Shown piece by piece: positions 1 through 33,637 of a stretch of 33,637 bases of DNA (position 1 is its first letter; each line of letters starts with the position of its first letter). A program made the translations under genes and the position numbers. Source of the stretch: Aneurinibacillus terranovensis DSM 18919. GTDB taxonomy: Bacteria; Bacillota; Bacilli; Aneurinibacillales; Aneurinibacillaceae. The notes below the pieces were generated by a model. That model did not search any database, was not told the DNA's origin, and saw only the letters and a list, made by a program, of their open reading frames with translations. The stretch is taken from positions 1 to 33,637 of the forward strand of contig NZ_AUMJ01000063.1 of NCBI RefSeq assembly GCF_000430625.1, given 5' to 3'.

Positions 1-313
1 CCCATAACAAGAGCTTATTTAGAAAGGGTGATTAGCGATCTCACCGGTATCAAAAACCCGTCAAAAAGGGAAGAAAAAGAAGAAAAACATAAATCTAAAC
101 CAGTCCAAGAAACAGAGCGTCAGCTTTGTTTGTTTAACGTGTCATGAAAAAGAGGAAATTCCTTTAAGTGTTGTAAGGGACTTTGACTTAATGGACGATG
201 GAGATCCAACCACTCCCCCGATGTTTTCATGCGAAAAATGTGGTGGACGAATGTATCCGGAATATTATGAGGGAGTACATGGCATAAAGTACAGACTATC
301 GGATATTCTCTAA
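1..313 (+). pseudogene. Zinc-ribbon small protein, 5'-truncated and frame-broken
   Basis: The window opens inside a gene. From base 1 one frame reads PITRAYLERVISDLTG followed by a Lys/Glu-rich linker and stops at TGA 142-144. The overlapping +1 frame then reads SFVCLTCHEKEE and continues to TAA 311-313 with a second pair, CEKCGG. The two CxxC knuckles (about bases 131-142 and 230-241) are what a zinc ribbon needs, and both lie in the second frame. That frame has no ATG, GTG or TTG upstream of CLTC, so it cannot start on its own before the first knuckle. The simplest reading is one gene with a single-base frame break near base 115-125, either a true pseudogene or a sequencing indel. Function unknown; a zinc-binding regulator or RNA-binding role is only a guess. 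A strong terminator follows the stop. Confidence 0.55.
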
Positions 314-317
314 ACAA

Positions 318-350
318 AAAAGGACCGGGCGGTTTTTGCCCGGTTTTTCT
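318..350. terminator. Bidirectional intrinsic terminator
   Basis: A 7-bp stem, ACCGGGC (324-330) with GCCCGGT (338-344), is followed by TTTTTCT on the + strand. On the - strand it is followed by CCTTTTTTG. It ends the zinc-ribbon gene from the left and the convergent membrane-protein gene from the right. Confidence 0.85.
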
Positions 351-363
351 TAACCCTTCTATG

Positions 364-654
364 TTACATTGCCTTTTCTTTATCTACCGTTTCCTGGCTT
401 TTTGTGCGTTGATTCCATTGTCGGCAGGCCAGTACTACAGCCAGTTCTGCCAATACGAAATTCCCGTAAAACAAAAACCATAAAAGCGAGAAAGCCTCCG
501 GTTGGGTGCCGTTTGATGTTATCATCTCGAATAAGAAACCCCACATCCCCATAATAAACGGTAGTTGCAGCAAGGCCAGCCACTGCCAGCCCCAGCGCCA
601 GAAAAACCATGGTGTTACACTCGAAAATACCATAAAGATGAGGAGTATATCCAT
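364..654 (-). CDS. Small integral membrane protein, unknown
   Basis: This 96-residue protein begins at an ATG preceded by AAAGGAGGAAAA, an excellent ribosome binding site. It is strongly hydrophobic with about three membrane segments: roughly residues 2-20 after an N-out start, 23-45 (rich in Trp and Phe), and 55-77. The C-terminus is charged (QRTKSQETVDKEKAM). No domain is recognised. It is monocistronic, ending at the bidirectional terminator at 318-350. Codon use and the ribosome binding site argue that it is real; the overlapping frames on both strands are shadows. Confidence 0.7.
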   Translation of the reverse strand: MDILLIFMVFSSVTPWFFWRWGWQWLALLQLPFIMGMWGFLFEMITSNGTQPEAFSLLWFLFYGNFVLAELAVVLACRQWNQRTKSQETVDKEKAM

Positions 655-834
655 CAGTATTTTCCTCCTTTTTCTGAAACGCTACTTCCATACCACAGCT
701 TATTCTCGTTGTAAATATATGATGACATAATATTCAAAAAAGTTTACCTTTTTTACACAAAATATACACAATTAAGTTTTTTGTCATATTATTAGATTTT
801 TGTTCATTGTTTTGCCAAACAAAGCATACAAATG

Positions 835-884
835 TGTGATCAATTTCACACTTTAATAACGCAAATCGGTCTATTATCAATCTA
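835..884 (+). promoter_or_regulatory. Fnr-type promoter (class II geometry)
   Basis: TGTGA (835-839) and TCACA (846-850) flank the 6-base spacer TCAATT, matching the Bacillus Fnr/Crp-family site TGTGA-N6-TCACA; the palindrome extends one base on each side. A -10 box TATTAT lies at 872-877. If transcription starts near 884, the site centre (842.5) falls at -41.5, the class II activation position known for Fnr. What is seen is the palindrome and the spacing; Fnr binding and anaerobic induction are inferred. No convincing protein gene follows. Confidence 0.6.
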
Positions 885-990
885 CAATCTAGTTTTTAGA
901 ATTGGAGGGGTAAGGCAACAGGATACTTTAGGCTTGAACGGCAACTTTCTTAACTAAAAAAGCTAGCCCGTTACTGTGGGCTAGCTTTAA
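884..990 (+). ncRNA. Candidate short RNA behind the Fnr-type promoter
   Basis: From the predicted start near 884 there is no ORF of useful size before the hairpin at 956-988. A Shine-Dalgarno-like GGAGGGG (904-910) is followed only by a 15-codon open stretch without an ATG (ending TAA 952-954) that includes a possible TTG-started 7-codon ORF. Either this is a roughly 100-nt regulatory RNA, a leader peptide, or the remains of an Fnr-controlled gene. The hairpin lacks a good T tract on this strand, so the 3' end is uncertain and might lie at the inverted repeat 992-1035. Confidence 0.3.
956..988 (-). terminator. Intrinsic terminator, best on the - strand
   Basis: AAAGCTAGCCC (959-969) pairs with GGGCTAGCTTT (978-988), an 11-bp stem with an 8-base loop. 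Read on the - strand the stem is followed by TTTTTT, so it probably ends transcripts arriving from ptsG. On the + strand it is followed by AAAGAAAG and would be weak. Confidence 0.65.
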
Positions 991-991
991 A

Positions 992-1035
992 GAAAGTATA
1001 TGTTGCTTTACAGTGTTAAAGCAACATATACTTTC
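992..1035. repeat. Perfect 19-bp inverted repeat with 6-base loop
   Basis: GAAAGTATATGTTGCTTTA (992-1010) is repeated exactly inverted at 1017-1035 around CAGTGT. It would form a very stable hairpin on either strand but has no T tract on either side. It lies between the - strand terminator and the MITE-like element, and could be a 3' stabilising hairpin, a recombination scar or part of the neighbouring element. Confidence 0.75.
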
Positions 1036-1049
1036 CTCCATGGGTCACC

Positions 1050-1246
1050 TGAGAAAAACTCGCGGGAGTGTGCCGAACGTTGCTTTTTCGATGTGGAGCG
1101 TGTGGCCGGAAGGTCGATCAGACCGACAATTGTCTCCATCATTGAGGTACCCGGATGTTTTGTCGGTCCGACCTTCCGGTCACTAAGCGGCCGTTTCGCT
1201 TCCCTGCAGAAAAAGGACGAGCGGCAACGCCCGCGAGTTTTTCTCA
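1050..1246. repeat. MITE-like or structured inverted-repeat element (~197 bp)
   Basis: The ends are a perfect 17-bp terminal inverted repeat, TGAGAAAAACTCGCGGG (1050-1066) against 1230-1246. Nested inside are further inverted blocks: GTGGCCGGAAGGTCG near 1099-1113 pairs with CGACCTTCCGGTCAC near 1168-1182 apart from one mismatch, and GACCGAC pairs with GTCGGTC. The whole segment can therefore fold into a long imperfect hairpin. Open frames cross it on both strands, but none has a ribosome binding site. No target-site duplication is obvious. It sits directly downstream of the ptsG stop. It could be a non-autonomous mobile element, a dispersed repeat or a structured RNA. Confidence 0.55.
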
Positions 1247-1255
1247 CTACGTATT

Positions 1256-3292
1256 TTACCGTTTAATACTTACAACATTTTCAGCTCCGCGTTTTACCTG
1301 TGAGCCCACAGTAACGGATACTTTTTCACCTTCTGCTAAGTTCGTGAAGACAATAGGGGTTACCAGTGAAGGCACTTTTCCTTTGATTTGGTTTAAATCC
1401 ACGCGAAGGAGAGGCTGTCCTGCTTTGACCTTCGTGCCCTGCTTAACAAGTGCTTCAAAGCCTTCACCTTCAAGATTGACGGTGTCGATACCGAAATGAA
1501 CCAGGATTTCCCGTCCATTCTCTGCAAGAAGGCCCACCGCGTGTTTTGTTGGGAAGAACGTTGTCACAGTTCCATCTACAGGGGATACCACTTCGCCATT
1601 AGACGGTTCAATCGCAAAGCCATCGCCCATCATTTTTTGGGAAAATACCTGGTCCGGAACATCTTTCAAATCAACGATTTTCCCATCGAGCGGCGATACG
1701 AAATAATCATTTTCCGTTATTGCCAAAGGTGCAGCATCTTCTATCGTAACGGCAGTCTCTTGTACTGCGTCTGATGAAACTTTTCCGGCAATTACATCTT
1801 TGATTTGTTCTTTTAATTGGTCGGATTTAGGCCCGAAAATCGCCTGAATATTATTGCCGACTTCAAGAACACCGGCTGCGCCCAGACGTTTGAGGTCGTC
1901 TTTATTAACCTTTTTAATATCGTGTACAGATACACGCAGGCGGGTAATACATGCATCTAAATGTTCGATGTTTTCTTTTCCGCCAAGTCCGGCCAATACG
2001 CCAATAGCAAGCTTACTTCCACCGACATTTACCTGAACTTGTGTGTCATCATCATCTTCACGTCCGGGGGTTTTGAGGTTCCATTTACGGATAGCGAAAC
2101 GGAAACCGAAGTAGTAAATGACGGCAATAACCAGGCCAACAGGAATTACCAGCCACCATTGCGTTCTGTTAGGCAGGATACCGAACAGAATGTAGTCAAT
2201 CAGACCACCTGAGAACGTCATCCCGATTTTAACGTTTAACAGCTGCATGGTCATAAAAGAGAGACCGGCAAATACAGCGTGAACCGCGAATAGTAACGGA
2301 GCCACGAATAAGAAAGTGAACTCGATTGGTTCGGTGATGCCTGTTAAGAAAGAAGTTAATGCTGCAGAAGCAAAGATACCGGCTACAAGTGCTTTTTTCT
2401 CAGGTTTTGCTTCATGATACATAGCAAGTGCGGCAGCAGGAAGACCGAACATCATGAACGGGAATTTACCAACCATAAATGTACCGGCCGTTAATTTAAC
2501 GCCGTCTTTAACCTGGTTGAAAAAGATAGCCTGGTCACCGTGAATAACTTGTCCGGCTTTGTTCGTGTAGGAACCGAATTCAAACCAGAACGGCGCATAG
2601 AAAATATGGTGAAGGCCAAACGGTACTAATGAGCGTTCAATTAAGCCAAAGATAAATGCTGCAAGCGTTGGATTTGCGTCGATCATATTATGGGAGAATG
2701 CGTTTAATCCGTTCTGAATCGGAGGCCAGATTAAAGTCATTAAAATCCCGAGAACTAAAGAGGATACAGCGGTAATAATAGGCACAAAACGTTTTCCGGC
2801 AAAGAAACCAAGGAACTGTGGTAGTTCAATGTTGTAGTATTTTTTATACATGTAGGCGGCTAGAATACCAACGATAATTCCGCCGAACACCCCGGTTTGC
2901 AGGGTATTAACTCCGAGTACATTTGCGTATGCCTGATTATGGGCGACGAGATCAGGCGTAACATTCAGGATAATACCCATCGTCGTATTCATAATTAAGA
3001 AACCAATGAGTGCGGCGATAGCAGCAACCCCGTCACCGCCGGCAAGTCCGACGGCTACCCCTGCCGCAAACAGCACGGCTAGATTAGAGAAAACGATGCT
3101 TCCGGACTGCTCCATTACTTTTGCAACCAATTGAACACCATGGCTGTTCAGAAATGTAAGCCTTTCCAAAAGAGCGGGATTTTGCAGCGCATTACCGAAC
3201 GCGAGCAAAATACCGGCAGCGGGCAGAATGGCAACAGGAAGCATAAGTGCTTTACCGACTTGCTGGAGAACGCCAAATAACTTCTTAAACAT
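1256..3292 (-). CDS. ptsG: PTS glucose-specific transporter subunit IICBA
   Basis: Glucose permease and phosphotransferase: it takes phosphate from HPr and phosphorylates glucose as it crosses the membrane. The 678 residues start at ATG 3290-3292 behind AAAGGAGGAAAAGGTC; an in-frame extension to 3382 runs into the leader terminator and is rejected. Order of domains: membrane IIC (about 1-405, with GITEPIEF at 318-325), linker, IIB with the phosphorylated Cys448 in the motif DACITRLRV, and IIA with His599 in [10 protein letters not shown] and the partner His584. This IICBA layout and length match Bacillus PtsG. The leader carries a GlcT-type antiterminator and terminator, so expression should depend on glucose. 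No ptsHI follows; the gene is alone, with a hairpin-rich region downstream. Confidence 0.97.
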
Positions 3293-3322
3293 GACCTTTT
3301 CCTCCTTTACACGGCTATACGC

Positions 3323-3390
3323 AAAAAGGCATGAGCGAAAGGAAAGCGATAGAACCCGGGTTCCATCTGCTGTTTCCTTCACTCATGCCT
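3323..3390 (-). terminator. ptsG leader terminator (GlcT-controlled)
   Basis: On the - strand AGGCATGAG (3390-3382) pairs with CTCATGCCT (3335-3327) and is followed by TTTTTG; the stem is extended by GAAGGAAA with TTTCCTTT. It lies between the RAT site and the ptsG ribosome binding site and should stop transcription unless the antiterminator forms. Confidence 0.85.
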
Positions 3391-3409
3391 GATCGTATCA
3401 GTAACACGT
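3379..3409 (-). promoter_or_regulatory. RAT antiterminator (GlcT target)
   Basis: The - strand carries ACGTGTTACTGATACGATC followed by AGGCATGAGTG. This is nearly the ribonucleic antiterminator (RAT) known in the B. subtilis ptsGHI leader, and its 3' half overlaps the left arm of the terminator at 3323-3390. The two structures are mutually exclusive. By family knowledge, GlcT binding in the presence of glucose stabilises the RAT. The glcT gene is not in this window. Confidence 0.85.
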
Positions 3410-3430
3410 AAAGACCGCATAAATATTGAA

Positions 3431-3559
3431 TTATGATTTCACATGATAAATGTGAGCGGTTGCAACACCATATTCATCATCTGATTGAATAATATCACGC
3501 TCGTACGATGGATGCAATACTTTTTTGTTGAAAGATAGGGGTGTTGACGTTTTCAGCAT
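3431..3559 (-). CDS. Possible 42-residue ORF, unknown
   Basis: An open frame begins at ATG 3557-3559 and reads MLKTSTPLSFNKKVLHPSY and onward to a stop at 3431. It occupies the gap between the metallo-hydrolase gene and the ptsG leader, and its amino-acid composition (S-Y-E-R-D-I-I-Q-S-D-D-E-Y) looks protein-like. There is no clear ribosome binding site and no recognised domain. The longer in-frame version overlaps the hydrolase gene and is not believed. It may equally be the tail of a lost gene or chance. Confidence 0.3.
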   Translation of the reverse strand: MLKTSTPLSFNKKVLHPSYERDIIQSDDEYGVATAHIYHVKS

Positions 3560-3587
3560 ATTGACTACAGTTTTACGAATGCTTTGT

Positions 3588-4340
3588 TTATAACTGCAGC
3601 AAATCCCCATCATTCGGAACGAATACTTGCCGGGTAAGGGACGCGTTCCGGATATATTCCCGTAGTTCCTGCCTGGACAGGGAACAGTGATTCCATGTGT
3701 CCATATGGGCAGCAAAAACTTTCGCCCGGGGGGCATGCAAGCAAACTTGATGAACATCCTGTGCAGTCATCGTAATCGGCTCTCCGGTGCTGAACTGAGC
3801 CGCCCCGGCGAAGCAAACGATTCCATGGGGTCTGTATATGTTTAGTGCTCGCTCGACTTCATTGCACCAGATGGAATCGCCGATAATATACAGAGACAAA
3901 TCTCCAATGGAACAGAGTACGAATCCCGATACAGGCCCCATTTTTTGTCCAATCTCTCCAGTGCCGTGCTGTCCGCCTGTCCGGTAAATGGTAAGCCCAT
4001 CCCACGTATAGGAGTGATGGACCGGCTTAATGTTAAGAAATCCTGCACCATGTATCTTTTCGGCATCTTCCGGCTGGCAAAATAATGGAACGTTTTTCGG
4101 TAACAACTCAACGGCCAGGTCATCAAAATGATCACGATGAGTATGCGTAATAAGAATGGCATCAATGTCTGTAAGCCTGGATAATTCACACGGTAAATCG
4201 ACGAGTGGATTGTTGGCTTTGTTAGGAACGTCAGGAATCGCGGACATTGTCCCTGCAGGGCTAAACATAGGATCAACGATTATTTTTTTATTCTCAGTAC
4301 ATATCATCATAGTAGCATGACGGATGAATTGAATTTTCAT
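3588..4340 (-). CDS. UlaG-like metallo-beta-lactamase-fold hydrolase
   Basis: This 250-residue soluble protein has the metal-binding motif THTHRDHFDDLA (His66, His68, Asp70, His71) near its N-terminus. A second ligand region follows at TGGQHGTG, then IIGDSIW, and a late His in FAAHMDTWNH. This is the pattern of the UlaG / L-ascorbate-6-phosphate lactonase group of MBL-fold enzymes. Such proteins hydrolyse lactones or phosphodiester-type bonds; the substrate here cannot be told. The start ATG is preceded by ATGGAGGGATACGT. It is divergent from the Lrp-type gene at 4453, and a palindrome downstream of its -10 box suggests repression by a local regulator. Confidence 0.85.
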   Translation of the reverse strand: MKIQFIRHATMMICTENKKIIVDPMFSPAGTMSAIPDVPNKANNPLVDLPCELSRLTDIDAILITHTHRDHFDDLAVELLPKNVPLFCQPEDAEKIHGAGFLNIKPVHHSYTWDGLTIYRTGGQHGTGEIGQKMGPVSGFVLCSIGDLSLYIIGDSIWCNEVERALNIYRPHGIVCFAGAAQFSTGEPITMTAQDVHQVCLHAPRAKVFAAHMDTWNHCSLSRQELREYIRNASLTRQVFVPNDGDLLQL

Positions 4341-4354
4341 ACGTATCCCTCCAT

Positions 4355-4381
4355 ATAGTTGGCAACTATGACCTTATTATA
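4355..4381 (-). promoter_or_regulatory. -10 box and palindromic operator of the metallo-hydrolase gene
   Basis: On the - strand TATAAT lies at 4381-4376. Just downstream is a perfect 7-1-7 palindrome, ATAGTTGCCAACTAT (4369-4355), ending about 15 bases before the start codon. The position, covering the expected transcription start, suits a repressor. The sequence is more like a MarR-family site than a typical Lrp site, so the neighbouring Lrp-type gene is only a possible binder. No good -35 box is visible. Confidence 0.6.
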
Positions 4382-4452
4382 AAAGGAGGCGGTATTGCGC
4401 GGAGGATGTATACAGGTATGTTTACTTTCATGGCGAAAGGAAAATAAGCGAT

Positions 4453-4866
4453 ATGATTGATCAAACGGATTTCAAAATACTTTCTCTCTTATGCGGGAAT
4501 TCCCGGCTGCAGTGGCGGGAGATTGGCGAACAGGTTCATTTAACAGGACAGGCTGTGGCCAACCGCATTCGCCGAATGGAAGAACTGGGTATCATAGAAG
4601 GATATACACTGAGATTGAATGAAAGAAAATTGGGAAAAGCTATGACCGCCTTCGTAACCGTATTTATGAAAACAGTGGATCATCCGGCTTTCCATCAGTT
4701 TATTACCGAAAAGGAAGCCGTTGTAGAAGCCAATCGGATAAGCGGGGAAGGATGCTACTTGCTGAAAGTTACGGTTTCCGGCCAGGATGAACTTTCGTTA
4801 TTTCTGGATGAAATATTAAAATACGGCAACTATCGGGTGAATTTGTCAATTGGAAAATTAAAGTAG
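4453..4866 (+). CDS. Lrp/AsnC-family transcriptional regulator
   Basis: Residues 1-55 form the winged helix-turn-helix typical of the family (DQTDFKILSLLCGNSRLQWREIGEQVHLTGQAV... with VANRIRRMEELGIIEGY). The C-terminal half, about 60-137, is the small-ligand RAM domain. The length of 137 is normal for an AsnC/Lrp protein. Such proteins form octamers and sense amino acids. GAAAGGAAAA precedes the ATG. It is divergent from the metallo-hydrolase, with 112 bases between start codons, which suggests local control, but the effector is unknown. Confidence 0.88.
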   Translation: MIDQTDFKILSLLCGNSRLQWREIGEQVHLTGQAVANRIRRMEELGIIEGYTLRLNERKLGKAMTAFVTVFMKTVDHPAFHQFITEKEAVVEANRISGEGCYLLKVTVSGQDELSLFLDEILKYGNYRVNLSIGKLK

Positions 4867-4888
4867 GTAGTGAAAAGGGGGTATCTGA

Positions 4889-4972
4889 GTGATAGAAATT
4901 CGCAAGTTAATCGAACGAGACACTGGAATTTTTCAATGGATTATCCTTCATTTTACAGCGATTAACCCGTAA
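4889..4972 (+). pseudogene. Short relic of a GNAT acetyltransferase start
   Basis: GTG 4889 behind AAAAGGGGG opens a 27-codon frame beginning VIEIRKLIERDTGIFQW and ending at TAA 4970-4972, directly before a long terminator hairpin. The first 11 residues look like the beta-1 strand that opens many GNAT proteins; the rest of the domain is absent. It probably remains from a longer gene that was co-transcribed with the regulator. It could also be a meaningless short ORF. Confidence 0.35.
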
Positions 4973-4980
4973 ATCCATTA

Positions 4981-5037
4981 AAAAACACTTGAAATAGACC
5001 GTTTTTGCATGGGATACGGTCTATTTCAAGTGTTTTT
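4981..5037. terminator. Long bidirectional terminator hairpin
   Basis: Two perfect 22-base arms (4981-5002 and 5016-5037) with a 13-base loop contain CACTTGAAATAGACCGT and its complement. The + strand stem ends in GTTTTTCTG and the - strand stem also ends in a T run. It separates the Lrp-type unit from the convergent Spo0E-like gene, whose stop codon lies inside the right arm. Confidence 0.9.
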
Positions 5038-5187
5038 CTGCCGCTTATAATACTCATTTAATAAGGTGTCCAGTTTTTGGCTCACCAGGATGATTTGCGG
5101 GTCTGTAAGCGGCCTCTCCCTTGCTAACTTATTCAATTTCCTTCTTAATCCTTCTATAATCTTTAAAGTTTCATCTTTCTCCCCCAT
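5026..5187 (-). CDS. Spo0E-family aspartyl-phosphate phosphatase
   Basis: This 53-residue protein reads MGEKDETLKIIEGLRRKL near its start and has the family signature SQKLDTLLNEYY at about 36-47. In Spo0E, YnzD and YisI, the SQxLD motif and a two-helix hairpin dock on Spo0A~P and dephosphorylate it, delaying sporulation. AATAAGGAGAAACAT gives a good ribosome binding site. A sigma-A-like promoter sits at 5233-5261. The gene is divergent from the agr-type operon, across a 210-base region containing a long inverted repeat. Its stop codon overlaps the terminator stem at 4981-5037. Confidence 0.88.
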   Translation of the reverse strand: MGEKDETLKIIEGLRRKLNKLARERPLTDPQIILVSQKLDTLLNEYYKRQKNT

Positions 5188-5232
5188 ATGTTTCTCCTTA
5201 TTTTAATTTTGGAGCGATAGCAAAAGATATCT

Positions 5233-5261
5233 ATGATATACAGAAGTAACGACATTATCAA
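5233..5261 (-). promoter_or_regulatory. Sigma-A-like promoter of the Spo0E-family gene
   Basis: On the - strand TTGATA (5261-5256), a 17-base spacer and TATCAT (5238-5233) make a near-consensus promoter about 45 bases before the ATG. The -35 box overlaps the left arm of the inverted repeat at 5250-5309. Confidence 0.6.
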
Positions 5262-5309
5262 TAGATACTATACCATAGTGATCGTAAAATCTATTATCTA
5301 ATAATGTCG
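5250..5309. repeat. Inverted repeat between the spo0E-like and agr-type units
   Basis: CGACATTAT (5250-5258) is repeated inverted as ATAATGTCG (5301-5309). A second pair, TAGATA with TATCTA, continues inward with a three-base offset. The 60-base span lies between the divergent genes and its left arm overlaps the spo0E-like -35 box. It may be a bipartite operator for a looping regulator or an RNA hairpin at the 5' end of the agr transcript. Confidence 0.45.
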
Positions 5310-5397
5310 AATTATGCGATATTAAATAATAAATAATTTAAAAATGAGGAAGGGATTTTGGCATAAAATGTTTAATTTAATTGGGGAGTGGTAGAAC

Positions 5398-6705
5398 ATG
5401 GGCATTTTTGTTTTTATTTTTTATTCCGTGCCGGAGATGTGTCTCATCATCGCACTAACCATTACGCTGGCCGGATACAACCTTTCAGCAAACAAGTTAA
5501 AGTGCTTCATTTGTTCACTTTTTCTTGCTTGCTTTGTGGACATCTTCCGTGATGCTGATATAGATATCGCTGTGAGACTGGTCCTTCAGTTCTTAATCTT
5601 TGTTATATCTATCAAGTATGTATTTAAAATTCCCTTTATGCGGTTGTTTGTCTGCACGGTTTCTACCCTTCTGCTGGTACAAATAACAGAGCTGGCTGCA
5701 ATGAATACAGCGATGGCGATCAGCGATAAAACTCTGGGAGAACTGCAGAGTCACCCTTTTTTATGGCTGTTAGCGGTCTGGCCTATTTTAATCATTTTAT
5801 CTTTGTTTCTGTACTTTATTCGCAAACGGAATTTTTCTATCTTTAAAGGAGAAATATACCCTCCTACAAGTTTGTTTGGCTCTTTCTATTCTTATTTAAT
5901 TTTTACAGCCTTCTATACCCTTTCCATCATTGGGGCTGAACTTTTAACAGGTAAACTTGAACAATCCAATCCGAGTATCGTACTTATTTTTACCTTTCAA
6001 ATCTTCTCGGTTCTGATGGTGAGGGAGTTTATTAAATCTCAAGTAAGAGAAACCGAACTGTCTTTTTACAAAGAGTATGTCAGGGATGTCACTTCTTTGT
6101 TCACTACCATCCGGGCCCAGCGCCACGATTTTTCAAATCATATTCAGGTCCTTTACATTTTTCTAAAGCAAAGAGATTATTCAAGAATGCTTCAATACAT
6201 TGAACAGTTGGTAGGCCAAATCAAAACGCTTAATCAGGTGCTTATCTCCGATAATCCCGGGTTAAGCGCGTTACTTCAGGCAAAGCTTTCACGATTTGAG
6301 GAAGAGGGAATCTCCATTTCACTCGATATCATGTCTACATTAACCGAATTAAATATCAACATGATTGAAATGAACCAGATTATCGGAAATCTGCTCGATA
6401 ATGCGGCAGATGCGATAAAAGCCGCCGGTTATCCTACCGACGAGATTCATCTTCAAACCCTTCAGGAGATTGACCATGTAAAGATAAAGGTAAAAAACTA
6501 CCGGCCCGTTATTCCTCCTGATATCCAGAAGAAAGTATTTGATCATGGTTTCTCAACAAAGCCAAACCATTCCGGAATTGGCCTGGCAATAGTAAGTGAA
6601 CTGGTCAATAAGAACAATGGAAGTATTGCCTTATTGAGCAATGAAATTGAAGGAACAGTATTTACGATCAGGTTTCCGGTAAAAGGGGAGATGCAATTTG
6701 AGTAA
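5398..6705 (+). CDS. agrC: AgrC-like membrane sensor histidine kinase
   Basis: Of 435 residues, the first 210 or so form about six or seven membrane segments, as in AgrC receptors of cyclic peptides. A cytoplasmic kinase follows. The H-box RAQRHDFSNH places the phosphorylated histidine at about 243. The GHKL ATPase has its N-box at NLLDNAADA (331-339) and G-box at HSGIGLAIV (391-399). The RHDFxNH form is that of the AgrC/CitA/DcuS type kinases. GGGGAGTGGTAGAAC precedes the ATG. The gene overlaps agrB by 8 bases, so the two are translationally coupled. It is expected to sense the peptide made from agrD. No partner response regulator is present nearby. Confidence 0.9.
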   Translation: MGIFVFIFYSVPEMCLIIALTITLAGYNLSANKLKCFICSLFLACFVDIFRDADIDIAVRLVLQFLIFVISIKYVFKIPFMRLFVCTVSTLLLVQITELAAMNTAMAISDKTLGELQSHPFLWLLAVWPILIILSLFLYFIRKRNFSIFKGEIYPPTSLFGSFYSYLIFTAFYTLSIIGAELLTGKLEQSNPSIVLIFTFQIFSVLMVREFIKSQVRETELSFYKEYVRDVTSLFTTIRAQRHDFSNHIQVLYIFLKQRDYSRMLQYIEQLVGQIKTLNQVLISDNPGLSALLQAKLSRFEEEGISISLDIMSTLTELNINMIEMNQIIGNLLDNAADAIKAAGYPTDEIHLQTLQEIDHVKIKVKNYRPVIPPDIQKKVFDHGFSTKPNHSGIGLAIVSELVNKNNGSIALLSNEIEGTVFTIRFPVKGEMQFE

Positions 6706-7321
6706 AAGAGTAGCTGATTCAATTGCAGCCACTTTAGTCGAAGAGGGGACTACCCCCCATTCTGCCGCCGTCTTATCCTATGGCTTACAGATCATCATGA
6801 ATACGCTGATCAAGGTCACTCTTGTTACTGTTGTCGGATGGGCCCTACATATCCTGCTTTATCTTTATATAATGATTCTGGCTTTTGGGACCCTCCGGAT
6901 GATTACCGGAGGAGTTCATGCTCATACTTTTGTAAGATGTGCAACGATAAGTCAGGTTTCTTTTACAGCCTTATCGCTATCGATCCCATACACGCTGCCA
7001 TTTTTTGCGAGCCATCATCTTCTTTTTACGATCGCTGTCGTTATCTTTGGAAGCGTGGTGACGGCACGATATGTGCCAGGCAAATGGGAAGGAAGGAACT
7101 TTACTGCAAAGCGAATCAAAGTCTCAAAAAATCTCTCTTATTTCTTTCTTCTTATCATCCTCGCAGCAGGATATGTGATTAACGCTTATCACTACATTTA
7201 TGTATATGACATTGTATGGGCCGCCATGCTGGGAATCACCTGGCAGTACATTCTGGTTACACCAGCAGGGTATAAGCTGTTCACCATCATTGAAAATGTG
7301 CTGACTCTAAAAAGGAGGTGA
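6698..7321 (+). CDS. agrB: AgrB-type accessory gene regulator protease
   Basis: This 207-residue membrane endopeptidase should cut the C-terminal tail from the AgrD precursor and close the ring. The catalytic pair is visible in GGVHAHTFVRC: His74 and Cys81, seven residues apart as in S. aureus AgrB. About five or six membrane segments follow. Translation starts at TTG within the last codons of agrC, behind AAAAGGGGAG. Its last codons and stop form the ribosome binding site of agrD. The length is slightly above the roughly 190 residues of classical AgrB. Confidence 0.92.
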   Translation: MSKRVADSIAATLVEEGTTPHSAAVLSYGLQIIMNTLIKVTLVTVVGWALHILLYLYIMILAFGTLRMITGGVHAHTFVRCATISQVSFTALSLSIPYTLPFFASHHLLFTIAVVIFGSVVTARYVPGKWEGRNFTAKRIKVSKNLSYFFLLIILAAGYVINAYHYIYVYDIVWAAMLGITWQYILVTPAGYKLFTIIENVLTLKRR

Positions 7322-7327
7322 AAGAAT

Positions 7328-7462
7328 ATGTGGAGAATACTGAGAAGCAAAGCGTTCAAATGTGTGGCGTCACTTGCCTATCTGGTCGCTTTAACGGACG
7401 TCAGCGCAAATAGCTGGTTCGTAGCGTACCAACCGGAAATTCCGGAAGAATTACAGAAATAA
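7328..7462 (+). CDS. agrD: AgrD-type cyclic autoinducer precursor with Ser at the ring position
   Basis: The 44-residue precursor has an amphipathic N-terminal leader (MWRILRSKAFKCVASLAYL), a short core and the conserved acidic tail QPEIPEELQK, equivalent to the EPEVPKEL tail of other AgrD proteins. By alignment with the AgrD of Clostridium (CLWFT) and Listeria (CFMFV), the five-residue ring is Ser29-Trp-Phe-Val-Ala33, followed by Tyr34-Gln-Pro. Ser in place of Cys would give a lactone rather than a thiolactone, as known for Staphylococcus intermedius. AAAAAGGAGGTGAAAGAAT overlaps the agrB stop and is an excellent ribosome binding site. Ring limits are inferred. Confidence 0.88.
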   Translation: MWRILRSKAFKCVASLAYLVALTDVSANSWFVAYQPEIPEELQK

Positions 7463-7476
7463 TATGAGGGCACGAA

Positions 7477-7659
7477 ATGGATGAGGACACAAAAGAAATG
7501 CTTAAAGAAGTGGAGAAGCTCATTGTGCAGTATCCAGCCGAGGAAGTGGACAAGTGGATTGACGCTTACCGTGAATATGAAAAAGAAGCTGACGATCCAC
7601 TTACTTTTTTTGAATGGATTCTGCAGAATAAAAAACCGTGGCCTAGCAATCGGTTATGA
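7477..7659 (+). CDS. 60-residue acidic protein of the agr-type operon, unknown
   Basis: It starts 14 bases after the agrD stop behind TGAGGGCACGAA and is followed by the operon terminator, so it is probably co-transcribed. The sequence MDEDTKEMLKEVEKLIVQYP is acidic and likely helical, and the C-terminal part contains WIDAYREYEKEADD and FFEWIL. There is no signal peptide, membrane segment or cysteine. No family is recognised. Its place in the operon suggests a role with the quorum system, such as a kinase or regulator-binding protein, but this is inference. An overlapping frame is a shadow. Confidence 0.7.
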   Translation: MDEDTKEMLKEVEKLIVQYPAEEVDKWIDAYREYEKEADDPLTFFEWILQNKKPWPSNRL

Positions 7660-7713
7660 GATTCTCGCTTTACCATGAGGCAGTATACGGATAGACATTG
7701 GAAACATTAATAG

Positions 7714-7748
7714 CCCACCCTGGTTGTGATAACGGGAGTGGGTTTTTT
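7714..7748 (+). terminator. Terminator of the agr-type operon
   Basis: CCCACCC (7714-7720) and GGGAGTGGG (7734-7742) pair imperfectly around TGGTTGTGATAAC and are followed by TTTTTTCTTT. It comes 55 bases after the 60-residue gene. Confidence 0.7.
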
Positions 7749-7839
7749 CTTTGCTTAAAAATGAATGAATGTCCCTCCGTTGAGAGTTTATGAGTCAATC
7801 AAATAGCAGGCAGAAATAGCACACAAAACACAAGGTCAA

Positions 7840-7868
7840 TTTTCAAATCAAAAACCTTATGGTATTAT
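7840..7868 (+). promoter_or_regulatory. Probable sigma-A promoter of the aldo/keto reductase
   Basis: TTTTCA (7840-7845), a 17-base spacer ending in TATGG, and TATTAT (7863-7868) precede the gene by about 50 bases. The -35 box is weak. Confidence 0.45.
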
Positions 7869-7918
7869 ACGTATGGATTTAGTTAACAAATGGAATAAGG
7901 TGAATGGGAGGGATACAT

Positions 7919-8749
7919 ATGATTGCCCATATTTCGGATTGTACGGTTTTACGTAACGGTGTTAAAATGCCATGGTTTGGACTCGGAGTGTACAAAGCTA
8001 AAGAAGGGGAAGAAGTGGAGCTGGCGGTAAAAGCGGCGATTAAAGCAGGGTACCGGAGCATAGATACGGCAGCCTTATATGACAACGAGGTTGGCGTAGG
8101 GAAGGCAGTCAGGGAAAGTGGAGTACCACGCGAAGAGCTTTTTATTACAACCAAGGTCTGGAACGCTGACCAGGGATATGAATCCACACTTCAGGCTTTT
8201 GAACAAAGCCGAAAGAAGTTGAATCTTGAGTATCTCGATCTTTACCTTATTCACTGGGCGGTAAAAGGAAAGTATAAAGATACCTGGAGGGCCCTCGAAA
8301 AGTTATATAAAGACGGTTTTGTCCGGGCAATTGGGGTCAGCAATTTTCAAATTCACCACATAGAGGATGTAATGGCGGATAGTGAAATGACTCCGATGGT
8401 TAACCAGGTTGAATATCATCCTTTTTTAACCCAAAAAGAGCTTCACAATTTCTGCAAGGATAATCACATTCAACTCGAAGCCTGGAGCCCGTTAATGCGG
8501 GGGGAAGTTTTACAAAATCCGGTTGTCATAGAACTTGGTGAAAAATATCAGAAGACGCCGGCTCAAATTGTGCTCCGCTGGGATTTGCAGAATCAAGTGG
8601 TGACGATTCCTAAATCTGTTCATGAAGAGCGAATTATTGAAAATGCGGATATTTTTAACTTTGAAATCTCTCCCGATGATATGGAGAAACTGGACGGATT
8701 AAACCAGAATAAACGCGTGGGAGCCGATCCGGATAACTTTAATTTTTAA
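7919..8749 (+). CDS. Aldo/keto reductase, YvgN-like
   Basis: The 276-residue cytosolic NADPH-dependent reductase of small aldehydes such as methylglyoxal has the family tetrad: Asp in [14 protein letters not shown], Tyr in the same motif, Lys in [10 protein letters not shown] and His in DLYLIHW. The NADP-binding end is seen in [20 protein letters not shown]. It resembles B. subtilis YvgN along its whole length. I chose ATG 7919 because GGGAGGG stands 6 bases before it; the in-frame ATG 7904 lies upstream of that site. It is a single-gene unit with its own promoter and terminator. Confidence 0.93.
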
Positions 8750-8756
8750 AAGAACG

Positions 8757-8793
8757 AACATCCCCTGGTTTACACAGTAAGGGGATGTTTTCG
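8757..8793 (+). terminator. Terminator after the aldo/keto reductase
   Basis: AACATCCCCT (8757-8766) pairs with AGGGGATGTT (8780-8789) and is followed by a short TTCGTT stretch; the T run is only four bases including the stem end. Confidence 0.65.
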
Positions 8794-8797
8794 TTCG

Positions 8798-9128
8798 CGT
8801 ATAATGAGCATTTTTTGTCCTGTTTTCAGCGGTTACGCGGTACAAATGGGTATCTGATGATATGTTTAAATTGATGGCCTGAAAGGTAACGGTATACGTT
8901 TGTGAAATTCCGGTAATACCTCGTACACCAACTGTCGCAATTAGTTCTACATTGTTTCTATGGGTGGAACTCTGTGAGATATGCAGGCGCAGAGAAGCAA
9001 GGTATCATCTCTTTTATTGTAAAATGATAGTAAAGTATGTAATAAGAAAAAAATTCGTATGGACAAAGAGTGTAGACGAATGCGTTTTTAAATGATTTTT
9101 TTAAAAAATAAATAAAAGGAGGATAAGT
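8798..9128. other. Intergenic stretch, no gene seen
   Basis: No frame with a ribosome binding site is found on either strand. A weak promoter may be TTGTAA near 9018 with TAATAA downstream. A six-base repeat, ATTCGT (9055-9060) with ACGAAT (9076-9081), precedes GCGTTTTT and could be a weak hairpin in the leader of the M42 gene. Confidence 0.4.
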
Positions 9129-10187
9129 ATGAACGAAATTTCAAAGCAGTTTCTTACTGATTTATTATCAACGCCGTCCCCTTCAGGATTAGAGATGGAG
9201 ATTCAGAAAAAATGGATGAAGTATGTCCATGGTTTTGCGGATGTTGTAAAAACCGATGCGGCTGGAAATGCCATAGGGATCATCAATCCGGATGCAGAAT
9301 TTAAAGTACTGCTTGCAGGGCACTGTGATGAAATTGGTTTTGTGATCAACAGAATCGATGACGATGGTTTTCTTTACGTGGATAAGGTGGGAGGCATCAG
9401 TCACAAACCGGCGATCGGGATGAAGGTCGAAGTCCTCGGATACAAAAGGCGAATCACGGGCGTGATTGGTGCGAACGCTGAACACCATGGCGGAGTAAAG
9501 GATGACTTCGAGTTTTCAGACTTATACATTGACTGCGGGGCAAAAAGTAAGTCTGAAATCGCCGAATATGTTCAAATTGGAGACTTGGCCGTCTATAAGA
9601 GAGAAGTGGAGTTCCTGATGAATAACCGGATAAGCGGCCGAGGACTGGATAACCGAACCGGATCGTTTATCGTAGCCGAAGTTTTAAAAAATGCCGCGAA
9701 AAACCGTTCCCGTGTCGGTGTTTATGCGGTGAGTACGGTTAACGAGGAAACTAATATGGGAGGTGCCTATTTTGCCGGCGCGGGGATTCAGCCGACTATG
9801 GCCATCGCCGCGGATGTAACGTTTGCGACGGATTATCCCGGCGTCAACAAAAACAAATATGGGGAGATTGATTTGGACCGGGGCCCTGTTCTGGCCAAGG
9901 GAGCGCCAATTAATTGGAAAATAAACAGTTTGCTGGAGCAAAGCGCCCAAAGACTCAGCATGAATCTACAATATGAGTTAACACCAAGAAATACGGGGAC
10001 GGACGCGGATCGCTTGAGACTGACAGGGAAAGGGATTCCTGTGGCGCTCGTTTCCCTGCCCCTCAGGTACATGCATTCCCCCGTTGAAACAGCAAGCCTT
10101 GATGATATGGATAAAGAAATTGAACTTTTAACCGACATGATTATGCAATTGACCGGTACGGAGAGTCTCAACCCGCTGGAAGATTAA
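9129..10187 (+). CDS. M42-family zinc aminopeptidase
   Basis: The 352-residue metallopeptidase of the glutamyl/deblocking aminopeptidase group trims N-terminal residues from peptides in the cytosol as a large oligomeric shell. Metal ligands are visible: His65 in AGHCDEIGF, Asp174 in GRGLDNRTG, Glu206-Glu207 in VNEETNMGGA, Asp229 and His316 in RYMHSPVE. Residues about 75-160 form the inserted PDZ-like domain. AAAAGGAGGATAAGT precedes the ATG. It is a single gene whose stop codon lies in the loop of its own terminator. The peptide preference cannot be read from sequence. Confidence 0.93.
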   Translation: MNEISKQFLTDLLSTPSPSGLEMEIQKKWMKYVHGFADVVKTDAAGNAIGIINPDAEFKVLLAGHCDEIGFVINRIDDDGFLYVDKVGGISHKPAIGMKVEVLGYKRRITGVIGANAEHHGGVKDDFEFSDLYIDCGAKSKSEIAEYVQIGDLAVYKREVEFLMNNRISGRGLDNRTGSFIVAEVLKNAAKNRSRVGVYAVSTVNEETNMGGAYFAGAGIQPTMAIAADVTFATDYPGVNKNKYGEIDLDRGPVLAKGAPINWKINSLLEQSAQRLSMNLQYELTPRNTGTDADRLRLTGKGIPVALVSLPLRYMHSPVETASLDDMDKEIELLTDMIMQLTGTESLNPLED

Positions 10188-10201
10188 CCAGCGGTTTTTT
10201 T
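10173..10201 (+). terminator. Terminator overlapping the M42 gene stop
   Basis: CCGCTGG (10173-10179) pairs with CCAGCGG (10188-10194) and is followed by seven T. The stop codon TAA 10185-10187 lies in the loop. Confidence 0.9.
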
Positions 10202-10339
10202 GTCAACGATTATTTTTAGTCGAACGGAAGCATTTGAAACGTACACATCCAAGCGCTCCCTCAAGGATGTATTACATAAATTCCTCTGCTGCCAACAATA
10301 CTATGTAGAGCAAAAACTATTGGAGAAAGAGGGGTTTCT

Positions 10340-11914
10340 ATGGTCGGTTCATGGGTTTCTCTGCTTCCGTTCTTAATTGTTATTCCCGTATCCATCATTA
10401 CCAAGCAAGTACAGCCTGGTTTATTTGTGGCGCTTATTCTTGGCTGTTACCTGAAAACGCCCGATCTATTAGGGGGCATCAAAACGATGCTGCACTATCT
10501 TGAGGCTAATATCGTCAAATCAAGCAATATTCGGATTATATTTTTTTTGTATACGTTTGCAGGCATTATCAGCATGATTAAGCTGGCCGGAGGTATTAAA
10601 GGATTCGTTCATCTTGTAAGCAAAAAAGTTAAAACCAAGCGAAGTGCCATGATTCTTACATGGGTTTCAACGATGGTGACATTCAGTGATCCCGATTTTC
10701 GTATTGTAACGATCGCTCCCATAATGAAAGCGTTAAGAGAAAGATTAAAGATGTCCTCACAGAAGGTGGGCTTTGTCATTGAGGTGACATCGAATCCTGT
10801 GGTGGGGTTAGTTCCTCTGGCAACCGCGTTTGTTGGATACATGGTGTCTGTTATTGATATGTCCCTTAAGCAAAACGGGATTCATGAGAGAGCGTACAAT
10901 GTATACATTAAAAGCATTCCGTTTAACTTCTTTTCCTTTGTGATTATTATACTGGGTTTGTTTTACACTTTCTTTAAGCGTGATGACAAGGAAACAGCAG
11001 CTGACCAGGACCAAGCGGCAGCTCCGTCAAAAGCAGTTCCCAAGAAGCGTGCGCTGGCACCAAATTTACAGCCGGCAAGCGCCGACGTTGAATTTTCAAC
11101 AGTGGAAGCATTAAATGCGTACAATGCTCAAAAAACAAAGTCCACTACACAGAATGTGGATGAACCGAGTCCCAATGCGAAACAGGGGGAAGAAGGGCTT
11201 GCCTCATGTTACCGGGCATATGAGGAAGATGCACCGATCCGCCCGTGGAATCTAATCATACCGCTGGGTGTCATGTTAGTGTTAACGTTATTCTTAAGTT
11301 GGTGGGACGGGCACTTTAAGGCGACAAGTTTTTTTGATGCTTTTCTTCGCAGCGATGCGCTGGGTGTGATGTTGGAAGCACTGTTTATCACATTTATTTT
11401 GTCAATGGTGCTATTTTTGTTTCAGCGAATTCCGATTGACAAGCTGGTGACTCATTTTATAAAAGGCGGGAACGAGCTTATGTCGGTGATTGTGCTTCTA
11501 GCGTTAATCTGGGCGGTTTCGGCCGTTGCGGATGACCTTGGGTTTTCTAATTATGTGACGGCACATGTAAAAGGGTGGATCCCCCACTTCTTTATTGCAC
11601 CTGTGCTGTTTCTACTGGGGGCACTTATCTCCTATTTTATTGGTTCTTCGTGGGGAACGTGGGGGCTATTGATGCCGCTGGGAATTTCACTCGCCCACCA
11701 AACAGGAGCTAATATTTTTCTGATTATTGGGGCCGTTTTCGCGAGCGGCACATTCGGCGCCTTCGCCTCACCGCTAAGCGATAATACGGTAACCCTGTGC
11801 ACCATTCTTGACCTTCCTGTTATCAGCTATGCGAGGACAAAATTAGTTCCCGCACTAACTGCTGCCGGTATTTCAACCGTTCTATTCGCTATGGCTTCTT
11901 TCTTTATCAAATAA
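10340..11914 (+). CDS. NhaC-family Na+/H+ antiporter
   Basis: A 524-residue polytopic membrane protein with about 11 to 13 segments. Family marks are SDPDFRIVTIAPIM (about 115-128), VTSNPVVGLVPLAT in the first half, and GSSWGTWGLLMP followed by GAFASPLSDNTV in the second half, the inverted-repeat ion path of NhaC-type carriers. A hydrophilic loop of about 90 residues (about 215-305, rich in Ala, Gln and Glu) separates the halves; it is longer than in typical NhaC and may be regulatory. AGAAAGAGGGGTTTCT gives the ribosome binding site. The exchanged substrates may be Na+/H+, malate-lactate or amino acids; only the family is certain. Confidence 0.85.
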   Translation: MVGSWVSLLPFLIVIPVSIITKQVQPGLFVALILGCYLKTPDLLGGIKTMLHYLEANIVKSSNIRIIFFLYTFAGIISMIKLAGGIKGFVHLVSKKVKTKRSAMILTWVSTMVTFSDPDFRIVTIAPIMKALRERLKMSSQKVGFVIEVTSNPVVGLVPLATAFVGYMVSVIDMSLKQNGIHERAYNVYIKSIPFNFFSFVIIILGLFYTFFKRDDKETAADQDQAAAPSKAVPKKRALAPNLQPASADVEFSTVEALNAYNAQKTKSTTQNVDEPSPNAKQGEEGLASCYRAYEEDAPIRPWNLIIPLGVMLVLTLFLSWWDGHFKATSFFDAFLRSDALGVMLEALFITFILSMVLFLFQRIPIDKLVTHFIKGGNELMSVIVLLALIWAVSAVADDLGFSNYVTAHVKGWIPHFFIAPVLFLLGALISYFIGSSWGTWGLLMPLGISLAHQTGANIFLIIGAVFASGTFGAFASPLSDNTVTLCTILDLPVISYARTKLVPALTAAGISTVLFAMASFFIK

Positions 11915-11964
11915 ACCTCGCAGGATGCATGGAAACCGGTTATTTTTCGGAGTTATTCCTTTAC

Positions 11965-11998
11965 GGGGAGCAGGACTCCCCTTGTTTGAATTTTTTTT
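11965..11998 (+). terminator. Probable terminator of the NhaC-type gene
   Basis: GGGGAG (11965-11970) and CTCCCC (11976-11981) form a short stem. It is followed by TTGTTTGAA and then eight T. It lies between two convergent genes. Confidence 0.5.
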
Positions 11999-11999
11999 A

Positions 12000-13061
12000 T
12001 TAGAACAGTACCATGGCAGCCAGCCCGGATAAAATCCCGAGCGCACATACACTTGTGAGTAAGAATAGAAGAACATTAGCAGGAATAGATTTTCGCACCA
12101 TCAGGATAGACGGCAGGCTTATAACAGGAAGCGTGAGCAGGAGCGCCGCCGCTGGACCGCTGCCAATACCGATGGCCAGCAGAGATTGGATGATCGGAAT
12201 TTCCGCCGCTGTCGGAATAACAAAGAACGTTCCCGCAACAGCCAGTACCACAATGAGAAGGATGGAATGGACTCCTGCTAACCCGGCAGGAAACAGCCAG
12301 GCGCGGGCAAACCCAAGAACAAGCACACTTAAAATATAGACAGGAACGATGCTAATGAGCAGCTTGCCGATAGCCTTAATCCAACGGCTCATCCATCCTC
12401 CCTGCTCTTCTTGATTGAATTTCTCCGCCGGTGCAAATACCGGCTCCTCGACCATTTCACCACCGGCAATTCGATTTGCCACATAGCTGATGCCAAACAC
12501 AAGAATAATTCCTATGACAATACGAAGCACAACGAATTTCCAGCCGAGCACGAAAAACATAAAAATTAATACAGCCGGGTTTAAGGCGGTGTTTCCAAAC
12601 CAGAATGCTACCGCTGCGCCTACTGAACTCTTACATTTACGGAGACCAATGACAATAGGTGCCGCGCAGCAGGTACACATCATCCCGGGCAGTGCCAGCA
12701 GACCGCCGGCGACCGTTCCGGCAAAACCCGTTTTGCCAAGTACCCGGACAATCCAATCGCGCGGAACTAATACTTGAACGAGAGATGCGACAATCACGGC
12801 GACAAGCAGAGCTTTCCAGATGGCGAGAAAGTAGGTTTCAGCATACCCGAGAGCCGCTGCCCATGAAGGCGCTGGAATTGACGAACCCGAACCGATAAGA
12901 ATTGACTTTCCGAGGGAATGCTTGTCGGCTACCATAAATACTTTAAGAAAATACGGCTGCCACTTTGCCCAGAATAGTCCGATGGCAGCCAGTAAAATGA
13001 ATACAATCACTTTCTTGCCGTCATTGGATGACCGGGAAGTTGATAAGCTTTGTTGACGCAA
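12000..13061 (-). CDS. Permease of the ArsP/UPF0718 (YraQ) family
   Basis: The 353-residue membrane protein has two repeated halves of about four segments each. The typical motif MCTCCAAPIVIGLRKCKSSVG lies at about 128-148 and FWFGNTALNPAVL just after it; the vicinal cysteines are those linked to As(III)/methylarsenite transport in ArsP. The second half has IPTAAEIPIIQ. Translation starts at TTG 13061 behind AAAGGAGGAAAAAA. Substrate could be organoarsenical or another thiol-reactive metal species; there is no ars operon nearby. The promoter at 13134-13163 is followed by a strong palindrome, so the gene is probably repressed until a signal arrives. Confidence 0.85.
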   Translation of the reverse strand: MRQQSLSTSRSSNDGKKVIVFILLAAIGLFWAKWQPYFLKVFMVADKHSLGKSILIGSGSSIPAPSWAAALGYAETYFLAIWKALLVAVIVASLVQVLVPRDWIVRVLGKTGFAGTVAGGLLALPGMMCTCCAAPIVIGLRKCKSSVGAAVAFWFGNTALNPAVLIFMFFVLGWKFVVLRIVIGIILVFGISYVANRIAGGEMVEEPVFAPAEKFNQEEQGGWMSRWIKAIGKLLISIVPVYILSVLVLGFARAWLFPAGLAGVHSILLIVVLAVAGTFFVIPTAAEIPIIQSLLAIGIGSGPAAALLLTLPVISLPSILMVRKSIPANVLLFLLTSVCALGILSGLAAMVLF

Positions 13062-13087
13062 ATTTTTTCCTCCTTTCTTTCTGCTCC

Positions 13088-13120
13088 AGTGTTAAAATGC
13101 ATAACATTATGCATAACACT
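13088..13120. promoter_or_regulatory. Palindromic operator before the ArsP-type permease
   Basis: ATGCATAA (13097-13104), CA, TTATGCAT (13107-13114) is a perfect palindrome. AGTGTT and AACACT extend it on the two sides, with a three-base offset on one side. It lies just downstream of the predicted transcription start near 13127. A repressor site is inferred; the protein that binds is unknown and is not encoded nearby. Confidence 0.55.
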
Positions 13121-13133
13121 GCTAAATACAAAC

Positions 13134-13163
13134 ATCATACATTTTATCACCTGAACCAATCAA
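13134..13163 (-). promoter_or_regulatory. Sigma-A promoter of the ArsP-type permease
   Basis: On the - strand TTGATT (13163-13158), an 18-base spacer and TATGAT (13139-13134) form a good promoter about 70 bases before the TTG start. Confidence 0.6.
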
Positions 13164-13494
13164 ATAATAGTATCTTACTTTATTTCATCATGTTTCAGAA
13201 TATCAGTAAACGCTTTCTTATATGTATGACAAGGAGATTGCAGCGGTTGCGCAGAATGTATTGGTAGACAATGCAAAGAAGACGATGCAAAGAACACAAT
13301 GTAATAATTTTTTTAATATTAATGAAATGCCACAAGATTCACCTGTGATGTTCCGACAAGTATTCATTGTAAAATTTAGCTCGTATATACTAAAATATAA
13401 CGAATAAATGATAATGTGGAAGATACCATAGCGCTGATGTAAAGCCTATGGTTTTTTCTATCCACGATTGATGCATCAGGGAGGAACATGGTTC
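13164..13494 (+). promoter_or_regulatory. Leader region of the BmrCD-like operon with probable attenuator
   Basis: This stretch has no convincing gene of normal size. TTGTAA (13367-13372), an 18-base spacer and TAAAAT (13391-13396) can start an RNA near 13403. It would meet the terminator 13425-13457 before the exporter gene. A 7-codon ORF, MIMWKIP (13408-13431), ends with its stop codon inside the left arm of that terminator, but has no ribosome binding site. A longer 61-codon frame (13222-13407) ends just before it, also without a ribosome binding site. In B. subtilis the bmrCD exporter is controlled by translation of the bmrB leader through such a terminator; this layout suggests the same logic. 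Confidence 0.5.
13425..13457 (+). terminator. Terminator in the BmrCD-like leader
   Basis: ACCATAG (13425-13431) pairs with CTATGGT (13446-13452) across a 14-base loop and is followed by TTTTTCT. It lies 38 bases before the exporter start codon with no proper gene upstream on the same strand, which is what an attenuator looks like. Confidence 0.7.
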
Positions 13495-15252
13495 ATGCGA
13501 ATATTTCTGGATTTGCTGTGGTTTTTTAAGCAGGAAAAGAAAAGCTACAGCCTGGGCGTGCTTTTTCTTATGATTGTTTCGCTTATTGATCTGCTGCCTC
13601 CTTATATCGTGGGAAAAGTCGTCGATGGAATTAAGGAGCGGTCACTGACACCCGGGGGGCTTTTTACGTGGGTAGGCCTTATATTGGCGGGAGCTCTGCT
13701 CGCTTATGGATTACGCTACGTGTGGCGCATTTTTATTTTTGGTGCCTCTCTCCGCCTTGGAAAACTGCTGCGCAACCGATTATACACTCATTTTACAACG
13801 CTATCGCCGCAGTTCTACCACCAACACCGTATTGGTGATTTAATGGCGCATGCTACGAATGATATCCAAGCGGTGGAAAGTACCGCTGGCGAGGGTGTTC
13901 TTACGCTTGTCGATTCCCTTACTATCGGTACATTTGTGACTCTTTCGATGGCTTTTATCAATTGGAAGCTCACGCTTATCGTTCTGATTCCGCTGCCGTT
14001 TATGGCTTGGGCCACGAGTTATTACGGCACACTTCTGCACAGAAGTTTTCATAAAGCGCAGGCGGCTTTTTCCGACTTAAACCACCGTGTGCAGGAAAAT
14101 ATATCGGGTGTACGGGTAATCAAGGCTTTTGGGCAGGAAGAAGCCGAAAAAGCAGCTTTTACCGAGCTTTCGACTGATGTGGTGGAAAAGAATATTACGG
14201 TCGCTAAAATAGACTCGCTTTATGACCCCACCATTTCCTTTTTTGTCGGTATTTCTTTTCTGCTGGCGGTTATTTTTGGGGCGGCCGAGGTTGTGCACGG
14301 TACGTTTACTATCGGGCAATTAACATCGTTTACCGTTTATTTAGGCTATTTAATCTGGCCAATGCTTGCCTTCGGATGGCTATTTAATATTGTGGAACGC
14401 GGACGTGCCTCGTATGACCGGATTACGTCTCTACTTGGTATTGAACCGCAGATTGTGAGCAGGGAAGATGCGGATAGTGTTGTGCCGGCCGGGGATGTTG
14501 CTTATGATATTGATTTTTTTACTTACCCTGCAACGGAGTACCCCGCTCTTACGAATATTCATTTTGACCTTCCCACAGGCAGTACGCTTGGAGTGGTGGG
14601 GAAAACCGGCAGCGGAAAAACGACGTTGCTGCGCCTTCTGCTGCGTGAGTTCGATGTGACTGACGGTGATATTATGATTGGAGGTGTCTCGATTTATAGT
14701 GTGGAGCTGGAAGCTTTACGACGTGCCATCGGGTATGTGCCGCAGGATCACTTTCTATTTTCGGCTACGATTGCGGAGAATATCGCGTTTGGCAAGCCTG
14801 ACGCCACGATGGAAGAGATTCGCAAGGCAGCAGAGATTGCAGCTATTGATGAAGATATTGCGGGTTTTCCGGATGGGTACGGCACCCTTGTAGGAGAGCG
14901 CGGGGTTACGCTTTCCGGCGGCCAGAAGCAGCGTATTTCCATTGCGCGCGCGGTATTGATCAATCCGGAGATTTTGATATTGGACGATGCACTGTCCGCG
15001 GTGGATGCCAGGACAGAAGCGTCTATCTTACATGCGTTGCAAAACAATCGCAAAAATAAAACAACGCTTATTTCTGCGCACCGTTTAAGTGCGATTGAAC
15101 ATGCAAGTGTCATTCTTGTTCTTCAAGAAGGAAAAATTGTGGAACGGGGAACCCATGAGAGGTTGATGGAAAACGACGGCTGGTATGAGGCCATGTACCG
15201 GCGCCAGCAATTAGAATCAGACGTGGCAGAGGGAGGTGTGGAATCATCATGA
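13495..15252 (+). CDS. bmrC: Heterodimeric multidrug ABC exporter, degenerate half (BmrC/YheI-like)
   Basis: This 585-residue half-transporter, the length I recall for B. subtilis YheI, has six membrane segments (about 1-310) and a C-terminal ATPase. Walker A is GKTGSGKTT (about 368-376), the signature is [14 protein letters not shown] and the D-loop SAVDA. The catalytic position after Walker B is Asp498 (ILILDD) instead of Glu. This is the degenerate site known in BmrC. It should pair with the next gene product to export drugs. I chose ATG 13495 behind AGGGAGGAA (13478-13486); in-frame TTG 13468 and ATG 13471 precede that site. It overlaps the next gene by four bases. Confidence 0.93.
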   Translation: MRIFLDLLWFFKQEKKSYSLGVLFLMIVSLIDLLPPYIVGKVVDGIKERSLTPGGLFTWVGLILAGALLAYGLRYVWRIFIFGASLRLGKLLRNRLYTHFTTLSPQFYHQHRIGDLMAHATNDIQAVESTAGEGVLTLVDSLTIGTFVTLSMAFINWKLTLIVLIPLPFMAWATSYYGTLLHRSFHKAQAAFSDLNHRVQENISGVRVIKAFGQEEAEKAAFTELSTDVVEKNITVAKIDSLYDPTISFFVGISFLLAVIFGAAEVVHGTFTIGQLTSFTVYLGYLIWPMLAFGWLFNIVERGRASYDRITSLLGIEPQIVSREDADSVVPAGDVAYDIDFFTYPATEYPALTNIHFDLPTGSTLGVVGKTGSGKTTLLRLLLREFDVTDGDIMIGGVSIYSVELEALRRAIGYVPQDHFLFSATIAENIAFGKPDATMEEIRKAAEIAAIDEDIAGFPDGYGTLVGERGVTLSGGQKQRISIARAVLINPEILILDDALSAVDARTEASILHALQNNRKNKTTLISAHRLSAIEHASVILVLQEGKIVERGTHERLMENDGWYEAMYRRQQLESDVAEGGVESS

Positions 15253-17063
15253 ACAGAAAGCACAATGAACAGCATTCCCAAACATCACAGAAAGAGGTTC
15301 TCCGCAGGCTTTTTGCTTACATGAAGCCCTACAGGAAACCGCTTATCATCGCCTTTATTGCTCTGGTGCTGGCGACAGGCGCCAACGTTGCCGGGCCGAT
15401 TCTCATCCGGATTTTTATTGACCACTATGTAACACCGCACTTCTTTCCGTGGCAACCGCTCGTTCTTCTCGGGAGTACTTATTTATTACTTCATTTCCTT
15501 TCGGTGGGGCTGATGTATTATCAGCTTGTCGGTTTTAATAAAATTGCATTGTGGACGATTCAGCACATTCGTGTGGATGTATTCGGCAAGGTGCAAAATC
15601 TGGGCCTGGCGTTCTTTGACCAAACACCGGATGGAAGTCTCGTCTCCAGAATTACGAATGATACGGAAGCGATTAAGCAACTGTATATCAGCGTTCTGTC
15701 CACTTTTATTCAGAACATTGTCATGCTGATCGGCGTCTTCGCGGCCATGTTTCTCCTGGATGTCCGTTTAGCCGCATGGTGTCTGGCTTTTATCCCGTTA
15801 ATTACGGGGTTTATGTGGGCCTACAGGCACTTTAGTACTCCTGTTTTCCATACGGTGCGTGAAAAACTGGGCCAGTTAAATGCGCAGCTGAACGAATCAC
15901 TTCAGGGGATGCATATCATTCAGGCGATGCGGCAGGAACGCCGGTTTCGTAAAAAATTTGATAAGACCGCGATGGAACATTACACAGCGGGCCTGAAACA
16001 AATTAAGCTAAACAGCGTGCTGGTGCGTCCGGCAATGGATTTCCTGTATCTTATCGCACTAGATGTGGTTCTTGCGTTCTTCGGTATGCAGTCGTTTCGC
16101 AGCCCGGTTGAGATCGGAGTGCTCTATGCGTTTGTGAACTATCTTGATCGATTCTTTGAACCGATTAACACGATGATGATGCGCCTGACCGAATTTCAGC
16201 AGGCCGTTGTGTCAGCGGAACGGGTTTTTGCCCTGCTCGATGAAGAACAAGTGGCGCCCGGGCAGAACGGGAACGCCAACCCGGTTATAAAGGAAGGTCT
16301 GATTGAATTTAATGATGTAAGTTTTTCTTATGACGGCAAAACCGATGTCCTGAAAAATATATCGTTTGTGGCCCGGCCGGGAGAGACCGTCGCTCTGGTT
16401 GGCCATACGGGAAGCGGGAAAAGTTCCATCGTAAATTTGCAAATGCGTTTTTATCCGGTGGACCGCGGGGAAATTCTGATTGACGGCGTTCCCCTGCAGG
16501 CCTATTCCAATGAGGAACTTCGAAAGAAAATCGGGCTTGTATTGCAGGAGCCGTTTGTATTCGGCGGGGATATCACATCGAATATACGCCTCCATAATAG
16601 GAATATTTCAGACGAAGAAGTGGAAGAAGCGGCGCGGTTTGTCCAGGCGGATTCGTTTATCCAGAAGCTTCCCGGGAAGTATAAGGAACCGGTTGGGGAG
16701 TGGGGGGCAACCTTTTCGAGCGGACAGCGGCAGCTGCTTTCCTTTGCCCGGACGATGGCGATCCATCCGAAAATACTGGTGCTTGATGAAGCGACGGCCT
16801 GCGTCGATACGGAGACGGAAGAAGCGATTCAGGAGGCGCTGCAAAAGATGCGAAAAGGCCGCACGACCATTGCGATTGCGCACAGGCTTTCAACGATCCA
16901 GGATGCGGATTTGATACTGGTTTTACATAAGGGGCGGATCGTGGAACGCGGAAATCACCAGGAACTGCTAACAAAGAGAGGGCTGTATTATCGCATGTAT
17001 TTGCTCCAGCAGGGAACAGGGGAAGAGAGAGATGCCGTTGGGCCGGCATCTCACGTAAAATGA
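15249..17063 (+). CDS. bmrD: Heterodimeric multidrug ABC exporter, catalytic half (BmrD/YheH-like)
   Basis: A 604-residue half-transporter coupled to the previous gene by an ATGA overlap, with GGGAGGTGTGG as ribosome binding site. The first 320 residues hold six membrane segments. The ATPase has Walker A GHTGSGKSS and a proper catalytic Glu514 in LVLDEATACVD, but its signature is changed to FSSGQRQLLSFAR. Combined with the Asp498 of the partner, this leaves one intact and one degenerate nucleotide site, the pattern of BmrCD and LmrCD. It is shorter than the 673 residues I recall for B. subtilis YheH, mainly by lacking an insertion, so the YfiBC pair is an alternative label. Confidence 0.92.
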   Translation: MNRKHNEQHSQTSQKEVLRRLFAYMKPYRKPLIIAFIALVLATGANVAGPILIRIFIDHYVTPHFFPWQPLVLLGSTYLLLHFLSVGLMYYQLVGFNKIALWTIQHIRVDVFGKVQNLGLAFFDQTPDGSLVSRITNDTEAIKQLYISVLSTFIQNIVMLIGVFAAMFLLDVRLAAWCLAFIPLITGFMWAYRHFSTPVFHTVREKLGQLNAQLNESLQGMHIIQAMRQERRFRKKFDKTAMEHYTAGLKQIKLNSVLVRPAMDFLYLIALDVVLAFFGMQSFRSPVEIGVLYAFVNYLDRFFEPINTMMMRLTEFQQAVVSAERVFALLDEEQVAPGQNGNANPVIKEGLIEFNDVSFSYDGKTDVLKNISFVARPGETVALVGHTGSGKSSIVNLQMRFYPVDRGEILIDGVPLQAYSNEELRKKIGLVLQEPFVFGGDITSNIRLHNRNISDEEVEEAARFVQADSFIQKLPGKYKEPVGEWGATFSSGQRQLLSFARTMAIHPKILVLDEATACVDTETEEAIQEALQKMRKGRTTIAIAHRLSTIQDADLILVLHKGRIVERGNHQELLTKRGLYYRMYLLQQGTGEERDAVGPASHVK

Positions 17064-17082
17064 ACAGGAAAGAGGAAGACAC

Positions 17083-17991
17083 ATGCTTGAAGTTTGTTTG
17101 TTAGGCTGTGGCGGGACAAAGCCGCTGCCGGATAGATGGCTAACATCACTGCTTGCGAAATTCAATGGCAAGATGATTCTAATTGATTGTGGGGAGGGCA
17201 CGCAGATTACGCTGCAAATGCTCGGGTGGGGGATGAAATCCATCGAAGCGATCTGTTTTACGCATTACCACGCGGATCATGTCGTAGGATTGCCGGGCCT
17301 TCTGTTATCTATCGGCAATGCGGGGCGAACCGAACCGCTCTTGATCATAGGACCGCCGGGACTTAAAGCGGTTGTGCAGGGGTTAACCGTGATTGCCCCA
17401 AAGCTGCCTTTTCCGCTTCATTTAATAGAACTTTCCCCACACGAGCCAGACACGTTAAAAGTGGCGGATGTTGTCCTGCATGTGCTGCCTGTTCTCCATA
17501 CCGTTCCATGCCTTTCCTACGGTATCGAAATTAAGCGCGGAAGAAAGTTCGATCCGGAAAAAGCCAGGACGCTAGATATTCCTGTATCTCTGTGGAAACG
17601 CCTGCAGAATGGGGAAGAAATCTCTGTGGAAGACCGGCTGCTGACTCCGGATATGGTTCTCGGCCCGCCCAGGAGAGGGATCAAGGTTTGCTACTGCACG
17701 GACACCCGTCCTATCGAAGAACTCGTCGGTTTTATTGAGAACGCCGACCTTTTTATCTGTGAAGGGATGTACGGTGAGGAGGAGAAACTGCCCAATGCCG
17801 AGGAACATAAGCACATGCTTTTTTCAGAAGCCGCTTCCCTTGCCAGTAGGGGCGGAGTAAAGGAACTATGGCTGACCCATTACAGCCCGTCCCTCGCCGA
17901 TCCTGAAAACTATCTGGGGGCAGCGACAACGATTTTCCCTAATACGAAGCTGGGGGAAGACAGAATGACAACGAGCTTACATTTCGAATAA
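17083..17991 (+). CDS. RNase Z-like metallo-beta-lactamase-fold nuclease
   Basis: The 302-residue protein has the RNase Z form of the metal motif, THYHADHVVGLPGLL, with His61, His63, Asp65 and His66. It also has GEGTQITLQ before it, HTVPCLSYGIE in the middle and a C-terminal LTHYSPS. In Bacillus, RNase Z matures the 3' ends of tRNAs without an encoded CCA. AAAGAGGAAGACAC precedes the ATG and the gene begins 19 bases after bmrD, so some read-through from the exporter operon is likely. Whether it is the main tRNA enzyme or a paralogue cannot be told; the rest of the genome is needed. Confidence 0.85.
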   Translation: MLEVCLLGCGGTKPLPDRWLTSLLAKFNGKMILIDCGEGTQITLQMLGWGMKSIEAICFTHYHADHVVGLPGLLLSIGNAGRTEPLLIIGPPGLKAVVQGLTVIAPKLPFPLHLIELSPHEPDTLKVADVVLHVLPVLHTVPCLSYGIEIKRGRKFDPEKARTLDIPVSLWKRLQNGEEISVEDRLLTPDMVLGPPRRGIKVCYCTDTRPIEELVGFIENADLFICEGMYGEEEKLPNAEEHKHMLFSEAASLASRGGVKELWLTHYSPSLADPENYLGAATTIFPNTKLGEDRMTTSLHFE

Positions 17992-18039
17992 TAGAGACAA
18001 AAAATAGGGAGTTGTCCGACTGTTCTTTCCTTCTTCGAT

Positions 18040-18417
18040 TTTGTAAACTATAAGCAATAGAAGGAGGTGAAAAGCAATGAAACGACACCAAGCATTCAAG
18101 TTTCATCTCTACCCTACAGTGGAACAGGCAACGCTCATCAACAAGACATTCCCATCCAGTCAGCTATGTTCAATATGTGGATACCGGAACAAGGACGTAA
18201 AGAATCTGAACCTGCGTGAATGGGACTGTCCTGAGTGTGGGACGCATCATGACCGCGATGCGAACGCCGCTATCAATATTTTGCGAGAAGGTATGAGACT
18301 GTTAGCGTAAGCTAACCAACCGCAGGAACTGTGGAGGTAGCCTGGTGGTACGAACCGGAAAATCATCGTAGATGACCGTACTCATTCTAACGTGGATGGA
18401 AGTGGTGATTTTAAGAA
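18040..18417 (+). mobile_element. IS200/IS605-family relic (TnpB unit without transposase)
   Basis: The segment holds an internally deleted tnpB (18077-18310) and its usual 3' region, here about 18311-18410, which in intact elements encodes the 3' end of tnpB plus the guide (omega) RNA. The 3' part is structured (GTGGAGGTAGCCTGGTGGTACG). There is no tnpA. Outer limits are uncertain because ends of this family lack inverted repeats; the right limit must lie close to the DUF2621 start at 18418. Confidence 0.55.
18077..18310 (+). pseudogene. TnpB with a large in-frame internal deletion
   Basis: The 77-codon frame begins like many TnpB proteins ([20 protein letters not shown]) behind GAAGGAGGTGAAAAGCA, a perfect ribosome binding site. 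After LINKTF it jumps to the C-terminal zinc ribbon, [14 protein letters not shown] and WDCPECG, and the last RuvC piece [12 protein letters not shown]. About 300 residues, including most of the RuvC-like nuclease core, are missing. The CxxC pairs and final Asp remain. Nuclease activity is not expected. The reading frame is kept open across the join, so a small zinc-ribbon protein could still be made. Confidence 0.85.
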
Positions 18418-18855
18418 ATGTCAACAATTTTTGGTTCTTTTATTATTGGTTGGACTGTACTTCTTATCTCCTTCATGCTGATCGGCGGATTTTTCATGTT
18501 CCGTAAATTCTTAAAATCGATGCCCAAACAAGATGGAAAATCGGAATTGGATTGGCAGGACTACTATATTGATCAAACACGCGAAATGTGGACCGAGGAG
18601 ACACAGCAGCTTTTGAACGAACTTGTCCAGCCGGTGCCACAGCTTTTTCGGGATGTCGCGAAACGCAGCATTGCAGCTAAAATCGGTAAATTGGCGTTGG
18701 AGCAGGGTGCGAACCAAATTGGCCAGAACCTCGTCGTACAGGGTTATATTATCGCTACTCCTGCACGCGACCACAAATGGTTAGTTGCACACCTTAAAGA
18801 AAAGCAAATAGATTTTTCCCCATATAAGCAGTATTTGAAGATAAAAGTAGAGTAA
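18418..18855 (+). CDS. DUF2621 (YneK-like) membrane protein
   Basis: A 145-residue protein with one clear N-terminal membrane segment (about 6-30) followed by a charged soluble part. The pattern SELDWQDYYIDQTREMWTEET and the C-terminal HKWLVAHLKEKQIDFSPYKQYLK match my memory of the DUF2621 family of Bacillales. Function is not known. The ribosome binding site GGAAGTGGTG is rather far (about 12 bases) from the ATG and lies at the edge of the TnpB relic, so the insertion may have altered the original 5' region. Confidence 0.75.
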   Translation: MSTIFGSFIIGWTVLLISFMLIGGFFMFRKFLKSMPKQDGKSELDWQDYYIDQTREMWTEETQQLLNELVQPVPQLFRDVAKRSIAAKIGKLALEQGANQIGQNLVVQGYIIATPARDHKWLVAHLKEKQIDFSPYKQYLKIKVE

Positions 18856-18911
18856 AACGTGGAATTTACAAGAATGCAGGGTTGCCAACACGATATTGCT
18901 AAACAAATTTT

Positions 18912-18946
18912 AATGAGCCCTTTTTTAAGAAGAACTCATTTTTTGA
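18912..18946 (+). terminator. Weak terminator after the DUF2621 gene
   Basis: AATGAG (18912-18917) pairs with CTCATT (18935-18940), with a few inner CTT/AAG pairs, followed by TTTTTG. The stem is AT-rich and short. Confidence 0.4.
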
Positions 18947-18967
18947 TCTCGCATCATGTATTGAAAA

Positions 18968-18996
18968 TTAACTTTTGATTTTTGGCAGTGTATAAT
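18968..18996 (+). promoter_or_regulatory. Sigma-A promoter of the secreted-protein gene
   Basis: TTAACT (18968-18973), a 17-base spacer ending in AGTG, and TATAAT (18991-18996) give a consensus -10 box with a TG extension. It precedes the ATG by about 60 bases. Confidence 0.65.
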
Positions 18997-19054
18997 AATA
19001 ATTAGATTTATCAAGATACTATGATAGTGAGAGAGAGACTGTAAGGAGAAAACC

Positions 19055-19729
19055 ATGGGGAAAATTAGTAGAATTTTATTAGGAACAGTTATCGTAAGTT
19101 CAATCGGTGGCACTATTCCCTTGCTTTTCACACCAGATGAAACGGTTCGCGCAGATAATTTTATGACAACCTATACAGCTCCATCGAAGGAAGATGCTGA
19201 CAATGGAAAAGGTCTTGACCAAATCACGTATATTCAACAGCATTTAACCAATAAAAAGGTTCAAAAACCAACGATACCTGTCAGCGACAGCCGGCTAAAG
19301 AATGTGCAAAACTTTTTCTCTACATTAGTTCAACCTTTTGAATACGGGATGAAATATGATAGTTCAACCGGGAATGCTACCTATAGCAATGGGTATGTGA
19401 TTTCAGAAGAGGCACGGGTTACGAGTCGTCCTGTTAAAAAAGATGGAAGTTTTGTAGGGCCAGCGGACGACCAAATTCCGCCCCTTGTTCGAACATTAAC
19501 GGCTCAACTGGTGGATGTTACAAAACAAGGGTACAGTGACAAAACGGTGTTCGATATCATCGAACGTGCGAATGAGCTGGAACAATTTACGGATAGATTG
19601 AATTTTCCGGAGGTTACGGGAATCCTTATCGAACTTAATTCATCCATTCGAAATGACCGTGACTCCTATAACAAAGCGGTTGGAATTATTCAAGAATTAA
19701 ACCGGCTTGTAAATGCGGATAAGAGTTAG
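19055..19729 (+). CDS. Secreted protein of unknown function
   Basis: The 224-residue product opens with a signal peptide: MGKISR, then a hydrophobic stretch to about residue 25, with a likely cut after TVRA near 33. The rest is soluble, without cysteines, and mostly helical near the C-terminus (IIERANELEQFTDRLNF, NKAVGIIQELNRLV). No family is recognised. TAAGGAGAAAACC is the ribosome binding site. It has its own promoter and terminator, so it is a single-gene unit. It may be a cell-surface or spore-related protein, but nothing seen proves this. Confidence 0.75.
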   Translation: MGKISRILLGTVIVSSIGGTIPLLFTPDETVRADNFMTTYTAPSKEDADNGKGLDQITYIQQHLTNKKVQKPTIPVSDSRLKNVQNFFSTLVQPFEYGMKYDSSTGNATYSNGYVISEEARVTSRPVKKDGSFVGPADDQIPPLVRTLTAQLVDVTKQGYSDKTVFDIIERANELEQFTDRLNFPEVTGILIELNSSIRNDRDSYNKAVGIIQELNRLVNADKS

Positions 19730-19768
19730 CGCGCCCGGTTGTGCCACGTAAATAAGCTGGCTGACTAG

Positions 19769-19803
19769 AAAGAGAGTGCAGGATGAGGGCACTCTCTTTT
19801 ATA
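19769..19803 (+). terminator. Terminator between convergent genes
   Basis: AAAGAGAGTGC (19769-19779) pairs exactly with GCACTCTCTTT (19789-19799) and is followed by TATAC. The stem itself ends in TTTT, so on both strands a short T tract is present. Confidence 0.75.
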
Positions 19804-19817
19804 CTTTACGGAACTCG

Positions 19818-20117
19818 TTAGTTCGCCGTAGTCTCATGCGTATATTCAATTTCGTCTTTTTCCGGATTGTAATCCACCACAAGATTGGTGTTATCAAAAT
19901 ACCATACGTCTTCTTTCTCCACGAAAAAAATAATACCGTCTATCGTAACAGATACTCCCGCCTCATTCGGGGGTTCTTTTGCCACTCCAAGAGAAAATCC
20001 GCTCTGCACCGTACTGCAGCCACCCATTCGAACGAAAAAGCGGAGAGCATCTCCCTGCTGTACATCCATTTCTTTTTTAAACCACGCAACGGCTGATTCT
20101 TTTACGAGTAGTTCCAT
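19818..20117 (-). CDS. HesB/IscA-like protein (YneR-like)
   Basis: A 99-residue protein of the Fe-S biogenesis fold: FFVRMGGCSTVQSGFSLGVA resembles the conserved centre of HesB/IscA proteins, followed by DGIIFFVEKEDVWYFD. It has only one cysteine, and the C-terminal CGC motif of true A-type carriers is absent, as in the YneR group. It is therefore not expected to carry a standard cluster. The ribosome binding site AAGAGGGGGAC lies about 12 bases from the ATG. Gene neighbours include a YneK-like gene, as in B. subtilis where both belong to the yne region. Confidence 0.8.
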   Translation of the reverse strand: MELLVKESAVAWFKKEMDVQQGDALRFFVRMGGCSTVQSGFSLGVAKEPPNEAGVSVTIDGIIFFVEKEDVWYFDNTNLVVDYNPEKDEIEYTHETTAN

Positions 20118-20178
20118 GGGTAATCGTGTCCCCCTCTTTCCTTATCCAATGTGTACAACTAAGACTTTGCTTATTCTT

Positions 20179-20187
20179 ATCATACCA
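20179..20187 (-). promoter_or_regulatory. Extended -10 promoter of the HesB-like gene
   Basis: On the - strand TGG-TATGAT (20187-20179) is an extended -10 box about 60 bases before the ATG. The same 14-base block ATTCGTGGTATGAT occurs before the YihY-type gene. Confidence 0.4.
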
Positions 20188-20246
20188 CGAATGGAAAGAG
20201 GGCTTGTGTCAATGCATCCATTTCAGTTTATCACCATTAACTGCCC

Positions 20247-21071
20247 TTATGTTTTTGCTTTAAACTGAACGGGTTTTACATCAGGTGTGAGAACGCCAAA
20301 CGCATACCCTCTTTTTTTCAAATCATGAATGACATCCGGTAAAGCCAGGGCAGAATTTTTATGCCCACCGCCGTCATGAAATAATATAACGAGTCGGGCG
20401 TCCTGTTTATCAAGCCGGTTGATCTGGGTAAGGGTAGCGGTTCTTATAGAAGATACAGACATATTTCTTCGATTGCTGTCTGTGCTGTCGATATCCCAGT
20501 CAAAAAATACATACCCTTTGCCGCCCATCATCTGTCGGAAAGGTGCCGTAAATCCGGGATACGAACCGTAGGGACAGCGAAAAATATGAGGCCTAATTCC
20601 GATATCCTGATAAATAATATCTTCAGCGCGTTTGAAATCGTTCCAGAAACTTTGCGGTTTTTTATAAAGAAGCCGGTAATTATGGGAGTATGTATGATTT
20701 CCAATGGAATTTCCCGCCAGATAGTTTTTGGCGAGAAGGTCTTTATTGGCACTGGCGGCTTCCCCGGTAACAAAGAAAGTCGCTTTTATATTTTCTTTTT
20801 TTAACGTATCTAATACAAGGGGTGTAACATAACGGTCCGGCCCATCATCAAACGTTAAATACGCGATTTTTCCGGAAGGTTCTTTCTTAGGAAGCGCCGG
20901 CTTTATTGGCGGGTGCTGCTGATATTCTTTGTGGGAGAGTACAACAAGGGCCGGATTTTGGGAAAGCGCAGCACTCCCAGTGGGGTGTGTGTAATAATAT
21001 CCGATGCCTCCAACAATAAATATAAAAAGATAAACGGAAATAAAGAGCAAGATTGTCTGTTTGATAGACAC
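20247..21071 (-). CDS. Membrane-anchored polysaccharide deacetylase
   Basis: The 274-residue protein starts at GTG 21071 behind AAGTGGAGGTGGTTTT; the in-frame upstream extension has no ribosome binding site. Residues about 6-27 are a membrane anchor. A NodB domain follows with all five motifs: TFDDGPD (73-79, catalytic Asp75 and metal Asp76), HTYSH (His126, His130), RCPYGSYP (165-172), DWDID (191-195) and LFHDGGGH (His232). Such enzymes remove acetyl groups from GlcNAc or MurNAc in the cell wall. It belongs to the PdaA/PgdA-like group; the exact sugar is unclear. It is divergent from the DUF423 gene. Confidence 0.9.
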   Translation of the reverse strand: MSIKQTILLFISVYLFIFIVGGIGYYYTHPTGSAALSQNPALVVLSHKEYQQHPPIKPALPKKEPSGKIAYLTFDDGPDRYVTPLVLDTLKKENIKATFFVTGEAASANKDLLAKNYLAGNSIGNHTYSHNYRLLYKKPQSFWNDFKRAEDIIYQDIGIRPHIFRCPYGSYPGFTAPFRQMMGGKGYVFFDWDIDSTDSNRRNMSVSSIRTATLTQINRLDKQDARLVILFHDGGGHKNSALALPDVIHDLKKRGYAFGVLTPDVKPVQFKAKT

Positions 21072-21184
21072 AAAACCACCTCCACTTCTTAAATATTCTG
21101 AGGGGTTCGTGTTTATGAGTGGGAATTTGTCTGCTACTGTCAAAAGCTTTATAGTTTAAGTGGTAAAAAATTCATAAGGAGTTT

Positions 21185-21193
21185 TGTTATAAT
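21185..21193 (+). promoter_or_regulatory. Extended -10 promoter of the DUF423 gene
   Basis: TGT-TATAAT (21185-21193) is a consensus extended -10 box 30 bases before the ATG. No good -35 box is seen, which fits the extended type. Confidence 0.6.
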
Positions 21194-21223
21194 GATAATA
21201 AATAAAAAAAGAAGGAGACGATC

Positions 21224-21592
21224 ATGATTCGTTTGTTTTTGTTTCTAGGCAGCATAAATATGTTTTTATCTGTGGCGCTTGGTGCTTTTGGGGCCCATCA
21301 GCTGAAAGGCAGGCTATCTCCCGGCATGCTTGAGATATACCAGACAGGTGTGCATTATCAGATGATACATGGTCTCGCGATTCTGTTTATTGCACTTGTA
21401 GGGGAGAAACTGAGCGGCACCCTGCCAACCTGGTCAGGTTGGCTGATGCAGATTGGGATTATCCTTTTTTCAGGAAGTTTATACGCGTTAAGCACGAGCG
21501 GCATACGCGTACTTGGTGCAATCACTCCGATTGGCGGTGTCGCTTTCTTGGCGGGCTGGGCGCTTCTCGCTATAGCCGCATTTAAAGGGTAA
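21224..21592 (+). CDS. DUF423 (YwdK-like) membrane protein
   Basis: A 122-residue protein with four membrane segments and the family pattern ALGAFGAHQLK near residue 20, YQMIHGLAIL at about 46-55 and GAITPIGGVAFLAGW near the end. The family is widespread and its role is unknown. AGAAGGAGACGATC is the ribosome binding site. It forms a single-gene unit ending at a strong terminator. Confidence 0.92.
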   Translation: MIRLFLFLGSINMFLSVALGAFGAHQLKGRLSPGMLEIYQTGVHYQMIHGLAILFIALVGEKLSGTLPTWSGWLMQIGIILFSGSLYALSTSGIRVLGAITPIGGVAFLAGWALLAIAAFKG

Positions 21593-21602
21593 TGTTGTTG
21601 AA

Positions 21603-21660
21603 CAAAAAAACAGGGGGCAAAGAACCGGGGTGAACCGCGTTCTTTTGTCTCCTGTTTTTG
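21603..21660. terminator. Bidirectional terminator
   Basis: CAAAAAAACAGG-GGGCAAAGAAC on the left (21603-21624) pairs with its near complement on the right (21639-21660), ending in GTTTTTG. T-rich ends occur on both strands. It serves the convergent DUF423 and YihY-type genes. Confidence 0.85.
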
Positions 21661-22491
21661 CTACTCACTTATATTTAAGATTGCATTAATTTGTCCGCCG
21701 ACAATAATGATCATCCCGGAAAAGTAAAACCACATCATAAGAACGATGACGCCTCCGAGACTTCCGTAGGTCAGGGTGAAATTGTAAAAGTTATTGACAT
21801 AAAATGAAAATCCGAGGGAAACAACGAGCCAGCCGGCCGCTGCCGTAATAGCTCCCGGCATAACCTGCCTCCACTTTAATTTTTTATTCGGTGCGAAGAA
21901 ATAGAGGAAAGCAAAGATAATCACAAGGAAAATCAGGCTGAACACCCAACGGAAAAAATTCCACAGCAATACCCCGTCGGGCGGGATGGCGAAATGAGCC
22001 GTTGCATACCTTTCGATGGCCTTACCGAAAACGGGTAACAGCAGCGTAATAAAAATCGCGATGACCATGGCAAGGGTAAACAAAATACCCATGCCCCGGG
22101 CGATCCAGTACGGCCGCTGTACCTTGATATTATAGGCTTTATCCAGCGCATAGATAATAGCGGTAATCGCGCTCGAAGCAGACCATAACGTTCCAACGAG
22201 AGCTAAAACAAGCAGCCAGCCTCGTTTTATATTAATAAACTGGTGAAGATTCGTTTCCAGAAGTTGTGTCACTGATTCAGGAGCTATCCTGGAAACAAAG
22301 GAAAGCGCGCTCCCCGTAGAGATAGGCAGGTAACCGAGAAGTGTAAAGGCAAAAATAAAAAACGGGAAAATAGAGAACAGGAAATAATAAGCGAGCTGTG
22401 CCGACAGCCCGGCCACATCATCCTGGATAAAGCGAGTAATAAGCTCTTTTATAAAAGGGATAACCCCTTGAACACGTCTTCTTTCATTCAT
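21661..22491 (-). CDS. YihY/BrkB-family membrane protein
   Basis: A 276-residue inner-membrane protein with about six segments. Family marks are FIQDDVAGLSAQLAYYFLFSIFPFFIF near the start, WSASSAITAIIYALDKAYN (about 103-121), RPYWIARGMG and, near the end, YGSLGGVIVLMMWFYFSG. The older label RNase BN for this family is wrong by current knowledge; its role is unclear. CTGGAGAGAATAT precedes the ATG. It is a single gene with an extended -10 promoter. Confidence 0.92.
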   Translation of the reverse strand: MNERRRVQGVIPFIKELITRFIQDDVAGLSAQLAYYFLFSIFPFFIFAFTLLGYLPISTGSALSFVSRIAPESVTQLLETNLHQFINIKRGWLLVLALVGTLWSASSAITAIIYALDKAYNIKVQRPYWIARGMGILFTLAMVIAIFITLLLPVFGKAIERYATAHFAIPPDGVLLWNFFRWVFSLIFLVIIFAFLYFFAPNKKLKWRQVMPGAITAAAGWLVVSLGFSFYVNNFYNFTLTYGSLGGVIVLMMWFYFSGMIIIVGGQINAILNISE

Positions 22492-22525
22492 ATATTCTCT
22501 CCAGTTTCAAACAGGAATTATTTAT

Positions 22526-22534
22526 ATCATACCA
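22526..22534 (-). promoter_or_regulatory. Extended -10 promoter of the YihY-type gene
   Basis: On the - strand TGG-TATGAT (22534-22526) stands about 35 bases before the ATG, with TTGATT too close to act as a -35 box. A stronger TATAAT at 22557-22552 with TTTAGT 17 bases upstream is an alternative. Confidence 0.4.
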
Positions 22535-22611
22535 CGAATCAAACCATATCCATTATATTCTATGCCGATCAAACACTAAACATTATCCCGGGGTCGAAAG
22601 GAAAAAGGCTC

Positions 22612-22793
22612 ATCACCCCAGCAGGGCCCTATATGGCGAAGCGGATTTTCTGCCAGGCGTTGTCGTTGATAAATTTGAAGATGCTCTTGTGGTCGCCAAT
22701 GCGTTTGATTTTTTACGGGAAGCGGTCAAAGAAGAGAAATCATGGGATGTCGTTATCCTTGATCCCCCGGCGTTTGTGAAGAATATTATTTAA
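22612..22793 (+). pseudogene. Relic of an RlmI-type 23S rRNA methyltransferase
   Basis: One frame reads SRALYGEADFLPGVVVDKFE, then DALVVANAFDFLREAVKEEK and SWDVVILDPPAFVKN before the stop at 22791-22793. FLPGVVVDKF is the conserved entry of the RlmI/RlmK methyltransferase fold and ILDPPAFVK is its catalytic motif IV; in an intact enzyme they are separated by more than 100 residues that hold the SAM-binding GxGxG. Both the N-terminal PUA domain and the C-terminus are missing, and there is no start codon. The gene has decayed by at least two deletions. Confidence 0.75.
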
Positions 22794-22812
22794 TTTATCT
22801 ATAAATTTTTTC

Positions 22813-22841
22813 TTGATTTCTTAAAAATTGCCCGATAGAAT
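22813..22841 (+). promoter_or_regulatory. Sigma-A promoter of the amino-acid ABC operon
   Basis: TTGATT (22813-22818), a 17-base spacer and TAGAAT (22836-22841) precede the binding-protein gene by about 64 bases. No riboswitch or operator palindrome is evident in the AT-rich leader. Confidence 0.65.
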
Positions 22842-22904
22842 AACATACATACAGGTATAAATAATAATTTTTGTGTATAAATAATCAAAAAAGGGGTTGC
22901 AATA

Positions 22905-23753
22905 GTGAGAAAAGGATTGTTATTTATTTTAGTATTGGTTTTAACCGCAGGCTTAACCGCTTGTGGTGCAAAACCGGATATTCCAGCCAGCAGTTCAAGC
23001 GGTTCATCGTCTGGTAATTCAACTAAAGACAGTACAACTCAAGGGAACACCCTGGATGCGATTAAAAAGGCGGGAAAAATTACAATTGCTGTAGATGATA
23101 CATTCCCTCCAATGGAATTTCGTAATGATAAAAATGAACTGGTCGGATTTGATGTTGACCTTGCGAAAGCCATTACAAAGCAGATTGGCGTAGAAGCCAA
23201 TTTTGTTCCTACCGCCTGGGATGGGATTCTCCCAGGTTTGGATGCCAAAAAATATGATGTCATCATGTCTTCTATGAATATAACCGATGAACGCAAGCAA
23301 AAAGTTAATTTTGCGGAATATCTTAAGCTTGGCCAAATTGTGGTTGTAAAAGCGGGAAATCCAAAAGGCATTAAATCTGTTCAGGATCTTAAAGGTAAGG
23401 TTGTTGGTGTACAAATGGGGACAACCAGTGAAACGGCGGTTAGAAAAATTGCGGGAATTAAAGACATCAAGACGTATAACGGGTATACGGATGCGTTTAA
23501 CGATATGGGTCTGGGAAGGCTCGATGCGATTGTTGCCGCAGAGGCGGTTGGCCGTTACTATATGAAGACGAAACCAGGTGTATATGAAGTTGTTGGGGAT
23601 ACGTTCCAAAGTCTGCCGGTTGGGATAGCGGTTCGTAAAGGTGATAAAGACCTGTTAGACGCATTAAACAAGGCTGTCGAAGAAGTGAAAAAGAACGGAG
23701 AGTATGCAAAAGTTAGCAAACAGTGGTTTGGTACGGATAAATCTAACGAATAG
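22905..23753 (+). CDS. Amino-acid ABC transporter binding lipoprotein
   Basis: The 282-residue protein starts at GTG behind AAAAAGGGGTTGCAATA. It has a lipoprotein signal with lipobox LTAC (Cys20), a Ser-rich linker (about 26-45) and a family 3 solute-binding domain: GKITIAVDDTFPPMEF, GFDVDLAKAI, WDGILPGLDAKKYDVIMSSMNIT and, near the end, GIAVRKGDKDLLDALNKAVEE. It should be anchored outside the membrane and deliver a polar amino acid or derivative to the next two proteins. It resembles cystine and S-conjugate binders (TcyA, YxeM) but the ligand cannot be assigned. A hairpin after the stop may keep its level above that of the membrane parts. Confidence 0.93.
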   Translation: MRKGLLFILVLVLTAGLTACGAKPDIPASSSSGSSSGNSTKDSTTQGNTLDAIKKAGKITIAVDDTFPPMEFRNDKNELVGFDVDLAKAITKQIGVEANFVPTAWDGILPGLDAKKYDVIMSSMNITDERKQKVNFAEYLKLGQIVVVKAGNPKGIKSVQDLKGKVVGVQMGTTSETAVRKIAGIKDIKTYNGYTDAFNDMGLGRLDAIVAAEAVGRYYMKTKPGVYEVVGDTFQSLPVGIAVRKGDKDLLDALNKAVEEVKKNGEYAKVSKQWFGTDKSNE

Positions 23754-23775
23754 CAACAGAATCCTGCCTCACCGG

Positions 23776-23815
23776 GTAAATCGGAACAAGATTGTTCCGA
23801 TTTACTTTATTTTGT
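23776..23815 (+). terminator. Hairpin between binding protein and permease genes
   Basis: GTAAATCGGAACAA (23776-23789) pairs with TTGTTCCGATTTAC (23792-23805), followed by TTTATTTTG. The interrupted T tract suggests partial termination, a known way to make more binding protein than permease. Confidence 0.75.
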
Positions 23816-23870
23816 AGATAAAAAAGTATTCTTTATTGGACGCGTATGTAATTTTTAAGGAGGAATTTTT

Positions 23871-24533
23871 TTGTCTGATTTTTTAAGTTTTTCAATCACT
23901 TACTTGCCGTATTTGCTCCAGGGTGCGCTTGTAACGGTTGAAATTGCCGCTTTGTCTGTTATTATCGGGTCTCTTTTGGGAGTACTGGTTGGGTTGGGAA
24001 GGGTTTCTCATAACCGGCTCTTTTCCCAGATTAGCCGGTTTTATATATGGGTAATCAGGGGAACCCCTCTTTTACTGCAATTATTGTTTATTCATTTTGC
24101 CCTGCCGACGATCAATGACGCGCTTACCTTTCCGCCTTTTGTTTCCGCCACGATTGCCCTTTCGATGAACGCCGCCGCTTATATTGGCGAGATTACGAGG
24201 GGAGCTATTCAATCGATTGATAAAGGCCAGATGGAAGCAGCCCGTTCTCTGGGGATGAGTTATGGAATGGGCATGCGCCGAATTATTGTTCCACAGGCGT
24301 TTCGCCGCATGTTACCTCCCCTGGGAAATGAATTTATTGCTCTGATAAAAGAATCGTCCCTCGTATCGACCATTGCTTTGTATGAACTTCTGCGTACTGG
24401 ACAGCAAATTATAAGCAGTACCTTCCGCTATATAGAGGTTTTCATCCTTGTCGGTATTATCTACCTTGTATTGACAACCGTGATGACCTATTTCGTTGGA
24501 ATCATCGAGAAAAAAATGGGGGCATATGAATGA
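23871..24533 (+). CDS. Amino-acid ABC transporter permease
   Basis: A 220-residue HisM/GlnP-type permease with about five membrane segments. The family signature is [17 protein letters not shown] early on. The ATPase-docking EAA loop is [34 protein letters not shown] (about 123-156). It starts at TTG 23871 behind TAAGGAGGAATTTTT. Its stop overlaps the ATPase start (ATGA). It likely forms a homodimeric channel with the ATPase dimer. Confidence 0.94.
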
Positions 24534-25282
24534 TTCGTTGTGAAAATGTTAAAAAACGTTTCGGTGATGTAGAGGTGCTAAAGGGAATTGATTTGCGAGT
24601 AGAAGCCGGTGAAGTTGTTGTTATTATTGGACCCAGCGGATCTGGGAAAAGCACGTTTCTTCGTTGCTTGAATTATTTGGAGAAGATTGATAATGGCATG
24701 GTTCATGTGAATGGCAAACTTCTCGGAAAAAGGGAAGTTGGCGGCAGACTGGTCGAAGACAAAGAAAAGCATATTAACAAACTGCGGGAAGATATCGGAA
24801 TGGTTTTCCAACAATTCAATCTTTTTCCTCATATGACCGCCCTGGGTAATGTAATTGAAGCTCCTGTGATGGTTAAGAAGATGTCGAAGGATCAAGCCGT
24901 CAAAAAAGGGCTGGAACTGTTGGACAAAGTTGGATTAAAAGAGAAGGCCAATGAGTATCCGAATCGTTTGTCCGGGGGGCAAAAACAAAGGGTAGCTATC
25001 GCTAGAGCACTTGCTATGAATCCTAAAATCATGTTGTTTGATGAACCGACATCTGCTTTAGACCCGGAATTGGTCGGGGAAGTTCTTCAAGTAATGAAAC
25101 AGTTGGCCAAAGAAGGAATGACAATGGTAGTTGTAACTCACGAGATGGGATTTGCCCGAGAGGTAGCTGACCGTGTAATTTTTATGGACGGCGGCTACAT
25201 TGTTGAGCAGGGTCCGCCTCAGGAAGTGTTTACGAATCCACAGCATGTAAGAACGCGAGAATTCCTTAGCCATATTCGTTAA
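24530..25282 (+). CDS. Amino-acid ABC transporter ATPase
   Basis: A 250-residue cytosolic ATPase of the GlnQ/HisP/YxeO group: Walker [10 protein letters not shown] (about 34-42), Q-loop [13 protein letters not shown], signature [15 protein letters not shown], Walker [17 protein letters not shown] and H-loop [14 protein letters not shown]. All catalytic residues are present. It is coupled to the permease by a four-base overlap. Confidence 0.95.
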
Positions 25283-25300
25283 TAAGGAGGAGGGAATAGA

Positions 25301-26530
25301 ATGAAAAATGATACTCAGGCAAAACATAAAGTAACAGAAAGAATTCTGCAGTTGGCCGATCACTGGCATTCCCGTTTGGTAGAGATCCGGAGAGAGTTTC
25401 ACATGTACCCTGAGTTAAGCAATCAGGAATTCCGCACAACTTCGAGAATTAACGAAATGCTTCAGGAATTCTCGATCGAAAAGATAGAAACAAATCTGAC
25501 GACAGGTACGGCAGCCATTCTGCACGGAAAACAGGACGGCCCTGTCATTGCCATTCGGGCCGATATTGATGCTCTGCCGATTCAGGAAGAAAATGAGTGG
25601 AAATTCAAATCGAAACATGAAGGGATTAGCCATGCCTGCGGTCACGATTTTCATACCGCAATAGCGATAGGAGCCGCCTTAATCCTGCGCGATTTACAGG
25701 ACGAATTTCCGGGTAAGCAGTTGCCGGGCTCGGTGAAATTTTTCTTTCAGCCGGCAGAGGAAACGGAAGGCGGCGCGGAATCAATGATTCATGCAGGCCT
25801 TCTGCAGAATCCTTCTGTGAATGCCATAATCGGGCTGCATAATAAGCCCGAAATTCCCGCCGGAACGATTGGGATAAAAGAAGGTTTTTTGATGGGCAGC
25901 GTGGATGACTTTCGCATTTGCATTAAGGGGAAAGGGGGGCATGCGGCTCTTCCTGAAAAGACCATCGATCCGATTGTGATCGGTTCGGCCGTTGTGCAGC
26001 TTTTGCAGACGATTGTGAGCCGGGCCGTTTCCCCTTTAGAGTCTGCTGTTGTCACGGTCGGGCAATTTCACGCCGGCCATGCTACGAACGTCATTCCAAA
26101 CGAAGCGGTAATCGCCGGAACCGTGCGAACATCGAGTCCGGCGATACAAAACCGGATTGAGAACCTGCTTACGCAATCCGTTCGCCAAACGGTAGAGGCG
26201 ATGGGGGGCAAAGCTGAAATCGAATACGCACGCTTATACCCGCCCGTTGTAAATGATGCGAAGGTGGCGGCGGTTTTGAAGCAATCGGCTGTGAAAATCG
26301 TCGGCGCTACCCATACTCTGGAAGCTGAACCAACGATGGGGGGAGAAGACTTTTCCTTCTTCCAGTTGGAGGTTCCCGGATGCTATTACTGGCTCGGTAC
26401 CGGCAATCCGGAAAAAGGTGTGATACATGGCTGGCATCATCCTGAATTTAAAGTGGATGAAGAGGCGATTAAAACAGGCTCGGCTATGATGGCCCAGTCT
26501 GTTCTGGACCTGATGGACAAGTTGAAATAA
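25301..26530 (+). CDS. M20 amidohydrolase (YxeP/HipO-like)
   Basis: A 409-residue metal-dependent hydrolase of N-acyl amino acids. The two-metal site is visible: Cys113 and His115 in HACGHDFH, Glu153-Glu154 in PAEE, His180 in IIGLHNK and the late His pair in GWHHPEF, with GGEDF before it. The lid domain lies at about 190-305. AAGGAGGAGGGAATAG precedes the ATG, 18 bases after the ATPase gene. The order binding protein, permease, ATPase, M20 enzyme is that of yxeMNOP in B. subtilis, where YxeP deacetylates an imported N-acetyl-S-conjugate of cysteine. A similar task is inferred here; the other enzymes of that pathway are absent. Confidence 0.92.
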   Translation: MKNDTQAKHKVTERILQLADHWHSRLVEIRREFHMYPELSNQEFRTTSRINEMLQEFSIEKIETNLTTGTAAILHGKQDGPVIAIRADIDALPIQEENEWKFKSKHEGISHACGHDFHTAIAIGAALILRDLQDEFPGKQLPGSVKFFFQPAEETEGGAESMIHAGLLQNPSVNAIIGLHNKPEIPAGTIGIKEGFLMGSVDDFRICIKGKGGHAALPEKTIDPIVIGSAVVQLLQTIVSRAVSPLESAVVTVGQFHAGHATNVIPNEAVIAGTVRTSSPAIQNRIENLLTQSVRQTVEAMGGKAEIEYARLYPPVVNDAKVAAVLKQSAVKIVGATHTLEAEPTMGGEDFSFFQLEVPGCYYWLGTGNPEKGVIHGWHHPEFKVDEEAIKTGSAMMAQSVLDLMDKLK

Positions 26531-26584
26531 ATGACAGGCGGGTTTAGGCGAGCTATTGTGAACTTCTCTTTTCCGGAGGTACTA

Positions 26585-26715
26585 ATGAGTTTTTATTTTT
26601 TGGAGGTTTATATGTAGGGGTAACAGGCATAGCAGTGAGTGGATGTATCCTTATCATTATTCTGTTGGTTAAACGAAAATCAATACTACAACATTACAAC
26701 GAAAATAAGCAATAA
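26585..26715 (+). pseudogene. 43-codon small membrane protein, frame-broken in a T run
   Basis: ATG 26585 has a perfect ribosome binding site (CCGGAGGTACTA) but stops after MSFYFLEVYM. If one T is added to the T run at 26596-26601, the frame continues as MSFYFFGGLYVGVTGIAVSG, then CILIIILLVKRKSILQ and on to TAA 26713-26715, directly before a terminator. That gives 43 residues with one membrane segment and a basic cytosolic end. The present length of 131 bases is one short of 44 codons. Either a decayed gene or a sequencing indel. Confidence 0.5.
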
Positions 26716-26724
26716 CTTGCAAGA

Positions 26725-26753
26725 AGGAAAAGAGCTCATTGAGCTCTTTTCCT
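26725..26753. terminator. Bidirectional terminator
   Basis: AGGAAAAGAGCTC (26725-26737) is followed by ATT and its exact complement (26741-26753), with TTTTCC in the stem end on both strands. It lies between the amidohydrolase unit and the convergent EamA gene. Confidence 0.7.
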
Positions 26754-26765
26754 ATCAGTCTATCC

Positions 26766-27695
26766 TTATGTCTCCGCATGCCTTTTTCCTTCCTGTCGTC
26801 TATTTTTCGCCGGCAGAGAAGTGATCAAGACCCCGAGGAGAATTAAGCACCCTCCGATAAAAAACGTGGAACCGAGCTGTTCGCCAAGAATCAGCCAGCC
26901 GAGCAACGCACCGACAACCGGCTGAAGGAAGAAAAAGAGAGATCCGGTTCCCGCCTCCACAAGCTGCATGCCCTTATTCCAGAGAAAGAAAGCCCCGGCA
27001 GTAGAAACCACCCCAAGGTAAAGCACAGACAGCCAGACCGAGAGCTGATTGAGTCCGGTTACCGGGAGAAAACGCCACTCGACAACCATCGCAGGCGTAG
27101 TAAAAATGCCCGCCCACAGTATCGCGTACGTCGTAATGAGAAGGGGCGAATACCGGTCGGATGCTTTTTTCGCCAGGACGGAGAGCAGCCCCCATGTCAG
27201 GGCGGCGCCGATTAAAGCAAGATTGCCGACCATCGCGGAACGGCTCATTTCAAAAGCTCCCCCCCACCCCACTACAATGATCACTCCGATAGAGGCAAGC
27301 AGGACGGACAATATTTTCTTGCCGGTAAGTGCTTCGCCGAGCATGAAGTAGGCAAAAACCACGATAAAAGTGGGACTTGCTGATGTGAGGATGGCACCCA
27401 TATGGGCGGATGACAGCCATGTGCCGATAAACTGCAGGCCGACGGAAAGAAAATAGCCGGTAAAGCCAATCCTCATAAACAGATACCGATCCGAAGGAAG
27501 GGGACGGGAAAGCCTTTGTTTTTTTACCAGGAGCCATAGAACGACAAATCCGACAAAATACCTCATCCACAGCAGGGTAAAAGGCGGAATATGGCTCAGA
27601 GCTATTTTGCTGATTACATACATACCACCCCAAATACTGGCGGCGGTTCCTAAGGCGAGACATCCGATCAGGATGTTTTTATTGTCATCTTTCAT
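26766..27695 (-). CDS. EamA/DMT-family exporter
   Basis: A 309-residue protein with ten membrane segments made of two EamA halves (about 10-145 and 155-293). Typical motifs are AASIWGGMYVISKIAL, PFTLLWMRYF and ALTWGLLSVL in the first part and PVVGALLGWLILGEQL in the last. Members export amino acids, metabolites or drugs; no substrate can be named. ACGGAGGTATGTGTAA precedes the ATG. Upstream lie a 15-codon leader ORF and a hairpin that could control it. Confidence 0.92.
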   Translation of the reverse strand: MKDDNKNILIGCLALGTAASIWGGMYVISKIALSHIPPFTLLWMRYFVGFVVLWLLVKKQRLSRPLPSDRYLFMRIGFTGYFLSVGLQFIGTWLSSAHMGAILTSASPTFIVVFAYFMLGEALTGKKILSVLLASIGVIIVVGWGGAFEMSRSAMVGNLALIGAALTWGLLSVLAKKASDRYSPLLITTYAILWAGIFTTPAMVVEWRFLPVTGLNQLSVWLSVLYLGVVSTAGAFFLWNKGMQLVEAGTGSLFFFLQPVVGALLGWLILGEQLGSTFFIGGCLILLGVLITSLPAKNRRQEGKRHAET

Positions 27696-27730
27696 TTACA
27701 CATACCTCCGTTTTGCAATGATGTTTGCGA

Positions 27731-27754
27731 TAACGGGGTACGCTGCCCCCGTTA
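27731..27754 (-). promoter_or_regulatory. Hairpin between leader ORF and EamA gene
   Basis: TAACGGGG and CCCCGTTA (27731-27738 and 27747-27754) form an 8-bp stem. On the - strand it begins directly after the leader stop codon and 35 bases before the EamA start. No T tract follows, so it is not a plain terminator; it may pause polymerase, shield the message or be part of a switch. Confidence 0.5.
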
Positions 27755-27802
27755 CTAGATGCGGAGGCTGGGTACATCGCGTTCGGTGCGAATCGGTTTC
27801 AT
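27755..27802 (-). CDS. 15-residue leader peptide before the EamA exporter
   Basis: ATG 27800-27802 stands behind AAAGGAGTTACTGCT, a strong ribosome binding site, and encodes MKPIRTERDVPSLRI before TAG. The stop codon touches the hairpin at 27731-27754. A short translated ORF with three arginines, a hairpin and then a transporter is the usual layout of translation-sensing leaders. Regulation by ribosome stalling or speed is inferred. Confidence 0.5.
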   Translation of the reverse strand: MKPIRTERDVPSLRI

Positions 27803-27967
27803 AGCAGTAACTCCTTTCGCTTGGATTCTTCCTTCCATTTTACAATCTATGCCTTTCTTCAACAAGCTTGGATACGCTGCTGTGAGAATTGTCGGACGAT
27901 TTATGAGCCACACGTTCCTTTTTTGTTCTATACTTAAACATAAGATAAAACGCGAGGAGGAAGGAAA

Positions 27968-28326
27968 ATGAATCAATCGGTTGAAGTAGAGGTGTTTACT
28001 TATTATAAAGAAGGAATTTTACAGCTTATTTTGCTTGGAGGGAATATCATTTCCCTAACCATGGAAAAAGCAAAAAATATATTCCCCCTTCTGGCTGCTC
28101 TCGGTTCCGGTATGAGTAAGAGTGTTCAGCGTTTCAATATTGCGGCGCTGCACACACATAAAGCAGGAAAAGGCCAGAAGAGAAACAGAAACGAATCGTT
28201 GAATGGCTCCCATGGTTTTGTGAATTATACGTTTTTTCCAAATCGCGGCTTGTCGTACGTTCCCACGGGATAATCTGGACGGAGGTAATATTCGCTGCCT
28301 GGAAATGCTATAATGAGAGGAGGTAA
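27968..28326 (+). pseudogene. Unknown ~119-codon gene with a one-base frame break
   Basis: ATG 27968 behind CGAGGAGGAAGGAAA opens a good frame, MNQSVEVEVFTYYKEGILQL and onward to LHTHKAGK near 28170. After that point the same frame loses protein character and stops at 28273. Another frame reads RPEEKQKRIVEWLPWFCELY, then VFSKSRLVVRSHGIIWTEV and IFAAWKCYNERR up to TAA 28324-28326, which has the Trp, Phe and Arg content of a genuine protein. The total of 359 bases is one short of 120 codons. A base lost near 28155-28175 explains it. No family recognised. Confidence 0.5.
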
Positions 28327-28352
28327 ATTTTCCAAATAGAAAGGTAAATATA

Positions 28353-29096
28353 ATGAGCGCCATATTAGAAGTGAATCAAGTAACGGGCGGCTACAGCAAA
28401 AACAGGCCGGTCATTCATAATCTTACGTTTAATGTGCACCCGCGTGAGATGGTCGGTCTGATCGGCCTTAACGGAGCGGGAAAGAGTACCACCATTAAAC
28501 ATATTTTAGGACTGCTGGAACCTGTGGCAGGTTCGGTTCTTGTCAATCAGAAATCCCTTCACGAAGCTCCGGAAGCTTACCGATCGTCTTATACCTACGT
28601 TCCTGAAACCCCCCTTGTATACGATGATTTAACGTTGTATGAACACCTCGAAGTGACGGCTATGGCTTATAATCTCAATAAAGAAACGTTTCAAGAGCGG
28701 GTTTCCATTCTGCTGGATGAATTCAATATGAAAGACAAACAGAATATGTTTCCCCGCCATATGTCAAAGGGGATGCGGCAGAAGCTCATGATTATGAGTG
28801 CATTTCTTGTACAGCCTTCCCTCTATATTATTGATGAGCCTTTCGTGGGCCTTGACCCGCTCGGAATTCGTTCACTGCTGGATTTAATGGTAAAAATGAA
28901 GAACACCGGTGCCGGTATTCTGATGAGTTCCCACATCCTTTCTACGGTTGAACGATATTGTGACCGGTTTATTATTCTGCACAATGGCCGGATTAAAGCG
29001 GTCGGTACACTGGCGGAAATACGGGCGCAGGCCAATCTGCCTGATTTCACATTAGAGGAAATATTTTACGAGTTAACAAAGGACGAGCAGGCATGA
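28353..29096 (+). CDS. ecsA: ABC transporter ATPase EcsA
   Basis: A 247-residue ATPase with Walker A GLNGAGKST (about 38-46), signature MSKGMRQKLMIMSAF in a variant form, Walker B LYIIDEPFVGLDPLG and H-loop SSHILSTVE. With EcsB it forms an exporter that in B. subtilis affects protein secretion, competence and the intramembrane protease RasP. AGAAAGGTAAATATA is a moderate ribosome binding site. It overlaps ecsB by four bases. Confidence 0.93.
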   Translation: MSAILEVNQVTGGYSKNRPVIHNLTFNVHPREMVGLIGLNGAGKSTTIKHILGLLEPVAGSVLVNQKSLHEAPEAYRSSYTYVPETPLVYDDLTLYEHLEVTAMAYNLNKETFQERVSILLDEFNMKDKQNMFPRHMSKGMRQKLMIMSAFLVQPSLYIIDEPFVGLDPLGIRSLLDLMVKMKNTGAGILMSSHILSTVERYCDRFIILHNGRIKAVGTLAEIRAQANLPDFTLEEIFYELTKDEQA

Positions 29097-30298
29097 TGAG
29101 TCCGGTAGAACTGTGGAAGAAGCGGGCGGGACTTTTCTGGAAGGAAGCGCTGCGGTATTTTCGCTATATCGGAAATAGTGGAACGCTTACCTTCTTTGGA
29201 TTTGCTTTTATTGTCGGCGCCTACTATTACGGCCAATTGTTGAAGTGGCTGCCAACCGATTATCCTGTGGAATGGGGGATCGCGTTTGTTTTTTCGCTTA
29301 TTCTAACGATAAGTCCCGTACGAACATTTCTGAAAGAGGCGGATTTGGTTTTTCTTCTTCCGGTTGAATGGAGGATGGACGGCTATTTCCGGCATTCGTT
29401 ACGGTATAGTTTTATCTTTCAGGCGATCTATATAGTGATGGTCCTTCTGGTTTTATGGCCGCTGTATACGCACCGGATGGGGCCGAATGCCATGCCTTTC
29501 TATGCTCTGCTTGTTTTCCTGTTGATCATAAAAGGAGCCAATCTTCTCGCAGCCTGGCAGGAGCAGCGGCTGCGGGAAGGAAGACACATTACGTTTCATG
29601 TAATCGTCCGCTTCGCTGCGACACTGTCGGTTATGCTTGTGCTCTTTTGCCGCGGCGTGTATATGGAAGTGGCCGTTTTAAGTTTGATTTACCTGGGCGG
29701 GGGCTGGTTGTATTATCGCTTACTCGGAAAGAGATATGTAAACTGGGAACAGCTTCTCACGGCTGAAAAGGCTTCATTGGCACGGTTTTATCATGTTGTG
29801 AACTGGTTTGTCGATGTCCCTGGAATGGAAACACGGATACATAACCGTCCGCTTTTTCCCTCATTTGTTGACCGGTTAGCGTTCGAGCAGAAGAATACGT
29901 ATACTTATTTATACGGAAAAACGTTTGTCCGTTCAGATTTATTCGGAATGGTCGTTCGGTTAACCCTTGTGGCCTTTCTGTTAATCTGGGCGATCCCGGG
30001 GGATGTGGGAAAAGGTATTATCTATGTGCTGTTTCTTTATATGACCGGCGTACAGCTTTCGACGCTTCGCCAGTATCACCGGGACAGTTTCTGGGGCCAT
30101 ATTTACCCGCTGCGGGAACGGTTTCGTAAAGAGGCCTTGGTGAAGATCATTTATCGGGTCATGGCAGCACAGACAGCCGTTCTGTTTATTGTGCTGCTTG
30201 TTACCGGTATGCGCATCGGGCCCGGACTGGCTGCGCTGCTCATTGGATTTGGCATCTCGTATGGGTACAGCCATAAAATTTTTGTCAAACGGCTGTGA
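29093..30298 (+). CDS. ecsB: ABC transporter permease EcsB
   Basis: A 401-residue membrane protein with about eight to ten segments. The EcsB family pattern is seen in LTISPVRTFLKEADLVFLLPVE (about 64-85), in GKRYVNWEQLLTAEK in the middle and in RFYHVVNWFVDVPG. The third B. subtilis gene, ecsC, is not present. The gene ends at a strong hairpin. Confidence 0.92.
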   Translation: MMSPVELWKKRAGLFWKEALRYFRYIGNSGTLTFFGFAFIVGAYYYGQLLKWLPTDYPVEWGIAFVFSLILTISPVRTFLKEADLVFLLPVEWRMDGYFRHSLRYSFIFQAIYIVMVLLVLWPLYTHRMGPNAMPFYALLVFLLIIKGANLLAAWQEQRLREGRHITFHVIVRFAATLSVMLVLFCRGVYMEVAVLSLIYLGGGWLYYRLLGKRYVNWEQLLTAEKASLARFYHVVNWFVDVPGMETRIHNRPLFPSFVDRLAFEQKNTYTYLYGKTFVRSDLFGMVVRLTLVAFLLIWAIPGDVGKGIIYVLFLYMTGVQLSTLRQYHRDSFWGHIYPLRERFRKEALVKIIYRVMAAQTAVLFIVLLVTGMRIGPGLAALLIGFGISYGYSHKIFVKRL

Positions 30299-30323
30299 AT
30301 GGAATGTTTCGGATGATGAAATG

Positions 30324-30366
30324 AAAAAAGCAGCCCGTGATTACGAAAAAGACAGGGCTGCTTTTT
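30324..30366. terminator. Bidirectional terminator after ecsB
   Basis: AAAAAAGCAGCCC (30324-30336) pairs with GGGCTGCTTTTT (30355-30366) over an 18-base loop. T tracts exist on both strands; the - strand copy can serve the convergent asnO gene. Confidence 0.9.
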
Positions 30367-30408
30367 GGTTCATTTGGTCGCCAAACAGAGTTCGAAATTC
30401 CTGCGAAA

Positions 30409-32253
30409 TTATTGCACACTGGTTTTATATTCCCGCAACCAGTGATCAATCTGTATCAGGTAGGCGAAGAACTGGGGAACATTCATCAACTGGCCGAACC
30501 ACGGCATATGCATACCCGATACATCGGCCTGTGCAAAATTGCGTACGGCTTCCTGATTAATAAAAGGCAGCAGCGGGGATGAAGCATCATCAAGAATTTG
30601 CAGCACTCTTGCCTGAACGGCTTTAAGGTAGGAAGGATTATGTGTTTTTGGATATGGGCTTTTGCGGCGGGTTAATACATCATCCGGCAGCATTCCGGAA
30701 AGAGCGCGTCGGAGAATGCCTTTGGCTTGCTGTCCATATGTTTTCATGGACCATGGGACATTCCACATATATTCAACGAGACGATGGTCACAGAAAGGCA
30801 CCCTCACTTCAAGGCCGACAGCCATACTCATCCGATCTTTCCGATCCAGCAGCGTTGGCATCCACCGCGTCAAATTCAAGTAGAATATCTCACGAATCCG
30901 GGCTTCATGCGGATCTTCGCCTGGCAAACGGGGAACTTCCTCGAGCGCTTCCTGATAACGGCGGGTGACATAACTCTCGGGTTGAATTCTTTCCCTTAGT
31001 TCATTAGAGAAGAATTTTACTTTTTCCTTCAGGTTGTGTGACCATGGGAACGTAGTGGCATTCAAAGCGTCCTCCCGGTGGAACCAGGGGTATCCGCCGA
31101 ATACTTCATCCGCACATTCGCCCGACAGGGCTACGGTTGCCTGTTTTTTAATTTCCCGACAGAAAAGATAAAGAGAGCCGTCAATATCCGTCATTCCCGG
31201 TAAATCGCGTCCATGGACGGCAACCTGCAACGAGTCGATAAGCTGCGGGGTATCAAAGTAGACGTCACAGTGTTCGGTTTCAAGGTAGGAAGCTACACGC
31301 TTCACCCATGGCGCATCCGCATTTGGCTGAAATTCATTTGGCCGGAAATGAATTTCATTATCGACATAGTCTACCGAAAAGGTACGCAGGGTTGGCTTTC
31401 CGGCTACACGGTAAGCCTGCGCGGAAAAAGCGGTAATCGCGCTTGAATCGATCCCGCCTGACAGGAGGGTGCACACTGGAACGTCCGCGACGAGTTGCCT
31501 TGTCACGCAGTCCTGAAATAACTCACGAATATGCCGGGTCGTTGTATCCAAGTCATCTTCATGAACCCTGCTTTCCAGTGACCAGTAAGCCTTCGTCCGC
31601 AGGCCCTGGCGGTCAAAACGTAGAAAATGCCCGGGGAGAAGTTCATTCACATTATGAAAGACGCCAAAACCCGGTGTCCTTGCGGGTCCGAGCGCAAAAA
31701 TTTCTGCCAGCCCTTCCGTTCGTATCTCAGGTTTGACAGAAGGGTGGGCCAGCAGCGCCTTTAGTTCTGAACCGAAAATAAGTTGGCTGTTCCTGTGTGC
31801 GTAGAAAAGGGGTTTTACGCCGAGGCGATCTCTCGCCATAAAAAATTTCTGTTCTTCTTCCGTCCAGATGCCAAATGCAAAAATTCCATTTAATCGATCA
31901 AGGCAGCTTTCTCCCCATTCTATATAAGAAACAAGCAGAACTTCTGTATCGGAAGTTGTGGTAAAATGATGGCCTCTTGCCCGCAATTCGTTGCGTAAAT
32001 CATCCGTGTTGTAGAGTTCGCCATTATAAACCATAACATATGTTTTTCCGCCAAGCGTCCGAATCATTGGTTGTGATCCGCCCGCCGGGTCGACCACAAT
32101 GAGACGACGATGAGCGAATGCGGCATGGCGCGTCGTCCATACCCCTTCACTGTCCGGTCCACGGGGAATTAACGTCTTTGACATCCCATCCAATGTCTCC
32201 GTTTGCTGGGACACATCTTCATTCCAATCAATCCAGCCTGTAAATCCGCACAT
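30409..32253 (-). CDS. asnO: Glutamine-hydrolysing asparagine synthetase, AsnO-like
   Basis: A 614-residue class II amidotransferase, the length I recall for B. subtilis AsnO. Cys2 in MCGFTGWIDW is the nucleophile after removal of Met1, with RGPDSEGVW, AHRRLIVVD and VMVYNGELYN in the glutaminase domain (1 to about 210). The synthetase domain has the PP-loop LLSGGIDSSAI (about 263-273) and GECADEVFGGY. ATG 32253 follows GTGGAGGGAGATAAG; an in-frame extension of 33 residues is rejected. In B. subtilis AsnO is used in sporulation, which fits the DUF3905 neighbour but is inference. Amidation of cell-wall or other acids is an alternative. Confidence 0.92.
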   Translation of the reverse strand: MCGFTGWIDWNEDVSQQTETLDGMSKTLIPRGPDSEGVWTTRHAAFAHRRLIVVDPAGGSQPMIRTLGGKTYVMVYNGELYNTDDLRNELRARGHHFTTTSDTEVLLVSYIEWGESCLDRLNGIFAFGIWTEEEQKFFMARDRLGVKPLFYAHRNSQLIFGSELKALLAHPSVKPEIRTEGLAEIFALGPARTPGFGVFHNVNELLPGHFLRFDRQGLRTKAYWSLESRVHEDDLDTTTRHIRELFQDCVTRQLVADVPVCTLLSGGIDSSAITAFSAQAYRVAGKPTLRTFSVDYVDNEIHFRPNEFQPNADAPWVKRVASYLETEHCDVYFDTPQLIDSLQVAVHGRDLPGMTDIDGSLYLFCREIKKQATVALSGECADEVFGGYPWFHREDALNATTFPWSHNLKEKVKFFSNELRERIQPESYVTRRYQEALEEVPRLPGEDPHEARIREIFYLNLTRWMPTLLDRKDRMSMAVGLEVRVPFCDHRLVEYMWNVPWSMKTYGQQAKGILRRALSGMLPDDVLTRRKSPYPKTHNPSYLKAVQARVLQILDDASSPLLPFINQEAVRNFAQADVSGMHMPWFGQLMNVPQFFAYLIQIDHWLREYKTSVQ

Positions 32254-32421
32254 CTTATCTCCCTCCACTTCTGGGCGGTTATTACCCTTATACTGACCTA
32301 TACTATGCAGGAGCCCATTGATTGGATACTTGGCTGATAAAAAAAGTAACAATGTCTGATAATTTTCTGTCTCTCGTAAATAATAACCTTATAATCATTT
32401 ATTCTAATGGGGGGTGATGTA

Positions 32422-32784
32422 ATGGCAAACAAGCCACCGGAGAATAACAGGGAACCTAATGAAAAGGGCGGGGTAGGCAATCCGAATCCGCACCAGGCGC
32501 GAGCTCCGTATGTCGGGCAGTCTCAGCAGGATGTAGATGCGCCTTTTACGAACGAATACGGCGTGGTTATAGGGGATAGCTTTTATGACTCGTCCAATTC
32601 ACCTTTAAATCATTGGAGCGAAGAAACTGACCCCGCGATTATGTCAGGCGATCAGTGGGTTCATCCCACTAATGACATAGGATGGAATACTGCAGAGAAT
32701 CAGGAATTGCGGCAAAAAGGCATCGTACCGCAGGGCGGGCGCTTCATGCACCCCACAAGGGATGTTGGTTATAGAAAAGATTAG
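32422..32784 (+). CDS. DUF3905 protein
   Basis: A 120-residue hydrophilic protein rich in Asn, Pro, Gly and Asp: NPNPHQARAPYVGQSQQDVD early and VHPTNDIGWNTAEN with FMHPTRDVGY later, an imperfect repeat of HPTxDxG. It has no membrane segment. The pattern fits DUF3905, which I know from spore-formers; its role is unknown. The chosen ATG 32422 follows GGGGGTGATGTA; an ATG 15 bases upstream lies before that site. The gene is divergent from asnO. Confidence 0.78.
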   Translation: MANKPPENNREPNEKGGVGNPNPHQARAPYVGQSQQDVDAPFTNEYGVVIGDSFYDSSNSPLNHWSEETDPAIMSGDQWVHPTNDIGWNTAENQELRQKGIVPQGGRFMHPTRDVGYRKD

Positions 32785-32789
32785 CATAG

Positions 32790-32832
32790 TAACGCTTCTG
32801 GGAATTTGTGCCCGGAGGCGTTAAATTTTTTT
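32790..32832 (+). terminator. Terminator after the DUF3905 gene
   Basis: TAACGCTTCTGGG (32790-32802) pairs with CCCGGAGGCGTTA (32811-32823) with one mismatch and one G-T pair, followed by AA and a run of eight T. Confidence 0.9.
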
Positions 32833-33104
32833 TCTTGTTATGCAATTTTTTCATTTCCATAAAGCGATAAGAATATTATACTAGGTCTAAATGAGTGAAT
32901 TTTTCATTGCTGTATACGAAAGATAACTTGGCTGGTGCCAAGCCAAGGGCGCAGGCGGATAGCCTTCGTTCTACTTATGTGTATAGGAAAAGTATACTCT
33001 CCTATACGCTAAAAAAGATAAAAATGAAACGTAAAGTATTCGATAACTTAATAGAGGAATGAATGCGTGTTCGTTGAATTGCTCTATAAGGGAGAGGTGA
33101 AGAA
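32833..33104 (+). promoter_or_regulatory. Leader and promoter region of cheA
   Basis: Three structures are seen. CTTGGC (32927-32932) can pair with GCCAAG (32937-32942), or CTTGGCT with AGCCAAG (32941-32947), so two hairpins exclude each other. GTATAGG (32981-32987) and CCTATAC (33001-33007) flank the nested palindrome AGTATACT (32991-32998). TAAA (33019-33022), 16 bases and TTCGATAA (33039-33046) resemble a sigma-D promoter (TAAA-N15-GCCGATAA), as expected for a chemotaxis gene. None is proved. Confidence 0.4.
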
Positions 33105-33637
33105 ATGGAAATGAACCAGTATCTGGACATGTTTATCGAGGAGTCGAAGGAACATATCCAGGCGATTAATGACCATTTGTTAGAGCTCGAAAATGACCCG
33201 GAAAATACGGATATTGTAAATGAAATCTTTCGTTCTGCCCATACATTAAAAGGGATGGCGGCAACCATGGGCTTCGAAGACATGACCACGCTCACCCACG
33301 AAATGGAAAATGTTCTTGACCAGGTCCGCAACCATAAGCTGGTTGTCAATAGCGATATCATGGACGTGATTTTTCACTGTGTTGACCTGCTCGAAGGCAT
33401 GGTGTATTCCATTGCAGGCGGTGGCGACGGCAAAGAAGATGTGTCCCAGGTTGTGGCCCAGCTGCAGGCCATTTTAAAAGGGGAAACGCCTGCTTCCACC
33501 CCCGCAAAAGCAGGGAATTCGCCGGATATAGCGGCCGGCGAACAAGGCGCGGCGGGCTTGGCGGAAGGGGAGGAAGAACCTGCGGCAGCCGCTTCGGCTT
33601 CGGCCATTCCGGCTGATGCGTTTGATGAATATGAACT
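33105..33637 (+). CDS. cheA: Chemotaxis histidine kinase CheA, N-terminal part
   Basis: The visible 177 residues start at ATG 33105 behind AAGGGAGAGGTGAAGAA. They hold the P1 phosphotransfer domain: MNQYLDMFIEESKEHIQAIN and the phosphorylated His in FRSAHTLKGMAATMGF at about residue 46. An Ala/Gly/Pro/Glu-rich linker begins near 125. The gene runs out of the window, so the P2, dimerisation, ATPase and CheW-like domains are not seen. CheA passes phosphate to CheY and CheB in flagellar chemotaxis. It is not preceded by cheB or flagellar genes here, which is unlike the large fla/che operon of B. subtilis. Confidence 0.93.
   Translation, partial: MEMNQYLDMFIEESKEHIQAINDHLLELENDPENTDIVNEIFRSAHTLKGMAATMGFEDMTTLTHEMENVLDQVRNHKLVVNSDIMDVIFHCVDLLEGMVYSIAGGGDGKEDVSQVVAQLQAILKGETPASTPAKAGNSPDIAAGEQGAAGLAEGEEEPAAAASASAIPADAFDEYE

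Follow-up and report, generated by a model that had tools for sequence, protein, structure and literature searches.

In classical agr systems, AgrC activates a regulator that in turn acts on the promoter of agr. Staphylococcal agrBDCA and the Listeria agr locus share with the operon described here AgrB, AgrD, a polytopic GHKL-type AgrC and the logic of a lactone or thiolactone autoinducer. The present operon differs from them in its C-B-D order, the absence of AgrA, a 0A box upstream, a Spo0E neighbor and a DHp motif that reads QRHDF.NH.QVL instead of FRHDYINI. The Clostridioides difficile Agr1 system (agrB1D1) also has an Agr-type peptide without a linked AgrA, and its AgrD1 peptide promotes early sporulation by a route described as unknown (PMC8534292; PMC11210211), but the locus has no kinase and agrB1D1 is activated by RgaR (PMC10602386). 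In Clostridium perfringens, the agrBD peptide genes are likewise apart from the response regulator; there the receptor VirS is encoded elsewhere and paired with VirR (PMC7492741), whereas here the receptor lies in the operon and the regulator alone is missing.

KinA-E and the Spo0 phosphorelay offer a parallel of another kind, in that the kinases have no adjoining regulator gene and Spo0F, Spo0B and Spo0A are all encoded in the genome. Kin proteins have HisKA, TxGFQL-type specificity residues and often PAS domains (PMC6136694), whereas the AgrC described here combines SPOB_a and QVIFKQ with a membrane domain resembling that of a peptide sensor, and lacks PAS. Bacillus Rap-Phr systems also bring peptide quorum sensing into the phosphorelay, but there linear peptides are imported and act on phosphatases in the cytoplasm, in contrast to the secreted, presumably cyclic peptide and membrane kinase of this locus. 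The Spo0B node is itself variable, as Spo0B is anchored in the membrane in most Paenibacillus (PMC12826061). A literature search covering few subscription papers returned no paper on agrA-less agr operons, on Spo0A boxes or control at agr operons, or on AgrC acting on the phosphorelay.

The window, which is the whole stretch of DNA analysed (33,637 nucleotides), is the entire contig C45 of a 4.25-Mb genome (G000; 98 contigs) from a spore-forming Bacillota lineage. The features of the locus are as follows.

5026-5187, minus strand: spo0E-like aspartyl-phosphate phosphatase gene, 53 aa (PF09388), kept beside agrC in the family
5305-5311, plus strand: putative Spo0A (0A) box TGTCGAA (exact match; comparative 7-mer enrichment)
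5398-6705, plus strand: agrC-like orphan sensor histidine kinase gene (Pfam, hydropathy, orthologues)
6698-7321, plus strand: agrB, predicted membrane peptidase processing AgrD (PF04647, family alignment)
7328-7462, plus strand: agrD, 44-aa autoinducer precursor (TIGR04223, over the cut-off)
7477-7659, plus strand: gene for an accessory 60-aa acidic small protein (no family match in Pfam or NCBIfam)
7712-7748, plus strand: intrinsic terminator 3' of the operon (RNA fold and T-run)

The four genes, their coordinates and their order agree with a preliminary description of the locus. agrB has a TTG start, and its 8-base overlap with agrC is confirmed. AgrC (435 aa; ATG start, good ribosome site) has the architecture of an AgrC-type receptor kinase: a polytopic N-terminus with about 6-7 hydrophobic segments by hydropathy, a DHp domain of the Spo0B type (Pfam SPOB_a, 1e-11) with His243, and a GHKL-type HATPase_c domain (1.5e-16). 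The catalytic hallmarks expected of a working kinase, namely His243, the N-box and G2, are intact. The protein aligns with the S. aureus AgrC kinase module in the PDB (6e52, 2.4e-12) and matches most of the length of the NCBIfam staphylococcal AgrC model, at 63.7 bits far under the 500-bit cut-off. Orthologues in four related genomes are 50-55% identical. Beyond generic kinase domains and Spo0B, its own genome encodes no similar protein, and the best match to its DHp domain there is that of Spo0B.

AgrB (PF04647, 4.5e-26) retains the catalytic H74 and C81 of the peptidase within GGVHAHTFVRC and is 46-57% identical to its aligned relatives in the family. AgrD, encoded next to agrB, scores 40.3 bits against a TIGR04223 cut-off of 19 (2.4e-10). 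By analogy with AgrD of S. aureus, its ring would be the Ser-lactone SWFVA, cut before YQPEIPEELQK. Relatives have SWWTS, SFWTV, SWFVS and SWFFA at this position; the constant leading Ser and the varying remainder are as expected for a lactone of varying specificity. The 60-residue gene, earlier called unknown, indeed lacks a family match; a homologue 47% identical lies directly 3' of agrD in G003 (L069 6026-6169) and none was found at the remaining family loci examined, so the gene occurs in two family operons only. The terminator described after it is supported by a hairpin of -18.4 kcal/mol (z -2.08) with a T-run, and is missing from the output of a consensus terminator scanner.

The C-B-D order had been presented as an oddity, a view that comparison does not sustain. 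This order is the rule in the family and is common across 399 genomes of the class, in many families and with or without a LytTR regulator, so the gene order is unremarkable and was rejected as a mark of novelty. Three other family genomes have the regulator-less C-B-D operon (L068, L069, L071), and in a fourth related genome agrC (L092) and agrBD (L070) are separated. Four further family loci (L073, L074, L094, L154) are C-B-D-A. They share the order and, in three of the four, a divergent Spo0E gene within 1.25 kb, but differ from the window in a LytTR regulator after agrD, a distinct kinase clade and the lack of a 0A box upstream of agrC. In G006, a second kinase of the AgrC type, 41% identical to that of the window, adjoins neither agrBD nor a regulator (L093 5903-7213, G006:C87); this orphan receptor is possibly an eavesdropper.

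The window encodes no LytTR response regulator, as had been noted, and no other response regulator either. Extending the search to the whole 4.25-Mb genome, as the preliminary description had suggested, yields one AgrB, one AgrD and neither an AgrA nor any unpaired LytTR response regulator. Only two LytTR proteins are present: a stand-alone protein of 223 aa without a receiver domain (L001 1135-1806, G000:C14), and LytT, which adjoins its LytS kinase (C17). The earlier inference that the kinase signals to a regulator encoded elsewhere is therefore supported, and the emphasis on gene order is not. A census of the 35 receivers in the genome and their neighbors leaves Spo0F, Spo0A, chemotaxis types and one Fis-type regulator unpaired. 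Spo0F (L130) lies beside fbaA with its QYGIR motif intact, Spo0A (L143) matches TIGR02875 at 414 bits (2e-124), and Spo0B (L023) is in its usual place before obg and matches B. subtilis Spo0B structures; AgrC is an orphan kinase in a genome with all three. The Fis-type protein (177-aa REC + HTH_8; L129, G000:C5:713-1042) is the sole unpaired DNA-binding regulator besides Spo0A. It lies at the edge of contig C5, so its kinase might be off the contig.

Spo0A was not considered as the output in the preliminary description because both the divergent spo0E-like gene and the 0A box had been overlooked. The sequence TGTCGAA, the established core of the Spo0A box, lies between spo0E and agrC, 93 bases upstream of agrC and 124 bases upstream of spo0E, as a putative site in the agrC promoter region. 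The window alone has three 0A boxes where 4.5 are expected, no more than chance, and thus the comparative test alone carries weight. This test took in the 300 bases before each of 14 regulator-less operons that have this kinase type (families f1, f2, f7, f9, f19 and f24), against a background of 102 other intergenic upstream regions, taken from the loci of the same and of related agr operons. TGTCGAA is present upstream of 8 of the 14 operons and in 3 of the 102 background regions (Fisher p 6.7e-7); among the regulator-bearing agr operons it precedes 1 of 15. An unbiased ranking of every 7-mer puts it first, with 8 observed and 0.41 expected. The motif was first noticed by eye in three relatives and tested afterwards; without these three, the counts are 5/11 and 3/102 (p 1.6e-4). 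Five of the seven boxes that precede agrC are 64-167 bases from its start codon, and the eighth (L117) is 102 bases before agrB. A looser box, GTCGAA, gave a weaker contrast (8/14 regulator-less versus 3/15 regulator-bearing) and was set aside. Spo0A is encoded in every genome of the comparison, and the region upstream of the window genome's own spo0A has three copies of the shorter GTCGAA. These sequence comparisons lend good support to control of the agr operon by Spo0A; the box is evidence that Spo0A controls the operon, not that the operon controls Spo0A.

In B. subtilis, Spo0E regulates Spo0A negatively. The Spo0E-like protein of the window (PF09388, 2.2e-14; motif SQKLD versus the classical SQELD) is encoded divergently from agrC and shares its intergenic region. 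At 6 of 11 family loci (one each in G000 and G001, two each in G003 and G006), agrC has such a gene no more than 1.25 kb away; by our arithmetic, chance would give about 0.02 loci. Each of the four genomes has 4-9 spo0E-like genes. The remaining flanks of the family agrC loci are unrelated to each other. Given their common ancestry, the linked loci count as one conserved unit and not as six independent events. No such adjacency occurs among the agr loci examined outside the family, and its presence at regulator-bearing family loci led us to reject it as a mark of regulator-less loci alone.

With the regulator gone, a Spo0A site in the promoter, Spo0A unpaired and a gene for a Spo0A-type phosphatase adjoining, the most economical interpretation is that Spo0A has taken over from AgrA. 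Because the classical output regulator acts on the agr promoter, a 0A box at this position is what a Spo0A output predicts. AgrB would process AgrD to a lactone of five residues. On sensing this peptide, the orphan AgrC would pass phosphate to, or withdraw it from, the phosphorelay, either at Spo0F or at Spo0A directly. Spo0A~P on the 0A box before agrC would then close a feedback loop, as AgrA does in classical agr, with the divergent Spo0E phosphatase as a brake. We rate this circuit, from AIP through AgrC to Spo0A and back to the operon, at an even chance. The loss of AgrA and the Spo0A site in front of the operon indicate that its role is probably to time the onset of spore formation, rather than to control classical agr targets. 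A broader proposal is more tentative and falls somewhat short of even: that spore-forming Bacillota of at least five families share a class of agr in which Spo0A serves as response regulator. In that class the kinase that receives AIP would phosphorylate the Spo0 pathway directly, Spo0A~P would auto-induce the operon, and a cyclic lactone peptide would have sporulation as its quorum output.

Several observations count against a Spo0A output. The exact box is missing from 6 of the 14 regulator-less operons, that of G006 among them, and the boxes of L069 (-32) and L188 (-18) are near the agrC start codon. In the Brevibacillaceae-like regulator-less operons (f23), TGTCGAA is at the background rate (1/17) and not enriched. 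Spo0E also adjoins LytTR-bearing loci, and AgrC has no PAS domain, in contrast to the majority of sporulation kinases. Its specificity residues, read at the sites used by Davidson et al. (PMC6136694), are QVIFKQ and not TSGFQL. QVIFKQ is nearly invariant in orthologues (QVILKQ in L068) and agrees at three of six positions with QVGYKL of the genome's own Spo0B. The KinA-like orphan kinases of this genome have TSGFQL, seven of its other kinases are TSGFQL-like, and classical AgrC proteins have SSEYRE or LSEYRS; the Spo0F-type TxGFQL residues are not found in AgrC. Likeness to Spo0B is not diagnostic, as L109, a close relative paired with its own LytTR regulator, reads QVSYKL and is even more alike; DHp likeness to Spo0B was therefore rejected as proof of the target. 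The AgrC residues are nearest to those of Spo0B and match no known sporulation kinase, and they neither prove nor exclude Spo0F or Spo0A as the target.

The main rival holds that Spo0A merely times the operon, as a sporulation or stationary-phase signal, while AgrC cross-talks to the distant LytT (C17), to another paired regulator, or to the Fis-type regulator on C5. This is a serious possibility, if a doubtful one. The closely related kinases L109 and L115 adjoin LytTR regulators, the genome has both candidates, one LytT and one unpaired REC + HTH_8 protein, and phosphorylation of a non-cognate regulator by Listeria AgrC has been reported (PMC10891604). Against this, LytT already has its adjoining kinase, and the Fis-type regulator, whose kinase is perhaps out of view, has no tie to agr.

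AgrC might instead be mainly a phosphatase or antagonist that, in its AIP-bound or free state, drains phosphate from Spo0F or Spo0A and, jointly with Spo0E, holds back sporulation when density is low or when it is high. The negative role of its conserved neighbor points this way, and so does the resemblance of its specificity residues to Spo0B, a protein that docks Spo0F as well as Spo0A. The catalytic features of an active kinase are intact, however, and an antagonist is unlikely. That the operon is a relic of classical agr, its agrA lost or hidden by misassembly, is highly improbable: although regulator presence changes five to seven times on the kinase tree, where L109 (with) and L111 (without) are sisters, the same regulator-less arrangement recurs in several relatives, some on large or single contigs, with intact frames and 50-57% protein identity that already point towards purifying selection and activity, and the whole genome has no unpaired LytTR regulator. 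The matching arrangement in three relatives excludes a misassembly that conceals agrA.

If AgrC does feed Spo0A, then signal, processor and receptor lie in one operon with the master sporulation regulator as output, an arrangement that is directly testable. It would bear on how agr-type peptides influence sporulation, C. difficile AgrD1 being an example (PMC11210211), and would show a quorum kinase rewired from a LytTR regulator to the phosphorelay, since there are sister loci of which some have the regulator and some lack it.

The f23 group (L198-L234) comprises about 17 regulator-less C-B-D operons whose kinases have the H-box IKHDSLNHYTAINGF and residues TAGFKK, near TAGFQL of KinA; judged by these residues, it may be a second, independent regulator-less agr group that targets Spo0F by the canonical code. 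In the Paenibacillaceae-like family f5 (L224, L229-L237, L246, L258), agrB-agrD pairs without kinase or regulator are followed by a conserved gene of 110-140 aa. Orphan SPOB_a kinases of ~440 aa at L049, L051, L058, L060, L062 and other Peribacillus/Bacillus loci have QVGLKL, close to Spo0B-type codes, and are candidate non-PAS sporulation kinases; those of the Peribacillus loci L049 and L051 are encoded just upstream of miaA-hfq.
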